NCBI GenBank assembly: GCA_018267055.1
Contig: JAFDZF010000124.1
Location: 1-47,605 of the forward strand
DNA: 47,605 nt
Direction: 5' to 3'
Source of the DNA: Bacteroidota bacterium
GTDB taxonomy: Bacteria > Bacteroidota > Bacteroidia > Flavobacteriales_F > PHOS-HE28
Below are positions 1 to 47,605 of the stretch, one piece after another. Position numbers and translations under genes: made by a program. Every line of letters starts with the position of its first letter. Position 1 is the first letter of the stretch. A model generated the notes under the pieces. That model ran no database searches, was not told where the DNA came from, and was given only the letters and a program-made list of their open reading frames with translations.

Positions 1-2
1 AC

Positions 3-917
3 GCGCTCGCCGTCACCGTGGCGGGCGGCACGTGGTCCGGCCCCGGCGTGAACGGCCATGCCTTCGACCCCGCGTCGCTTGACGGAGAGCAGATGATCGT
101 CCACAGCGTGACCCAAGGCGGCTGCACCGCCACGGCCGAAGGGACGATCACGGTGCTGACATCGCCGGTGGTCGATGCCGGGAACGACGATGCCACGTGC
201 GGACTGACCTATGCCCTGCAGGCCACGACCACGCCGGGCGCCGGTGGATGGAGCGCCCCGGATGGCGGCTCGTTCACCGACCCGGCCGCCGCAAGCACCA
301 CCATCCAGGTGGACCAGCCCGGCACCTACCGCTTCATCCGCACGGTGACGAACGGCCCATGCAGCGATGCGGACACCGTGGTCATCACTTTCCACACGAC
401 CGGCCAGCTGGTGAACGTGGACGCCGGACCGGACCGCGTACAGAACATCCACACCAGCGCGGAGCTCACCGGCATCGCCGATGGCGCCACGACGACGCAC
501 TGGTCGATCGTCCGCGGCACGGGCGTGTTCAATGATGCGGCGGCCCTCGCGACCGCGGTGCACGGCCTGGCCGTGGGCCCGAACATCCTGGTGCTCAGCG
601 CGCAGGCCGGCACCTGCCCGCCGCGCTCCGACACGCTGACGATCACCGTGAACGACCTCTTCATCCCCACCGGCTTCTCGCCGAACGGTGACGGCATGAA
701 CGACACGTTCGAGGTGGTGGGTGTGGACGTGTTCGCGGACAACACCCTCACCGTGTTCAACCGCTGGGGGCAGGTGGTCTACAGCGCCGCCGCCTATGCG
801 AACCAATGGGACGGCCGCGGCGACAACGGCCAGGAGCTGATGGACGACACGTACTACTACGTCCTGAAGCTCGACCGCGCGAGCACCTATAACGGCTACC
901 TGATCATCAAGCGATGA
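3..917 (+). CDS. T9SS type B sorting-domain surface protein, C-terminal part (5' end outside window)
   Basis: The reading frame is open from the first bases of the window, so only the last 304 or so residues of a larger secreted protein are visible. The visible part holds Ig/PKD-like beta-sandwich repeats (for example WSAPDGGSFTDPAAASTTI) and then a gliding-motility-associated C-terminal domain over about the last 85 residues. That domain carries the hallmarks FIPTGFSPNGDGMNDTF, FNRWGQVVY, WDGRGDNG and the terminal YLIIKR. This domain (CHU_C, type B) directs export through the type IX secretion system and cell-surface retention. The stop overlaps the next start (ATGA), so it is translationally coupled to a PorP/SprF protein, the usual partner of type B substrates. 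Family and secretion route are secure; the ligand or adhesive function is unknown. Confidence 0.9.
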   Translation, partial: ALAVTVAGGTWSGPGVNGHAFDPASLDGEQMIVHSVTQGGCTATAEGTITVLTSPVVDAGNDDATCGLTYALQATTTPGAGGWSAPDGGSFTDPAAASTTIQVDQPGTYRFIRTVTNGPCSDADTVVITFHTTGQLVNVDAGPDRVQNIHTSAELTGIADGATTTHWSIVRGTGVFNDAAALATAVHGLAVGPNILVLSAQAGTCPPRSDTLTITVNDLFIPTGFSPNGDGMNDTFEVVGVDVFADNTLTVFNRWGQVVYSAAAYANQWDGRGDNGQELMDDTYYYVLKLDRASTYNGYLIIKR

Positions 918-1837
918 ACCGCGCGCAGCTCCTCCTTTCGGTCCCCGCGCTGGCGCTCTCGCTCGCGGTGCAGGCGCAGCATACGCCCGTCACAAGCCAG
1001 TACCTCTTCAACGGCCTGCTGATCAACCCCGCCTATGCGGGCAGCCGCGACGCGCTCACGGCGAACCTGACGTACCGCCGCCAATGGGTCGGCTTCGAGG
1101 GCGCGCCGGTGACGCAGGTGCTCAGCGTGCATTCCCCCCTCACCTCGAAGAACATCGCGCTGGGCCTGCTGGTGTACAACGACCGCGTGGGCGTGAGCCG
1201 CGAGACGGGCGTGTTCTCGAACTACGCCTACCGCGTGCCGTTCCGCCGGGGCAAGCTCTCCTTCGGGCTGGGCGCCGGCATCAAGCTGCTGCAGGCGAAC
1301 TGGTCCACCGTGCAGACCACGACGCCAGGCGATGCGGAGTTCGCCGTGGACAGCCGGGGCGTGGTGCAGCCGAACTTCAGCGCCGGTGCCTATTACTACA
1401 CGAAGCGCTTCTTCGTAGGCGCCTCGCTGCCGTTCATCCTCAGCCATACCTATGATGCTTCCAGCGAACGCTGGAAAGTGGAGAACGAGACCCGCCACTA
1501 CCAGCCGATGCTCACCGCCGGCACGCTGGTGAAGCTCGGCGCGGACATGCAGCTGAAGCCCTCCGCCCTGCTGCGCTTCGCGCCCGATGCCGCGATGCAG
1601 GCCGACCTGAACGCGAACCTGATCTACCGCGACCGGCTCTGGCTCGGCGTGAGCTACCGCACCGACGACGCGGTGGTGCTCTCGCTCGAGGTGCTGCCCA
1701 CCCAGCAGTTCCGCCTGGGCTATGCCTACGACCTCGGCCTGAGCACGCTGTCCACCTATCACCACGGCTCCCACGAGCTCATGCTCCAATATGAGTTCGG
1801 CTACCGGATCCGGGCCCGAGACCCCCGCTACTTCTGA
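914..1837 (+). CDS. PorP/SprF family type IX secretion membrane protein
   Basis: A 307-residue outer-membrane beta-barrel protein with an N-terminal signal peptide (MNRAQLLLSVPALALSLAVQAQ). The family opening is clear: SQYLFNGLLINPAYAGSRD, then RRQWVGFEGAP and GLLVYNDRVGVSRETG. Alternating aromatic/hydrophobic strands continue to a C-terminus ending in a charged/aromatic pattern (RDPRYF). PorP/SprF proteins are required for export or surface attachment of cognate type B T9SS substrates; SprF of Flavobacterium does this for SprB. Its start overlaps the stop of the upstream type B substrate and its stop overlaps the next start, so the three genes form one tightly coupled unit. Length is typical of the family. 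Which substrate it serves is inferred from position only. Confidence 0.93.
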   Translation: MNRAQLLLSVPALALSLAVQAQHTPVTSQYLFNGLLINPAYAGSRDALTANLTYRRQWVGFEGAPVTQVLSVHSPLTSKNIALGLLVYNDRVGVSRETGVFSNYAYRVPFRRGKLSFGLGAGIKLLQANWSTVQTTTPGDAEFAVDSRGVVQPNFSAGAYYYTKRFFVGASLPFILSHTYDASSERWKVENETRHYQPMLTAGTLVKLGADMQLKPSALLRFAPDAAMQADLNANLIYRDRLWLGVSYRTDDAVVLSLEVLPTQQFRLGYAYDLGLSTLSTYHHGSHELMLQYEFGYRIRARDPRYF

Positions 1838-4023
1838 TGCGCCTCCTGCTTCCCCTCCTGCTCGTCCTGCACGCGACGGTCTGCGCCGCCCAGGACATCT
1901 ACACGGCCGAGCGGCTCGACCTCCGGCCCGAAGCCGATGACTTCGCCCCCGTGCTCATCGACAGCGGTTTCGTGATGACCTCGCTGCGCACCCGCGACCA
2001 GGCCATCGAGTATACCGACGAGACCACCGGCGCACCGCTCGCCGACCTGTACACCGTGCGCCTGCGCAATGGCAAGCCCGGTCGCCCTCGCCTGCTGGAC
2101 GGCACGCTGTGCACGCCCCTGAACGACGGCCCCGCGGCCTTCGCCGACTCCGGAAGCACCATCTGCATCACGCGCAACCAGCCGCGCGCGAAGGGCCTGC
2201 GCGGCTCCCGCGGCGATGACCACCTCGGGCTCTTCTTCGCGCACAAGCACGGCCACGCCTGGTCGGAAGTGGTCCCCTTCGCGTTCAATGGCCCCACGTT
2301 CTCCTGCATGCACGCAAGCTTCAGTGCGGACGGACAGCGGCTCTACTTCGCCTCGGACATGCCGGGCGGCCAGGGAGGCACCGACCTGTACGTGTGCCTG
2401 CGGACCGGCGAGGGCTGGAGCACGCCGCAGAACCTGGGCCCCATCGTGAACGGCCCGTCCAACGAGCTCTTCCCCTTCGCGGGCCTCGATGGCCGGATCC
2501 ACTTCTCATCGGACCGCGCCGGCGGCCTGGGCCGGCTGGACATCTATGTCTCGGGGCCCGAGGACGGCGCCTGGTCCGTACCCGAGGCGCTGCCCGCACC
2601 GGTGAACTCGGCCGGCAACGACCTCGGCTTCACGGCCTATCCCGACGGCCTTTCGGGGCTCTTCAGCTCCGACCGGGAAGGCGGCGACCGCATCTTCCGC
2701 TTCACCCGGCGGCCGCAGCTCTTCCGGGACTGCGTGGCGCAACAGCGGAACAACTACTGCTACGTGTTCGAGGACGAAGGCACGTTCAACACCGATACAC
2801 TGCCGCTGCGCTACGAATGGGACCTCGGCGACGGCACCCGCGTGGCCGGCCTCAGCGCGCCGCACTGCTATGCCGCACCCGGCGCCTACACCGTGAAGCT
2901 GAACATCGTCGACACGCTGACGAAGAGCATCTTCTTCAACGAGGCCAGCTATGACCTGGTGGTGTCCGACGTGGAGCAGGCCTTCATCGATGTGCCGGAC
3001 AGCCTGGCCACCGGGACCGACGTGGCCTTCGGCACGGCCCACACCTTCCTGCCCGGCTTCACGGCCGTGGAGCAGCACTGGGACCTGGGCGACGGCACGC
3101 TGCTGGCCGGGCCGGCCCCGCGCCACACCTACGCTGCGGCAGGCACCTACACGGTGCGCCTGGACCTGCTGGGACGGCCCGACGCACGCGGCCGCTTCAC
3201 CAACCACTGCGTGACACGCACGGTACGCGTGATCGATGGGTTCACCGGGGCGACGGCCTTCGCGGGCGAACGCATCAGCAGCGACAAGCCCGGTTTCGAC
3301 TACCACGAACTGCCGGCCGATGAGCTGAGGATGACCATCCTGGAAGGCGAGGATGCGCTCCTCTCCGTGCAGCTCTTCACCTCGCCGGAGCGCATCAGCC
3401 TGAACGATGCGCGCTTCATCCCCATCCGCAAGCACTACCCGGTGATCGAGCGCTTCGACCCTGCGACGCGCGTGTACACCTACTCCGTCGGCGCGGCCCG
3501 AACGCTCGCCGGGATCTATGCGGTGTACGAGAAAGCGAAAGAGCTGCACTACCTCGGCGCTGAGGTGATGGTGGTCCACCAGGAGAAGCTGGTGGACATG
3601 GCCCAGCTGTCCGGCCTTCCGCTGGAAGCCCTGAACGGCTCCGTGCTCCGCATCTCCACCGTGCTCTTCAAGACCGGCCAGCGCACCTTCGACGCCGCGT
3701 TCGGCCCCACGCTGGACCAGGTGATGGCCATCATGCGCCAGCACCCGCAGGTGGAGCTGGTGATCGAGGCGCATACCGATGACGTGGGCACCGAGGAGAG
3801 CAACCTGGCGCTTTCGCAAGGGCGCGCCCAGAGCATCCTGGACTATTTCGTGGCCCACGGCGTGCCCGCCGATCGCTTGAAGCCCATCGGCTTCGGCGAG
3901 AACCGCCCCCTGGCCGACAACACCACCGCGAACGGCCGCAGCCGCAACCGGCGTGTGGAGTTCCGCCTGACCGTACAAAACGACACCTCTCCCGATCCCG
4001 ATCTCGATACCGCTCATCCATGA
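1837..4023 (+). CDS. PD40 beta-propeller / PKD / OmpA-family protein
   Basis: A 728-residue secreted protein. Residues 1-19 are a signal peptide. Residues of roughly 25-290 contain PD40/WD40-like propeller repeats (SADGQRLYFASDMPGGQGG, DGRIHFSSDRAGGLG). Two PKD domains follow near residues 320-380 and 405-465 (YEWDLGDGT, HWDLGDGT). The C-terminal 110 residues or so are an OmpA-like peptidoglycan-binding domain with HTDDVGTEESNLALSQGRA and SRNRRVEF, keeping the Asp and Arg positions used to grip diaminopimelate. Such proteins tether outer-membrane surface complexes to the cell wall. Placed directly after a PorP/SprF gene with an overlapping start, it probably anchors that complex. The domain calls are strong; the tether role is inferred from the architecture. 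Confidence 0.9.
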   Translation: MRLLLPLLLVLHATVCAAQDIYTAERLDLRPEADDFAPVLIDSGFVMTSLRTRDQAIEYTDETTGAPLADLYTVRLRNGKPGRPRLLDGTLCTPLNDGPAAFADSGSTICITRNQPRAKGLRGSRGDDHLGLFFAHKHGHAWSEVVPFAFNGPTFSCMHASFSADGQRLYFASDMPGGQGGTDLYVCLRTGEGWSTPQNLGPIVNGPSNELFPFAGLDGRIHFSSDRAGGLGRLDIYVSGPEDGAWSVPEALPAPVNSAGNDLGFTAYPDGLSGLFSSDREGGDRIFRFTRRPQLFRDCVAQQRNNYCYVFEDEGTFNTDTLPLRYEWDLGDGTRVAGLSAPHCYAAPGAYTVKLNIVDTLTKSIFFNEASYDLVVSDVEQAFIDVPDSLATGTDVAFGTAHTFLPGFTAVEQHWDLGDGTLLAGPAPRHTYAAAGTYTVRLDLLGRPDARGRFTNHCVTRTVRVIDGFTGATAFAGERISSDKPGFDYHELPADELRMTILEGEDALLSVQLFTSPERISLNDARFIPIRKHYPVIERFDPATRVYTYSVGAARTLAGIYAVYEKAKELHYLGAEVMVVHQEKLVDMAQLSGLPLEALNGSVLRISTVLFKTGQRTFDAAFGPTLDQVMAIMRQHPQVELVIEAHTDDVGTEESNLALSQGRAQSILDYFVAHGVPADRLKPIGFGENRPLADNTTANGRSRNRRVEFRLTVQNDTSPDPDLDTAHP

Positions 4024-4027
4024 TGCT

Positions 4028-5005
4028 ATGGAACCGCTCCGCTCCACGCTCGTTCCGATCACCCTCCTCTCCCTCCTCCCACTCCCCGCAGCGGCACAGC
4101 CCGTGCCCGCCGCCGAGGAGAACATCCCCTACCTCGTCACCTTCGGCGGCAACAGCGCCAGGTCGTGGGGGGACGATGACTTCTGCCAGACCTTCTTCTT
4201 CGTCGTACCGAAGACCACGCAGGTAGCCCTCTACATCCGCGTGTTCGACCCGGAAGCCTCGGGGACGAACGACGAGGCCAAAGGGCCCTTCGATACCGTC
4301 ACCAGCTTCAGCGTCTATGGCGGCAAGGGCTGCATCTCGGAGCCCGACGCGCGCGGCACCGAACCCACGGGCAAATACCGCAGCGGCAACCTGCTCGCCA
4401 CGCGCGATTTCGCCAGCGACGCGAAGTACGACCAGCAGTGGTACACCTTCGGCCCCTTCGACCCGCACGCCGGGGAGCTGATGCCCGAATACGGCGGCTA
4501 CGTGCTCAAGGTGATCGCGCAGGGCAAGAGCGGTGACGACGGCAACCTGTACCGCTACTTCCTCAGCTCGAAGCCGGACAGGAACGAGGCCATCGAGGGC
4601 GGCAACGCGTTCACCTTCGAGTACAGCTTCCGGATGCACGATGACCCCAAGGAGGTATCGCACATCTACCCCTACGTGGACGGCCGCGTGGTGAGCGTGA
4701 AGCAGAGCAACTTCGACTGGGACGGCGACGGCCTCATCCGCGTGGTGTCCGTGGCGAAGCGCGGCGACCTGGTGACGGCCAGCGGCGACGACACCTGGGT
4801 GCACAGCGAGCACCCGATCGTGAAGGAGGAGCTGAACACCTCGCTGGACATCCGCTTCATCAAGCGCCAGGACGTGGCGGTGAAGAGCAACAACGTGGTG
4901 TTCCACGTGCGCAACCAGTACGGGGAGCTGCTGCCCTTCTTCACCGTGCCCATCGGTGGCATCCCGCAGTACAAGCCGTCCATCATCGCCCGCAAGCAGC
5001 CATGA
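4028..5005 (+). CDS. conserved secreted protein of unknown function
   Basis: A 325-residue protein that I do not recognise as a named family. It has a plausible signal peptide (hydrophobic segment to about residue 23, ending AAAQP) and then a soluble beta-rich sequence with no further membrane segment, no lipobox and no T9SS sorting domain. It is rich in Asp, Gly and aromatic residues (for example QWYTFGPFDPHAGELMPEYG). There are only two or three cysteines. It starts 4 nt after the OmpA/PKD protein and its stop overlaps the start of the sensor phosphatase, so it is embedded in that operon. It is therefore likely to work in the periplasm or at the outer membrane with one of these partners, perhaps linking the surface complex to the sensor; that role is inference. 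Confidence 0.75.
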   Translation: MEPLRSTLVPITLLSLLPLPAAAQPVPAAEENIPYLVTFGGNSARSWGDDDFCQTFFFVVPKTTQVALYIRVFDPEASGTNDEAKGPFDTVTSFSVYGGKGCISEPDARGTEPTGKYRSGNLLATRDFASDAKYDQQWYTFGPFDPHAGELMPEYGGYVLKVIAQGKSGDDGNLYRYFLSSKPDRNEAIEGGNAFTFEYSFRMHDDPKEVSHIYPYVDGRVVSVKQSNFDWDGDGLIRVVSVAKRGDLVTASGDDTWVHSEHPIVKEELNTSLDIRFIKRQDVAVKSNNVVFHVRNQYGELLPFFTVPIGGIPQYKPSIIARKQP

Positions 5006-8000
5006 GGACGCCGCACCCGGAACGGTCGCTGATGCTCGCGACCGCAGGCTTCCTATGCCTGGCCGCATCGGCGCAGACCTACAAACTGCGCACGATCGGC
5101 GAGGAGGAAGGCCTGACGAACCCCTTCGTGCATGCGCTCGCGCAGGACCCCTCGGGCCACCTCTGGATCGGCACGAGCGAGGGCGCCGGGCGCTACGACG
5201 GGCGCCGCGTGACGCTCTTCACCACCGCGGACAGCCTGTCGGAGAACTTCGTGTCGGCGATCCACCCCGCCGCGGACGGCACCCTCTGGCTCGGTCACAA
5301 CGAAGGCGGCATCACGCATGGACAGGACGGTGCGTTCCATCCGGTGCGGCTCGACAGCCTCACCACCAGCACGATCCATGCGATCGTGGAGGACGGTGCG
5401 GGCGGCATCTGGGCCGTGGCGCAGAACAACGGCCTCCTGCACGTGGATGCCAACGGTCGTGCCCGCCTCACCCCCGGGCCGCCCGATGTGCTCTGGTACG
5501 CCGTGCTGCGCCTGCCGGACGGCGACCTGATCGCGGGGGCGAGCGATGGGCTGCACCTCTTCCACCCTACGCCCGACCATGGGCTGCGGCCGCTCCCGCT
5601 CCCCGGCACCGGCACTGCGCCCGTGCGGGTGCTGGCGATGAGCGTCGATGGTGCATGCCTCTATGCCGGCACGGAAGGTGAAGGCATCCTGGCCCTTTCG
5701 CTCAACGGCAGCCGCGCCACGCACGTCCGCACGCTCGGGACCGACCAGGGCCTCGGCGCCCTGCAGGTGAAGGACCTCGTCATCGGGGAGAGCGGGCAGC
5801 TGGTGGTGGCCACCTTCGGCAATGGCGCGTACGAGATCGGGCTGCACGGCGACAACATCACGTCCCTCCTGCATTACGACCAGGGCAACGGCCTGGGCAC
5901 GGACAACGTGAGCGCCGTGTTCATCGATAGCGAGAACAGCATCTGGTTCGCCCGCTTCGGGCTGGGCGTCGCGCGGCTCCTGGACCGGGCCATCGTCTAC
6001 TACGCGGCGGACGAGGGCACCGCGCAGGACGTGCGGGCCATCCTCTTCGACGGCGACGACGTCCTGCTCGGTGCGCACGGCGCCATCCTGCGCATCCGGC
6101 CCGATGGCCTGCGTGGCACCGACTCCCTGGGCGCGGCGGCCGGACTGCCGCCGGACGACGTGACCGCGCTGCTGCGCGGGCGCGACGGCCGGTTGTGGGC
6201 AGGCACCCATGCGCACGGCCTCTTCCATCAGGACGGGAAAGGGCGGTTCGTGCGGGTGCCCATGGCCACGGACCTGCTGAGCAACAACGTGCGGGCCCTG
6301 GCCTCCTCGGGAACGGAGACCTGGGTGGCCACCGCGAACGGGGTGTATGTGATCGACAGCGTGCGCACCCGCCACCTGACCACGGAGAACGGCCTGATGC
6401 ACAACCAGGTGAACGCGCTCCTGACCGACCGGGCCGGCCGCGTGTGGATGGCCTGCAACAATGGCGGCGTGAGCGCCTATGCGCACCGGGAGGTCCGCAG
6501 CTTCACGCTCACGCAGCAGGGCAATGCCTACCACGTCACCGGCATCGCACAGGACACCAGCGGCACCCTCTGGTTCAGCACCTACGGCAACGGCGTGTGG
6601 TACACCCGGGGCGACAGCGTGAAAGCGGTGACCGCCGCGCAAGGCCTGCGCTCGGACCACTGCTATGCCATCGCGGAGGACGGGCACGGCCATGTGTGGG
6701 TGGCGCACCGCGACGGCGCCAGCCGCATCGGTGTCGGCACGATGCAGGTGAAGGTGTACGACCGCCACTTCGGCATCGTGCCGGACCGGCGGATGAACAC
6801 CGTGGCGGCCGATGCGCACGGCAACATCTGGTTCGGTACCGACGCCGGCGTGATCCGCTACGACGCGTCCAAGGACCTGCCCAGCAAGTACCCGCCCCCC
6901 GTGGCCATCACCGGCATCAAGGTCTTCGAGCGCGCATTGCCGGCCACCGGCACCATCGACCTGCCGCCGGACATCTACCGCCTGCAGTTCGATTTCCTCG
7001 GCATCAGCCTGAAGGACCCGGGCGCGATCACCTACCAATACAAGTTGGAGGGGCATGATCCCGACTGGACCACCGCCACGGGCACCTCGGCGCTGTACGT
7101 GCGCGTGCCCGACGGCGAATACGTCTTCCGGGTGCGGGCCTGCGATGCCGAGGGCCGCTGCTCGGAACAGGCCGCCACCGTGCATGTCCTGATCCGCACG
7201 CCCGTCTGGAAGCGGTCGTGGTTCATCGTGCTCTGCGTGGTGGCGGGCCTGCTGGCCGTCTACGCCGCCCTCCGCATCCGCGAGCGCAACCAGCGCCGCG
7301 CGCAGGAGCTGCTGCAGCAGGCCCTGGACGAGCGCACGCATGAGCTGAAGACCAAGAAGGAGGAGATCGAGCGGAAGAACGAGGACATCACCGCCAGCAT
7401 CACCTACGCGCAGCGGATCCAACAGTCCATCCTGCCCGCGCCCCCCCTGCTGGCCGAGCTGTTCCCACGCTCCTTCATCCTCCACCAGCCACGCGACATC
7501 GTCAGCGGCGACTTCCACTGGTTCCGCCGTTCCGGCGACAAGTTCCTGGTGGCCTGCGCCGACTGCACCGGGCACGGTGTGCCGGGCGCCTTCATGAGCA
7601 TGATCGGCAGCATGCTGCTGCGCGAGCTGAGCGCCGGCCCGGGGATCGACGCACCGGACCTCCTGCTCCAACGCCTCGATGCGGAGCTGCGCACCGTGCT
7701 GCACTACCACGGTGACGAGATGAGCAGCAGGGACGGCATGGACATCAGCCTGTGCGAGCTCGACCTGGCCACCGGCCACCTGCGCATGGCGGCCGCGATG
7801 CACGACATCCTCCTGGTGCGCAACGGGGAGCTGGTGCGCCGGCGCGGCACCCGCCACTCCATCGGCGGCGTGCTGCGGAACGGCGGGCTCCAGCATTTCG
7901 ACCTGCGGGAGGAAGGCCTGCGCCCCGGCGACCGCATCTACCTCTTCAGCGACGGCGTGCCCGACCAGTTCGGCGGGCCCAACGGCAAGAAGTTGAAGGT

Positions 8001-8142
8001 GACCGGCCTGATGCAGCTGATCACCGAGCTGGGCCACCTGCCCATGGACGAGCAGGCCGCGGCGATCCGCGACCGGTTCCAGGCCTGGATGGGCGACCAG
8101 CCCCAGCTGGACGACGTGCTGCTGGTGGGGATCGAGGTGTGA
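5002..8142 (+). CDS. two-component-type propeller sensor with SpoIIE-family protein phosphatase output
   Basis: A 1046-residue transmembrane sensor. A signal peptide ends near residue 25 (ASAQT). Many Reg_prop repeats follow (HLWIGTSEG, TLWLGHNEGG, RVWMACNNGG, NIWFGTDAG), giving two predicted periplasmic propellers to about residue 615. A Y_Y_Y domain lies near 640-730, one membrane helix at 735-757, and a charged coiled coil at 758-800. The cytoplasmic output is a PP2C-like SpoIIE phosphatase with metal-binding aspartates D837 (GDFHW), D854 (ADCTGHGVPGAFMS) and D984 (FSDGVPDQFGG). Most proteins with this sensor architecture end in a histidine kinase; here the output removes phosphate, probably from a STAS anti-anti-sigma partner, which is not seen in this window. 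It is last in the operon that begins before the window. Domain order is secure; the ligand is unknown. Confidence 0.92.
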   Translation: MRTPHPERSLMLATAGFLCLAASAQTYKLRTIGEEEGLTNPFVHALAQDPSGHLWIGTSEGAGRYDGRRVTLFTTADSLSENFVSAIHPAADGTLWLGHNEGGITHGQDGAFHPVRLDSLTTSTIHAIVEDGAGGIWAVAQNNGLLHVDANGRARLTPGPPDVLWYAVLRLPDGDLIAGASDGLHLFHPTPDHGLRPLPLPGTGTAPVRVLAMSVDGACLYAGTEGEGILALSLNGSRATHVRTLGTDQGLGALQVKDLVIGESGQLVVATFGNGAYEIGLHGDNITSLLHYDQGNGLGTDNVSAVFIDSENSIWFARFGLGVARLLDRAIVYYAADEGTAQDVRAILFDGDDVLLGAHGAILRIRPDGLRGTDSLGAAAGLPPDDVTALLRGRDGRLWAGTHAHGLFHQDGKGRFVRVPMATDLLSNNVRALASSGTETWVATANGVYVIDSVRTRHLTTENGLMHNQVNALLTDRAGRVWMACNNGGVSAYAHREVRSFTLTQQGNAYHVTGIAQDTSGTLWFSTYGNGVWYTRGDSVKAVTAAQGLRSDHCYAIAEDGHGHVWVAHRDGASRIGVGTMQVKVYDRHFGIVPDRRMNTVAADAHGNIWFGTDAGVIRYDASKDLPSKYPPPVAITGIKVFERALPATGTIDLPPDIYRLQFDFLGISLKDPGAITYQYKLEGHDPDWTTATGTSALYVRVPDGEYVFRVRACDAEGRCSEQAATVHVLIRTPVWKRSWFIVLCVVAGLLAVYAALRIRERNQRRAQELLQQALDERTHELKTKKEEIERKNEDITASITYAQRIQQSILPAPPLLAELFPRSFILHQPRDIVSGDFHWFRRSGDKFLVACADCTGHGVPGAFMSMIGSMLLRELSAGPGIDAPDLLLQRLDAELRTVLHYHGDEMSSRDGMDISLCELDLATGHLRMAAAMHDILLVRNGELVRRRGTRHSIGGVLRNGGLQHFDLREEGLRPGDRIYLFSDGVPDQFGGPNGKKLKVTGLMQLITELGHLPMDEQAAAIRDRFQAWMGDQPQLDDVLLVGIEV

Positions 8143-8162
8143 GGGGGTGTCCCGGTCCTCCG

Positions 8163-8178
8163 CGATCGGCCGCCGATC
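8163..8178. terminator. weak hairpin after the sensor phosphatase gene
   Basis: GATCGG at 8164-8169 pairs with CCGATC at 8173-8178 around a 3-nt loop, 20 nt after the upstream stop codon. There is no T-rich tail, so termination is doubtful. Confidence 0.25.
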
Positions 8179-8212
8179 ATTGGTCCGCCACCGGCCAACG
8201 GCAACGCTTGGT

Positions 8213-8219
8213 TAATTTG
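8213..8219 (+). promoter_or_regulatory. candidate -7 promoter box (TAATTTG)
   Basis: TAATTTGG lies 13 nt before the ATG of the large SBBP/PKD protein, in a GC-rich gap. It resembles the Bacteroidota -7 element TAnnTTTG with one spacer base fewer. It suggests that the second surface module has its own transcription start. Confidence 0.45.
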
Positions 8220-8232
8220 GAGCGTCCACTGG

Positions 8233-11200
8233 ATGATGCGCCTCCGTCCGCTCCTGCTCCCCCTGGGCTTCCTGGCCGTCCCCGTCCTGCTCCGCGCGCA
8301 GTCCGACATGTACCGGAACGCCGGGGGCCTGATCGAGAACCGCGGGCAATGGCCTGCGGCCGTGACCTTCCGGGCCTCCACGGCGGACGCCACCGTGTGG
8401 TGCGAGCGCGGCTCAGTGGTGATCGACCGCTACGACGCCGCGGCCATCGAGCGGCTCCACGCCCCCGGCACCGCACATTACGACCCGCACGCCTCGCGCA
8501 CCATCCGCCACCACGCGCTGCGCCTGCGGTTCCTGGATGCCCGAACCCCGGAGCGGAGCGAAGGGTTGGGCGTGCGGCCGGGCGCCTACCACTACTTCAT
8601 CGGCAACGACCCCGCCCACTGGGCCTCGAACGCGCATGCCTTCACCGCCATGCTGCAACGCGGCATCCTGCCTGGCGTGGACCTACGCCTGCGGTGCGGC
8701 ACCGAAGCGGTGAAGTACGACCTGCTGGTGGCCCCGGGGACCGACCCGCAGCGCATCCGTTTCACCTACGAAGGCGCCGACGGTCTGGCGCTGCAAGGGG
8801 ACAAGCTGGTGATCGCGACCACCCTGGGCCCGCTCACGGAAGCCATCCCCCTGGCCTACCAGGAGAAGGACGGGCGGCGCGTACCCGTGGACTGCCGCTA
8901 CGCCTTGAAGGGACGCGTCGCCTCGTTCGTGCTCGGCACCTATGACCCCACGCTGGAGCTGGTGATCGACCCCACGCTCGCCTTCAGCACCTATTCCGGC
9001 TCCACCAGCAACAACTTCGGATACACGGCCAGCTTCGACGACGAAGGCTTCCTCTATGCCGGCAGCAGCGCGTTCGGCCAGGGCTATCCCACCACCATGG
9101 GCGCCTACGACACATCGTGGAACGGCGGTGCCGGCAACGGGAACACCGGCACCGACATCGCGCTGAGCAAGTTCGACACCACGGGCACGCACCTGATCTG
9201 GAGCACCTTCCTGGGCGGCAACGGCGATGACCTGCCCCACAGCCTGATCGTGGACCCCACGGGCGAGCTGGTCGTGCTCGGCACCACGGGCTCGCCGAAC
9301 TTCCCCACCACCGCCGATGCCTTCGACGCCTCCTTCGGCGGGGGCACCCCGTTCCTGCCCGAGGGCCTGGGCACCTCTTACCCCAACGGCCTGGACATGA
9401 TCGTGGCGCGGCTGGACGCGAACGGCGCCGCCCTGCTCGGCAGCACCTACATCGGCGGCAGCGCGAACGACGGCATCAACTCGGCCCCCGGCCTGAAGTT
9501 CAACTACGCGGACGAGATCCGCGGCGAGGTGCTGCTGGACCCGCAAGGCAACATCCTCGTGGCCAGCACCACGCAGAGCAGCGATTTCCCCGTGACGGCC
9601 GGCGCCTACCGCACCACCTTCTCCGGCGGATCGCACGATGCCGTGCTGATGAAGCTGGACCCGCTGCTCACCTCGGTGACCTGGAGCACCTTCTTCGGCG
9701 GCACGGCGGCCGATGCGGCCTACGCGATGGAAGTGGACCAGGAGGGCGCGATCTACATCACCGGCGGCACGGCCTCCCCGGACCTGCCCACCACCGCCGG
9801 GGCGATCGCCGGCACGTTCCAAGGCGGCGCGGCCGATGCGTTCGTGGCCGCGTTCAGCGCGGACGGGGCATCCCTGGACGCCGCCACCTACTACGGCAGC
9901 AATGCCTACGACCAGTCCTACTTCGTGGAGATGGATGAGGCCGACAACGTCTACCTCTTCGGCCAGACGCAGGCCCTGGCGGGCGAGCTGATCGCCAACG
10001 CGCCCTACTTCGTGAACAACGGCGGCCAGCTGCTCGCCAAGCTGTCGCACGACCTCACCACCACGCTGTGGAGCTCCCGCTTCGGCGCAGCCACCTCCGC
10101 ACCCGCCGGCGTGCCGAACATCTCGCCCACGGCCTTCCTCGTGGACTATTGCGACAAGATCTACATCAGCGGCTGGGGCAGCCAGGTGCTGGGCCCGCCG
10201 CTGACCACCAACGGCCTGCCGCATACGCCGGACGCCTACCAGCCCACCACCGACGGCAACGACTTCTACCTCGCGGTGTTCGACATCGACATGCAGGGCT
10301 CGGGGCCGCTCTATGCCACCTTCTTCGGCGGCACGCAAAGCCACGAGCACGTGGACGGGGGCACCAGCCGCTTCGACCGCCGCGGGCGTGTGTACCAGGC
10401 GGTGTGCGCGGGCTGCCAGAACCACGACGATTTCCCCACCACGCCCGGCGCGCTCTCCGCCACGAACAACAGCAGCGGCTGCAACCTGGCGGTGTTCAAG
10501 TTCGATTTCGAGGCACCCCTGGTGATCGCCGGGCTGGCCGCGCCGGACCTCCTTTGCGCGAACGCACCGATCCCCTTCACCGACCTGAGCCAGCTCGCAG
10601 CCACCCACCACTGGGACTTCGGTGATACCCAAAGCTCCACGGAGGTCGCCCCCCAGCACACGTATGCGCTGCCGGGCACCTACACGGTGACGCTCACCGT
10701 GACGAACAGCAATGCCTGCAATGAACACGACGTCGCGAGCATCCAGGTGACCGTGCTCGGCGAAGCACCCGACCTGGCCGCGATGGACGATGTGTCGCTC
10801 TGCGGCCCCACCGCCTCCCTGCTGCTCACCGCGACCAGCCAGGGCACCGCGGATACGTACATCTGGTCCACCTCTCCCGCGTTCACCGACATGCTGAACG
10901 CCACGCCGCAGGACAGCACCGCGCTGCTGATGCCGCCCGCCGCCGGCACCTACTACGTGCAGGCGTCGAAGCCCGGGCACTGCAGCGCGACGGACCAAGT
11001 GGTCGTGAGCACCTCGCTGATCGCCGCGGCGCTTTCGCCGGACGTGGCGCTATGCGCGGACGAGACGGCCACGCTCACGCTTTCGGGCATCGACCCCGGC
11101 TCCACCATCACCTGGTCGCCGGCCGATCTGATCGATGCCGGACAAGGCACCGTCCAGGCGACCGTCAGCCCGGCCGCTTCCACGGAGTTCCACGTGGACG

Positions 11201-11784
11201 TGCTGAGCCCGACCGGCTGCGCCTGGGGGGACGATGTGCTGGTGACCATCTCCGAGATGAACGGCAGCAGCGTGGACGCCACCGTGGAGCCGGAGATCGT
11301 GCTGGCGGGCACCACCGTGCAGCTGCATGCCACGCCCGGCACCGGCGTCTCCTACAGCTGGGTCCCGCCCGGGGCGGTGAGCGATCCCACCATCGCCGAT
11401 CCCACGGCCTACATCACGCAAAGCACCACCTTCTATGTGACCGTGACCGACGGCACCTGCTCGCGCATGGACTCGGTGAAGGTGCGCATGCACGAGCTGC
11501 GGTGCGAGGAGCCCGACATCTTCATCCCCGATGCCTTCACGCCGAACGGCGACGGCAATAACGACCTGCTGCTGGTGCGCGGGCGCCACATCCGCGACCT
11601 CGACCTGAAGGTGTTCGACCGCTGGGGGGAAATGGTGTTCGCCACCACCGACCCCGCGAAGGGCTGGGACGCCACCTACAAAGGCAAGCCCGTGGACCCG
11701 GCCGTGTACGTTTACTGGCTCACGGTGCACTGCGTGGACGGGCAGGAGTTCTTCAAGAAGGGCAACGTGACGGTGATCCGATGA
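8233..11784 (+). CDS. SBBP beta-propeller / PKD surface protein with T9SS type B sorting domain
   Basis: An 1183-residue secreted protein. Signal peptide at 1-23 (LLRAQ). Residues of about 30-250 match the N-terminal domain that begins GGLIENRGQWP and commonly precedes SBBP-repeat regions in Bacteroidota (annotated DUF7948, from memory). Residues of about 250-770 are SBBP-type propeller repeats with the recurring pattern FSTYSGS, WSTFLGGNGDD, GSTYIGGSAND, WSTFFGGTAAD. A PKD domain lies near 776-835 (HHWDFGDTQS, HTYALPGTYTVTLTV), then Ig-like repeats. The C-terminus from about residue 1095 is a gliding-type sorting domain (FIPDAFTPNGDGNNDLL, FDRWGEMVF, GNVTVIR). It is coupled by an ATGA overlap to another PorP/SprF protein. 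A short in-frame REP-like palindrome sits at 8544-8567. Export route is secure; binding partner unknown. Confidence 0.92.
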   Translation: MMRLRPLLLPLGFLAVPVLLRAQSDMYRNAGGLIENRGQWPAAVTFRASTADATVWCERGSVVIDRYDAAAIERLHAPGTAHYDPHASRTIRHHALRLRFLDARTPERSEGLGVRPGAYHYFIGNDPAHWASNAHAFTAMLQRGILPGVDLRLRCGTEAVKYDLLVAPGTDPQRIRFTYEGADGLALQGDKLVIATTLGPLTEAIPLAYQEKDGRRVPVDCRYALKGRVASFVLGTYDPTLELVIDPTLAFSTYSGSTSNNFGYTASFDDEGFLYAGSSAFGQGYPTTMGAYDTSWNGGAGNGNTGTDIALSKFDTTGTHLIWSTFLGGNGDDLPHSLIVDPTGELVVLGTTGSPNFPTTADAFDASFGGGTPFLPEGLGTSYPNGLDMIVARLDANGAALLGSTYIGGSANDGINSAPGLKFNYADEIRGEVLLDPQGNILVASTTQSSDFPVTAGAYRTTFSGGSHDAVLMKLDPLLTSVTWSTFFGGTAADAAYAMEVDQEGAIYITGGTASPDLPTTAGAIAGTFQGGAADAFVAAFSADGASLDAATYYGSNAYDQSYFVEMDEADNVYLFGQTQALAGELIANAPYFVNNGGQLLAKLSHDLTTTLWSSRFGAATSAPAGVPNISPTAFLVDYCDKIYISGWGSQVLGPPLTTNGLPHTPDAYQPTTDGNDFYLAVFDIDMQGSGPLYATFFGGTQSHEHVDGGTSRFDRRGRVYQAVCAGCQNHDDFPTTPGALSATNNSSGCNLAVFKFDFEAPLVIAGLAAPDLLCANAPIPFTDLSQLAATHHWDFGDTQSSTEVAPQHTYALPGTYTVTLTVTNSNACNEHDVASIQVTVLGEAPDLAAMDDVSLCGPTASLLLTATSQGTADTYIWSTSPAFTDMLNATPQDSTALLMPPAAGTYYVQASKPGHCSATDQVVVSTSLIAAALSPDVALCADETATLTLSGIDPGSTITWSPADLIDAGQGTVQATVSPAASTEFHVDVLSPTGCAWGDDVLVTISEMNGSSVDATVEPEIVLAGTTVQLHATPGTGVSYSWVPPGAVSDPTIADPTAYITQSTTFYVTVTDGTCSRMDSVKVRMHELRCEEPDIFIPDAFTPNGDGNNDLLLVRGRHIRDLDLKVFDRWGEMVFATTDPAKGWDATYKGKPVDPAVYVYWLTVHCVDGQEFFKKGNVTVIR
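8544..8567. repeat. short palindromic element inside the coding sequence (encodes TPERSEGL)
   Basis: AACCC at 8544-8548 and GGGTT at 8563-8567 flank a GGAGCGGAGCG core, read in frame as RTPERSEGLG within the N-terminal domain. The PERSEG peptide signature is familiar from small dispersed palindromes that read through in proteins of unrelated bacteria. Only one copy is in this window, so its repeat nature is not demonstrated here. Confidence 0.35.
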
Positions 11785-12845
11785 AGGAGGGCGGGCAACG
11801 TACGGTGCACAGCGTACAACGGACCAGGTCGGGGCATGCTGTACGGCATGCGCTGTACGGCCTTCTGGTCCTGGCGTCCTCCGCGCTCTCCGCCCAGGAC
11901 ATCCACTTCTCGCAGTTCTTCCGCACGCCGTACGCCCTGTCACCGGCGAGCATCGGGAACTTCGACGGGGACTACCGCATCGGGGCGGTGTACCGCCAGC
12001 AATGGCGTTCCGTCACCGTGCCGTACCGCACGTTCGGCATCGGCGGCGATGCGGCGCGCTTCGCGGGCGTGGAAGGGCTCGGCGTGGGCACCTGGCTCTA
12101 CAACGACCGGGCCGGCGATTCCCGCCTGAACACCTTCCACATCGACCTGGGTGCCAGCTGGACCCAGCGCTTCGGCGCAGCCCGCACGCACAGCCTGACG
12201 GGCGGCATCCAGCTCGGCATCACGGCCATCGCCATCGACTACAGCGCCCTGCGCTTCGACGCCCAGTACAACGGCTTCTACTACGACCCCTCGCTCCCCG
12301 CCAACGAAGGGTTCACCCGCGATGCGCTGACCCATCCGGACCTGCACGCGGGGATCGTCTACCGCTATGCGCCGGCGAAGCGTGAGCACATCCAAGCCGG
12401 GGTGGCGCTCTTCAACTTGACGAAGCCGGACATCGCCTTCTTCGACGCTGCGGCATCGCCCCTGGACCAGCGCACGGTGGTCCACCTCACCGCCCAGCAT
12501 CCCGTGGGCAAGGACCTCGACGTGCTGCCGATGGCCCAGTTCATGACGCAGGGGAAATTCCGCGAATTCGACATCGGCGGGGCCGTGCGCTACATCCTGC
12601 TCGACCGCTACGGCCTGGTGCGGGCGGTGCAGGGCGGCCTGTTCTGGCGCACCCGCGACGCCGGCTACGTCTTCGCCGGACTGGAGCACGACGACTGGAC
12701 CTTCGGCCTCAGCTACGACATCAACCTGAGCGACCTGGAACCGGCGAGCCGCAACCGCGGTGGGTTCGAGGTCACCGCCATCCGGGTGTTCCGCAGACGC
12801 CCGCCGGTGCCTGCACGCTTCAGGGCCTGCCCGGACCAACTGTAG
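11781..12845 (+). CDS. PorP/SprF family type IX secretion membrane protein (second copy)
   Basis: A 354-residue protein with the family signature DIHFSQFFRTPYALSPASIGNFDGDYR... visible as FSQFFRTPYALSPASIG, RIGAVYRQQWRSV, GTWLYNDRAGDSRLNT and a repeated beta-strand pattern. The signal peptide core is LYGLLVLASSALSAQ, preceded by an unusually long basic N-region (about 25 residues) encoded by repeat-like DNA at 11800-11860. The ATG at 11781 overlaps the upstream stop (ATGA), which supports that start; a GTG at 11805 would give a more ordinary signal peptide. It lies between a type B substrate and a TPR/PD40/OmpA-like protein, repeating the order of the first module. It is probably the dedicated partner of the upstream protein (inferred). 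Confidence 0.92.
   Translation: MKEGGQRTVHSVQRTRSGHAVRHALYGLLVLASSALSAQDIHFSQFFRTPYALSPASIGNFDGDYRIGAVYRQQWRSVTVPYRTFGIGGDAARFAGVEGLGVGTWLYNDRAGDSRLNTFHIDLGASWTQRFGAARTHSLTGGIQLGITAIAIDYSALRFDAQYNGFYYDPSLPANEGFTRDALTHPDLHAGIVYRYAPAKREHIQAGVALFNLTKPDIAFFDAAASPLDQRTVVHLTAQHPVGKDLDVLPMAQFMTQGKFREFDIGGAVRYILLDRYGLVRAVQGGLFWRTRDAGYVFAGLEHDDWTFGLSYDINLSDLEPASRNRGGFEVTAIRVFRRRPPVPARFRACPDQL
11800..11860. repeat. cluster of short palindromes in the PorP signal-peptide coding region
   Basis: GTACGGTGCACAGCGTAC at 11800-11817 is an imperfect palindrome. GCATGC occurs at 11834-11839 and again at 11846-11851, and CTGTACGG occurs at 11839-11846 and 11853-11860. All fall in the first 27 codons of the second PorP/SprF gene. 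Confidence 0.5.
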
Positions 12846-12848
12846 AGG

Positions 12849-14804
12849 ATGCGCAACCGGACCAGCCTGCTCCTGATCGCGGCCCTGCCGATCGGCCTTC
12901 GCGCGCAGTCCGCGCAGCAGTTCATCACCTGGGGTGACAATGCCTTGCGCCTGGGCGATCGCTACGGCGCCTCACGTTTCTATAAGGAGGCCCTGGAGCA
13001 GCAGCCGGGCACCCTGGAGCTGCAATGGAAGTACGCCGAAGCCTGCCGCCTGAGCGACCAGTACCCGCAGGCCGCCGAACAATACGCCAAGGTGTACCGC
13101 AAGGACCTGGGCCGCACGCACCCGGAAGCCTTGCGCTGGCTGGGCGAGATGCAGCTGTGCAGCGGCGCCTACGAAGAGGCGACCAAGACCTGGCAGAAGC
13201 TCAAGCAGAAAGAGAAGGACAAACGCTCGGTCGCCGCGCAGCGCGCGGACAATGCATTGGAAGGATGCCGCCTGGCGAAGGAGGCCCTGGCCGCGCCCGA
13301 GGCCGTCACCATCGAGCACATCGCCATGCCAGTGAACAGCTACGACAGCGAGTTCGCCCCGCGCATCGGGCCGGACAGCCTGCTCTACTTCTCTTCGTTG
13401 CGCGGTGATGTGAACGACGACGGCGAGCTGGCCGACACCACCACCTACCACGTGGGCATCCTGCGCGTGGACCCGCGCAAGCACCCGCTGCCCGAGGCGT
13501 CCTGGATGAGCGCCGCCACGCGCGCCGGCGACGAGGCCAACAGCGCCTGGAGCACCGATGGGCACTGGTTCTACTTCACGCGCTGCACTGCCGGAGGCCC
13601 CTGCACGCTGCATGCGGCGCGGCTGATGGACGGCCGGCTCACCGACGGCACCCCGCTCGCCGGCATCGACCCGTCGGTCACCAGCACCCAGCCCATGGTG
13701 GCGACGATCGACGGCGAGCAGCGGCTCTTCTTCACCAGCGACCGGGCCGGCGGCATCGGCGGCATGGACCTCTGGACGGCACGCATCGACGGCGCCGCCG
13801 TGAGCGATGTGAAGCCGCTCCCCGCCCCCGTGAACACGCCGGGCAATGAGGTGACACCGTTCTTCGACGTGGCGCAACGGAAGCTCTATTTCAGCAGCGA
13901 CTTCCTGCCCGGCCTCGGCGACTATGACAACTTCATGAGCGCCCTCGGACCCGACGGCTATGCCGCTCCCGTCAACTTCGGCCACCCGCTGAACAGCCCC
14001 GCGAACGACCTCTACCCCACTTTCGACGCTGCCAGCATGAGCGGCTGGTTCGTGAGCAACCGCATCGGCTCCTTCGCCAAGAAGGGCGAGACCTGCTGCA
14101 ATGACCTCTACCGTTACAGCTATCCCGACCGGCCGCCGATCCCGACCGGACCACCGACGCCCCTGCCGCCGGACACCACGCACCTGTCGGAACGCCCGGC
14201 CGATGACATCGCCTGGAAGCGGATCACCTCGCTCCGCGAGAAACTGCCCATCCGGCTCTACTTCCACAACGACGAGCCGGGCCCGCGTTCCTGGGACACC
14301 ACCACCACCGCCGACTATGCCGCCACCTACCGCGCGTACAAGGCCCTGCTGCCGGACTACCACCGGGCCTGGCAGGGCAATGCGAACGGCACCAGCGCCA
14401 TCGACGCGTTCTTCCGGGACGAGGTGGACCACGGCTTCGCGCAGCTGAACGACTTCATCGGCCTGCTCCGACAGGCGCTGCAGGAAGGCCAGCGGATCGA
14501 GCTACAGGTGCGCGGCTTCGCGAGCCCCCTGGCGAAGACCGATTACAACACCAACCTGTCGCTGCGCCGCATCCAGAGCATGGTGAACTACCTGCGCACG
14601 GTGGACGGCGGCGTGCTGGTCCCCTACCTCGACGGCACGGCCCCGAACGGGGGACGGCTCACCGTCCGCAAGTCGCCCTTCGGGGAGGACACGAGCGCGG
14701 GCGGCGTGAGCGACCGGCTGGAGGACCTGCGCAACTCCGTCTACGGCGTGGGCGCCTCCCGGGAGCGGCGCATCGAGATCGAGCAGGTGGAGCTGGGGCA
14801 CTGA
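12849..14804 (+). CDS. TPR / PD40 / degenerate OmpA-like secreted protein
   Basis: A 651-residue protein with a signal peptide (MRNRTSLLLIAALPIGLRAQ) and no lipobox. Residues of about 20-145 look like TPR helices (ALRLGDRYGASRFYKEALEQ, YPQAAEQYAKVYRKDL, AYEEATKTWQKL). Residues of about 155-430 are PD40-type propeller repeats (GPDSLLYFSSLRGD, EQRLFFTSDRAGGIGGMD, RKLYFSSDFLPGLGDYDN). The C-terminus resembles an OmpA domain: LQVRGFASPLAKTDYNTNLSLRRIQSMV was read in pieces and ends RERRIEIEQV. The usual TDxxG segment is missing while the LSxxR arginine is kept, so peptidoglycan binding may be altered. TPR-PD40-OmpA order recalls the T9SS-associated periplasmic protein PorE and its relatives. It starts 3 nt after the PorP gene, so it belongs to the same unit. 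Confidence 0.82.
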   Translation: MRNRTSLLLIAALPIGLRAQSAQQFITWGDNALRLGDRYGASRFYKEALEQQPGTLELQWKYAEACRLSDQYPQAAEQYAKVYRKDLGRTHPEALRWLGEMQLCSGAYEEATKTWQKLKQKEKDKRSVAAQRADNALEGCRLAKEALAAPEAVTIEHIAMPVNSYDSEFAPRIGPDSLLYFSSLRGDVNDDGELADTTTYHVGILRVDPRKHPLPEASWMSAATRAGDEANSAWSTDGHWFYFTRCTAGGPCTLHAARLMDGRLTDGTPLAGIDPSVTSTQPMVATIDGEQRLFFTSDRAGGIGGMDLWTARIDGAAVSDVKPLPAPVNTPGNEVTPFFDVAQRKLYFSSDFLPGLGDYDNFMSALGPDGYAAPVNFGHPLNSPANDLYPTFDAASMSGWFVSNRIGSFAKKGETCCNDLYRYSYPDRPPIPTGPPTPLPPDTTHLSERPADDIAWKRITSLREKLPIRLYFHNDEPGPRSWDTTTTADYAATYRAYKALLPDYHRAWQGNANGTSAIDAFFRDEVDHGFAQLNDFIGLLRQALQEGQRIELQVRGFASPLAKTDYNTNLSLRRIQSMVNYLRTVDGGVLVPYLDGTAPNGGRLTVRKSPFGEDTSAGGVSDRLEDLRNSVYGVGASRERRIEIEQVELGH

Positions 14805-14817
14805 ACCCCGCCAGGGT

Positions 14818-14825
14818 TACTTTCG
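14818..14825 (+). promoter_or_regulatory. candidate -7 promoter box (TACTTTCG) for pepE
   Basis: TACTTTCG in a 40-nt GC-rich gap, ending 19 nt before the pepE ATG. It is the same box as at 22745 and close to the TAnnTTTG consensus of Bacteroidota. Confidence 0.6.
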
Positions 14826-14844
14826 ACGCAGGATCCCCTTCGCG

Positions 14845-15552
14845 ATGCGGGCACTGCTGCTGTCGAACTCCACCCTGCCGGGCGAGCCCTACCTGGGCTG
14901 GGCCCGCGAGCACCTCAACACCTTCCTCGGCGAGCGCAAGCGCATCGCCTTCGTGCCCTTCGCGGCGGTCTCGTTCTCCATGGACGAATACGCCCGCGTG
15001 ACACAGGGGGTGTTCGCCGACCTGGGGCATGAGCTCTTCAGCCTGCACACGGAGACCGACAAGCTGAAGGCGCTGATGAACGCCGATGCCGTGGCCGTGG
15101 GCGGCGGCAACTCGTTCCAGCTGCTGCGGACCCTCTACAGCACGGAGCTGATCCGCGCTATCCGGGTGCGCGCGATGGGCGGCATGCCCTACATCGGCTG
15201 GAGCGCCGGCAGCAACGTGGCCTGCCCCACCATCATGACCACGAACGACATGCCCATCACCGAGGTGCCCACCCTGCGGGCCATGGGGCTGGTGCCGTTC
15301 CAGATCAATCCGCACTACACCGAGGCGAGGCTCGAAGGCCACGGCGGCGAGAGCCGCGACCAGCGCATCGCCGAATACCTCGCGCTCAACCAGCGCACCA
15401 CCGTGGTGGGCCTGCGCGAAGGCACGCTGCTGAACGTGCACGACGACCTGATGACGGTGGAAGGCCGCGGCCTGCGCCTGTTCCGGCACGGCGCCGAAGC
15501 GAAGGACATCGCCGGCGGCGTGGCGCTGCGGACCTCGCTCAGCGGGGCCTGA
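14845..15552 (+). CDS. pepE: dipeptidase E (alpha-aspartyl dipeptidase, peptidase family S51)
   Basis: A 235-residue cytoplasmic serine peptidase that cleaves dipeptides with N-terminal aspartate. The catalytic residues fall at the same numbers as in the enterobacterial enzyme: Ser120 in GWSAGSN, Asp135 in TTNDMPI and His157 in INPHYTEA. The oxyanion/substrate loop VGGGNSFQLL is also present. Length is typical (about 230 residues). It has its own promoter-like box at 14818 and is followed after 59 nt by an MscS gene. It probably helps recycle aspartyl dipeptides from protein turnover or cyanophycin-like material; the specific source is not shown by the sequence. Confidence 0.95.
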   Translation: MRALLLSNSTLPGEPYLGWAREHLNTFLGERKRIAFVPFAAVSFSMDEYARVTQGVFADLGHELFSLHTETDKLKALMNADAVAVGGGNSFQLLRTLYSTELIRAIRVRAMGGMPYIGWSAGSNVACPTIMTTNDMPITEVPTLRAMGLVPFQINPHYTEARLEGHGGESRDQRIAEYLALNQRTTVVGLREGTLLNVHDDLMTVEGRGLRLFRHGAEAKDIAGGVALRTSLSGA

Positions 15553-15589
15553 CATGTGCCCGCGGGCATGGGGCCACCCGAACGACCAG

Positions 15590-15597
15590 TAAGTTCG
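15590..15597 (+). promoter_or_regulatory. candidate -7 promoter box (TAAGTTCG) for the MscS gene
   Basis: TAAGTTCG, ending 14 nt before the ATG of the MscS-family gene, in an otherwise GC-rich 59-nt gap. Fits the TAnnTT(T/C)G pattern seen before other genes here. Confidence 0.5.
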
Positions 15598-15611
15598 CAG
15601 CGACGATCGCC

Positions 15612-16508
15612 ATGCCCCAAGCGGAAAAAGAACGCAGCGGCTTCATGGACCTGCTCCATCACCTGGGCATGGACCTGCTGCTGCTCGTGAAGATCGTCGG
15701 CATCCTCGCCGCGGCCTGGTTCGTGGAGCGGCTGATCTACTTCGCGCTGCGGCGCGGCTATGCGAGGGCGAAGGCCCAGGGGCGCGAGGAGATGACGCGC
15801 TACCGCTTCTTCCGCAACGGCGTGCGCACCCTGGTGGTGATCCTGGCGATGGTCGCCATCGTGTACACCATTCCCTCGCTGCGCGCCTTCGCCTTCACCC
15901 TCTTCGCCGGCGCGGGCCTGCTGGTGGCCATCCTGGGCTTCGCGGCGCAGAAGGCCTTCAGCGACATCATCAGCGGCATCTTCATCGTGGCCTTCAAGCC
16001 CTTCCGCGTGGGCGACGTGATCCAGGCCGGCGAGCAGGGCCTGATGGGCACCGTGGAGGACATCAACCTGCGCCATACCACCATCCTCACCTTCGAGAAC
16101 CGCCGCGTGGTGATCCCCAACGCCATCCTCGGCGAGGAGCGCATCATCAACAGCAGCATCAAGGACGAGGCCACCTGCCAGTTCGTGGAGATGCCCGTGG
16201 CGCTGGATGCGGACCTGGACCTGGCGATGTTCCTGATGAAGGAGGAATGCCTCGCCCACCCGGCGAACCTGGACCGCCGCACCGCCGCCGAGCTGGAGGC
16301 CGGCGAGGCCCGGGTGCCCGTGCGCGTGGTGCGCATCCTCGACGGCGCCGTGACCCTCCGGGCCTACGCCTGGGCCAGGGACCCCGTGACCGCACGCCTG
16401 ATGCAGTACGACCTGAACAAGCGCCTGATCCAGCGGTTCATCCGCGAAGGCGTGAAGCTGGCGGTGCCGGTGCGCCGCATCGTAGAGACCTCCACATCCG
16501 CTCAATAG
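15612..16508 (+). CDS. MscS-family mechanosensitive ion channel
   Basis: A 298-residue inner-membrane protein of the small MscS type. Hydrophobic segments lie near residues 20-42, 72-95 and 96-128. The third is the pore helix with small residues and the family signature LLVAILGFAAQKAFSDIISG, followed by the beta-domain motif FKPFRVGDVIQ and VEDINLRHTTILTFENRRVVIPN (in pieces). The C-terminal 130 residues form the cytoplasmic vestibule. These channels open under membrane tension to release solutes during osmotic downshock. Its own promoter-like box precedes it, and corA follows after 17 nt, so both may be co-transcribed. Length matches the E. coli MscS class (286). Confidence 0.93.
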   Translation: MPQAEKERSGFMDLLHHLGMDLLLLVKIVGILAAAWFVERLIYFALRRGYARAKAQGREEMTRYRFFRNGVRTLVVILAMVAIVYTIPSLRAFAFTLFAGAGLLVAILGFAAQKAFSDIISGIFIVAFKPFRVGDVIQAGEQGLMGTVEDINLRHTTILTFENRRVVIPNAILGEERIINSSIKDEATCQFVEMPVALDADLDLAMFLMKEECLAHPANLDRRTAAELEAGEARVPVRVVRILDGAVTLRAYAWARDPVTARLMQYDLNKRLIQRFIREGVKLAVPVRRIVETSTSAQ

Positions 16509-16525
16509 CATCCCGCCCGGACGCC

Positions 16526-17581
16526 ATGGTGACCAAACGCAGTGAGAAGGCCGGGCTCCCGCCGGGATCGCTCGTGCCCGTAAGCGACGACCGCGTGGTC
16601 TGCACCACGATGAAGGTGTTCACCTTCGACCTGCAGGGCTATAGCGAACAGCAGGTGGGCATGGTGGCCGACCTGCAGCTGGGCGACCCCGCCACCACCG
16701 TGACGTGGATCGACGTCGACGGACTGGCCGATCTGCCCATGCTCAACGCCCTGGGCGAGCGCTTCAACCTGCACCCGTTGCTGCTGGAGGACGTGCTGAA
16801 CGCCGACCACCGGCCCAAGGTGGAGGAATACCAGGACGCGCTGTTCGTGGTGGCCAAAATGCTCAGCCTCGACCCCGAGACGGGCGACATCCGCACCGAG
16901 CAGATCAGCTTCGTGCTGGGCAAGGGCCTGGTGATCAGCTTCCAGGAACGGCCGGGCGATGTGCTGGAGCCCATCCGCGACCGCATCCGCCACCTCACCG
17001 GCCGCGTGCGCAAGAAGGGCGCGGACTACCTGCTGTACGCGCTGCTCGACGTCATCGTGGACAACTACTTCCTCGTCGTGGAGGACCTGGGCAAGCGGAT
17101 CGAGGCGCTGGAGCGGAAGGTGACGGTGCACCCCGGCAACGAGGACCTGTTGACGATGCAGGAGATCCGCAGCCTGCTCATCACCGTCACCCGCTACGTG
17201 ACGCCCACGCGCGAGCTCGCCGGCCGCCTGAACACCATCCAGAGCGAGCTGATCGACAAGTCGACCCGCCGCTACATCAACGACCTGCAGGACCACACGG
17301 TGTACATCGCCGAGACCATCGGCATGTTCCGCGACATGCTCTCCAACCTGGAGAACACCTACCACGCGGCCCAGAACGCCCGCATGGGCCAGGTGATGAA
17401 GCTGCTCACCGTGATCAGCACCATCTTCATCCCCCTCACCTTCATCGTGGGCATCTACGGCATGAACTTCGACCACATGCCCGAGCTCCACTGGAAGCAC
17501 GGCTACTTCATGGTGATGGCCTTCATGTCCGGCGTCACGGTGTCCATGCTCATCTGGTTCCGGCGGAAGCGCTGGCTGTGA
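16526..17581 (+). CDS. corA: magnesium/cobalt transporter CorA
   Basis: A 351-residue CorA-type divalent cation channel. The frame is open further upstream, but the ATG at 16526 gives the family's usual N-terminus and lies 17 nt after the MscS stop. The cytoplasmic domain (about 1-285) includes HPLLLEDVLNADHRPKVEEY and the long stalk helix (RYINDLQDHTVYIAETIGMF). Two C-terminal membrane helices follow, with the selectivity motif G312-M313-N314 in GIYGMNF and a basic tail RRKRWL. CorA forms a pentameric Mg2+ (and Co2+/Ni2+) uptake channel in the inner membrane. A hairpin with a TTTT tail directly after the stop ends this unit. Confidence 0.95.
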   Translation: MVTKRSEKAGLPPGSLVPVSDDRVVCTTMKVFTFDLQGYSEQQVGMVADLQLGDPATTVTWIDVDGLADLPMLNALGERFNLHPLLLEDVLNADHRPKVEEYQDALFVVAKMLSLDPETGDIRTEQISFVLGKGLVISFQERPGDVLEPIRDRIRHLTGRVRKKGADYLLYALLDVIVDNYFLVVEDLGKRIEALERKVTVHPGNEDLLTMQEIRSLLITVTRYVTPTRELAGRLNTIQSELIDKSTRRYINDLQDHTVYIAETIGMFRDMLSNLENTYHAAQNARMGQVMKLLTVISTIFIPLTFIVGIYGMNFDHMPELHWKHGYFMVMAFMSGVTVSMLIWFRRKRWL

Positions 17582-17603
17582 CCGGCGAACGCCACCGGGT
17601 CCC

Positions 17604-17629
17604 GGGGCCGGTCCGGCCCCAAGAATTTT
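17604..17629 (+). terminator. intrinsic terminator after corA
   Basis: GGGGCCG at 17604-17610 and CGGCCCC at 17614-17620 form a perfect 7-bp stem with a 3-nt loop, followed by AAGAATTTTC. It separates corA from the arginine decarboxylase unit. Confidence 0.65.
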
Positions 17630-17653
17630 CGGCGCGGCGTGCTTCCGTGCGTT

Positions 17654-17660
17654 TACTTTG
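17654..17660 (+). promoter_or_regulatory. candidate -7 promoter box (TACTTTG) for the arginine decarboxylase unit
   Basis: TTTACTTTGTTCC follows the corA terminator. The predicted start of transcription is near 17667, about 240 nt before the decarboxylase ATG, which leaves an unusually long leader for this gene-dense window. Confidence 0.6.
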
Positions 17661-17670
17661 TTCCTGCATC

Positions 17671-17769
17671 ATGGCCCGCAAGCGCTGCATCGGCATCTGT
17701 GACCAGACCTGGTCCGCCCTGCTCATCGCCGTCGGCGGCCCCTGTGGTGTTCCCCCCGCCTTCGTCTGA
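17671..17769 (+). CDS. candidate 32-codon leader peptide upstream of arginine decarboxylase
   Basis: An ATG starts about 4 nt after the predicted transcription start and reads MARKRCIGICDQTWSALL then IAVGGPCGVPPAFV, ending in TGA. It holds two arginine codons and a lysine in the first five codons, three cysteines, and a Pro-Pro pair three codons before its end. Its TGA overlaps the ATG of the next short frame (TGATG). Its size and position recall SpeFL, the ornithine-sensing leader peptide of enterobacterial speF, but I see no sequence similarity. High GC makes chance open frames common, so translation is not proved. Confidence 0.4.
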   Translation: MARKRCIGICDQTWSALLIAVGGPCGVPPAFV

Positions 17770-17909
17770 TGAACGCGCGCGTGCACATCGGGACCAGGCC
17801 GACCCTGATCGCCCACGCGCAACACCTCCCGCTCCTCCGGACGCACGCCCCCGCCCCGTTCCCCCTGAACGGACCGGGGGCGTCCGCTTTCCTTCCCACC
17901 GCCGCATGA
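17769..17909 (+). CDS. candidate 46-codon second leader ORF coupled to arginine decarboxylase
   Basis: The ATG overlaps the stop of the 32-codon frame and its own TGA overlaps the ATG of the decarboxylase (ATGA at 17906-17909). It reads MNARVHIGTRPTLIAHAQHL and ends SAFLPTAA, rich in Arg, His, Pro and Leu. The terminator-like hairpin at 17838-17886 lies inside it, so ribosomes translating this frame would disrupt the hairpin. That would make it a coupling device rather than a functional protein. A similar chance overlap occurs before the transketolase C-subunit, so caution is needed. Confidence 0.3.
   Translation: MNARVHIGTRPTLIAHAQHLPLLRTHAPAPFPLNGPGASAFLPTAA
17838..17896 (+). terminator. 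nested terminator-like hairpin (possible attenuator) in the decarboxylase leader
   Basis: Outer arms 17838-17853 and 17875-17886 pair over 12 positions (CGGAC/GTCCG and GCCCCCG/CGGGGGC blocks) with a 4-nt bulge GCAC on the 5' side. An inner stem CCGTT (17856-17860) / AACGG (17868-17872) caps it. The 3' tail GCTTTCCTT resembles the tails of two independent terminators in this window (21676 and the tRNA terminator). It ends 19 nt before the decarboxylase start, where an intrinsic terminator would switch the gene off. Confidence 0.5.
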
Positions 17910-19321
17910 AGACCCGCTACATCGACCTCATCGAGCAGACGTTCGACTTCCCCAAGGACGAATTCAAGTTCGATGACGGCCAGCTCACCTGGAACGACCT
18001 GCCGCTGATGGACCTCCTCCAGCGGCACGGCACCCCGCTGCGCATCACCTGGCTCCCCAAGATCGGTGAGAAGATCGATCAAGCCCGCGCCTCCTTCGCC
18101 AAGGCCTTCAAGGAGCATGACTACCGGGGCACCTACGAGTACTTCTACTGCACCAAGAGCAACCACTTCAGCTACGTGATCGAGCAGGTGCTGGCGAAGG
18201 GCGTGAGCCTGGAGACCAGCAGCGCCTACGACATCGAGATCGTGGAGCTGCTGATGGAGCGCGGGAAGCTCTCCCGCGGGGCCACCATCCTCTGCAACGG
18301 CTACAAGGACGACCGCTACATCCGCAACATCGGCCGCCTTGCCAACAGCGGCGTGCGCGTGATCCCCATCATCGACAACATGGGCGAGCTCGAGCAGCTG
18401 GACGAGGTGATCAAGGGGTCCTGCGACATCGGCATCCGCATCGCCGCCGAGGAGGCGCCCAAGTTCGAGTTCTACACCAGCCGCCTGGGCATCGGCTATA
18501 AGGACATCATCCCCTTCTACATGCGCAACGTGAGCAAGCAGCGCAAGTTCAAGCTGAAGCTCATGCACTTCTTCATCAACACGGGCATCAGCGACAGCGC
18601 CTACTACTGGAACGAGCTGGGCAAGTGCGTGAACGTGTACTGCGACCTGAAGAAGCTCTGCCCCACGCTGGACACGCTGGACATCGGCGGCGGCCTGCCG
18701 ATCAAGAACAGCCTGACCCACACCTTCGACGTGGATTACATGATCGGCGAGATCGTGGGCCGCATCAAGGACATCTGCGACGAGAACGACGTGGATGAGC
18801 CCAACATCCTCAGCGAGTTCGGCAGCTTCACCGTGAGCGACAGTGGCGCCACCTTCTTCAGCCTGCTCTACCAGAAGAAGCAGAACGAGAAGGAGCGCTG
18901 GAACATGATCGACGGCAGCTTCATGACCACCCTGCCCGACACCTGGGCCATCAACAAGCGCTTCATCATGCTGCCCATCAACAACTGGAACGACGAGTAC
19001 GAGCGCGTCTTCCTCGGCGGCATGACCTGCGACAGCGACGACTACTACAACAGCGAGCAGCACGTCAACGCCATCTACCTGCCCCGCTTCCGCGACGAAC
19101 GCAAGCAGTACATCGGCTTCTTCAACACCGGCGCCTACCAGGACACGCTCGGCGGCTTCGGCGGCATCCAGCACTGCCTGATCCCCAAGCCGAAGCACCT
19201 GCTGCTGGACCGGGCGGACGACGGCACCCTCACCGAGCGCGTCTTCGCTGAACAGCAGAGCGCCGAGCGGATGCTGCAACTGCTGGGCTACCTGCCCCAG
19301 GAGGAGCTGGTCCGCAAGTGA
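17906..19321 (+). CDS. arginine decarboxylase, fold-type III PLP enzyme
   Basis: A 471-residue enzyme of the group IV (ornithine/diaminopimelate/arginine decarboxylase) class that likely converts arginine to agmatine for polyamine synthesis. The frame is open upstream, but the N-terminus MKTRYIDLIEQTFDFP at 17906 is the conserved Bacteroidota start. The PLP lysine is K84 in YCTKSNHF, followed by SLETSSAYDIE. The phosphate-binding GGG is at 261-263 (DIGGGLPI) and the active-site cysteine is C375 (GMTCDSDD). GAYQDTLGGFGG follows near the end. It is shorter than E. coli SpeA (about 650) because it lacks the extra domains. It sits behind a long leader and starts a cluster with a deoxyhypusine-synthase-like enzyme. 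Arginine rather than another basic amino acid is inferred from family resemblance. Confidence 0.88.
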   Translation: MKTRYIDLIEQTFDFPKDEFKFDDGQLTWNDLPLMDLLQRHGTPLRITWLPKIGEKIDQARASFAKAFKEHDYRGTYEYFYCTKSNHFSYVIEQVLAKGVSLETSSAYDIEIVELLMERGKLSRGATILCNGYKDDRYIRNIGRLANSGVRVIPIIDNMGELEQLDEVIKGSCDIGIRIAAEEAPKFEFYTSRLGIGYKDIIPFYMRNVSKQRKFKLKLMHFFINTGISDSAYYWNELGKCVNVYCDLKKLCPTLDTLDIGGGLPIKNSLTHTFDVDYMIGEIVGRIKDICDENDVDEPNILSEFGSFTVSDSGATFFSLLYQKKQNEKERWNMIDGSFMTTLPDTWAINKRFIMLPINNWNDEYERVFLGGMTCDSDDYYNSEQHVNAIYLPRFRDERKQYIGFFNTGAYQDTLGGFGGIQHCLIPKPKHLLLDRADDGTLTERVFAEQQSAERMLQLLGYLPQEELVRK

Positions 19322-19331
19322 CACACCTCCC

Positions 19332-19700
19332 ATGCGCACGTTCTACGCCGGTTCCCACTGGTTCTGGGTCATCTCCCGGATCCTGTTCGTGGCCCTGTTC
19401 GTCATCAGCATCGCGCAGCTCGGGGCCGAAGGCGGCCTCCGGGGTGCGGACGCCCGGCTGGTGAACACGGTGATCGCGGTCGGCACGCTGGTGATCGCCG
19501 TGCTGGCCATCCTGGAGATGGCCCGCGCAAAGAAGCCGGTGTGGCTGCGCATCATCGGCGGCGTGTTCATGTCGCTCCTCGGCCTGGGCCTGTTGAGCCT
19601 CTTCTTCTTCGCCCAGGTGCGGAGCGGCCTGGAGATCGTGCTGGCCCTCTTCGTGCTGTGGATCCTGCTCGCGGGGCTGCGGAACCTCATCATGCCTTGA
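19332..19700 (+). CDS. small four-helix membrane protein of unknown function
   Basis: A 122-residue integral membrane protein with hydrophobic stretches near residues 10-30 (WVISRILFVALFVISIAQ), 42-62 (LVNTVIAVGTLVIAVLAILE), 70-92 (LRIIGGVFMSLLGLGLLSLF) and 98-118. No family motif is recognisable. It starts 10 nt after the arginine decarboxylase and its stop overlaps the next start (TGATG), so it is co-transcribed with the polyamine genes. A role in polyamine movement is possible from context only. Confidence 0.75.
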   Translation: MRTFYAGSHWFWVISRILFVALFVISIAQLGAEGGLRGADARLVNTVIAVGTLVIAVLAILEMARAKKPVWLRIIGGVFMSLLGLGLLSLFFFAQVRSGLEIVLALFVLWILLAGLRNLIMP

Positions 19701-20131
19701 TGCTTGGAGGAATGCCCCTTCGCCTGCTCGTCTGCCTGGTGGTCGCGGCCCTTGCCACGGCCCGCTGCACCGCCCAATGCCTGGACAGCCTGGGCCTGGA
19801 CGCTTCACCGGTGCTGAACCCCTGCGAGATGCGCACCCTGCAGCACCTCGGCGGCACCTGGCCCCACCTGCCGGCCGGCACCGCGCCGACCGTCTCCTTC
19901 CACCAGGGCAATGGGGCGCGGACGGTGGACAAGGCGACCTTCTTCGAGCGCTCGGTGACGCCGTGGGTGCGCCAGGGCAAGGACCCGCAGCTGTTCTGGT
20001 ACCTGCTGACGCCCCGCCAGCGGGAAGCCACGGGCGTGGACGCCCTGGTGGTCGCGTGGAGCAAGAAGCTGCTGAGCAAGCGCCGGATGGACCGCATCGT
20101 GGCCGGCCTGGCCCGCGACCGCCGGCCCTGA
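19700..20131 (+). CDS. small secreted protein of unknown function
   Basis: A 143-residue protein. The ATG at 19700 overlaps the previous stop; a second in-frame ATG at 19712 (MPLRLLVCLVVAALATA) gives an equally good signal peptide that ends near TARCTAQ. The mature part has cysteines near its N-terminus (QCLDSLG, NPCEMRTL) and a basic, helical C-terminus (SKKLLSKRRMDRIVAGLARD). I recognise no domain. It lies in the interval where many Bacteroidota carry agmatinase between arginine decarboxylase and the deoxyhypusine-synthase-like gene, but it is far too short and lacks ureohydrolase motifs. Confidence 0.7.
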   Translation: MLGGMPLRLLVCLVVAALATARCTAQCLDSLGLDASPVLNPCEMRTLQHLGGTWPHLPAGTAPTVSFHQGNGARTVDKATFFERSVTPWVRQGKDPQLFWYLLTPRQREATGVDALVVAWSKKLLSKRRMDRIVAGLARDRRP

Positions 20132-20198
20132 CCCACGGCCTGATACCGGCACCGGCACCCCGTCCGCGGCGGGTAGCGTGCGGCTGAGGACCGGCATC

Positions 20199-20207
20199 TA
20201 TATTTCG
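20199..20207 (+). promoter_or_regulatory. candidate -7 promoter box (TATATTTCG) for the DHS-like gene
   Basis: TATATTTCG stands out in a 101-nt GC-rich gap and ends 25 nt before the ATG of the deoxyhypusine-synthase-like gene, suggesting separate transcription from the decarboxylase. Confidence 0.6.
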
Positions 20208-20232
20208 CCCGCATTCCCCGCAACGACCCGAC

Positions 20233-21207
20233 ATGAGCAGCAGACCGATCTCCAGTTTCCTGGAGAAACACTATCTCCATTTCAACGCCGCCGCCCTGGT
20301 GGACGCCGCCAAGGGCTACAAGGTCCACAAGGCCGCCGGCAAGAAGATGCTGGTGAGCCTCGCCGGCGCGATGAGCACCGCCGAGCTGGGCAAGATCCTG
20401 GCCGAGATGATCCGCAAGGGCCAGATCGACATCATCAGCTGCACCGGCGCCAACCTGGAGGAGGACGTGATGAACCTGGTGGCCCACGACCACTATGAGC
20501 GCGTGCCCAACTACCGCGACCTCACCCCCGTACAGGAGCGCGACCTGCTGGACCGCGGCATGAACCGGGTGACCGACACCTGCATCCCCGAGCACGAGGC
20601 CTTCCGCCGCCTGGAGAAGCACGCCGTGGACCTCTGGAAAGCCGACCAGGCCAGCGGCAACCGCCGCTTCCCGCACCAGTACTTCTACGAGATGATCAAC
20701 TCGGGCGTGCTGAAGCAGTACTACCAGATCGATCCCAAGGACAGCTGGATGGTGGCCGCCGCCGAGCGCAACCTCCCCATCATCTGCCCGGGCTGGGAGG
20801 ACAGCACCCTGGGCAACATCTTCGCCGCGCACTGCCTGGTGGGCGACTGCGAGCCCCGCATCATGAAGAGCGGCATCGAGTACATGATGTGGCTGGCCGA
20901 ATGGTACACCGCCAACAGCGGCACCGACGGCATCGGCTTCTTCCAGATCGGGGGCGGCATCGCCGGCGACTTCCCCATCTGCGTGGTGCCCATGCTGCAC
21001 CAGGACCTCGAGCGCGAGAACATCCCCTTCTGGAGCTACTTCTGCCAGATCAGCGACAGCACCACCAGCTACGGCAGCTACAGCGGGGCCGTGCCCAACG
21101 AGAAGATCACCTGGGGGAAGCTCGACATCGACACCCCCAAGTTCATCATCGAAAGCGATGCTACTATTGTGGCGCCCCTGGTGTTCGCCTACATCCTCGA
21201 CATGTGA
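20233..21207 (+). CDS. deoxyhypusine synthase-like polyamine enzyme
   Basis: A 324-residue NAD-dependent enzyme of the deoxyhypusine synthase (DHS) superfamily. It keeps the N-terminal nucleotide-binding region (SLAGAMSTAELGK, SCTGANLEED) and the C-terminal active-site strip GSYSGAVPNEKITWGKL, in which K296 corresponds to the lysine that carries the aminobutyl imine intermediate. The GGGxxKH motif of eukaryotic and archaeal enzymes is replaced by GGGIAGDF at 240-247, so the general-base histidine is not at its usual place. Bacteria have no eIF5A, and bacterial DHS-like enzymes are known to make homospermidine from putrescine. Placement near arginine decarboxylase fits polyamine synthesis; the exact substrate (putrescine, agmatine or other) is open. 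Confidence 0.88.
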   Translation: MSSRPISSFLEKHYLHFNAAALVDAAKGYKVHKAAGKKMLVSLAGAMSTAELGKILAEMIRKGQIDIISCTGANLEEDVMNLVAHDHYERVPNYRDLTPVQERDLLDRGMNRVTDTCIPEHEAFRRLEKHAVDLWKADQASGNRRFPHQYFYEMINSGVLKQYYQIDPKDSWMVAAAERNLPIICPGWEDSTLGNIFAAHCLVGDCEPRIMKSGIEYMMWLAEWYTANSGTDGIGFFQIGGGIAGDFPICVVPMLHQDLERENIPFWSYFCQISDSTTSYGSYSGAVPNEKITWGKLDIDTPKFIIESDATIVAPLVFAYILDM

Positions 21208-21216
21208 GCCCTCCCC

Positions 21217-21621
21217 ATGCAACGACTGATACGATCCTTCAACACCCTCACGGACGACCTGCGCGAGAAGCTGCAGGAGCAGTACCCCGACGGCATCGAC
21301 AACAGCCACATCCGCACCATCGCCACGGCGAAGGGCGATAGCCTCCGTGTGATCGAGCTGCGCACCACCGATGCCATCTACCTGATCAAGATCAGCGCCG
21401 AAAGTCGCGAGGAGATCGAACAGTTCCTCGACCAGGAGGACGGCGCGGCCACTGCCGACGACCTCGACAGCCGCGACGGCGAGGACATCGAAGGGGCCGA
21501 CGGCGCCGGCGATGAGGAAGGGGACGAGGACGACGTGGACGAGGATGATGGTGATGACGAAGAGGATGCGGACGGCGACGACGAACCCTCCGACGGAAAG
21601 GACGAGGACGACGAGGATTGA
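21217..21621 (+). CDS. conserved protein with a highly acidic C-terminal tail
   Basis: A 134-residue protein in two parts. Residues 1-72 are an ordinary folded domain (SFNTLTDDLREKLQEQYPDG, TIATAKGDSLRVIELRTTD, IYLIKIS). Residues of about 73-134 are almost entirely Asp, Glu, Gly and Ala with a final DEDDED run, with no basic residue after the SRD segment except one lysine. The N-terminal domain looks like a conserved hypothetical of Flavobacteriales; I cannot assign a function. It starts 9 nt after the DHS-like gene and is followed by a strong terminator, so it is the last gene of that unit. The acidic tail could bind polycations such as polyamines or basic proteins, which is speculation. Confidence 0.8.
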   Translation: MQRLIRSFNTLTDDLREKLQEQYPDGIDNSHIRTIATAKGDSLRVIELRTTDAIYLIKISAESREEIEQFLDQEDGAATADDLDSRDGEDIEGADGAGDEEGDEDDVDEDDGDDEEDADGDDEPSDGKDEDDED

Positions 21622-21653
21622 CGACAGGCCGATGTGCCCTCCCGACGAACAGG

Positions 21654-21685
21654 AACGCCGCCTTCGGGCGGCGTTCGCTTTCGCC
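21654..21685 (+). terminator. intrinsic terminator after the polyamine cluster
   Basis: AACGCCGCC at 21654-21662 and GGCGGCGTT at 21667-21675 form a perfect 9-bp stem with a TTCG tetraloop, followed by CGCTTTCG. It ends the DHS-like/acidic protein unit. Confidence 0.8.
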
Positions 21686-21712
21686 CCCGTCCATCGCGAC
21701 CGATCATCTGAT

Positions 21713-21720
21713 TAACTTCC
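21713..21720 (+). promoter_or_regulatory. candidate -7 promoter box (TAACTTCC) for the VOC gene
   Basis: GATTAACTTCC lies 4 nt before the ATG of the VOC gene, directly after the upstream terminator. The short distance implies a leaderless or nearly leaderless message if it is used. Confidence 0.45.
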
Positions 21721-21724
21721 CTCC

Positions 21725-22144
21725 ATGCTCACTGGCACCTTCCACCTCGCGTTCGCCACCACGGACCTCAAGCGCATCAAGGCCTTCTATGGCAGCCTGC
21801 TCGGATGCCCCGAGGGACGGAGCGCGGAGAACTGGGTGGACTACGACTTCTTCGGCCACCAGCTCACCATACAGCAGGTGCCCAAGCTGATCCGCACGGC
21901 GCGCATCTACAACCCGCAGAGCCATGTGCCCAGCGACCACTGGGGCATCGTGCTGGACCTGGCCGATTGGCGCAAGCTGCGCGACAAATGCAAGAAGGTC
22001 GGCGTCACCTTCTTCATCGAGCCCCACGTGGTGATGAAGGGCGAGGTGGGCGAGCAGCACAGCTTCTTCATCGAGGACCCGGACGGCCACGCCATCGAGT
22101 TCAAGGCGTTCGAGGACCCGAAAAGCCTGTTCAGGAAAGCATGA
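21725..22144 (+). CDS. VOC (glyoxalase/bleomycin-resistance/dioxygenase) superfamily protein
   Basis: A 139-residue vicinal-oxygen-chelate protein with two beta-alpha-beta-beta-beta modules. Likely metal ligands are H7 (TFHLAF), H72 (SDHWGIVLD) and E125 (GHAIEFKAF), the usual first-strand and last-strand positions. The sequence FYGSLLGCPEGR and FIEDPDGHAIEFK is typical of the family. The specific reaction cannot be read from the sequence; no partner genes suggest one. It is convergent with the YwqK/MORN gene, 34 nt apart. Confidence 0.88.
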   Translation: MLTGTFHLAFATTDLKRIKAFYGSLLGCPEGRSAENWVDYDFFGHQLTIQQVPKLIRTARIYNPQSHVPSDHWGIVLDLADWRKLRDKCKKVGVTFFIEPHVVMKGEVGEQHSFFIEDPDGHAIEFKAFEDPKSLFRKA

Positions 22145-22178
22145 CGGCACGCGCTTGCGCGCGCTCCGAAGCCCTTCT

Positions 22179-22577
22179 TCAGTACGTACGCTGTGCGATC
22201 GGCCCGCCCTGGGGGTCGAACTGCTCCCCCGCGGTCAGGCGGCCTTCGGAATAGGTCAGCCGGCCCTTCAGGACATTGGCTTCGTTGCGGAACTCCCACA
22301 CGCCCGTCCGGTGCCCCGCGGCGAAACGTGCTTCCGCCAGCACGGCCCCGCTCTCGGCGAACTGCCTCCAGACGCCATCGCGCCGGCCATCCCGGAACAT
22401 GCCCATGGCCTGGATGCGGCCATTGGGGTAGTAGGTGATGAACCGCTCCACGTCGCCGTCGCTGAAGCGCGTGCTCTCCAGGCGCCCGTTCATATAGAAG
22501 GTCTGGCCCAACAGCTCCTGCGCCTGCGCGCCGGTGGCGGCCAGGGATACCAGGCAAAGGGCGATGAGGGTCTTCAT
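22179..22577 (-). CDS. secreted MORN-repeat (YwqK-like) protein
   Basis: A 132-residue protein. The start at 22577 gives a clean signal peptide (MKTLIALCLVSLAATGAQAQ); the longer open frame upstream adds an unlikely N-terminus. The mature part is made of short MORN-type repeats (TFYMNGRLESTRF, ITYYPNGRIQAMGMFRDG, DGVWRQFAESG, TGVWEFRNEAN, LTYSEGRLTAGEQFD). Such proteins are often labelled YwqK-family antitoxin, but nothing here suggests a toxin partner. It is divergent from the transketolase gene. Function unknown; probably a small beta-sheet surface or periplasmic protein. Confidence 0.82.
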   Translation of the reverse strand: MKTLIALCLVSLAATGAQAQELLGQTFYMNGRLESTRFSDGDVERFITYYPNGRIQAMGMFRDGRRDGVWRQFAESGAVLAEARFAAGHRTGVWEFRNEANVLKGRLTYSEGRLTAGEQFDPQGGPIAQRTY

Positions 22578-22603
22578 GGGCGGGATCCTTCCTTCAAACG
22601 CCT

Positions 22604-22611
22604 CCAAGGTA
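22604..22611 (-). promoter_or_regulatory. candidate -7 promoter box (TACCTTGG) for the MORN gene
   Basis: On the minus strand TACCTTGG lies 26 nt before the ATG at 22577, in an AT-richer stretch of the 200-nt divergent gap. One base differs from TAnnTTTG. Confidence 0.4.
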
Positions 22612-22744
22612 ACACTTGTTTCGCACGGATCTAACATTGGGATAACACAAAGATCCCACGCGCTTAACCTGGAAGACACGCCTTCCCGGCCCCCTAGTTT
22701 TCAGAAGTTATCCACGCGGGACGGGGCTTCCCGGGCCCTCCGGA

Positions 22745-22752
22745 TACTTTCG
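22745..22752 (+). promoter_or_regulatory. candidate -7 promoter box (TACTTTCG) for the transketolase unit
   Basis: GGATACTTTCGCGG, identical at its core to the box before pepE, 27 nt before the ATG at 22780. Confidence 0.6.
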
Positions 22753-22779
22753 CGGGCGATCCAGGACGACGTGCAGACC

Positions 22780-23670
22780 ATGACGACACCCGCACCGGAC
22801 AAGGCTTCCGGCGGGTCCGGCGAAGGCCGGACCATCGACGAGCTCCAACGCATCGCCACCCAGGTACGCCGGGACATCGTCCGGATGGTGCACGCCTGCC
22901 AGAGCGGCCACCCGGGAGGCTCCCTCGGCTGTGCCGACTTCTTCACGGCCCTGTACTTCCGGGTGCTGCGCCACGACCCGGCCCATTTCACCATGGACGG
23001 CATCGGCGAGGACCTTTTCTTCCTCAGCAACGGCCACATCAGCCCGGTGTTCTACAGCGTACTGGCGCGCAGCGGCTACTTCCCCGTGCAGGAGCTGGCC
23101 ACCTTCCGCAAGTTGGACAGCCGCCTGCAGGGCCATCCCACCACGCATGAGGGCCTGCCCGGCGTGCGCATGGCCAGCGGCTCCCTGGGCCAGGGGCTCA
23201 GCGTGGCCATCGGCGCGGCCCTGGCCAAGCGCCTGAACGGCGACGACCGCCTGGTCTACAGCCTGCACGGCGACGGCGAGCTGCAGGAGGGCCAGATCTG
23301 GGAAGCCGCCATGTTCGCGGCCGCCCACCGGGTGGACAACCTGATCAGCACCGTGGACTACAACGGCCGGCAGATCGACGGCGACGTGGACCAGGTGCTC
23401 CCCCTGGGCGACCTGAAGGCGAAGTGGACCGCGTTCGGCTGGGACGTGCTGGAGACCGACGGCAACGACATGGCCCGCCTGCTGGGCACGCTGGCCGAAG
23501 CGAAGGCACGCACCGGCCATGGCAAGCCCGTGATGGTCCTGATGCACACCGAGATGGGCCATGGCGTGGACTTCATGATGGGCAGCCACGAATGGCACGG
23601 CATCGCCCCCAACGACGCCCAGCTCGCCCAGGCCATGGCCCAGCTGCCGGAAACCTTCGGCGACTACTGA
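22780..23670 (+). CDS. transketolase, N-terminal (TPP-binding) subunit
   Basis: A 296-residue first half of a split transketolase of the pentose phosphate pathway. The frame is open far upstream, but the ATG at 22780 lies behind a promoter-like box and leads directly into the family's IDELQRIATQVRRDIVRM. Conserved features are SGHPGGSLGCADFFTALYF, GHISPVFYSVLA, GSLGQGLSVAIGAA, and the thiamine diphosphate motif starting G164-D165-G166 (HGDGELQEGQIWEA) and closing at N195 (DYNGRQIDG). The pyrimidine-binding half is encoded at 25262. In many bacteria the two halves are adjacent; here a 1.4-kb von Willebrand A gene separates them. Confidence 0.94.
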   Translation: MTTPAPDKASGGSGEGRTIDELQRIATQVRRDIVRMVHACQSGHPGGSLGCADFFTALYFRVLRHDPAHFTMDGIGEDLFFLSNGHISPVFYSVLARSGYFPVQELATFRKLDSRLQGHPTTHEGLPGVRMASGSLGQGLSVAIGAALAKRLNGDDRLVYSLHGDGELQEGQIWEAAMFAAAHRVDNLISTVDYNGRQIDGDVDQVLPLGDLKAKWTAFGWDVLETDGNDMARLLGTLAEAKARTGHGKPVMVLMHTEMGHGVDFMMGSHEWHGIAPNDAQLAQAMAQLPETFGDY

Positions 23671-23743
23671 ACCGCGCCGCCCCACCGACGGCCGCTGCCC
23701 GATGATGGATGCGATCGGCACGCTTTTCCCCGTTCCACCGGTG

Positions 23744-25135
23744 ATGCGCCGCCGTTCCACCCTGTCCTTCACCCTGCTCCTCCTAGGGACCTTGTGGCTG
23801 GCGCCCGTGCAGGCGCAGCGCACCAAGGAGCCGAAGCCCAAGCTGACCCGCATCCTCTTCGTGATGGACGCGAGCAACAGCATGAACGCCTTCTGGGGCA
23901 ATGAGCCGAAGATCGTCGCCGCCCGGCGGATCCTGCTGGAGTCGCTGACGCCCATCGAGAACGTACCCGACATCCAGCTGGCCCTGCGCATCTACGGGCA
24001 CCAGACCCGCATCGAGCCCGGCAAGCAGGACTGCGACGACACGCGGCTCGAGGTGCCCTTCGCCCCCGGCAACGGCCCGGCCATCCGCCGGAAGATGAAC
24101 GAGGTGCGCTGCCTGGGCACCACGCCCATCGCCCGCTCGCTGGAGAAGGCCGCCGGCGATTTCCCGGACAGCAAGGCCCGCAACGTCATCATCCTCATCA
24201 CCGACGGCATCGAGGCCTGCGACGAGGACCCCTGCGCGGTGAGCCGCGCCCTCCAGGCCAAGGGCATCGTGCTGAAGCCCTTCGTGATCGGCATCGGCCT
24301 GGAAGAGACCGGCAAGTACGACCTGCGCTGCGTGGGCAACTACTACGATGCGAGCACCCCGGAGATGTTCGACCGCGTGCTGAAGGTGGTGATCGACCAG
24401 GCGCTGAACAGCACCACCACCCAGCTCCTCCTCCTCACCGACGACAGCAAGCCCACCGAGACGAACGTGCCGGTGACCTTCTACGACCAGCGGACGGGCC
24501 AGCAGCGCTACCACTTCGTGCACACCATGGACCGCAGCGGCCGGCCGGACACGCTGAGCATCGACCCCGTGTTCACCTACCGCATCGTGGCGCACACGCT
24601 GCCGCCCAGCACCAAGGAGAACGTGACCATCGAGCCCGGCCAGCACAACGTGATCGCCCTCGTGGCCGGCCAGGGCGACCTGGACCTGCGCACCGGCAGC
24701 GGCGTGATGAGCGACAACGAGGTGCAATGCCTCGTGCGCCGGAAAGGCGACCCCGCCACCCTGAACGTGCAACGTATGAACACCGTGGACCGCTACCGCA
24801 CCGGCGTCTACGACCTGGAGGTGCTCACCCTCCCCCGCCTGCTGATCCCCGACGTGGCGATCAAACAGAGCACGGTGACGCCCGTGCGCGTGCCCCAGAG
24901 CGGTGTGCTCAATGTGAACGCCCCGAGCCCCAGCTACGGCGCCATCTTCGTCAAGGAGGGCGCCGAGCTGAAATGGGTGGTGGACCTCGACCCGTCGGTG
25001 GCCCGCAACCAGTTCCGCCTGCTGCCCGGCGACTATAAGGTGATCCTGCGCTCGGTCAACGCCGACCGCACGCTCTTCTCCATCGACAGGGACGTGACCG
25101 TCCGCAGCGGCCTTTCCACCAACCTCGACCTCTGA
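23744..25135 (+). CDS. secreted von Willebrand factor type A domain protein
   Basis: A protein of about 463 residues with a signal peptide (MRRRSTLSFTLLLLGTLW to APVQAQ). An ATG at 23702 is also in frame but would put 14 extra residues ahead of it. The vWA domain (about 30-225) has an intact metal-ion-dependent adhesion site: D42-x-S44-x-S46 in MDASNSMNAFW, the Thr in CLGTTPIARSLE and D154 in LITDGIEACDED. The remaining 240 residues are beta-rich with no membrane helix (VTFYDQRTGQQRYHF, NVIALVAGQGDLDL). It sits between the two transketolase halves, 73 nt after the first. It likely binds a protein ligand in the periplasm or at the surface; no functional link to sugar metabolism is evident. Confidence 0.86.
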   Translation: MRRRSTLSFTLLLLGTLWLAPVQAQRTKEPKPKLTRILFVMDASNSMNAFWGNEPKIVAARRILLESLTPIENVPDIQLALRIYGHQTRIEPGKQDCDDTRLEVPFAPGNGPAIRRKMNEVRCLGTTPIARSLEKAAGDFPDSKARNVIILITDGIEACDEDPCAVSRALQAKGIVLKPFVIGIGLEETGKYDLRCVGNYYDASTPEMFDRVLKVVIDQALNSTTTQLLLLTDDSKPTETNVPVTFYDQRTGQQRYHFVHTMDRSGRPDTLSIDPVFTYRIVAHTLPPSTKENVTIEPGQHNVIALVAGQGDLDLRTGSGVMSDNEVQCLVRRKGDPATLNVQRMNTVDRYRTGVYDLEVLTLPRLLIPDVAIKQSTVTPVRVPQSGVLNVNAPSPSYGAIFVKEGAELKWVVDLDPSVARNQFRLLPGDYKVILRSVNADRTLFSIDRDVTVRSGLSTNLDL

Positions 25136-25136
25136 G

Positions 25137-25265
25137 ATGAACGCCAGGAGGCAGGAGCAAGCGCAGGAAGCATCAACGCCTCTGGTCCTTGCTCCTGCTG
25201 ACCGCTCTTGCCGCCTGCTCCTGCCCCTGCCAACTACCCTGCTGCCAATCACCACTGACCCATGA
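25137..25265 (+). other. spacer with an 11-bp inverted repeat and a short open frame before the transketolase C-subunit
   Basis: GCAGGAGCAAG at 25151-25161 and CTTGCTCCTGC at 25188-25198 are perfect inverted copies 26 nt apart, and CTGCTCCTGC recurs just downstream. The whole gap is also an open 42-codon frame from ATG 25137 whose TGA overlaps the ATG at 25262 (ATGA). The peptide would be low in complexity and has no recognisable feature. The spacer may be a small mobile-type repeat or a translational coupler; I cannot tell. Confidence 0.35.
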
Positions 25266-26215
25266 CCACCTACCCCGTCCTTGACCAGAAAGACACGCGC
25301 TCCGGCTTCGGTGCAGGATTGCTCGAGCTCGGCCGGACCGACGACCGCGTGGTGGCCCTCTGCGCAGACCTCACCGGCTCGCTGAAGATGGACGCCTTCG
25401 CCAAGGCCTTCCCCGACCGCTTCATCCAGGTGGGCATCGCCGAGGCCAACATGATGGGCATCGCCGCGGGCCTCACCATCGGCGGCAAGATCCCCTTCAC
25501 CGGCACCTTCGCCAACTTCAGCACCGGCCGCGTGTACGACCAGGTGCGGCAGAGCATCGCCTACGCGGGCAAGAACGTGAAGATCTGCGCCAGCCACGCC
25601 GGCCTCACCCTCGGCGAGGACGGCGCCACGCACCAGATCCTGGAGGACATCGGGCTGATGCGCATGCTGCCCGGGATGACCGTGATCGTGCCGGCGGACC
25701 ACAACCAGACCCGGCAGGCCACCATCGCCATCGCCGACCACGAAGGCCCCGTGTACCTGCGCTTCGGCCGCCCGAAGTGGCCGGTGTTCATCCCCGCCGA
25801 CCTGCCCTTCGAGATCGGCAAGGCCCAGGTGCTGAGCCCCGGCACGGACGTGAGCATCCTCGCCTGCGGCCACCTGGTGTGGAAGGCCCTCCAGGCCGCC
25901 GAGGAACTGGAGAAGCAGGGCGTGCACGCCGAGGTGATCAATGTGCACACGATCAAACCTCTGGACGAGGAAGCGGTCCTTGCTTCCGTAACGAAGACCG
26001 GATGCGCCGTGACCTGCGAGGAGCACAACCGCTACGGCGGGCTGGGCGATACCATCGCGCAGCTGCTGGCGCGCACCCGTCCCACCCCCCAGGAGTACGT
26101 GGCGGTGAACGACAGCTTCGGCGAGAGCGGCACACCGGACCAGCTGCTGAAGAAGTACGGCCTGGACACGCCCGACGTGGTGAAGGCCGCCCTGCGCGCC
26201 ATCGCCCGCAAGTAG
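25262..26215 (+). CDS. transketolase, C-terminal subunit
   Basis: A 317-residue second half of the split transketolase. It contains the pyrimidine-binding domain with the catalytic glutamate region [19 protein letters not shown], then the [15 protein letters not shown] and [20 protein letters not shown] segments, and a C-terminal swivel domain ([16 protein letters not shown]). It pairs with the subunit at 22780 to form the active enzyme that moves two-carbon units between sugar phosphates. It lies 126 nt after the vWA gene. Length and domain order match split transketolases of other bacteria. Confidence 0.94.
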
Positions 26216-26273
26216 GCCCGCTCCCGGTGCCCGGGCGGAGCGGCATCGCATTTGGAAGGCCCGGTCCGCGCCC

Positions 26274-26840
26274 ATGACCGATCCCGACGACGCCGAGCTG
26301 CTCGCCCGCTTCCGCACGGAGGACGGCCGCCACTACGCGTTCAACCTGATCGTGCGCAAGTACCAGCGCCGCCTCTACGGCTTCGTGCGCCGCATGGTGA
26401 CCGATCCCGATGAGAGCCAGGACGTGCTGCAGAACGTCTTTCTCAAGGCCTGGAACGGGCTCGACCGGTTCCGGGAGGACGCCCAGCTCTTCAGCTGGCT
26501 CTACCGCATCGCGCACAACGAGAGCATCACCCACCTGGGCCGCATGCGCCGCGGCCTCTTCGTGAGCAGCGACAGCGTGATCGAGCGGCTGACCACCACG
26601 CTCGACAGCAGCGAGCACTTCAGCGGCGACGTCATCCAACGGAAGCTACAGCGCGCGGTGATGAAGCTGCCCCCGAAGCAGCGCGCGGTGTTCACCATGA
26701 AGTACTTCGAGGAAATGAAGTACGAGCAGATCAGCGGCATCACCGGGACCAGCATCGGCGCGCTGAAATCCAGCTACCACATCGCCGTGAAGAAGATCGA
26801 GGAGGAGCTGACGCGCCCGGATCAAACCAACCGGCCGTGA
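26274..26840 (+). CDS. ECF-type RNA polymerase sigma factor
   Basis: A 188-residue sigma-70 family factor of the extracytoplasmic-function group. Region 2 spans about residues 20-90 (FNLIVRKYQRRLYGFVRRMV, DESQDVLQNVFLKAWNGLDRF, FSWLYRIAHNESI) and region 4 about 125-180 (LPPKQRAVFTMKYFEEMKYEQIS, IGALKSSYHIAVKKIEEEL). It redirects RNA polymerase to a specific promoter set. The next two genes overlap or nearly overlap with it and encode a membrane protein and a Spy-like periplasmic protein, so its activity is probably controlled by them. No promoter of its own could be chosen with confidence. Confidence 0.93.
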   Translation: MTDPDDAELLARFRTEDGRHYAFNLIVRKYQRRLYGFVRRMVTDPDESQDVLQNVFLKAWNGLDRFREDAQLFSWLYRIAHNESITHLGRMRRGLFVSSDSVIERLTTTLDSSEHFSGDVIQRKLQRAVMKLPPKQRAVFTMKYFEEMKYEQISGITGTSIGALKSSYHIAVKKIEEELTRPDQTNRP

Positions 26841-26863
26841 CCCCGTCCAACGCCCGGCACCCC

Positions 26864-27310
26864 ATGGAAGACCGCCACGAACACGAGGAACTGCGCCGCC
26901 TGGCCCCCACGCTGGGCGGGATCCCGAAATGCGCCCCCTTCGTGGCGCCGGACGCGTTCTTCGCGCACTTTCCCCACCGCGTGCAGGCCCTGGTGGGCAC
27001 CCCGGAACGGCGCCCTGCCGCTTGGTGGCGGCGTACGGCCATCGCCCTGCCCGTGCTGGCGGTGCTGGGCACCGGGGCCTGGTGGCTGGGCCGGAAGGAG
27101 GCTGCACCGGTCCCCGCGACGGCCATCGCACTACAGGCCACCGACCTCAGCGACGAGGACCTGGAGACACTGGACCTGCCCGAGCTGCTGGCGGGTGCGG
27201 ACGGCCCTTCGCCCTGGACGGACGTGCACCTGGACCTCAGCGAGGCCGAGCTCCTGGCCTATGCGGAGCACGAAGGCCTCGACCTCACCGAACTGACCGA
27301 CCGACCATGA
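26864..27310 (+). CDS. single-pass membrane protein, probable partner of the ECF sigma factor
   Basis: About 148 residues from ATG 26864; a GTG at 26837 overlapping the sigma stop (GTGA) would add nine residues. The N-terminal 50 residues are cytoplasmic and contain a single HxxxC-poor stretch (GGIPKCAPFVAPDAFFAHFP). One membrane helix lies near residues 57-76 (AIALPVLAVLGTGAWWLG). The rest is acidic and extracytoplasmic (ATDLSDEDLETLDLPELLAG). It lacks a clear zinc-binding anti-sigma motif. Position directly after an ECF gene and before a Spy-like sensor suggests an anti-sigma or sensory role, which is inferred from context. Confidence 0.72.
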   Translation: MEDRHEHEELRRLAPTLGGIPKCAPFVAPDAFFAHFPHRVQALVGTPERRPAAWWRRTAIALPVLAVLGTGAWWLGRKEAAPVPATAIALQATDLSDEDLETLDLPELLAGADGPSPWTDVHLDLSEAELLAYAEHEGLDLTELTDRP

Positions 27311-27789
27311 ACACCGGCCTCCTCCGTCCGCTCCTGCTCCTGCTGTCGCTGGGCAGCGCCCTCTTCGCCCGGCCGCAGGACGATGAAGCACCCGCGCTCT
27401 CCGAGGAGCGGATGCAGGAGATCAAGACACAGAAGATCGCCTTCATCACCCAACGCCTGGCGCTCACACCCGAGGAAGCTCGGACGTTCTGGCCCGTGTA
27501 CGACCGGTACGACCAGGAGATCGAGGCCGTGCGCAAGGAGATGCGCGCGCGGAACAAGGAGGCCCGGGAGGGGACCACGCTCACCGAGGCGGAGGCCGCG
27601 AGGATCCTGGACGAAGGCCTCGCCGCGCGCCAGCGCGAGCTCGACATCCGGAAGCGCTATTCCGGTGAGTTCCGGAAGACCATCGGCGCGGTGAAGACCC
27701 TCCGGCTCGCCCGCAGCGAACGCGACTTCAACCGCGAGCTGTTCAAGCGCGTACGCGAACACCGGGACGAGCGGCATCCGAAGCCCTGA
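27307..27789 (+). CDS. Spy/CpxP-like periplasmic sensor of the ECF sigma operon
   Basis: A 160-residue protein starting at ATG 27307, overlapping the stop of the upstream gene (ATGA). A signal peptide ends near residue 22 (SLGSALFARPQ). The mature part is a long alpha-helical, charged sequence with the LTxxE-type segment RLALTPEEARTFWPVYDRYD, a pattern like Spy/CpxP/CnrX periplasmic stress sensors and named sensor of ECF-type sigma factor in other Bacteroidota. The C-terminus is strongly basic (RVREHRDERHPKP). It likely senses envelope conditions and controls the sigma factor through the membrane protein between them. Confidence 0.8.
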   Translation: MNTGLLRPLLLLLSLGSALFARPQDDEAPALSEERMQEIKTQKIAFITQRLALTPEEARTFWPVYDRYDQEIEAVRKEMRARNKEAREGTTLTEAEAARILDEGLAARQRELDIRKRYSGEFRKTIGAVKTLRLARSERDFNRELFKRVREHRDERHPKP

Positions 27790-27879
27790 TGAGGGGTGCA
27801 ACGTGAGGAGAATGGGTGAAGTGCGAGGTACGTGCCCCACGTCCCCCCACACCTCCCGCCTCCTTCGCTTCTTTGCACC

Positions 27880-29064
27880 ATGGGCGATCTCCGTACCGCG
27901 TTCCGCGACCACCTCGCACAGACCAGCCCCTTCCCCATCGCCCTGGACATCACCGGCGCGGAAGGCTGCTACCTGCACACCCGCGATGGGAAGCGCTACC
28001 TCGACCTGGTGGCGGGCCTCGCGGTGAACAACGTGGGGCACCGGCATCCGCAGGTGGTGGCGGCCATCCGGGAGCAGGCGGACCGTTACCTGCACGTGAT
28101 CCCCTATGGCGAGTTCATCCAGGAGCCCCAGGTGCGTTTCGCGGAGAAGCTGGCCGGCGTGCTGCCCTCTTCGCTGGACTGCACCTATTTCGTGAACAGC
28201 GGCACGGAGGCGAACGAGGCCGCCCTGAAGCTGGCCAAGCGCATCACCGGCCGCACGCGGCTGGTGGCCTGCCATGGGAGCTATCACGGCAGCACCCACG
28301 GCTCGCTGAGCATCACCGGCAACGAGGCCAAGAAGTACCGCAACCGCCCCCTGCTGCCCGACGTGCACTTCCTCCGCTTCAATACGATGGCGGAGCTGGA
28401 CCGGATCGATGCGGACACCGCCGCCGTGGTGGTGGAGCCCATCCAGGGCGATGCCGGCGTGCGCGTGCCCGACGCGGCCTGGATGCGCGCCCTGCGCGAA
28501 CGGTGCACCGCCACCGGCGCGATGCTGGTGTTCGATGAGGTGCAGACGGGCTTCGGCCGCACCGGGACGCTCTTCGCCTTCGAGCGCTTCGGCGTGACGC
28601 CCGACATCCTCGTGCTGGGCAAGGCCCTCGGCGGCGGCATGGCGATGGGCGCCTTCGTCGGTCCCCGTACGCACATGCGGCTGCTCACGCACGACCCTGT
28701 GCTCGGTCACATCACCACCTTCGGCGGGCATCCGCTGGCGTGCGCCGCCGGGCTCGCCGCGCTGGATGCCCTGCTCGCGGAGCGCCTGGTGGAGAACGCC
28801 GCGCGCATGGGCACCCTCTTCAAGCAGCTGCTCGTGCATCCCGCGATCCACGAGGTGCGCGGCGAAGGGCTGATGCTGGCCGTGGACCTCGGTGATGCCG
28901 ACCGCGTGCAGCGCGTGGTGATGCACGGGCTGGAGCGCGGCGTGCTGGGCTTCTGGTTTCTTTCCTGCCCCACCGCCTTCCGCATCGCGCCGCCGCTGGT
29001 CATCAGCGAGCCGCAGGTGCGCGAGGCCTGTGCGGCGATCCTGGCCGCGCTGGACCAGGCTTGA
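27880..29064 (+). CDS. class III PLP-dependent aminotransferase (acetylornithine/ornithine-type)
   Basis: A 394-residue fold-type I aminotransferase. The ATG at 27880 was chosen because the preceding in-frame codons look like untranslated leader. Conserved features are the glycine-rich FVNSGTEANEAALKLAKR (cofactor phosphate), FDEVQTGFGRTGTLFAFE with the PLP-nitrogen aspartate, and the Schiff-base lysine K248 in LGKALGGGMAMGAF. The sequence resembles acetylornithine, ornithine and related omega-amino acid aminotransferases, but subgroup substrate cannot be fixed by eye. There are no arginine-synthesis genes beside it. It is convergent with lysA (13-nt gap). Confidence 0.88.
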   Translation: MGDLRTAFRDHLAQTSPFPIALDITGAEGCYLHTRDGKRYLDLVAGLAVNNVGHRHPQVVAAIREQADRYLHVIPYGEFIQEPQVRFAEKLAGVLPSSLDCTYFVNSGTEANEAALKLAKRITGRTRLVACHGSYHGSTHGSLSITGNEAKKYRNRPLLPDVHFLRFNTMAELDRIDADTAAVVVEPIQGDAGVRVPDAAWMRALRERCTATGAMLVFDEVQTGFGRTGTLFAFERFGVTPDILVLGKALGGGMAMGAFVGPRTHMRLLTHDPVLGHITTFGGHPLACAAGLAALDALLAERLVENAARMGTLFKQLLVHPAIHEVRGEGLMLAVDLGDADRVQRVVMHGLERGVLGFWFLSCPTAFRIAPPLVISEPQVREACAAILAALDQA

Positions 29065-29077
29065 GCGTCGGCAGCGA

Positions 29078-30310
29078 TCAGAGCGCCTGCTCCACCTGCA
29101 GGGCCAGCAGGTCCTCCACCGTCTCGCGCCGGCGGATGAGCAGGGGCTTGCCGTCCTTCACGAACACCTCGGCCGGGCGTGGGCGGGCATTGTAGTTGCT
29201 CGCCATGCTGAAGCCATAGGCTCCCGCGTTGAGGAATGCGAGCACGTCGCCTTCCTGCACCTCGGGGAGCTGACGGTCCCAGGCGAAGGTGTCCGTCTCA
29301 CAGATGTAGCCCACCACGGTGTAGATGCGCGGCTTGCCGGCCGGCCGGCTCACGTTCACGATGCCGTGGTGCGCCCCGTACAGCATGGGGCGGATCAGGT
29401 GGTTCAGGCCGCTGTCCACACCGGCGAAGACCGTGGCGGTGGTCTGCTTGATCAGGTCGACGGAAACGAGCAGCACGCCCGCCTCGCTCACCAGGAACTT
29501 GCCGGGCTCGAACCAGAGCTCCACGGGCACTTCGCGCTGCGCATTGAAGGCGCGGATGCGCTCGGCCAGCCGCTGGCCCAGGTCCTCCACGTCCGTCGCG
29601 ATGTCCTCCGGCTTATAGGGCACCTTGAACCCGCTGCCCAGGTCGAGGAAGCGCAGTTGCGGGAAATGGTCGGCCATCTCGAGCAGCAGCTCCGCCGCGC
29701 GCAGGAAGACCTCGGTGTCCAGGATGTCGCTGCCCGTATGCATGTGCAGGCCCTCCACCCGAAGGCCGTGCGTGGCCACGATGCGCTCCACATGCCGCAG
29801 CTGGTGGATGCTGATGCCGAACTTGCTGTCCACGTGGCCGGTGCTGATGCGCTCATTGCCGCCCGCCATGATGTGCGGGTTGATGCGGATGCACACCGGC
29901 ACATCGGCACCATAGGTATGCCCGAAGCGTTCGAGCACGGGGATGCTGTCGATGGTGATGTGCAGCCCCAGTCCCACGGCGCGCTGGTACTCGGTGAAGG
30001 AGACCATGTTCGGCGTGAAGAGGATCTCCTCCGGCGTGAACCCCGCCTGCAGACCGATCTCCGCCTCCTGGATGCTCACCGTGTCCAGCCCCAGGCCGAG
30101 GCTGCGCATGTGCTTGAGGACCGCCACGTTGCCGAGCGCCTTGCAGGCGTACATGAAGCGGGTGGGCGTGCCGCTGAAGGCCTTCTTCAGCCGTTGCGCC
30201 TGCCGCTCCATGATGGCGGCGTCATACACGTAGACGGGCGTGCCGGCACGCCGAGCGATGTCCAGGGCGGGCACGCCGCCGATGCGATAGGTCCCTTGAT
30301 GCAGTTCCAT
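29078..30310 (-). CDS. lysA: diaminopimelate decarboxylase
   Basis: A 410-residue fold-type III PLP enzyme that makes L-lysine from meso-diaminopimelate, the last step of lysine synthesis. The start at 30310 gives MELHQGTYRIGGVPAL, the usual N-terminus; the frame upstream is open but not conserved-looking. The PLP lysine is K57 (YACKALGN). Other motifs are HMHTGSDI, LDLGSGFKVPY, WFEPGKFLVSEAG, VVGYICETDTFAWDR (active-site Cys of the second monomer) and YGFSMASNYN. It is the second enzyme of this fold in the window, beside arginine decarboxylase at 17906. A CoA-binding protein gene lies upstream on the same strand, 83 nt away. Confidence 0.93.
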   Translation of the reverse strand: MELHQGTYRIGGVPALDIARRAGTPVYVYDAAIMERQAQRLKKAFSGTPTRFMYACKALGNVAVLKHMRSLGLGLDTVSIQEAEIGLQAGFTPEEILFTPNMVSFTEYQRAVGLGLHITIDSIPVLERFGHTYGADVPVCIRINPHIMAGGNERISTGHVDSKFGISIHQLRHVERIVATHGLRVEGLHMHTGSDILDTEVFLRAAELLLEMADHFPQLRFLDLGSGFKVPYKPEDIATDVEDLGQRLAERIRAFNAQREVPVELWFEPGKFLVSEAGVLLVSVDLIKQTTATVFAGVDSGLNHLIRPMLYGAHHGIVNVSRPAGKPRIYTVVGYICETDTFAWDRQLPEVQEGDVLAFLNAGAYGFSMASNYNARPRPAEVFVKDGKPLLIRRRETVEDLLALQVEQAL

Positions 30311-30393
30311 GCGAGCAGTGGTCGGAAGAGGGCCGCGAAGGTGTCGACTTCCCGCGACCTGACAATGCGGGCCGCCGGATGCGTGCTCCGCGA

Positions 30394-30759
30394 TCAATAC
30401 TGGCCGGTGGCCAGCAGCACCAGGGTGCAGGCCTCCAACACCTCGATGCCCTGCATACGCGCCGCACCGGCCAAAGCCGGGTTCTCCGCCCCGGGATTGA
30501 AGATGAGCCGCGCCGGTCGCAATGCCAGGATGCGCGCCGCCCACGCCGCCTGGTTCTGCGCGTTCAGGTAGAGGGTGACGGTGTCGACCCGTACACCTTC
30601 GGGGATATCCTTCACGATGGGCGTATCGTCGATCAGGCCCTCGCGCAGGCCCACCGCCACCACCGGATGCCCATGCGCCCGCAGGCGCCGGACCGCCATG
30701 TTGGAGTACCGCTCCCCTTTCTCGCTGGCGCCGAGCACCAGCGTGGCCTTACCGTCCAT
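30394..30759 (-). CDS. CoA-binding (Rossmann) domain protein
   Basis: A 121-residue protein made of one CoA-binding Rossmann domain, like E. coli YccU. It has the N-terminal TLVLGASEKGERYSNMAVRRL, the middle VDTVTLYLNAQNQ, and the late motif LIFNPGAENPAL. These small proteins bind coenzyme A or related nucleotides; their cellular role is not settled. It is divergent from the S24 repressor gene across a 111-nt gap. An ACCTTTGGACC sequence touches the start codon and might be a promoter giving a leaderless message. Confidence 0.88.
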   Translation of the reverse strand: MDGKATLVLGASEKGERYSNMAVRRLRAHGHPVVAVGLREGLIDDTPIVKDIPEGVRVDTVTLYLNAQNQAAWAARILALRPARLIFNPGAENPALAGAARMQGIEVLEACTLVLLATGQY

Positions 30760-30796
30760 GGTCCAAAGGTCGGGATATCCGTCGATTTGGAGACGA

Positions 30797-30836
30797 GGGA
30801 TCCGTCATTACCTTTGACAGGGGATCCATCATTCCC
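30797..30836. promoter_or_regulatory. paired operator-like direct repeats around the S24 repressor promoter
   Basis: GGGATCCGTCATTACC at 30797-30812 is repeated as GGGATCCATCATTCCC at 30821-30836, 14 of 16 bases the same, at a 24-nt interval. The first copy runs into the -7 box and the second covers the predicted transcription start. The second is itself partly palindromic (AGGGGA...TCCCCT, 30819-30838). This is the layout expected for self-repression by the downstream regulator. Confidence 0.5.
30809..30816 (+). promoter_or_regulatory. -7 promoter box (TACCTTTG) for the S24 repressor gene
   Basis: TACCTTTG is a perfect match to TAnnTTTG, 54 nt before the ATG at 30871, and overlaps the first operator-like repeat. 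Confidence 0.7.
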
Positions 30837-30870
30837 CTGACGAAGAACCGATCACCCAACACCGATCGCC

Positions 30871-31701
30871 ATGGCCAGCAATGCCCTGTTCGGAAGCAAC
30901 ATCAAGCTCTTACGCGGCCGCCGCGGCCGCTCGCAGGAGGAGGTCGCCATCGGCCTGGAGGTGAAACGTTCCAGCTGGAGCGGCTATGAGAACGGCACGG
31001 CCGAGCCGCCCTTCGACCTGCTGGTGCGCATCAGCAATTATTTCAAGGTCAGCATCGACAAGCTGCTGAAGGAGGACCTCACCCAGCTGAGCGAAAGCCA
31101 GCTCGGCATCCTGGAGCGCGGAGGCGACATCGACCTGAACGGGCGCCGCCTGCGCGTACTGGCCACTACGGTGGACCGCTCCGACCGGGAGAACATCGAG
31201 CTGGTGTCGGAGAAGGCCAAGGCCGGCTACGCCGCCGGATATGCCGACCCGGAATACATCAGCGTGCTGCCGGCGTTCCAGATGCCGTTCCTGAGCCGCG
31301 ACCGCAAGTACCGCACTTTCCAGATCAGCGGTGACAGCATGCCCCCCGTCTCCGATGGGTCCTGGGTCACGGGTGAGTACATCCAGAACTGGAACACGCT
31401 GCGCAATGGGCAGCCTTACATCATCATCACCAAGGAGGACGGCATCGTGTTCAAGGTGGTGTACGACCAGCTGAAGGAGAAGGGCACCCTGCTGCTGTGC
31501 AGCACCAATCCGCTGTACTCTCCCTATGAGGTCGCCATCTCCGATGTGCTGGAGATCTGGAAGTTCGTGCACTTCATCAGCCATGAGCTGCCGGAACCCA
31601 ACCTGACCCGGGACGACCTGACGCGCAGCGTGATGGACCTGCGCAAGGAGGTAGGGCAGCTCCGCCTGTCCATGGAGCGGCAAGGCCGGCTGGCGCTCTA
31701 G
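30871..31701 (+). CDS. XRE-type HTH regulator with S24 (LexA-like) peptidase domain
   Basis: A 276-residue repressor. The N-terminal XRE helix-turn-helix spans about 8-65 (NIKLLRGRRGRSQEEVAIGL, SSWSGYENGTAEPPFDLLVR). The C-terminal S24 domain (about 120-235) has the catalytic pair S156 (ISGDSMPPVSDGSWV) and K195 (DGIVFKVVYD). A possible Ala-Gly self-cleavage site lies at 118-119 or 122-123 (KAGYAAGYADPEYI). A short coiled C-terminal tail follows (LRKEVGQLRLSMERQ). LexA/CI-like proteins of this form respond to damage or stress by self-cleavage. Paired repeats around its promoter suggest autoregulation. There are no phage genes nearby, so it is a chromosomal regulator rather than a prophage repressor. 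Confidence 0.9.
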   Translation: MASNALFGSNIKLLRGRRGRSQEEVAIGLEVKRSSWSGYENGTAEPPFDLLVRISNYFKVSIDKLLKEDLTQLSESQLGILERGGDIDLNGRRLRVLATTVDRSDRENIELVSEKAKAGYAAGYADPEYISVLPAFQMPFLSRDRKYRTFQISGDSMPPVSDGSWVTGEYIQNWNTLRNGQPYIIITKEDGIVFKVVYDQLKEKGTLLLCSTNPLYSPYEVAISDVLEIWKFVHFISHELPEPNLTRDDLTRSVMDLRKEVGQLRLSMERQGRLAL

Positions 31702-31778
31702 GCGCTCCCCCCGGACGACCCGCGCATGCTGTGGATAACATGGTCCACGGCCGGCCCAGGGCGTACAAGGCCCGCGTG

Positions 31779-31786
31779 TATGTTTG
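31779..31786 (+). promoter_or_regulatory. -7 promoter box (TATGTTTG) for the large T9SS surface protein
   Basis: TATGTTTG matches TAnnTTTG exactly, in the 143-nt gap after the S24 gene, 58 nt before the ATG at 31845. Confidence 0.65.
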
Positions 31787-31844
31787 TTCTCCGTGCAGAA
31801 ACCCTGCGCGCAGTAAGGCCGTTGCCATCCCAGAAGCCGCCCCG

Positions 31845-34800
31845 ATGAAGAACCTGTACCCCGCCGCTCCCCGCTCTTTCTTCCCGCTCCGCCCCCTGGC
31901 CGCGATGGCTTGCCTGGCCGGTCCGCTCCTCGTGAGCGCCCAGCTGAACGTGGCCGTGGTGAACACCCCGTACACGATCGATTTCGACGGTACCGTGGCC
32001 GGTGTCGGTAACGGGGTTTTCACGGGTGCCGGCTTCCAACCCACGCCGACCGCAGGCCAGCTGGATTCGGATGCCTGGGTGACCTTCGGCTGGAGCGACG
32101 GCAACACCACCTATGGCGGCACCTATACCACGGCCAGCACGGATTTCCGCCGCGGCACCACGGCTCCCGGCAACGGGATCGTGGCCGTCGGGGGCATCTA
32201 TTCCATGGGCGGGACCGGCATCACGGGACGTGCACTCGGCTTCCAGCCCAACTCCACCGACTTCACGCCCGGAAGCGTCACCCTCCGCGTCCAGAACAAT
32301 ACCGGATTTACGCTTACGGGGTTCGATCTCTCCTACGTGGTTTACTACCGCGACGACCAGGGGCGATCGAACTCGTTCAACGTACGTTATTCGGAAGATG
32401 ATGCGAACTATACGGACCTGCCTTCACTTGACGTGGTGTCTCCAGTAGGTCCGGCAGGCACTGCCTGGGTGGCCAATCCCCGTAGCGCAAACGTGGGCGG
32501 CATATCCATCCCGAACGGTGGTTACTTCTATATCCGTTGGCGCACGTTCGACGTGGCCGGAACCGGGTCCTGGGACGAGTTCGCACTGGACAACATCGTG
32601 ATCACCGGCCGTACCAGCACGCAAGTAGCGCTCTTGAGCAATGTGGGCAGCGTGAACGAGAACGGTGGCTCGACCTCCGTCTCCGTGTCCATCACGAACC
32701 CACACCCGACCAATGCCACCACGGTGCAGCTTGCCCTGACCAGCGGTCCGGCCGCGCGCATCGGCAACTATGCCGTGCAGACGCTGACCTTCCCCGGCGG
32801 CAGCCTGGCGAGCCAGTCCCAGACGATCACCCTTTCGGACAATGGGGCTTGCGATGGCAACGCCACCTTCGTGCTCACATTGCAGAACGTGGCCGGCGGC
32901 CAGGGCACACCGTCCATCGGGGGCAATCCGCAGTACACCCTGAGCCTGGCCGACGATGAGACCGCCCCGATCTCGCTCCTCCAAGGCTTCGATGCATTGC
33001 CTGCCGATACCTGGCCAGTGACCGCGGGGGGCGGGCAGATCAGCTCCGCGGCGGGCGGCGGCGATACCCCAGCCAACCAGCGCATACTGACCAGTTCGCG
33101 CTCCTGGCAGAGCAACAACGGCACCAATACCCTGCAGTTAGGCACGGTAAGCACGCAGGATTGGTCGGGCATCCTGTTGTCCGCACGGGTCTCGAGCACG
33201 GCACTGATCAGCTCGGAAGGGGCGGACGTGGCGGATTCGGTCGCATTCTACATCTCGCTGAACGGGGCTCCCTTCCCTGCGGATCCGGATGTGTGCATCT
33301 CGGGCAACAGCAATTCCCGTTGGGGCTACAGTACCGGGGTCGGCATAGCCTCCACCACGGCCGGCATACCCATCAACCTCAGGCCTGCCGGAAGCGGCAA
33401 CCGCACCACGGACGGGTACAGCACCGTGCACATCACCATCCCCAACGGCACCAATACCGTGGCCCTGAAAGTGATCGCGCGCAACAACTCCGTGAACGAA
33501 GTGTGGAACATCGACGCAATCCAGCTTTCCGGCATCCTGTGCTCCCCGATCTATTACAGCCGTGGCAATGGCAGCCAGGCAGCCGCCATCTGGTCCACCT
33601 CGCGCACGGGCAGCCCCGCTCCCGGCGCGGTGACCTTCACCAAGAACGCGAGCATGGTGGTGCAGAACACGCACACGGTGACCACCACGAACAATGCCTC
33701 CATCCCCGTGCGCGACTTCGCGGTGGAGAGCGGCGGCACCCTGACCTTGACCGGCGTCGGCACGCTTTCCGTGAACGGCCCTTCCGTCCTGGTGAACGGC
33801 ACACTGAACTCGGCGGACGACCGCCTGCGCCTGCTGTCGCCTTCGACGGGCACCATCGCTGGCACGACGGCCATCGAGTGGCACGACATCACCCTGAATG
33901 GCGGTGGAACGACCGTGACGACGCCCGTGGTCCGGGTGAACGGCACACTTCAGCTGGACAATGGCACCTTCGATGCGAGCGCCACCGACGTGCAACTGGT
34001 GAGCACCGGCACGGGTACCGCCCGCCTGGGCCCAGTGGCCCCTACCGCCGGCTACACCGGCCAATTGCTCATGGAGCGCTACATCCCCGCAGGCGTGACC
34101 GACTGGCGCCTGCTCTGTTCTCCGGTGCAAGGCCGGACCATCGTGGACTGGACGGACGACTTCTTCACCGCCGGCTTCCCCGGCTCGGCCTTCCCGAACT
34201 TCCAAAGCCCTCCCGGCAGCGGCATCCTCTGGCCCAGCGTACGCAGCTATAATGAGACCGATCCGGGTCCTGCAAGCTCCGACGGCCTGGTGGGCCCCAC
34301 GAACGTGAACGACCCGCTGACCATCGGAAAAGGCTTCGCGGCCTGGAGCGGCAGCAACCTGAACACCACCACGGCCTTCACGGTGGACGTGCGCGGCATC
34401 CCGCAGATCGCCAATACGCCGGTGACGCTGCCGATGACCTATACCAACACGGGCGTGCCCGCCGTGGACGGCCTCAACCTCGTGGGGAACCCGGTGCCCT
34501 CGCCCATCGATTTCAGCCTGATCGCCCGGGGGGCCGACGTGGAGAACTTCTACTACATCTATGATCCCGGATCGGGCCAGAACGCCGCCTGGGATGAGGC
34601 CAACAGCCTGGGTACCGGTGGCACGAACGGCAACATCCAGTCGTCGCAAGGGTTCTGGCTGCACGCCACGGGCAGCAACCTCACCACCACGGTGTCCGAA
34701 GCCGCCAAGGTGCTGGAGCCGATCAATGGCGGGGTGTTCTCCCAGCAGCTGGACGACCGGCCGATGGTGCGCCTGAAACTGAGCACGCCGGCCTCGCTCT

Positions 34801-36164
34801 TCACCGATGAGGCCCTGGTGCATTTCATCAACGGCACGCCCGCCACGGGAGCACATGACATCCACAAGTTCCCCTTCGGCCACCCCGAAGCACTCTTCCT
34901 GAGCACGCAGAGCACGGACGGCCAGGACCTGACGATCAATGCCTACGGTCCCCTCGAAGGCGCGATGGACGTGCCGGTGAAGGTGGATGTGCAGGCCGAT
35001 GGCGAATACACGATCGTCCTCTCGGACGTCGGCCGCCTGGTGGGCATGAGCTGCCTGGTACTGGAGGACCGGCACACCGGCGCAACGACCCAAGTGGCGG
35101 AAGGCGCCAGCTATACGTTCCAGATGACCGCGGACGAGCCCGCCGAACCGGCCCGCTTCGTGCTGCACCTGAGCGCTCCGGTGAGCGTGAGCACGCAGGA
35201 CCTCCTGTGCGCCGGCTCCCCGCAGGGCGCCATCACGGTGACCGGTGGCGGCCAGGGTCCCTGGGACTACACGGTGACGAACGACCTCGGTGCCATCCTG
35301 GGCCAGGCCGCACAGCAGACCGCCCCCATGACGGTGGAAGGCCTGCCGGCCGGTGACTACCAGGTGGCCGTGAGCGGGAACGCCACCTGCGGGCAACTGA
35401 CGCAGACGGTCCATATCGCCTCGCCCGCGGCCCTGGACGTCACCGCGACCACGGAGGGGACGACCTGCGCCGCATCCGCCGACGGAAGCGCCGATCTGAT
35501 GGTGATGGGCGGCACGGCCCCCTATACCTTCACCTGGAGCACCGGCTCGCACAATGAGGACCTGAGCGATGCGCCGGCCGGTGACCACAGCGTGACCATC
35601 CTGGACGGCAACGGCTGCATGTTCACCTTGGGCGATGTGCACGTCGCCGCCGGCGATGGCCCTGTGGCCCAGTTCCTGGCCTCGGCCACCGAGCTGATGG
35701 TGGGTGACACGCTCTTCGTCTTCAATACCGGCACCTACGACGCCGGCTACACCTGGTCGTTCGGCGACGGGACGGAGAGCAGCGAGAACGAGCCGATCCA
35801 CCAGTACACGCTGCCCGGCGCCTACACGGTCCGGCTGACGGTGACCGAGGGTGACTGCACGGCGCAGACCGAACAACCGGTGGTCGTGTCGCTCGCCACC
35901 GGCGTGGCCGACGCCACCACGGAGGCAGCGGTGAACGCCTGGAGCGCGGGCGACCGTTTCGTGGCGCAATGGCAGCCCGGCAGCGCCCGTGCCGTGGCGG
36001 CCGACGTGCTGGACGCCACCGGCCGTCTGGTCGTTACCGAGCAAGGGACCGCGTCCACCGGCCGCCTGTCGCTGCCCACGGCCGGGCTTCCGAACGGCGT
36101 GTACTTCCTGCGCCTGCGCATGGACGGTTCGGAACGCGTCTTCCGGCTGCCGCTCTCGCGCTGA
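31845..36164 (+). CDS. 1439-residue multidomain surface protein with T9SS type A sorting domain
   Basis: The start at 31845 gives a signal peptide (MKNLYPAAP to GPLLVSAQ); the frame upstream is open only by composition. After an N-terminal region typical of ExeM/lamin-tail-associated surface proteins (YTIDFDGT, TGWSDGN-like), a Calx-beta-like segment lies near residues 255-370 (SVNENGGSTSVSVSITN). A middle region near 580-1100 holds Gly/Thr-rich beta repeats and conserved T9SS-protein blocks (GLNLVGNPVPSPIDF, GFWLHATGSN). SprB-like repeats (YTFTWSTGSHNEDLSDAPAG) and a PKD domain (YTWSFGDGTESSENEP) come next, and the last 75 residues are a type A sorting domain (VLDATGRLVV, LPNGVYFLRLRMDGSERVF). 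It has its own promoter and a terminator and stands alone. Export to the cell surface is likely; ligand unknown. Confidence 0.88.
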   Translation: MKNLYPAAPRSFFPLRPLAAMACLAGPLLVSAQLNVAVVNTPYTIDFDGTVAGVGNGVFTGAGFQPTPTAGQLDSDAWVTFGWSDGNTTYGGTYTTASTDFRRGTTAPGNGIVAVGGIYSMGGTGITGRALGFQPNSTDFTPGSVTLRVQNNTGFTLTGFDLSYVVYYRDDQGRSNSFNVRYSEDDANYTDLPSLDVVSPVGPAGTAWVANPRSANVGGISIPNGGYFYIRWRTFDVAGTGSWDEFALDNIVITGRTSTQVALLSNVGSVNENGGSTSVSVSITNPHPTNATTVQLALTSGPAARIGNYAVQTLTFPGGSLASQSQTITLSDNGACDGNATFVLTLQNVAGGQGTPSIGGNPQYTLSLADDETAPISLLQGFDALPADTWPVTAGGGQISSAAGGGDTPANQRILTSSRSWQSNNGTNTLQLGTVSTQDWSGILLSARVSSTALISSEGADVADSVAFYISLNGAPFPADPDVCISGNSNSRWGYSTGVGIASTTAGIPINLRPAGSGNRTTDGYSTVHITIPNGTNTVALKVIARNNSVNEVWNIDAIQLSGILCSPIYYSRGNGSQAAAIWSTSRTGSPAPGAVTFTKNASMVVQNTHTVTTTNNASIPVRDFAVESGGTLTLTGVGTLSVNGPSVLVNGTLNSADDRLRLLSPSTGTIAGTTAIEWHDITLNGGGTTVTTPVVRVNGTLQLDNGTFDASATDVQLVSTGTGTARLGPVAPTAGYTGQLLMERYIPAGVTDWRLLCSPVQGRTIVDWTDDFFTAGFPGSAFPNFQSPPGSGILWPSVRSYNETDPGPASSDGLVGPTNVNDPLTIGKGFAAWSGSNLNTTTAFTVDVRGIPQIANTPVTLPMTYTNTGVPAVDGLNLVGNPVPSPIDFSLIARGADVENFYYIYDPGSGQNAAWDEANSLGTGGTNGNIQSSQGFWLHATGSNLTTTVSEAAKVLEPINGGVFSQQLDDRPMVRLKLSTPASLFTDEALVHFINGTPATGAHDIHKFPFGHPEALFLSTQSTDGQDLTINAYGPLEGAMDVPVKVDVQADGEYTIVLSDVGRLVGMSCLVLEDRHTGATTQVAEGASYTFQMTADEPAEPARFVLHLSAPVSVSTQDLLCAGSPQGAITVTGGGQGPWDYTVTNDLGAILGQAAQQTAPMTVEGLPAGDYQVAVSGNATCGQLTQTVHIASPAALDVTATTEGTTCAASADGSADLMVMGGTAPYTFTWSTGSHNEDLSDAPAGDHSVTILDGNGCMFTLGDVHVAAGDGPVAQFLASATELMVGDTLFVFNTGTYDAGYTWSFGDGTESSENEPIHQYTLPGAYTVRLTVTEGDCTAQTEQPVVVSLATGVADATTEAAVNAWSAGDRFVAQWQPGSARAVAADVLDATGRLVVTEQGTASTGRLSLPTAGLPNGVYFLRLRMDGSERVFRLPLSR

Positions 36165-36170
36165 GGATCG

Positions 36171-36225
36171 CTCCGTCGACATGGAAAAGGCCGCCCGACG
36201 GGCGGCCTTTTCCATGTCGACGGAG
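36171..36225. terminator. 26-bp perfect inverted repeat terminating the T9SS gene
   Basis: Arms 36171-36196 and 36200-36225 are perfect complements around a 3-nt loop (GAC). The inner part, AAAAGGCCGCCC / GGGCGGCCTTTT, is a normal bidirectional terminator. The outer 14 bp (CTCCGTCGACATGG and its complement) are extra and unusual. It starts 6 nt after the stop codon and separates convergent transcription of the surface protein and tRNA-Pro. Confidence 0.85.
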
Positions 36226-36236
36226 CCGGAAAGCGA

Positions 36237-36262
36237 AAGGCCCGCGGCATGCCGCGGGCCTT
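36237..36262 (-). terminator. terminator of tRNA-Pro
   Basis: Perfect 12-bp palindrome arms AAGGCCCGCGGC (36237-36248) and GCCGCGGGCCTT (36251-36262). Read on the minus strand it follows the tRNA by 7 nt and has a TTTCGCTTTCC tail. Confidence 0.75.
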
Positions 36263-36269
36263 CTCTTCG

Positions 36270-36343
36270 TCGGGGTGACTGGACTCGAACCAGCGACCCC
36301 TTGCACCCCATGCAAGTGCGCTACCGGGCTGCGCTACACCCCG
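36270..36343 (-). tRNA. tRNA-Pro (anticodon GGG)
   Basis: On the minus strand the acceptor arm CGGGGTG pairs with CACCCCG, followed by discriminator A. The anticodon arm is CTTGC-ATGGGGT-GCAAG with anticodon GGG, and the T arm is GCTGG-TTCGAGT-CCAGT. The 74-nt gene does not encode CCA. A TACATTCG promoter box lies 10 nt upstream and a terminator follows directly. Confidence 0.96.
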
Positions 36344-36352
36344 AAGAGGGCG

Positions 36353-36360
36353 CGAATGTA
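36353..36360 (-). promoter_or_regulatory. -7 promoter box (TACATTCG) for tRNA-Pro
   Basis: On the minus strand TACATTCG ends 9 nt before the first base of tRNA-Pro. Because the tRNA 5' end is fixed, this is the best independent calibration of the box to transcription-start distance in this window. Confidence 0.65.
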
Positions 36361-36387
36361 AGAAGACGGGCTTGACGATGGTCCTCT

Positions 36388-36419
36388 AAAAAAATCCGGC
36401 CGCCTTTCCGTGCGACCGG
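36388..36419 (-). terminator. intrinsic terminator of the histidine kinase operon
   Basis: On the minus strand an 8-bp stem CCGGTCGC / GCGGCCGG (one G-T pair; 36412-36419 and 36396-36403) with an 8-nt loop is followed by ATTTTTTT (36388-36395). It lies about 65 nt after the kinase stop codon. Two further GC hairpins occupy the gap between. Confidence 0.8.
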
Positions 36420-36485
36420 CCCCCGCAAAGACCCCATGGGGGCCGATGCCCGAGCCAGCGGGCGCAGACCGCCCGCATGGGCCGC

Positions 36486-38582
36486 TCACGCTAGCGGGAT
36501 GTCGATGGTGACGCTCGTGCCCCGGCCGGGCCGGGCATCCACCTGCACGGTGCCGCCGATGGCCGCCGCGCGCTGCCGGAGGTTGCCCATGCCCATCCCT
36601 TCACTGACGTCCTTGGTATCGAAGCCGACGCCGTCGTCCTCCACGATCACATTGAGCGTGCCCGCGCTGCGCGTGGCCTGGATGGAGATCTGCCCCGCCT
36701 TGGCATGCTTGAGCGCATTGGCCACGCACTCCTGCACCATCCGGTAGGTGGCGATCTCGACGCGCTGGTCCAGGCGTTCGTCCAGGCCGAAGAGGCTCAT
36801 CTCCACCTTCAGCTTGCCGGGCGCCTCCAGGGCCGCACGCAGGTCCTCCAGCGCCCCGCGCAGCCCGAAGCGCGCCAGGGAGCTGCTCACCATGTCGTGC
36901 GAGATGCGCCGCACCTCGCCTACCGCCTCGTCCAGCAGGGAGAACACGTGGGCGTACTGCTTCCGGTGGTCCTGCTGGAGGGCCTCGATGCGCCCTTCCA
37001 AGGCGCTGAACTGGAGCTTGATGGCGCTGAGCATGCTCCCCAGCCGGTCGTGGAGGTCCTGGGCGATGCGTTTGCGCTCCTTCTCCTGCCCTTCCATCAT
37101 GGCGTCGAGCGAGCGGATCTCCTGCTGCCGCATCATGCCGTTGATACGCTGCTCATAGAGGGCATGCTCCTGCCGGGCCAGGCGCTTGCGCTGGCGCAGG
37201 TCGCGCATGAGCATGGAGAGCGCGAGGACCAGCAGGAGGAGGATGCCGATGAGGGCGTTGCGCTCCCACGTGCGCCGCTCCTGCTTCTCCACCTCCAGCG
37301 CCTTCGCCGCCTTCAGCTCCTGGATCTCGGCCACGCGCTGTTCGGCATCGTACTTCTCGCGCATCTCGGCCACGGCCAGTTGCTCGGTCTGCTTCTCCCC
37401 GAAGAGGCTGTCCTTCATCTCCTGGTAGCGCTTGATCAGCTCGAGCGCCTCGTCCAGCCGCCCCTGTGCCTGCCGCAGCAACGACAGCTGGTCGATCACA
37501 TTGGGGACCTCGGCCTTGTTCCCGCTGTCGTTGAACTCATGCAAAGCCTTCTGCAGGTGCGCCTCGGCTGCGGGCAGATCGCCCTGCAGCCGCTCCAGCT
37601 TGCCCAGGAGCAGGTGGGCCTGCCCGATCCCCCGGGAGTTGCCGGCCTTCTCATGCAGGTCCAGTGCGGCTTCGGCCTCGAGCATGGCCGTGGCATGGTC
37701 GCGCTGCGTCGTCCGCAGCCCCGCCATGTTCAACAGCGTATTCGCCTCCCCGACCTTGTTCTGCACCTGCCTGTACCGCACCAGGGCGGAATCATAGTAG
37801 GCCAGGGCCTGCATCGGGGCCTTCCGCTCGAGCATGTTGCCCAGGCTCATGAGGCCCGTGGCCATGTCGGCGCTGGAGCCCTCCTGGCGCGCCGCCTCGA
37901 TGTAGTAGTGGTAATACTCCTGGGCCTTCGCATCCCGGTCGAAGGCGAAATAGAGGTTCCCCAGGTTGAGGTAGCTGGCCCGCAGGCCCACCTTGTCCTT
38001 CGTCCGCTTGCGAATCTCCAGGGCCTTGAACAAGTGGTCCAGGGCCAGATCGAAATCCCCCATGCGCTGGTAGGTGGCCCCCAAGGCATTGTGGGCCAGC
38101 GCCTGGGCCTCATCGTCCTCCAGGGCCTTCCCCAGGTCCAGGGCCACGAGGTACATGTCCCGCGCCTGGTCCAGGTCGCCTTTCTTCTTGAGCACCTCGC
38201 CGATGTTCTGCGCGGTGGCCATCATGCCCTTGCGATGCCCTACGCGCTCCTCCAGCACCATGGCCTTCCGGTAGTACCACAGCGCACTGTCCAGGTCGCT
38301 GCGGCGGCTCATCACGAGGCCCACCCGCTTGTAGGCGAGCGCGAGGCCGACGGTATCACCGATGCCCCCGGCCAGGATGATGGCCTCGCGGGCGAGGGCC
38401 ATGCTCGAATCCGGATGGTCCTTGCGGAGGTCGAAGCTGCGCCGGTTCAGTTCGGCCACCCGCTCCAGGTCCTTCCGCGACGGGGCGGAACCCGCCTGCG
38501 CGAACGCGGCCGCCCCGATCAGCAGGCCGACCGCCAGCAGCAGCCCCTTCGCGAGGGGCCCGTTGCGGAGCAAGGCATGCAT
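36486..38582 (-). CDS. TPR-domain sensor histidine kinase (HisKA_3/LiaS-NarX type)
   Basis: A 698-residue membrane kinase. A signal peptide or N-terminal helix (GLLLAVGLLIGAAAFAQ) is followed by about 380 periplasmic residues of TPR repeats (WYYRKAMVLEERVGHRKGM, AHNALGATYQRMGDFDLALD, ASYLNLGNLYFAFDRDAKAQ). A charged linker and a membrane helix near 440-458 (ALIGILLLLVLALSMLM) lead to a coiled coil. The kinase core has H511 in RKRIAQDLHDRLGSMLSAIK, the N box MVQECVANALKHAK and the G boxes VEDDGVGFD and GMGMGNLRQRA. It probably phosphorylates the LuxR-type regulator encoded at 39374, in the same operon. The TPR sensor suggests that a peptide or protein is detected. Confidence 0.93.
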   Translation of the reverse strand: MHALLRNGPLAKGLLLAVGLLIGAAAFAQAGSAPSRKDLERVAELNRRSFDLRKDHPDSSMALAREAIILAGGIGDTVGLALAYKRVGLVMSRRSDLDSALWYYRKAMVLEERVGHRKGMMATAQNIGEVLKKKGDLDQARDMYLVALDLGKALEDDEAQALAHNALGATYQRMGDFDLALDHLFKALEIRKRTKDKVGLRASYLNLGNLYFAFDRDAKAQEYYHYYIEAARQEGSSADMATGLMSLGNMLERKAPMQALAYYDSALVRYRQVQNKVGEANTLLNMAGLRTTQRDHATAMLEAEAALDLHEKAGNSRGIGQAHLLLGKLERLQGDLPAAEAHLQKALHEFNDSGNKAEVPNVIDQLSLLRQAQGRLDEALELIKRYQEMKDSLFGEKQTEQLAVAEMREKYDAEQRVAEIQELKAAKALEVEKQERRTWERNALIGILLLLVLALSMLMRDLRQRKRLARQEHALYEQRINGMMRQQEIRSLDAMMEGQEKERKRIAQDLHDRLGSMLSAIKLQFSALEGRIEALQQDHRKQYAHVFSLLDEAVGEVRRISHDMVSSSLARFGLRGALEDLRAALEAPGKLKVEMSLFGLDERLDQRVEIATYRMVQECVANALKHAKAGQISIQATRSAGTLNVIVEDDGVGFDTKDVSEGMGMGNLRQRAAAIGGTVQVDARPGRGTSVTIDIPLA

Positions 38583-38613
38583 CGAGCAGGACGGCCGCGA
38601 TCGGCGGCAACGA

Positions 38614-39342
38614 TCAATTGTTCAGGGACGGCTTGAAGGCAAACGACCGGCCGGGGGAGCCATTGCTGTACCGCAGTTGGGCCCGGTAGGTGGCCGCCGG
38701 AGCAGACGGCGGCGCCATCTGATTACGGACGAAGGTGGTCTTCGCCGTCGGCGGCACGCTTCCCAGGTCCACGGGAAGGACGTTCCGCAGCCACGTCGTC
38801 GGTACCGGGTCGTAGGGCTGGTTGCCGTAGGCGAAACCCGACAGTGTGTACGTGGTGCCGTCATAGTGCATGGCCAGCACCTCGTTGAGCGGGATCCCCG
38901 AGGATTCATCGTCGGCGTCGGTGGTCACCACCGTGGTGGTCTCATCGGAGGTGGTGCTCCTGACGATCACCTTGACCTGCGAGGCGATGGAGGGGATGTC
39001 CTGGACGTTCTGCACCAGGAGCTCCTTCACCACGGTGTCGCCGGGCGTCCGTGTGCCGGTGGCCGTGAAGAGGACCTCATAGATGCCCTTGGCCCCGAAA
39101 CCGGCGCTCGTGAAGGTCACATTGCCCCAGCAGACCGGGATGAGCACGGAAAGGTCGTATTTCCGGTCGGTGTTCTTGAGCAGCGAGATGTACGGCTTGC
39201 CGCCGTCCGTGGCGCAGTTGAAGTCGCGCCAATCCACATCGGTCACGTCGACGTCCTGGCCCCCCGAGGAGCGCAGGAGCGATCCGATCACGATGATGGC
39301 GACCAGCGCCAGTCCGATTAGCACATAATGAACGGTCCTCAT
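38614..39342 (-). CDS. single-pass membrane protein of unknown function inside a two-component operon
   Basis: A 242-residue protein with an N-terminal membrane anchor (HYVLIGLALVAIIVIGSLL, residues 5-23) and a soluble beta-rich extracytoplasmic part. It has only two cysteines after the anchor (DFNCATDGG, LIPVCWGNVTF) that could form a disulfide. An acidic/Thr-rich middle (STTSDETTTVVTTDADDES) may be a linker between two small beta domains. I do not recognise the family. It lies 31 nt after the response regulator and 31 nt before the kinase, so it is probably an accessory of that signalling pair, such as a ligand receptor or inhibitor; that is inferred only from position. Confidence 0.75.
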   Translation of the reverse strand: MRTVHYVLIGLALVAIIVIGSLLRSSGGQDVDVTDVDWRDFNCATDGGKPYISLLKNTDRKYDLSVLIPVCWGNVTFTSAGFGAKGIYEVLFTATGTRTPGDTVVKELLVQNVQDIPSIASQVKVIVRSTTSDETTTVVTTDADDESSGIPLNEVLAMHYDGTTYTLSGFAYGNQPYDPVPTTWLRNVLPVDLGSVPPTAKTTFVRNQMAPPSAPAATYRAQLRYSNGSPGRSFAFKPSLNN

Positions 39343-39373
39343 GGTGGTAGAGCGTTTGAGCGCGTGTTGGTGG

Positions 39374-40027
39374 TTACGATCCGATGTCCATCTGCCAGCC
39401 GCGCTCCAGGGCGTATTTCACCAGCGCGGCGGAGTTGTGGCAATCCAGTTTGTGGAAGATGTTCTTCCGGTGCGTCTCGATGGTGGCGGGACTGAGGAAG
39501 AGCCGGTCGGCGATCTCCTGTGTGGTGCACCCGGCGGCGATCAGCAGGACGACCTCCTTCTCACGCTTGGTGAGGGTGTGGCCCTGCTCGCCGGGCTTGC
39601 GCTCCCCTGCGCGGTGCTCCTGCAACGCGTCCTGCACGGGCCCGGCGAAGTAGCGCTCACCCGCGGCCATCGCGGTGAGGGCCTCGTGCAGCTCCTTCCG
39701 GCCGGTGTTCTTCAGCAGGTAGCCGGAAGCACCTGCGTCCATGAGGTCACGGACGAGGTCGGGGTTGTTGTACATGGTGAGGACGAGCACCCGTGTGCGG
39801 GGCAGCGCGCGCGTCACCAGCCGTGTGGCCTCCACACCGTCCATCTCCGGCATGCTGACGTCCATCAGCACCACGTCCGGCTTCAACGTCTTGGCTTGTG
39901 CCACCGCCTCCTTCCCATTACCTGCCCGGCCACAGACCGTGAACTCCGGCATCTGCCCGATCAAGGCTTCGAGCCCATCGAGGATGATGCTTTGATCGTC
40001 AACAAGAAGGATGCGCACTGGCGGCAT
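39374..40027 (-). CDS. NarL/LuxR-family response regulator
   Basis: A 217-residue two-component regulator. The receiver domain (1-120) has the acidic pair D10-D11 (LLVDDQS), phospho-acceptor D56 (VVLMDVSMPEMDG), and the conserved Thr/Lys region (VLTMYNN, GYLLKNTG). The LuxR-type HTH lies at about 150-210 (LTKREKEVVLLIAAGCTTQE, LSPATIETHRKNIFHKL). It is the first gene of a minus-strand operon with the membrane protein at 38614 and the TPR kinase at 36486, which is its likely partner. Its upstream gap is unusually AT-rich. Confidence 0.95.
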   Translation of the reverse strand: MPPVRILLVDDQSIILDGLEALIGQMPEFTVCGRAGNGKEAVAQAKTLKPDVVLMDVSMPEMDGVEATRLVTRALPRTRVLVLTMYNNPDLVRDLMDAGASGYLLKNTGRKELHEALTAMAAGERYFAGPVQDALQEHRAGERKPGEQGHTLTKREKEVVLLIAAGCTTQEIADRLFLSPATIETHRKNIFHKLDCHNSAALVKYALERGWQMDIGS

Positions 40028-40065
40028 CTGGAGCTACCCGAAGCGGTGGTTTATCCCGGGTTACG

Positions 40066-40073
40066 CAAATATG
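40066..40073 (-). promoter_or_regulatory. candidate -7 promoter box (CATATTTG) for the response regulator operon
   Basis: On the minus strand CATATTTG is one base from TAnnTTTG and lies 38 nt before the ATG at 40027, in an AT-rich stretch of the 271-nt divergent gap. Confidence 0.45.
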
Positions 40074-40090
40074 CTTTAGTATGTTCCATT

Positions 40091-40118
40091 GAAAAATACC
40101 GGCTTCCGGGTATTTTTC
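40091..40118. promoter_or_regulatory. AT-rich hairpin in the divergent gap
   Basis: GAAAAATACC (40091-40100) and GGTATTTTTC (40109-40118) are perfect inverted copies around 8 nt, in the gap between the response regulator and the TonB receptor. It is not at the end of any gene, so it is more likely an operator or structured leader than a terminator. The rest of the gap (40119-40270) shows no feature I can support. Confidence 0.4.
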
Positions 40119-40271
40119 GAAGCGCTTCCGTTCATTAAAGGCACTGTCGCGGCCATCCCTCCGCCCGCATCTTGCGCAGGCGCGCCCGCGCCTTCATTGC
40201 ATGGTAACATGCCCCTGGTACGAGCGGGGAAAGCCGCTGACCAATGGTCGCCAGGTCGTTCCGTGCCCGGC

Positions 40272-40279
40272 TACTTTTG
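40272..40279 (+). promoter_or_regulatory. -7 promoter box (TACTTTTG) for the TonB receptor unit
   Basis: TACTTTTG matches TAnnTTTG exactly and ends 19 nt before the ATG at 40299. Confidence 0.7.
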
Positions 40280-40298
40280 GCGCCGCTTCCGCACCGAC

Positions 40299-42707
40299 AT
40301 GCACCTCCGCCTCCCCCTGAGCGGCCTCGCGCTGCTCTTCGCCTGTGCCCTGCACGCGCAGGACCGCTTCACCGTGAGCGGCTACGTGAACGATTCCACC
40401 AGCGGCGAGGCCCTGATCGGGGCGAGCGTGTTCGTGCAGGAGATCCAGAAGGGCGTGCCCACCAATACCTACGGCTTCTATTCCGTGACACTGGAGGCCG
40501 GCACCTACACCTTCGTGGTGCGCTACATCGGCTATGCGGACCTCCAGCGCACGGTGGTGCTGAACGCCGACCGGAAGCTGAACCTGCTGCTGCGGCCCAC
40601 GGTGACCGAGATGAAGTCCGTAGAGGTGGTGGGCGAGAAACGCGTGAGCAACACGGAGAGCACCGCCATGGGACGCATGGACGTGGACGTGCAGAAGCTG
40701 CAGACCCTGCCCGCCCTGCTCGGGGAGGTGGACATCCTGAAGACGATCCAGTACCTGCCGGGGGTGAAGAGCAACGGCGAGGGCAACAGCGGCTTCTACG
40801 TGCGCGGCGGCGGCCCCGACCAGAACCTGATCCTGCTGGACGAGGCCACGGTGTACAACGCCAGCCACCTCTTCGGCTTCTTCAGCGTGTTCAATGCCGA
40901 CGCGGTGAAGAACATCGAGCTGATCAAGGGCGGCATGCCGGCGAACTACGGGGGACGCACCGCCTCCGTGCTGGACATCACGATGAAGGAAGGCAACTCC
41001 AAGGAGTTCCATGGCCAGGGCGGCATCGGCCTGATCAGCTCGCGCCTCACCCTGGAGGGGCCCATCGTGAAGGAGAAGAGCTCGTTCATCGTGAGCGCCC
41101 GCCGCACCTACATCGACGTGCTGACCAAGCCCCTCATCAACAAGGACAGCCAGTTCGCCGGCAGCGGCTATTACTTCTACGACATCAATGCGAAGGCGAA
41201 CTACCGCCTGAGCGACAAGGACCGCTTCTTCCTCAGCGGCTATTTCGGCCGCGACGTGTTCACCCTGAAGGGCAATGAGCCCGGCAGCCCCGACTTCAAC
41301 ATCCCCTGGGGCAATGCCACGGTGAGCGGCCGCTGGAACCACGTCTTCGGGCCGAAGCTCTTCATGAACACCACCGCCACCTTCAGCGACTACAAGTTCC
41401 GCTTCGACGGCGGGCAGGACGAGTTCAAGTTCAAGCTGTTCAGCGGCATCAAGGACTACGGCCTGAAGGTGGACCTGAGCCAGTACCCCAACGTGCGCCA
41501 CAGCCTGAAGTACGGCGCGCAGCTCATCCGCCACATCTACACCCCGAGCACGGTGGACGTGAGCAGCGGCGACACGGAGTTCAACATCGACACGCCCTCG
41601 AAGCTCAATGCCAATGAGCTGGCGGTGTACGCCATGGACGAGTTCGACATCACCGACCAGCTGCGGATGACGGCGGGCGTGCGCCTGAGCGCCTTCGCGC
41701 ACATCGGCTCCTTCCGCGAGTACCTGCTGGACGATGAAGGCAACGCCACCGGCACGCGCGACTACGGCGCCGGCAGCACGGTGAAGGCCTACCAGGGCCT
41801 GGAGCCCCGGCTGGCCCTGCGCTACCGGCTGGACAACACCAGCAGCCTCAAGGCCAGCTACAACCGCAACCTGCAGTACGTGCACCTGGCCAGCTTCAGC
41901 TCCATCGGCCTGCCCACCGATGTGTGGATCCCCAGCGGCAAGAACGTGAAGCCCCAGGTGGGCACCCAGTACGCCGCCGGCTATTTCCGCGACTTCGCCG
42001 ACCACCTCTTCGAGACGAGCGTGGAGGTGTACTACAAGGACATGGAGAACCTGATCGAGTACGCCGAGGGCGCGCAGCCGCAGGACAACGGCAACACGAA
42101 CTACGATGCGCAGCTCGTGTTCGGCAACGGATACTCCTACGGGGCCGAGCTGTTCATCAAGAAGCGCACGGGCAAGCTCACCGGCTGGGTGGGCTACACC
42201 TGGAGCAAGACGATGCGGAAGTTCCCGGACATCAACGACGGCAAGGAGTTCCCCAGCCGCTGGGACCGCCGCAACGACCTGAGCGTGGTGGCCTCCTACG
42301 AGCTGAACAAGCGCTGGACCTTCGGCGCCACCTTCGTCTACAGCACCGGCCAGGCCACCACCCTGCCCGTGCAGCGCTACTGGATCGAGCAGCGGCTGGT
42401 GAGCCAGTTCAGCGAGCGCAACGGCTTCCGCATGGCACCCTACCACCGGCTGGACCTCGCCGCCACGCTGCTCAACAAGGAGACGAAGCGGAAGAAGGAC
42501 CCCGTGACGGGCGAAGTGACCGAAGTGCCCCGCAAGTACCGCAGCAGCTGGACCTTCGCGGTGTACAACGCCTACAACCGCTCCAACCCCTACTTCATCT
42601 ATTTCGATACCGAGGGCAGCATCGGCAACGGCGACCTCCGCGTGGTGGCCAAGCAGGTGTCGCTCTTCTCCGTCATCCCTTCCGTCACCTGGAACTTCCA
42701 CTTCTGA
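40299..42707 (+). CDS. TonB-dependent outer-membrane receptor with carboxypeptidase-like regulatory domain
   Basis: An 802-residue receptor. The frame is open further upstream, but ATG 40299 follows a consensus promoter and starts a clean signal peptide (MHLRLPLSGLALLFACALHAQ). Residues of about 22-105 are a CarboxypepD_reg-like domain (VSGYVNDSTSGEALIGASVF). The plug domain follows (ILKTIQYLPGVKSNGEGNSG, FYVRGGGPDQNLILLDEATV, YGGRTASVLDITMKEGN) and the last 550 residues are a 22-strand barrel ending in an aromatic strand (VTWNFHF). It imports or binds a bulky ligand using TonB energy. The next gene is a DUF4249 lipoprotein, a frequent partner in Bacteroidota. There are no sugar-degrading enzymes beside it, so a glycan substrate is not implied. 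Confidence 0.94.
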   Translation: MHLRLPLSGLALLFACALHAQDRFTVSGYVNDSTSGEALIGASVFVQEIQKGVPTNTYGFYSVTLEAGTYTFVVRYIGYADLQRTVVLNADRKLNLLLRPTVTEMKSVEVVGEKRVSNTESTAMGRMDVDVQKLQTLPALLGEVDILKTIQYLPGVKSNGEGNSGFYVRGGGPDQNLILLDEATVYNASHLFGFFSVFNADAVKNIELIKGGMPANYGGRTASVLDITMKEGNSKEFHGQGGIGLISSRLTLEGPIVKEKSSFIVSARRTYIDVLTKPLINKDSQFAGSGYYFYDINAKANYRLSDKDRFFLSGYFGRDVFTLKGNEPGSPDFNIPWGNATVSGRWNHVFGPKLFMNTTATFSDYKFRFDGGQDEFKFKLFSGIKDYGLKVDLSQYPNVRHSLKYGAQLIRHIYTPSTVDVSSGDTEFNIDTPSKLNANELAVYAMDEFDITDQLRMTAGVRLSAFAHIGSFREYLLDDEGNATGTRDYGAGSTVKAYQGLEPRLALRYRLDNTSSLKASYNRNLQYVHLASFSSIGLPTDVWIPSGKNVKPQVGTQYAAGYFRDFADHLFETSVEVYYKDMENLIEYAEGAQPQDNGNTNYDAQLVFGNGYSYGAELFIKKRTGKLTGWVGYTWSKTMRKFPDINDGKEFPSRWDRRNDLSVVASYELNKRWTFGATFVYSTGQATTLPVQRYWIEQRLVSQFSERNGFRMAPYHRLDLAATLLNKETKRKKDPVTGEVTEVPRKYRSSWTFAVYNAYNRSNPYFIYFDTEGSIGNGDLRVVAKQVSLFSVIPSVTWNFHF

Positions 42708-42709
42708 CC

Positions 42710-43678
42710 ATGAAGCGCCTCGCGAAGACGTTCCCCCTGCTCGCCCTGCCGGTGCTCCTGGCCTCCTGCGAGAAGGAGATCACCGTGGACCTGCCCGACA
42801 CGCCCGAGCGCCTGGTGGTGGAGGGCACCATCGAGCCCGGCAGACCGCCCTTCATCATCCTCACCCGCACCCAGAGCTACTTCGCCCCCACGGACGTGAA
42901 CACCATCGCGTCCATCTTCGTGGGCGGCGCCACCGTGGTGGTGACCGACAATGGCGTGCCGCATACGCTCCAGCAGATCTGCTCCGGCGACCTCACCGAG
43001 GAGGAGATCCAGCAGGCGGCCGCCCTCACCGGACTGGACCCGGCCCTGCTCTCCTCCGCGAACATCTGCATCTATACGAGCACGGATGCGGCCACCTTCG
43101 GCGTCGCCGGCCATACCTACCGGCTGGACATCAGCGCCGAAGGCAAGACCCTGAGCAGCACCACCTCGATCCCCCAACCGGTGCCCCTGGACTCGGTGTG
43201 GTTCAAACTGGCCGAGCAGCGTCCCAATGACGATACGCTGGGCTACGCGTGGGCCCGCCTCACCGACCCCGACACCATGGGCAATAGCTACCGCTGGATG
43301 GCCCGCCGCATCAGCCACCGCGCCAATGGTGAAACGGAGGACCCCACCTTCATCTCGCCCCTGGGCACCACGTTCAACGACAAGTACATCAACGGCCTGA
43401 CCTTCGACTTCAATGCCATCCGCGGCCGGCAGTTCTATAGCGACCAGCCGGAGGACCAGAACGACGAGGCCGGCTTCTTCAAGGTGGGCGACACCATCGC
43501 GGTGAAGTTCCTCAGCATCGGCCGGAAGGAATACGATTTCTACACCACGTACGACAACAACGTGGGCAGCACCGGCGACATCTTCAGCACGCCCGCGAAC
43601 GTGAAGACCAACATCGACGGTGGCCTGGGCATCTGGGCCGGCCGGGGCGTGTACATGGACACGATCATCTGCCGGTAG
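42710..43678 (+). CDS. DUF4249 family lipoprotein
   Basis: A 322-residue lipoprotein starting 2 nt after the TonB receptor stop. The lipobox LLASC places the lipidated cysteine at C20. The mature sequence opens with the family pattern EKEITVDLPDTPERLVVEGTI and continues with IILTRTQSYFAPTDV, VGGATVVVTDNGV, and a C-terminal HRL-poor end (GVYMDTIICR). DUF4249 proteins are typically encoded right after TonB-dependent receptors with a regulatory domain, and are thought to be surface-exposed partners of the receptor, similar in role to SusD-type lids. Their ligands are unknown. Length is close to the family norm (about 270-400). Confidence 0.92.
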   Translation: MKRLAKTFPLLALPVLLASCEKEITVDLPDTPERLVVEGTIEPGRPPFIILTRTQSYFAPTDVNTIASIFVGGATVVVTDNGVPHTLQQICSGDLTEEEIQQAAALTGLDPALLSSANICIYTSTDAATFGVAGHTYRLDISAEGKTLSSTTSIPQPVPLDSVWFKLAEQRPNDDTLGYAWARLTDPDTMGNSYRWMARRISHRANGETEDPTFISPLGTTFNDKYINGLTFDFNAIRGRQFYSDQPEDQNDEAGFFKVGDTIAVKFLSIGRKEYDFYTTYDNNVGSTGDIFSTPANVKTNIDGGLGIWAGRGVYMDTIICR

Positions 43679-43735
43679 CCGGACAGCCTTCCCAGCCATC
43701 GGCGGATCGATCGCGGCGGTCGTCGCTCCACCGGG

Positions 43736-43743
43736 TAAATTCG
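43736..43743 (+). promoter_or_regulatory. candidate -7 promoter box (TAAATTCG) for trxB
   Basis: TAAATTCG ends 11 nt before the trxB ATG, in a 76-nt GC-rich gap. Confidence 0.55.
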
Positions 43744-43754
43744 CGCCCCAACGC

Positions 43755-44705
43755 ATGAGCACCACCCCCGAACACGTCCAATGCCTGATCATCGGATCGG
43801 GCCCCGCAGGATACTCCGCCGCCATCTATGCCGCCCGCGCCGACCTGAAACCGGTGATGATCGAAGGGCCCCTGCCCGGCGGCCAGCTGACCCAGACCAC
43901 CGAGGTGGACAACTACCCCGGCTACCCCAACGGCCGCAGCGGGCCGGAGATGATGGAGGACCTGAAGGCCCAGGCCCTGCGGTTCAACGCCGACATACGC
44001 AGCGGCTGGGTGACGAAGGTGGACCTGACCGGCCCGGTGCACAAGGTGTGGGTGGACGAGACCACCGAGATCCACGCCGACGCGGTGATCGTGAGCACGG
44101 GCGCCAGCGCGAAATGGCTCGGGCTGCCGAACGAGATCCGCCTGCGCGACATCGGCGGGGGCGTCACCGCCTGCGCCGTGTGCGACGGCTTCTTCTTCAA
44201 GGGACAGACCGTGGCCCTGGTGGGCGCGGGCGACACCGCCGCCGAGGAAGCCACCTACTTGGCGAAGCTCTGCCCCAAGGTGTATATGCTGGTGCGCAAG
44301 GATTCGTTCCGCGCGAGCAAGGCCATGGTGCACCGCGTGCAGCACACGCCCAACATCGAGGTGCTCTTCAACACCGAGGTGAAGGACGTGCTGGGCGAGC
44401 ATACCGTGCAGGGCCTCATCGCCGTGGACAACCGGACCGGTGAGGAGCGCAAGCTGGACGTCACCGGCCTGTTCGTGGCCATCGGGCACAAGCCGGCCAC
44501 CGACCTCTTCCGGGGCTGGCTGGACATGGACGAGACCGGCTACCTGAAGCACCGGCCGGACAGCACCGCCACCAACATCCCCGGCGTGTTCGTCTCCGGC
44601 GACGCGGCGGACAAGGTGTACCGCCAGGCGGTGACCTCGGCCGGGACGGGCTGCATGGCGGCCCTGGACGCCGAGCGCTACCTGGCCGCCCGCGGCGTGC
44701 ATTAA
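43755..44705 (+). CDS. trxB: thioredoxin-disulfide reductase
   Basis: A 316-residue flavoenzyme that transfers electrons from NADPH to thioredoxin in the cytoplasm. The FAD-binding GSGPAGYSAAIYAARA opens the protein, GGQLTQTTEVDNYPGYP follows, and the redox-active pair is C140-C143 in CAVCDGFFF. The NADPH motif is VGAGDTAAEEATYLAKL and the FAD-closing motif is GVFVSGDAADKVYRQAVTSAGTG. The ATG at 43755 gives the family's usual N-terminus. It has its own promoter-like box. No thioredoxin gene lies in the window. Length and motifs are entirely typical. Confidence 0.97.
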   Translation: MSTTPEHVQCLIIGSGPAGYSAAIYAARADLKPVMIEGPLPGGQLTQTTEVDNYPGYPNGRSGPEMMEDLKAQALRFNADIRSGWVTKVDLTGPVHKVWVDETTEIHADAVIVSTGASAKWLGLPNEIRLRDIGGGVTACAVCDGFFFKGQTVALVGAGDTAAEEATYLAKLCPKVYMLVRKDSFRASKAMVHRVQHTPNIEVLFNTEVKDVLGEHTVQGLIAVDNRTGEERKLDVTGLFVAIGHKPATDLFRGWLDMDETGYLKHRPDSTATNIPGVFVSGDAADKVYRQAVTSAGTGCMAALDAERYLAARGVH

Positions 44706-44731
44706 GGCGGGCGCGCGGGGCCGGCGCTGCG

Positions 44732-44740
44732 TACATTTCG
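44732..44740 (+). promoter_or_regulatory. candidate -7 promoter box (TACATTTCG) for the hybrid kinase
   Basis: TACATTTCG lies in the 84-nt gap after trxB, 49 nt before the kinase ATG; compare TACATTCG before tRNA-Pro and TATATTTCG before the DHS-like gene. Confidence 0.55.
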
Positions 44741-44789
44741 GCTTCCGGCAGGCGCCCCCACCAGCGGATACCGGAGCTCAACGGCTCCC

Positions 44790-47605
44790 ATGCCTTCCAC
44801 CGAGAACGAGCTCGCACGGCGGGCCCTGCGCGAGAGCGAACGGCGCTTCCGCCACCTCGCGGACCACGCGCCGGTGCTCATGTGGGTGAGCGACGCGAGC
44901 AAGCAGTGCACCTGGGTGAACCGGCCCTGGCTCACTTTCGTGGGCCGGCCGCTGGAGGCGGAGATCGGTTTCGGCTGGATGGACAACATCCACCCGCTGG
45001 ACCGCGAGCGCTGCGAGGCCGTGTTCAACGCCGCCTTCGACGAGCGGAAGCCCTTCACCACCGAATACCGGCTGCGCCGCCACGACGGCGCCTACCGCTG
45101 GCTCCTCGACAGCGGCTCGCCCACCTTCGACACGCAGGGGAGCTTCTCGGGCTTCATGGGCTCGAGCGTGGACATCACCGCGCGGAAGGAGGTGGAGCAG
45201 GAACTGGAGAGCCGCACCCGCACGCTGGAGGTGCTCAACCGGGTGGGCCGCACGCTCTCGGCGGAGCTGGAGCTGGACACCCTGCTGCAGAGCATCACCG
45301 ATGCCGCCCGCGAGGTGACCGGCGCCCGCTTCGGGGCCTTCTTCTACAATGCGCGCGGCGAAGCCGGGGAGCATTACACGCTCTTCACCCTTTCCGGCGC
45401 GCCGCGGGAGGCGTTCGAGCGCTTCGGCCTGCCCCGCGCCACGCCGCTCTTCGGGCCCACCTTCCGCGGGGAGGGCGCCGTCCGGAGCGGCGACGTGCGC
45501 AAGGACCCGCGCTACGGGCACATGGGACCGCACCACGGCATGCCCCCGGGGCACCTCCCCGTGCGCAGCTACCTCGCCGTGCCGGTGACCTCCCGCAGCG
45601 GCGAAGTGCTCGGCGGGCTCTTCTTCGGCCACCCGGAGCCGGACATGTTCACCGAGGAGCACGAGCACCTGGTGACGGGCATCGCCTCGCAGGCCGCCGT
45701 GGCCGTGGACAATGCGAACCTCTTCCGCACCGCCCAGCGCGCCATCGCGGAGCATGAGCGCACCGGCGCCGCCCTGCGCAGCAGCGAGCAGCGCTTCCGC
45801 ATGATGGCGGACAACGCCCCCATCATGATCTGGATGACCGATGGACGGGGCGAGAACAGCTACTTCAGCAAGACCTGGTACGACTTCACCGGGCAGACCG
45901 AGCAGGCCGACCTGACGGATGCCTGGAGCAGCCTGCTGCACCCCGGTGAGCGCGACCGCATCGTGGCCGAGTTCCATGACGCCCAGCGGCGGCGGCAGGC
46001 CTACCGTCAGGAATACCGCCTGCGGCGCCACGACGGCACCTTCCGATGGGTGGTGGACGTGGCCGCGCCGCGCTTCACCGAGGAGGGCGTCTTCGAGGGC
46101 TTCATCGGCTCCATCATGGACATCGATGACCGCAAGCGCGCGGAGCTGGCCCTGGGCCACAGCGAGGAACGGCTGCGCGTGGCGATGGACGCGGCGAAGC
46201 TCGGGGTGTGGGAATGGGACCTCCACACCGAGCGCGTGACCTGGACCGAAGCGGTGTATGCCATGCACGGGATCTCCCACACGGATTTCGACCACCGCGC
46301 AAAGTCCTATTCCGCCCTGGTCCATCCGGAGGACCGCCAGCGGCTGCGGACGACCTGGCAGGCGCTGCTCTCCGGGCAGGGACGGCCCGACATCGAGTTC
46401 CGCATCGTGCTGCCCGACGGCGGCATCCGCTGGCTCTTCACCAGCGCGCGCGTGCTGCACGACGACGGCCGCCCCGCACGGCTGCTCGGCGCCACGCTGG
46501 ACATCACCGAGCGCAAGCGCACCGAGGAGCTGCTGCGCGAGGCCGACCGCCGCAAGGACGAATTCCTGGCCACGTTGGCGCATGAGCTGCGCAACCCGCT
46601 GGCCCCTCTCCGCAGCGGCCTGGAAGTGCTGGACCAAAGCGGCAGCCAGGACCCGGTGATGGTGGAGGTGCGCCGGATGATGGGCCGCCAGATGACCCAG
46701 ATGGTGCGCCTGATCGACGACCTCCTCGACGTAAGCCGCATCAGCCGCGACCGGCTGGAGCTGCGCAAGGAGGACATCGACATCGCGACGGCGATCCGCA
46801 ACGCCGTGGAGACGAGCCGGCCGCTGCTTTCCGCGGCGGGCCACCAGTTCGTGCTTTCGCTGCCCTCGGTGCCCGTGCTGGTGCATGCCGACCTTACCCG
46901 GCTCTCGCAGGTCTTCGCCAACCTGCTGAACAACGCCGCGAAGTACACGCCGGGGCCCGGACGCATCGAGCTCACCCTGGGTATCGTCGACGGCCATGCA
47001 CAGGTGACGGTGGCCGACAACGGCATCGGCATCCCTCCGGAGATGCAGCCCCGCATCTTCGAGATGTTCACGCAGGTGGAGCGCACCCTGGAAAAGACCT
47101 ACGGCGGCCTGGGCATCGGGCTCACCCTGGTGCAGCGCCTGCTCGCCCTGCACGATGGCTCGGTGACGGTGCACAGCGCCGGAGAGGGCCATGGGAGCTC
47201 GTTCGAAGTGCGGCTGCCGCTGGCCGCGACCGCTCCCGAACCCCGCCGATCCGGGCTCCTCGCCGATGAGGCCCGCACACCGCCCTCGCGCGTGCTGCTG
47301 GTGGACGACAACCGCGACGCCGTCTTCCTGCTGTCGCGGCTGCTGCGCGAACGGGGGCATGAGGTGCGCACGGCGCACGACGGCATCGAAGCGATGGAGG
47401 CCGCCGAGACCTTCCGGCCGGAAGTGGCCCTGCTCGACATCGGCATGCCGCGGCTCAACGGCTACGACACCGCCCGCGAGCTGCGTGCCCGGCCGTGGGG
47501 CCGGGACATGACCCTGATCGCCCTCACCGGCTGGGGACAGGAGGAGGACCGGCGCCGCTCGCGGGAGGCCGGCTTCGACCACCACCTCCTCAAGCCCGTG
47601 GAGCC
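44790..47605 (+). CDS. soluble hybrid histidine kinase with PAS/GAF sensors and receiver domain (3' end outside window)
   Basis: At least 938 residues are visible and the frame is open at the window end. From ATG 44790 the order is PAS (about 10-130, FRHLADHAPVLMWVSDAS), GAF (about 150-310, FGAFFYNARGEAGEHY; SYLAVPVTSRSGEVLGGL), PAS (about 330-455, MMADNAPIMIWMTDGRG), PAS (about 455-585), HisKA with H598 (LATLAHELRNPLAPLRSG), HATPase (NLLNNAAKYTPGPG, VADNGIGIPP, YGGLGIGLTLVQRLL) and a receiver domain with D883 (VALLDIGMPRLNG). There is no signal peptide or membrane helix, so it senses a cytoplasmic cue. It is preceded by trxB, but a redox link is only suggestive. A downstream regulator may lie beyond the window. 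Confidence 0.93.
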   Translation, partial: MPSTENELARRALRESERRFRHLADHAPVLMWVSDASKQCTWVNRPWLTFVGRPLEAEIGFGWMDNIHPLDRERCEAVFNAAFDERKPFTTEYRLRRHDGAYRWLLDSGSPTFDTQGSFSGFMGSSVDITARKEVEQELESRTRTLEVLNRVGRTLSAELELDTLLQSITDAAREVTGARFGAFFYNARGEAGEHYTLFTLSGAPREAFERFGLPRATPLFGPTFRGEGAVRSGDVRKDPRYGHMGPHHGMPPGHLPVRSYLAVPVTSRSGEVLGGLFFGHPEPDMFTEEHEHLVTGIASQAAVAVDNANLFRTAQRAIAEHERTGAALRSSEQRFRMMADNAPIMIWMTDGRGENSYFSKTWYDFTGQTEQADLTDAWSSLLHPGERDRIVAEFHDAQRRRQAYRQEYRLRRHDGTFRWVVDVAAPRFTEEGVFEGFIGSIMDIDDRKRAELALGHSEERLRVAMDAAKLGVWEWDLHTERVTWTEAVYAMHGISHTDFDHRAKSYSALVHPEDRQRLRTTWQALLSGQGRPDIEFRIVLPDGGIRWLFTSARVLHDDGRPARLLGATLDITERKRTEELLREADRRKDEFLATLAHELRNPLAPLRSGLEVLDQSGSQDPVMVEVRRMMGRQMTQMVRLIDDLLDVSRISRDRLELRKEDIDIATAIRNAVETSRPLLSAAGHQFVLSLPSVPVLVHADLTRLSQVFANLLNNAAKYTPGPGRIELTLGIVDGHAQVTVADNGIGIPPEMQPRIFEMFTQVERTLEKTYGGLGIGLTLVQRLLALHDGSVTVHSAGEGHGSSFEVRLPLAATAPEPRRSGLLADEARTPPSRVLLVDDNRDAVFLLSRLLRERGHEVRTAHDGIEAMEAAETFRPEVALLDIGMPRLNGYDTARELRARPWGRDMTLIALTGWGQEEDRRRSREAGFDHHLLKPVE

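Follow-up and report, generated by a model that had tools for sequence, protein, structure and literature searches.

Ribosome-arrest regulators of metabolism are known mainly from Proteobacteria, Firmicutes and eukaryotes, where the fungal arginine attenuator peptide, for example, is encoded by an upstream ORF of an arginine gene. In Salmonella, ribosomes located at the stop codon of the speFL/orf34 leader of speF destabilise a hairpin downstream of this stop (PMC6386406), and in TnaC(R23F) the penultimate Phe clashes with RF2 on the UGA codon (PMC8429421). The leading edge of a ribosome is found about 12 nt downstream of the codon (PMC4833913). Shine-Dalgarno sequences are largely ignored by the ribosomes of Bacteroidota (PMC6847099, PMC9976891), so the usual logic of unmasking such a sequence is not readily applicable in this phylum. 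A literature search of partial coverage retrieved no leader of the sort presented here for Bacteroidota. This leader is carried by a group of wastewater-type Flavobacteriales and appears to control the access of ribosomes to an enzyme gene. With a conserved peptide, a hairpin and a relay lying before a polyamine gene, it provides a test case for translational switches in Bacteroidota, and it would add a lineage, beside enterobacteria and eukaryotes, where a nascent peptide may gate polyamine synthesis.

The features of the locus are collected in Table 1, in coordinates of the window, i.e. the whole stretch of 47,605 nucleotides that was analysed. The leader ORF lies upstream of a polyamine decarboxylase gene whose assignment to the arginine decarboxylases falls below the curated cut-offs: the nearest NCBIfam models are those of biosynthetic arginine decarboxylase, with scores under these cut-offs, and the closest solved relatives by sequence are also biosynthetic arginine decarboxylases. 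The genome additionally encodes arginase/agmatinase-family and agmatine-deiminase-family genes; together with the deoxyhypusine/homospermidine synthase-like gene downstream, these fit a synthesis of agmatine and polyamines. An ORF of 122 aa (19332-19700), lying between speA and that downstream gene, appears hydrophobic by eye and has no match in Pfam or NCBIfam.

Table 1. Leader elements and neighbouring genes of the speA-like decarboxylase (window coordinates)
Feature	Position	Strand	Remark
-7 promoter box TACTTTG, Bacteroidota-type	17654..17660	+	TAn(n)TTTG box located in 38 leaders
ORF1, leader peptide MARKRCIGICDQTWSALLIAVGGPCGVPPAFV-UGA, 32 codons	17671..17769	+	Conserved in 39/40 congeneric leaders
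ORF1 termination box: Phe codon, last codon (Arg in relatives, Val in the window), UGA	17761..17769	+	
ORF2 start, TGATG overlap with the ORF1 stop	17769..17771	+	Overlap in 36/39
ORF2, bridging ORF, 46 codons, stop on the speA start (ATGA)	17769..17909	+	Open frame kept
H1, conserved hairpin, foot 10 nt past the first base of the ORF1 stop	17777..17820	+	Based on folding z
H2, nested hairpin of the preliminary description	17839..17892 (about)	+	Strong in the window, unconserved
speA-like decarboxylase, 471 aa, presumed regulated gene	17906..19321	+	NCBIfam below cut-offs; Pfam PF02784
Deoxyhypusine/homospermidine synthase-like gene, downstream, polyamine context	20233..21207	+	PF01916; NCBIfam homospermidine biosynthesis protein below cut-off

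For the genome of the window, 44 congeners were available for comparison. We took 40 distinct leaders upstream of the speA orthologues in the genus, with 15 leaders from further families in the class serving as outgroups. Those relatives that bear names are MAGs of Flavobacteriales and Bacteroidetes, and several isolate names suggest activated sludge. A selection by geometry only, requiring an ORF whose stop overlaps an ATG whose own ORF ends at speA, retained 32 of the 40 leaders, and 30 of the 32 ORF1s chosen in this manner have an F/Y-R end. Conversely, selection by the F/Y-R end alone retained 37/40 leaders, with 34 overlapping an ATG and 30 having an ORF2 that reaches speA. The remaining 7 of the 39 ORF1 stops were assigned by hand through the F-R motif. 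In this comparison with relatives, which the preliminary description had proposed, both ORFs are kept and the ORF1 peptide is selected, whereas the ORF2 peptide is unselected and the hairpin H2 is not conserved.

The TACTTTG box is present where it had been reported, and the two chained ORFs retain the coordinates, codon counts and TGATG and ATGA overlaps first given for them and are evolutionarily maintained. The caution that high GC could generate such open frames by chance can be set aside, because the peptide end and the geometry both recur in about 37-39 of the 40 congeneric leaders, far beyond chance. A geometry-blind scan for ORFs of 20-60 codons ending in Phe/Tyr-Arg-UGA identified one in 37/40 leaders, in 0/40 antisense strands and in 0/15 outgroups, and exactly one is present in 36 leaders. 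Among the 39 leaders, the final positions of ORF1 are F (37/39), R (38/39) and UGA (39/39). The Phe codon alternates between TTC and TTT and the Arg codon between CGC, CGT and CGA, while the stop is always TGA, indicating that synonymous sites vary at this end and residues remain constant. A Pro-Pro pair had been pointed out near the end of ORF1, but what is conserved is Phe-Arg-stop (Phe-Val in the window), with (Pro/Ala)-Phe-Arg-UGA as the consensus on which our preferred explanation relies. The last codon in the window (17764-17766) is GTC (Val), which may have arisen in this lineage or be an error of assembly.

Selection on the peptide is also apparent from the substitution pattern, pN/pS of ORF1 being 0.05-0.6, whereas most shifted frames reach about 1 or more. 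Eleven genomes scattered over the gene tree have in common the core DQTWSALL(I/V); for the DQTWSALLI core, pS is 0.31 and pN 0.016 (pN/pS 0.05), and the shifted frames are devoid of such a synonymous excess. The ratio is 0.27 in one other clade, against 1.4 and 1.5 in shifted frames, and the contrast is weaker in the closest clade (0.48 against 0.71 and 4.35). Judging from these patterns, ORF1 is a real gene encoding a peptide under selection, and it combines a selected peptide with a C-terminus constrained at the stop, as in termination-arrest leaders. The peptide has no match in Pfam; it is present as a single copy per genome, always at speA, and a search of 395 genomes of the phylum with a DQTW profile gave no convincing match outside the leader. 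What nearly all lineages share of the peptide is confined to its two final residues. In the 38 leaders with a located TAn(n)TTTG box, ORF1 begins 5-18 nt after the box, and with the usual distance between -7 and +1 this spacing suggests that ORF1 is leaderless or nearly so.

The second ORF is linked to both of its neighbors by overlaps. The ORF1 UGA overlaps the ORF2 ATG in 36/39 leaders, either as CGY-UGAUG (28, including the GUC-UGAUG of the window) or as CGAUGA (8). These two forms are mutually exclusive and depend on the Arg codon (Fisher p 2.7e-6, kinship ignored), and the speA tree implies about ten switches between them. Going from one form to the other moves the ATG by three bases and leaves the reading frame unchanged. 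This frame is open up to the speA start in 33/39 leaders by a loose count and in 32/39 with a stop required within -12..+3, the other two frames giving 14 and 21 and shuffles 17. The locus therefore displays what is expected of translational coupling, namely a conserved stop-start overlap and a frame that leads to the gene. The length of ORF2 takes 24 distinct values, 16 of which equal 1 mod 3, the frame giving the ATGA overlap. Its pN/pS is 0.9-1.0 in long comparisons and 0.7 over the 24 opening codons in one group; values of about 1 imply that the frame is kept but not the peptide, and a functional ORF2 peptide was ruled out on this ground. A -1 frameshift from ORF1 into ORF2 was considered because H1 lies at a plausible spacing, and was discarded: there is no slippery heptamer at NTTCCGC-TGA, and the overlapping ATG, needless for frameshifting, is kept in 36/39 leaders. 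In three leaders (L011, L035 and L038) the ORF1 stop, about 147 nt before speA, reads TGACA or TGACG without an overlapping ATG. Two of these, L011 and L038, possess a third overlap (TGATG at about -124) through which an ORF extending to speA is re-entered. L029, the congener that diverges most, harbors in the last 130 nt before speA the succession ORF1', TGATG, a seven-codon ORF2', ATGA and speA.

Scanned position by position against shuffles, the leaders display a single sharp folding signal at +10, counted from the initial base of the ORF1 stop (mean z -1.87, negative in 37-38 of 39), and H1 is conserved across them in position and stability. It is backed by consensus folds in three groups, with some compensatory pairs in one of them and little in the others. 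Two features of H1 count against the explanation we prefer: its covariation is modest or not above that of shuffles, and the hairpin is largely within GC-rich sequence. Taken as a whole, the 291-nt leader folds in an ordinary way (z -0.71), and an Rfam search of the leader gave no match at gathering level and, with a relaxed threshold, only sub-threshold hits, mostly chance matches of microRNA type. The second hairpin, placed by the preliminary description at 17838-17886 and likened to a terminator, does exist in the window as a nested structure (H2, z -4.7) with a weak CTTTCCTT tail; the terminator role is not borne out. Folding z across the 39 leaders reveals no counterpart of H2 in most relatives, and a terminator-like stem with a U-rich tail is found, in weak form, in only 2/39. 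An intrinsic terminator or attenuator was rejected as a conserved element for these reasons.

We give a probability of about 0.6 to a cis-acting translational leader in which termination at ORF1 would be tuned and reinitiation would relay ribosomes from ORF1 to ORF2 and to speA. Ribosomes would enter at the near-leaderless ORF1 and reach ORF2 and then speA through the overlaps; their passage by termination-reinitiation is suggested by the UGA/AUG overlap together with the ORF2 frame open to the speA AUG. Through the Phe-Arg end and H1, release of the peptide would become slow or conditional, a behaviour known from TnaC and SpeFL. A ribosome on the ORF1 UGA would have its leading edge near the foot of H1, and this placement, with the selected Phe-Arg-UGA, suggests release at the UGA as the controlled step. 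In the least certain step, a metabolite of the polyamine pathway (a product polyamine or arginine) may strengthen the stall. The stalled ribosome would then cover the ORF2 start and cut the relay, and speA expression would fall, amounting to feedback repression. We favour such a feedback by the pathway product, the opposite sign being possible. Relay control, if true, would suit ribosomes that operate independently of Shine-Dalgarno sequences. More tentatively, and at somewhat less than even odds, these leaders may form a new family of metabolite-sensing termination-arrest peptides of Bacteroidota with a Phe-Arg-UGA end, gating a two-step reinitiation relay to speA for polyamine synthesis in place of a terminator or a masked Shine-Dalgarno sequence. 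Further observations count against the tuned leader: the N-terminal part of ORF1, which might hold the sensor, differs between clades and is preserved in some lineages only; the ORF1 of the window is the sole one of 39 without a final Arg; and in 7/39 leaders ORF2 ends away from speA or has no overlapping ATG.

The divergent L029 has neither the F-R end nor H1, which also weighs against tuned termination, and its retention of the chain favours a pure reinitiation relay without sensing, in which a near-leaderless ORF1 would recruit ribosomes and ORF2 would carry them to a speA start with a poor initiation context. The promoter box lying so close to ORF1 agrees with this, as does the C-rich and A-poor composition upstream of speA (A 0.15 against 0.33 in the outgroups), since A at -3 and -6 aids initiation in Flavobacterium (PMC6847099); moreover, leader-ORF reinitiation has been proposed across phyla, including Bacteroidetes (PMC4833913). 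However, a mere relay leaves unexplained the conserved Phe-Arg end, the very low pN/pS of the DQTWSALLI core and the fixed H1, and we regard it as rather unlikely. Transcription attenuation, in which the translation state of the leader would decide on an intrinsic or Rho-dependent terminator before speA, appears more doubtful still. It could draw on the strength of H2 in the window, on a C-rich leader (C/G 1.8) in a genome that encodes Rho, and on the use of Rho by the speF and tna leaders (PMC6386406, PMC8429421), but the scarcity of terminator-like stems among the relatives argues against it, and the C excess extends upstream of the leader (C/G 1.7). The Rho variant of this scheme is possible.

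Selection on ORF1 at the peptide level would also fit a microprotein acting in trans, which we consider very improbable: apart from the Phe-Arg end the sequence is not common to all lineages, its N-terminal part varies by clade, and the position of ORF1, its overlap with ORF2 and its single copy at speA are fixed. It is equally hard to credit that charged tRNA is sensed through the Arg codons of ORF1 in an attenuation mechanism. The last codon is indeed Arg in 38/39 leaders and several N-terminal codons encode Arg, but no run of Arg codons is present and those other than the last are unconserved across lineages.

As a tuned translational leader, the locus would work like known termination-arrest or reinitiation leaders, a likeness of operation rather than a shown membership of any named family. 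The SDQTWSALL core of ORF1 (e.g. in L008) resembles the string S-D-x-x-W-x-A-L of the fungal arginine attenuator peptide, at a different distance from the stop; this likeness is very short and probably due to chance. The parallel first drawn with enterobacterial speFL proved apt in kind, the two ORFs here making up a conserved leader before the decarboxylase gene. As in the speFL/orf34 leader of speF, with its ornithine arrest peptide, the gene for a polyamine decarboxylase is preceded, close to the start of the transcript, by a short ORF that ends with a C-terminal Arg and a stop, and a hairpin lies just past this stop. The enzyme and phylum differ, and here the ORF1 stop overlaps a second ORF that extends to the gene; no sequence kinship with SpeFL is apparent from the Pfam search and the DQTW profile search. 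With TnaC, the tryptophan arrest peptide, ORF1 shares termination at UGA (RF2) and a selected C-terminus, and a penultimate Phe strengthens arrest in TnaC R23F, whereas the two have no sequence in common, and here arrest is a proposal and a Rho site would be hypothetical. Finally, the locus resembles the leader genes that raise expression through reinitiation, whose reported peak is in Bacteroidetes (PMC4833913), in having a leader ORF at a short distance and a probable reinitiation, but it differs from them by its two ORFs chained through stop-start overlaps, by selection on the first peptide alone and by a fixed hairpin.
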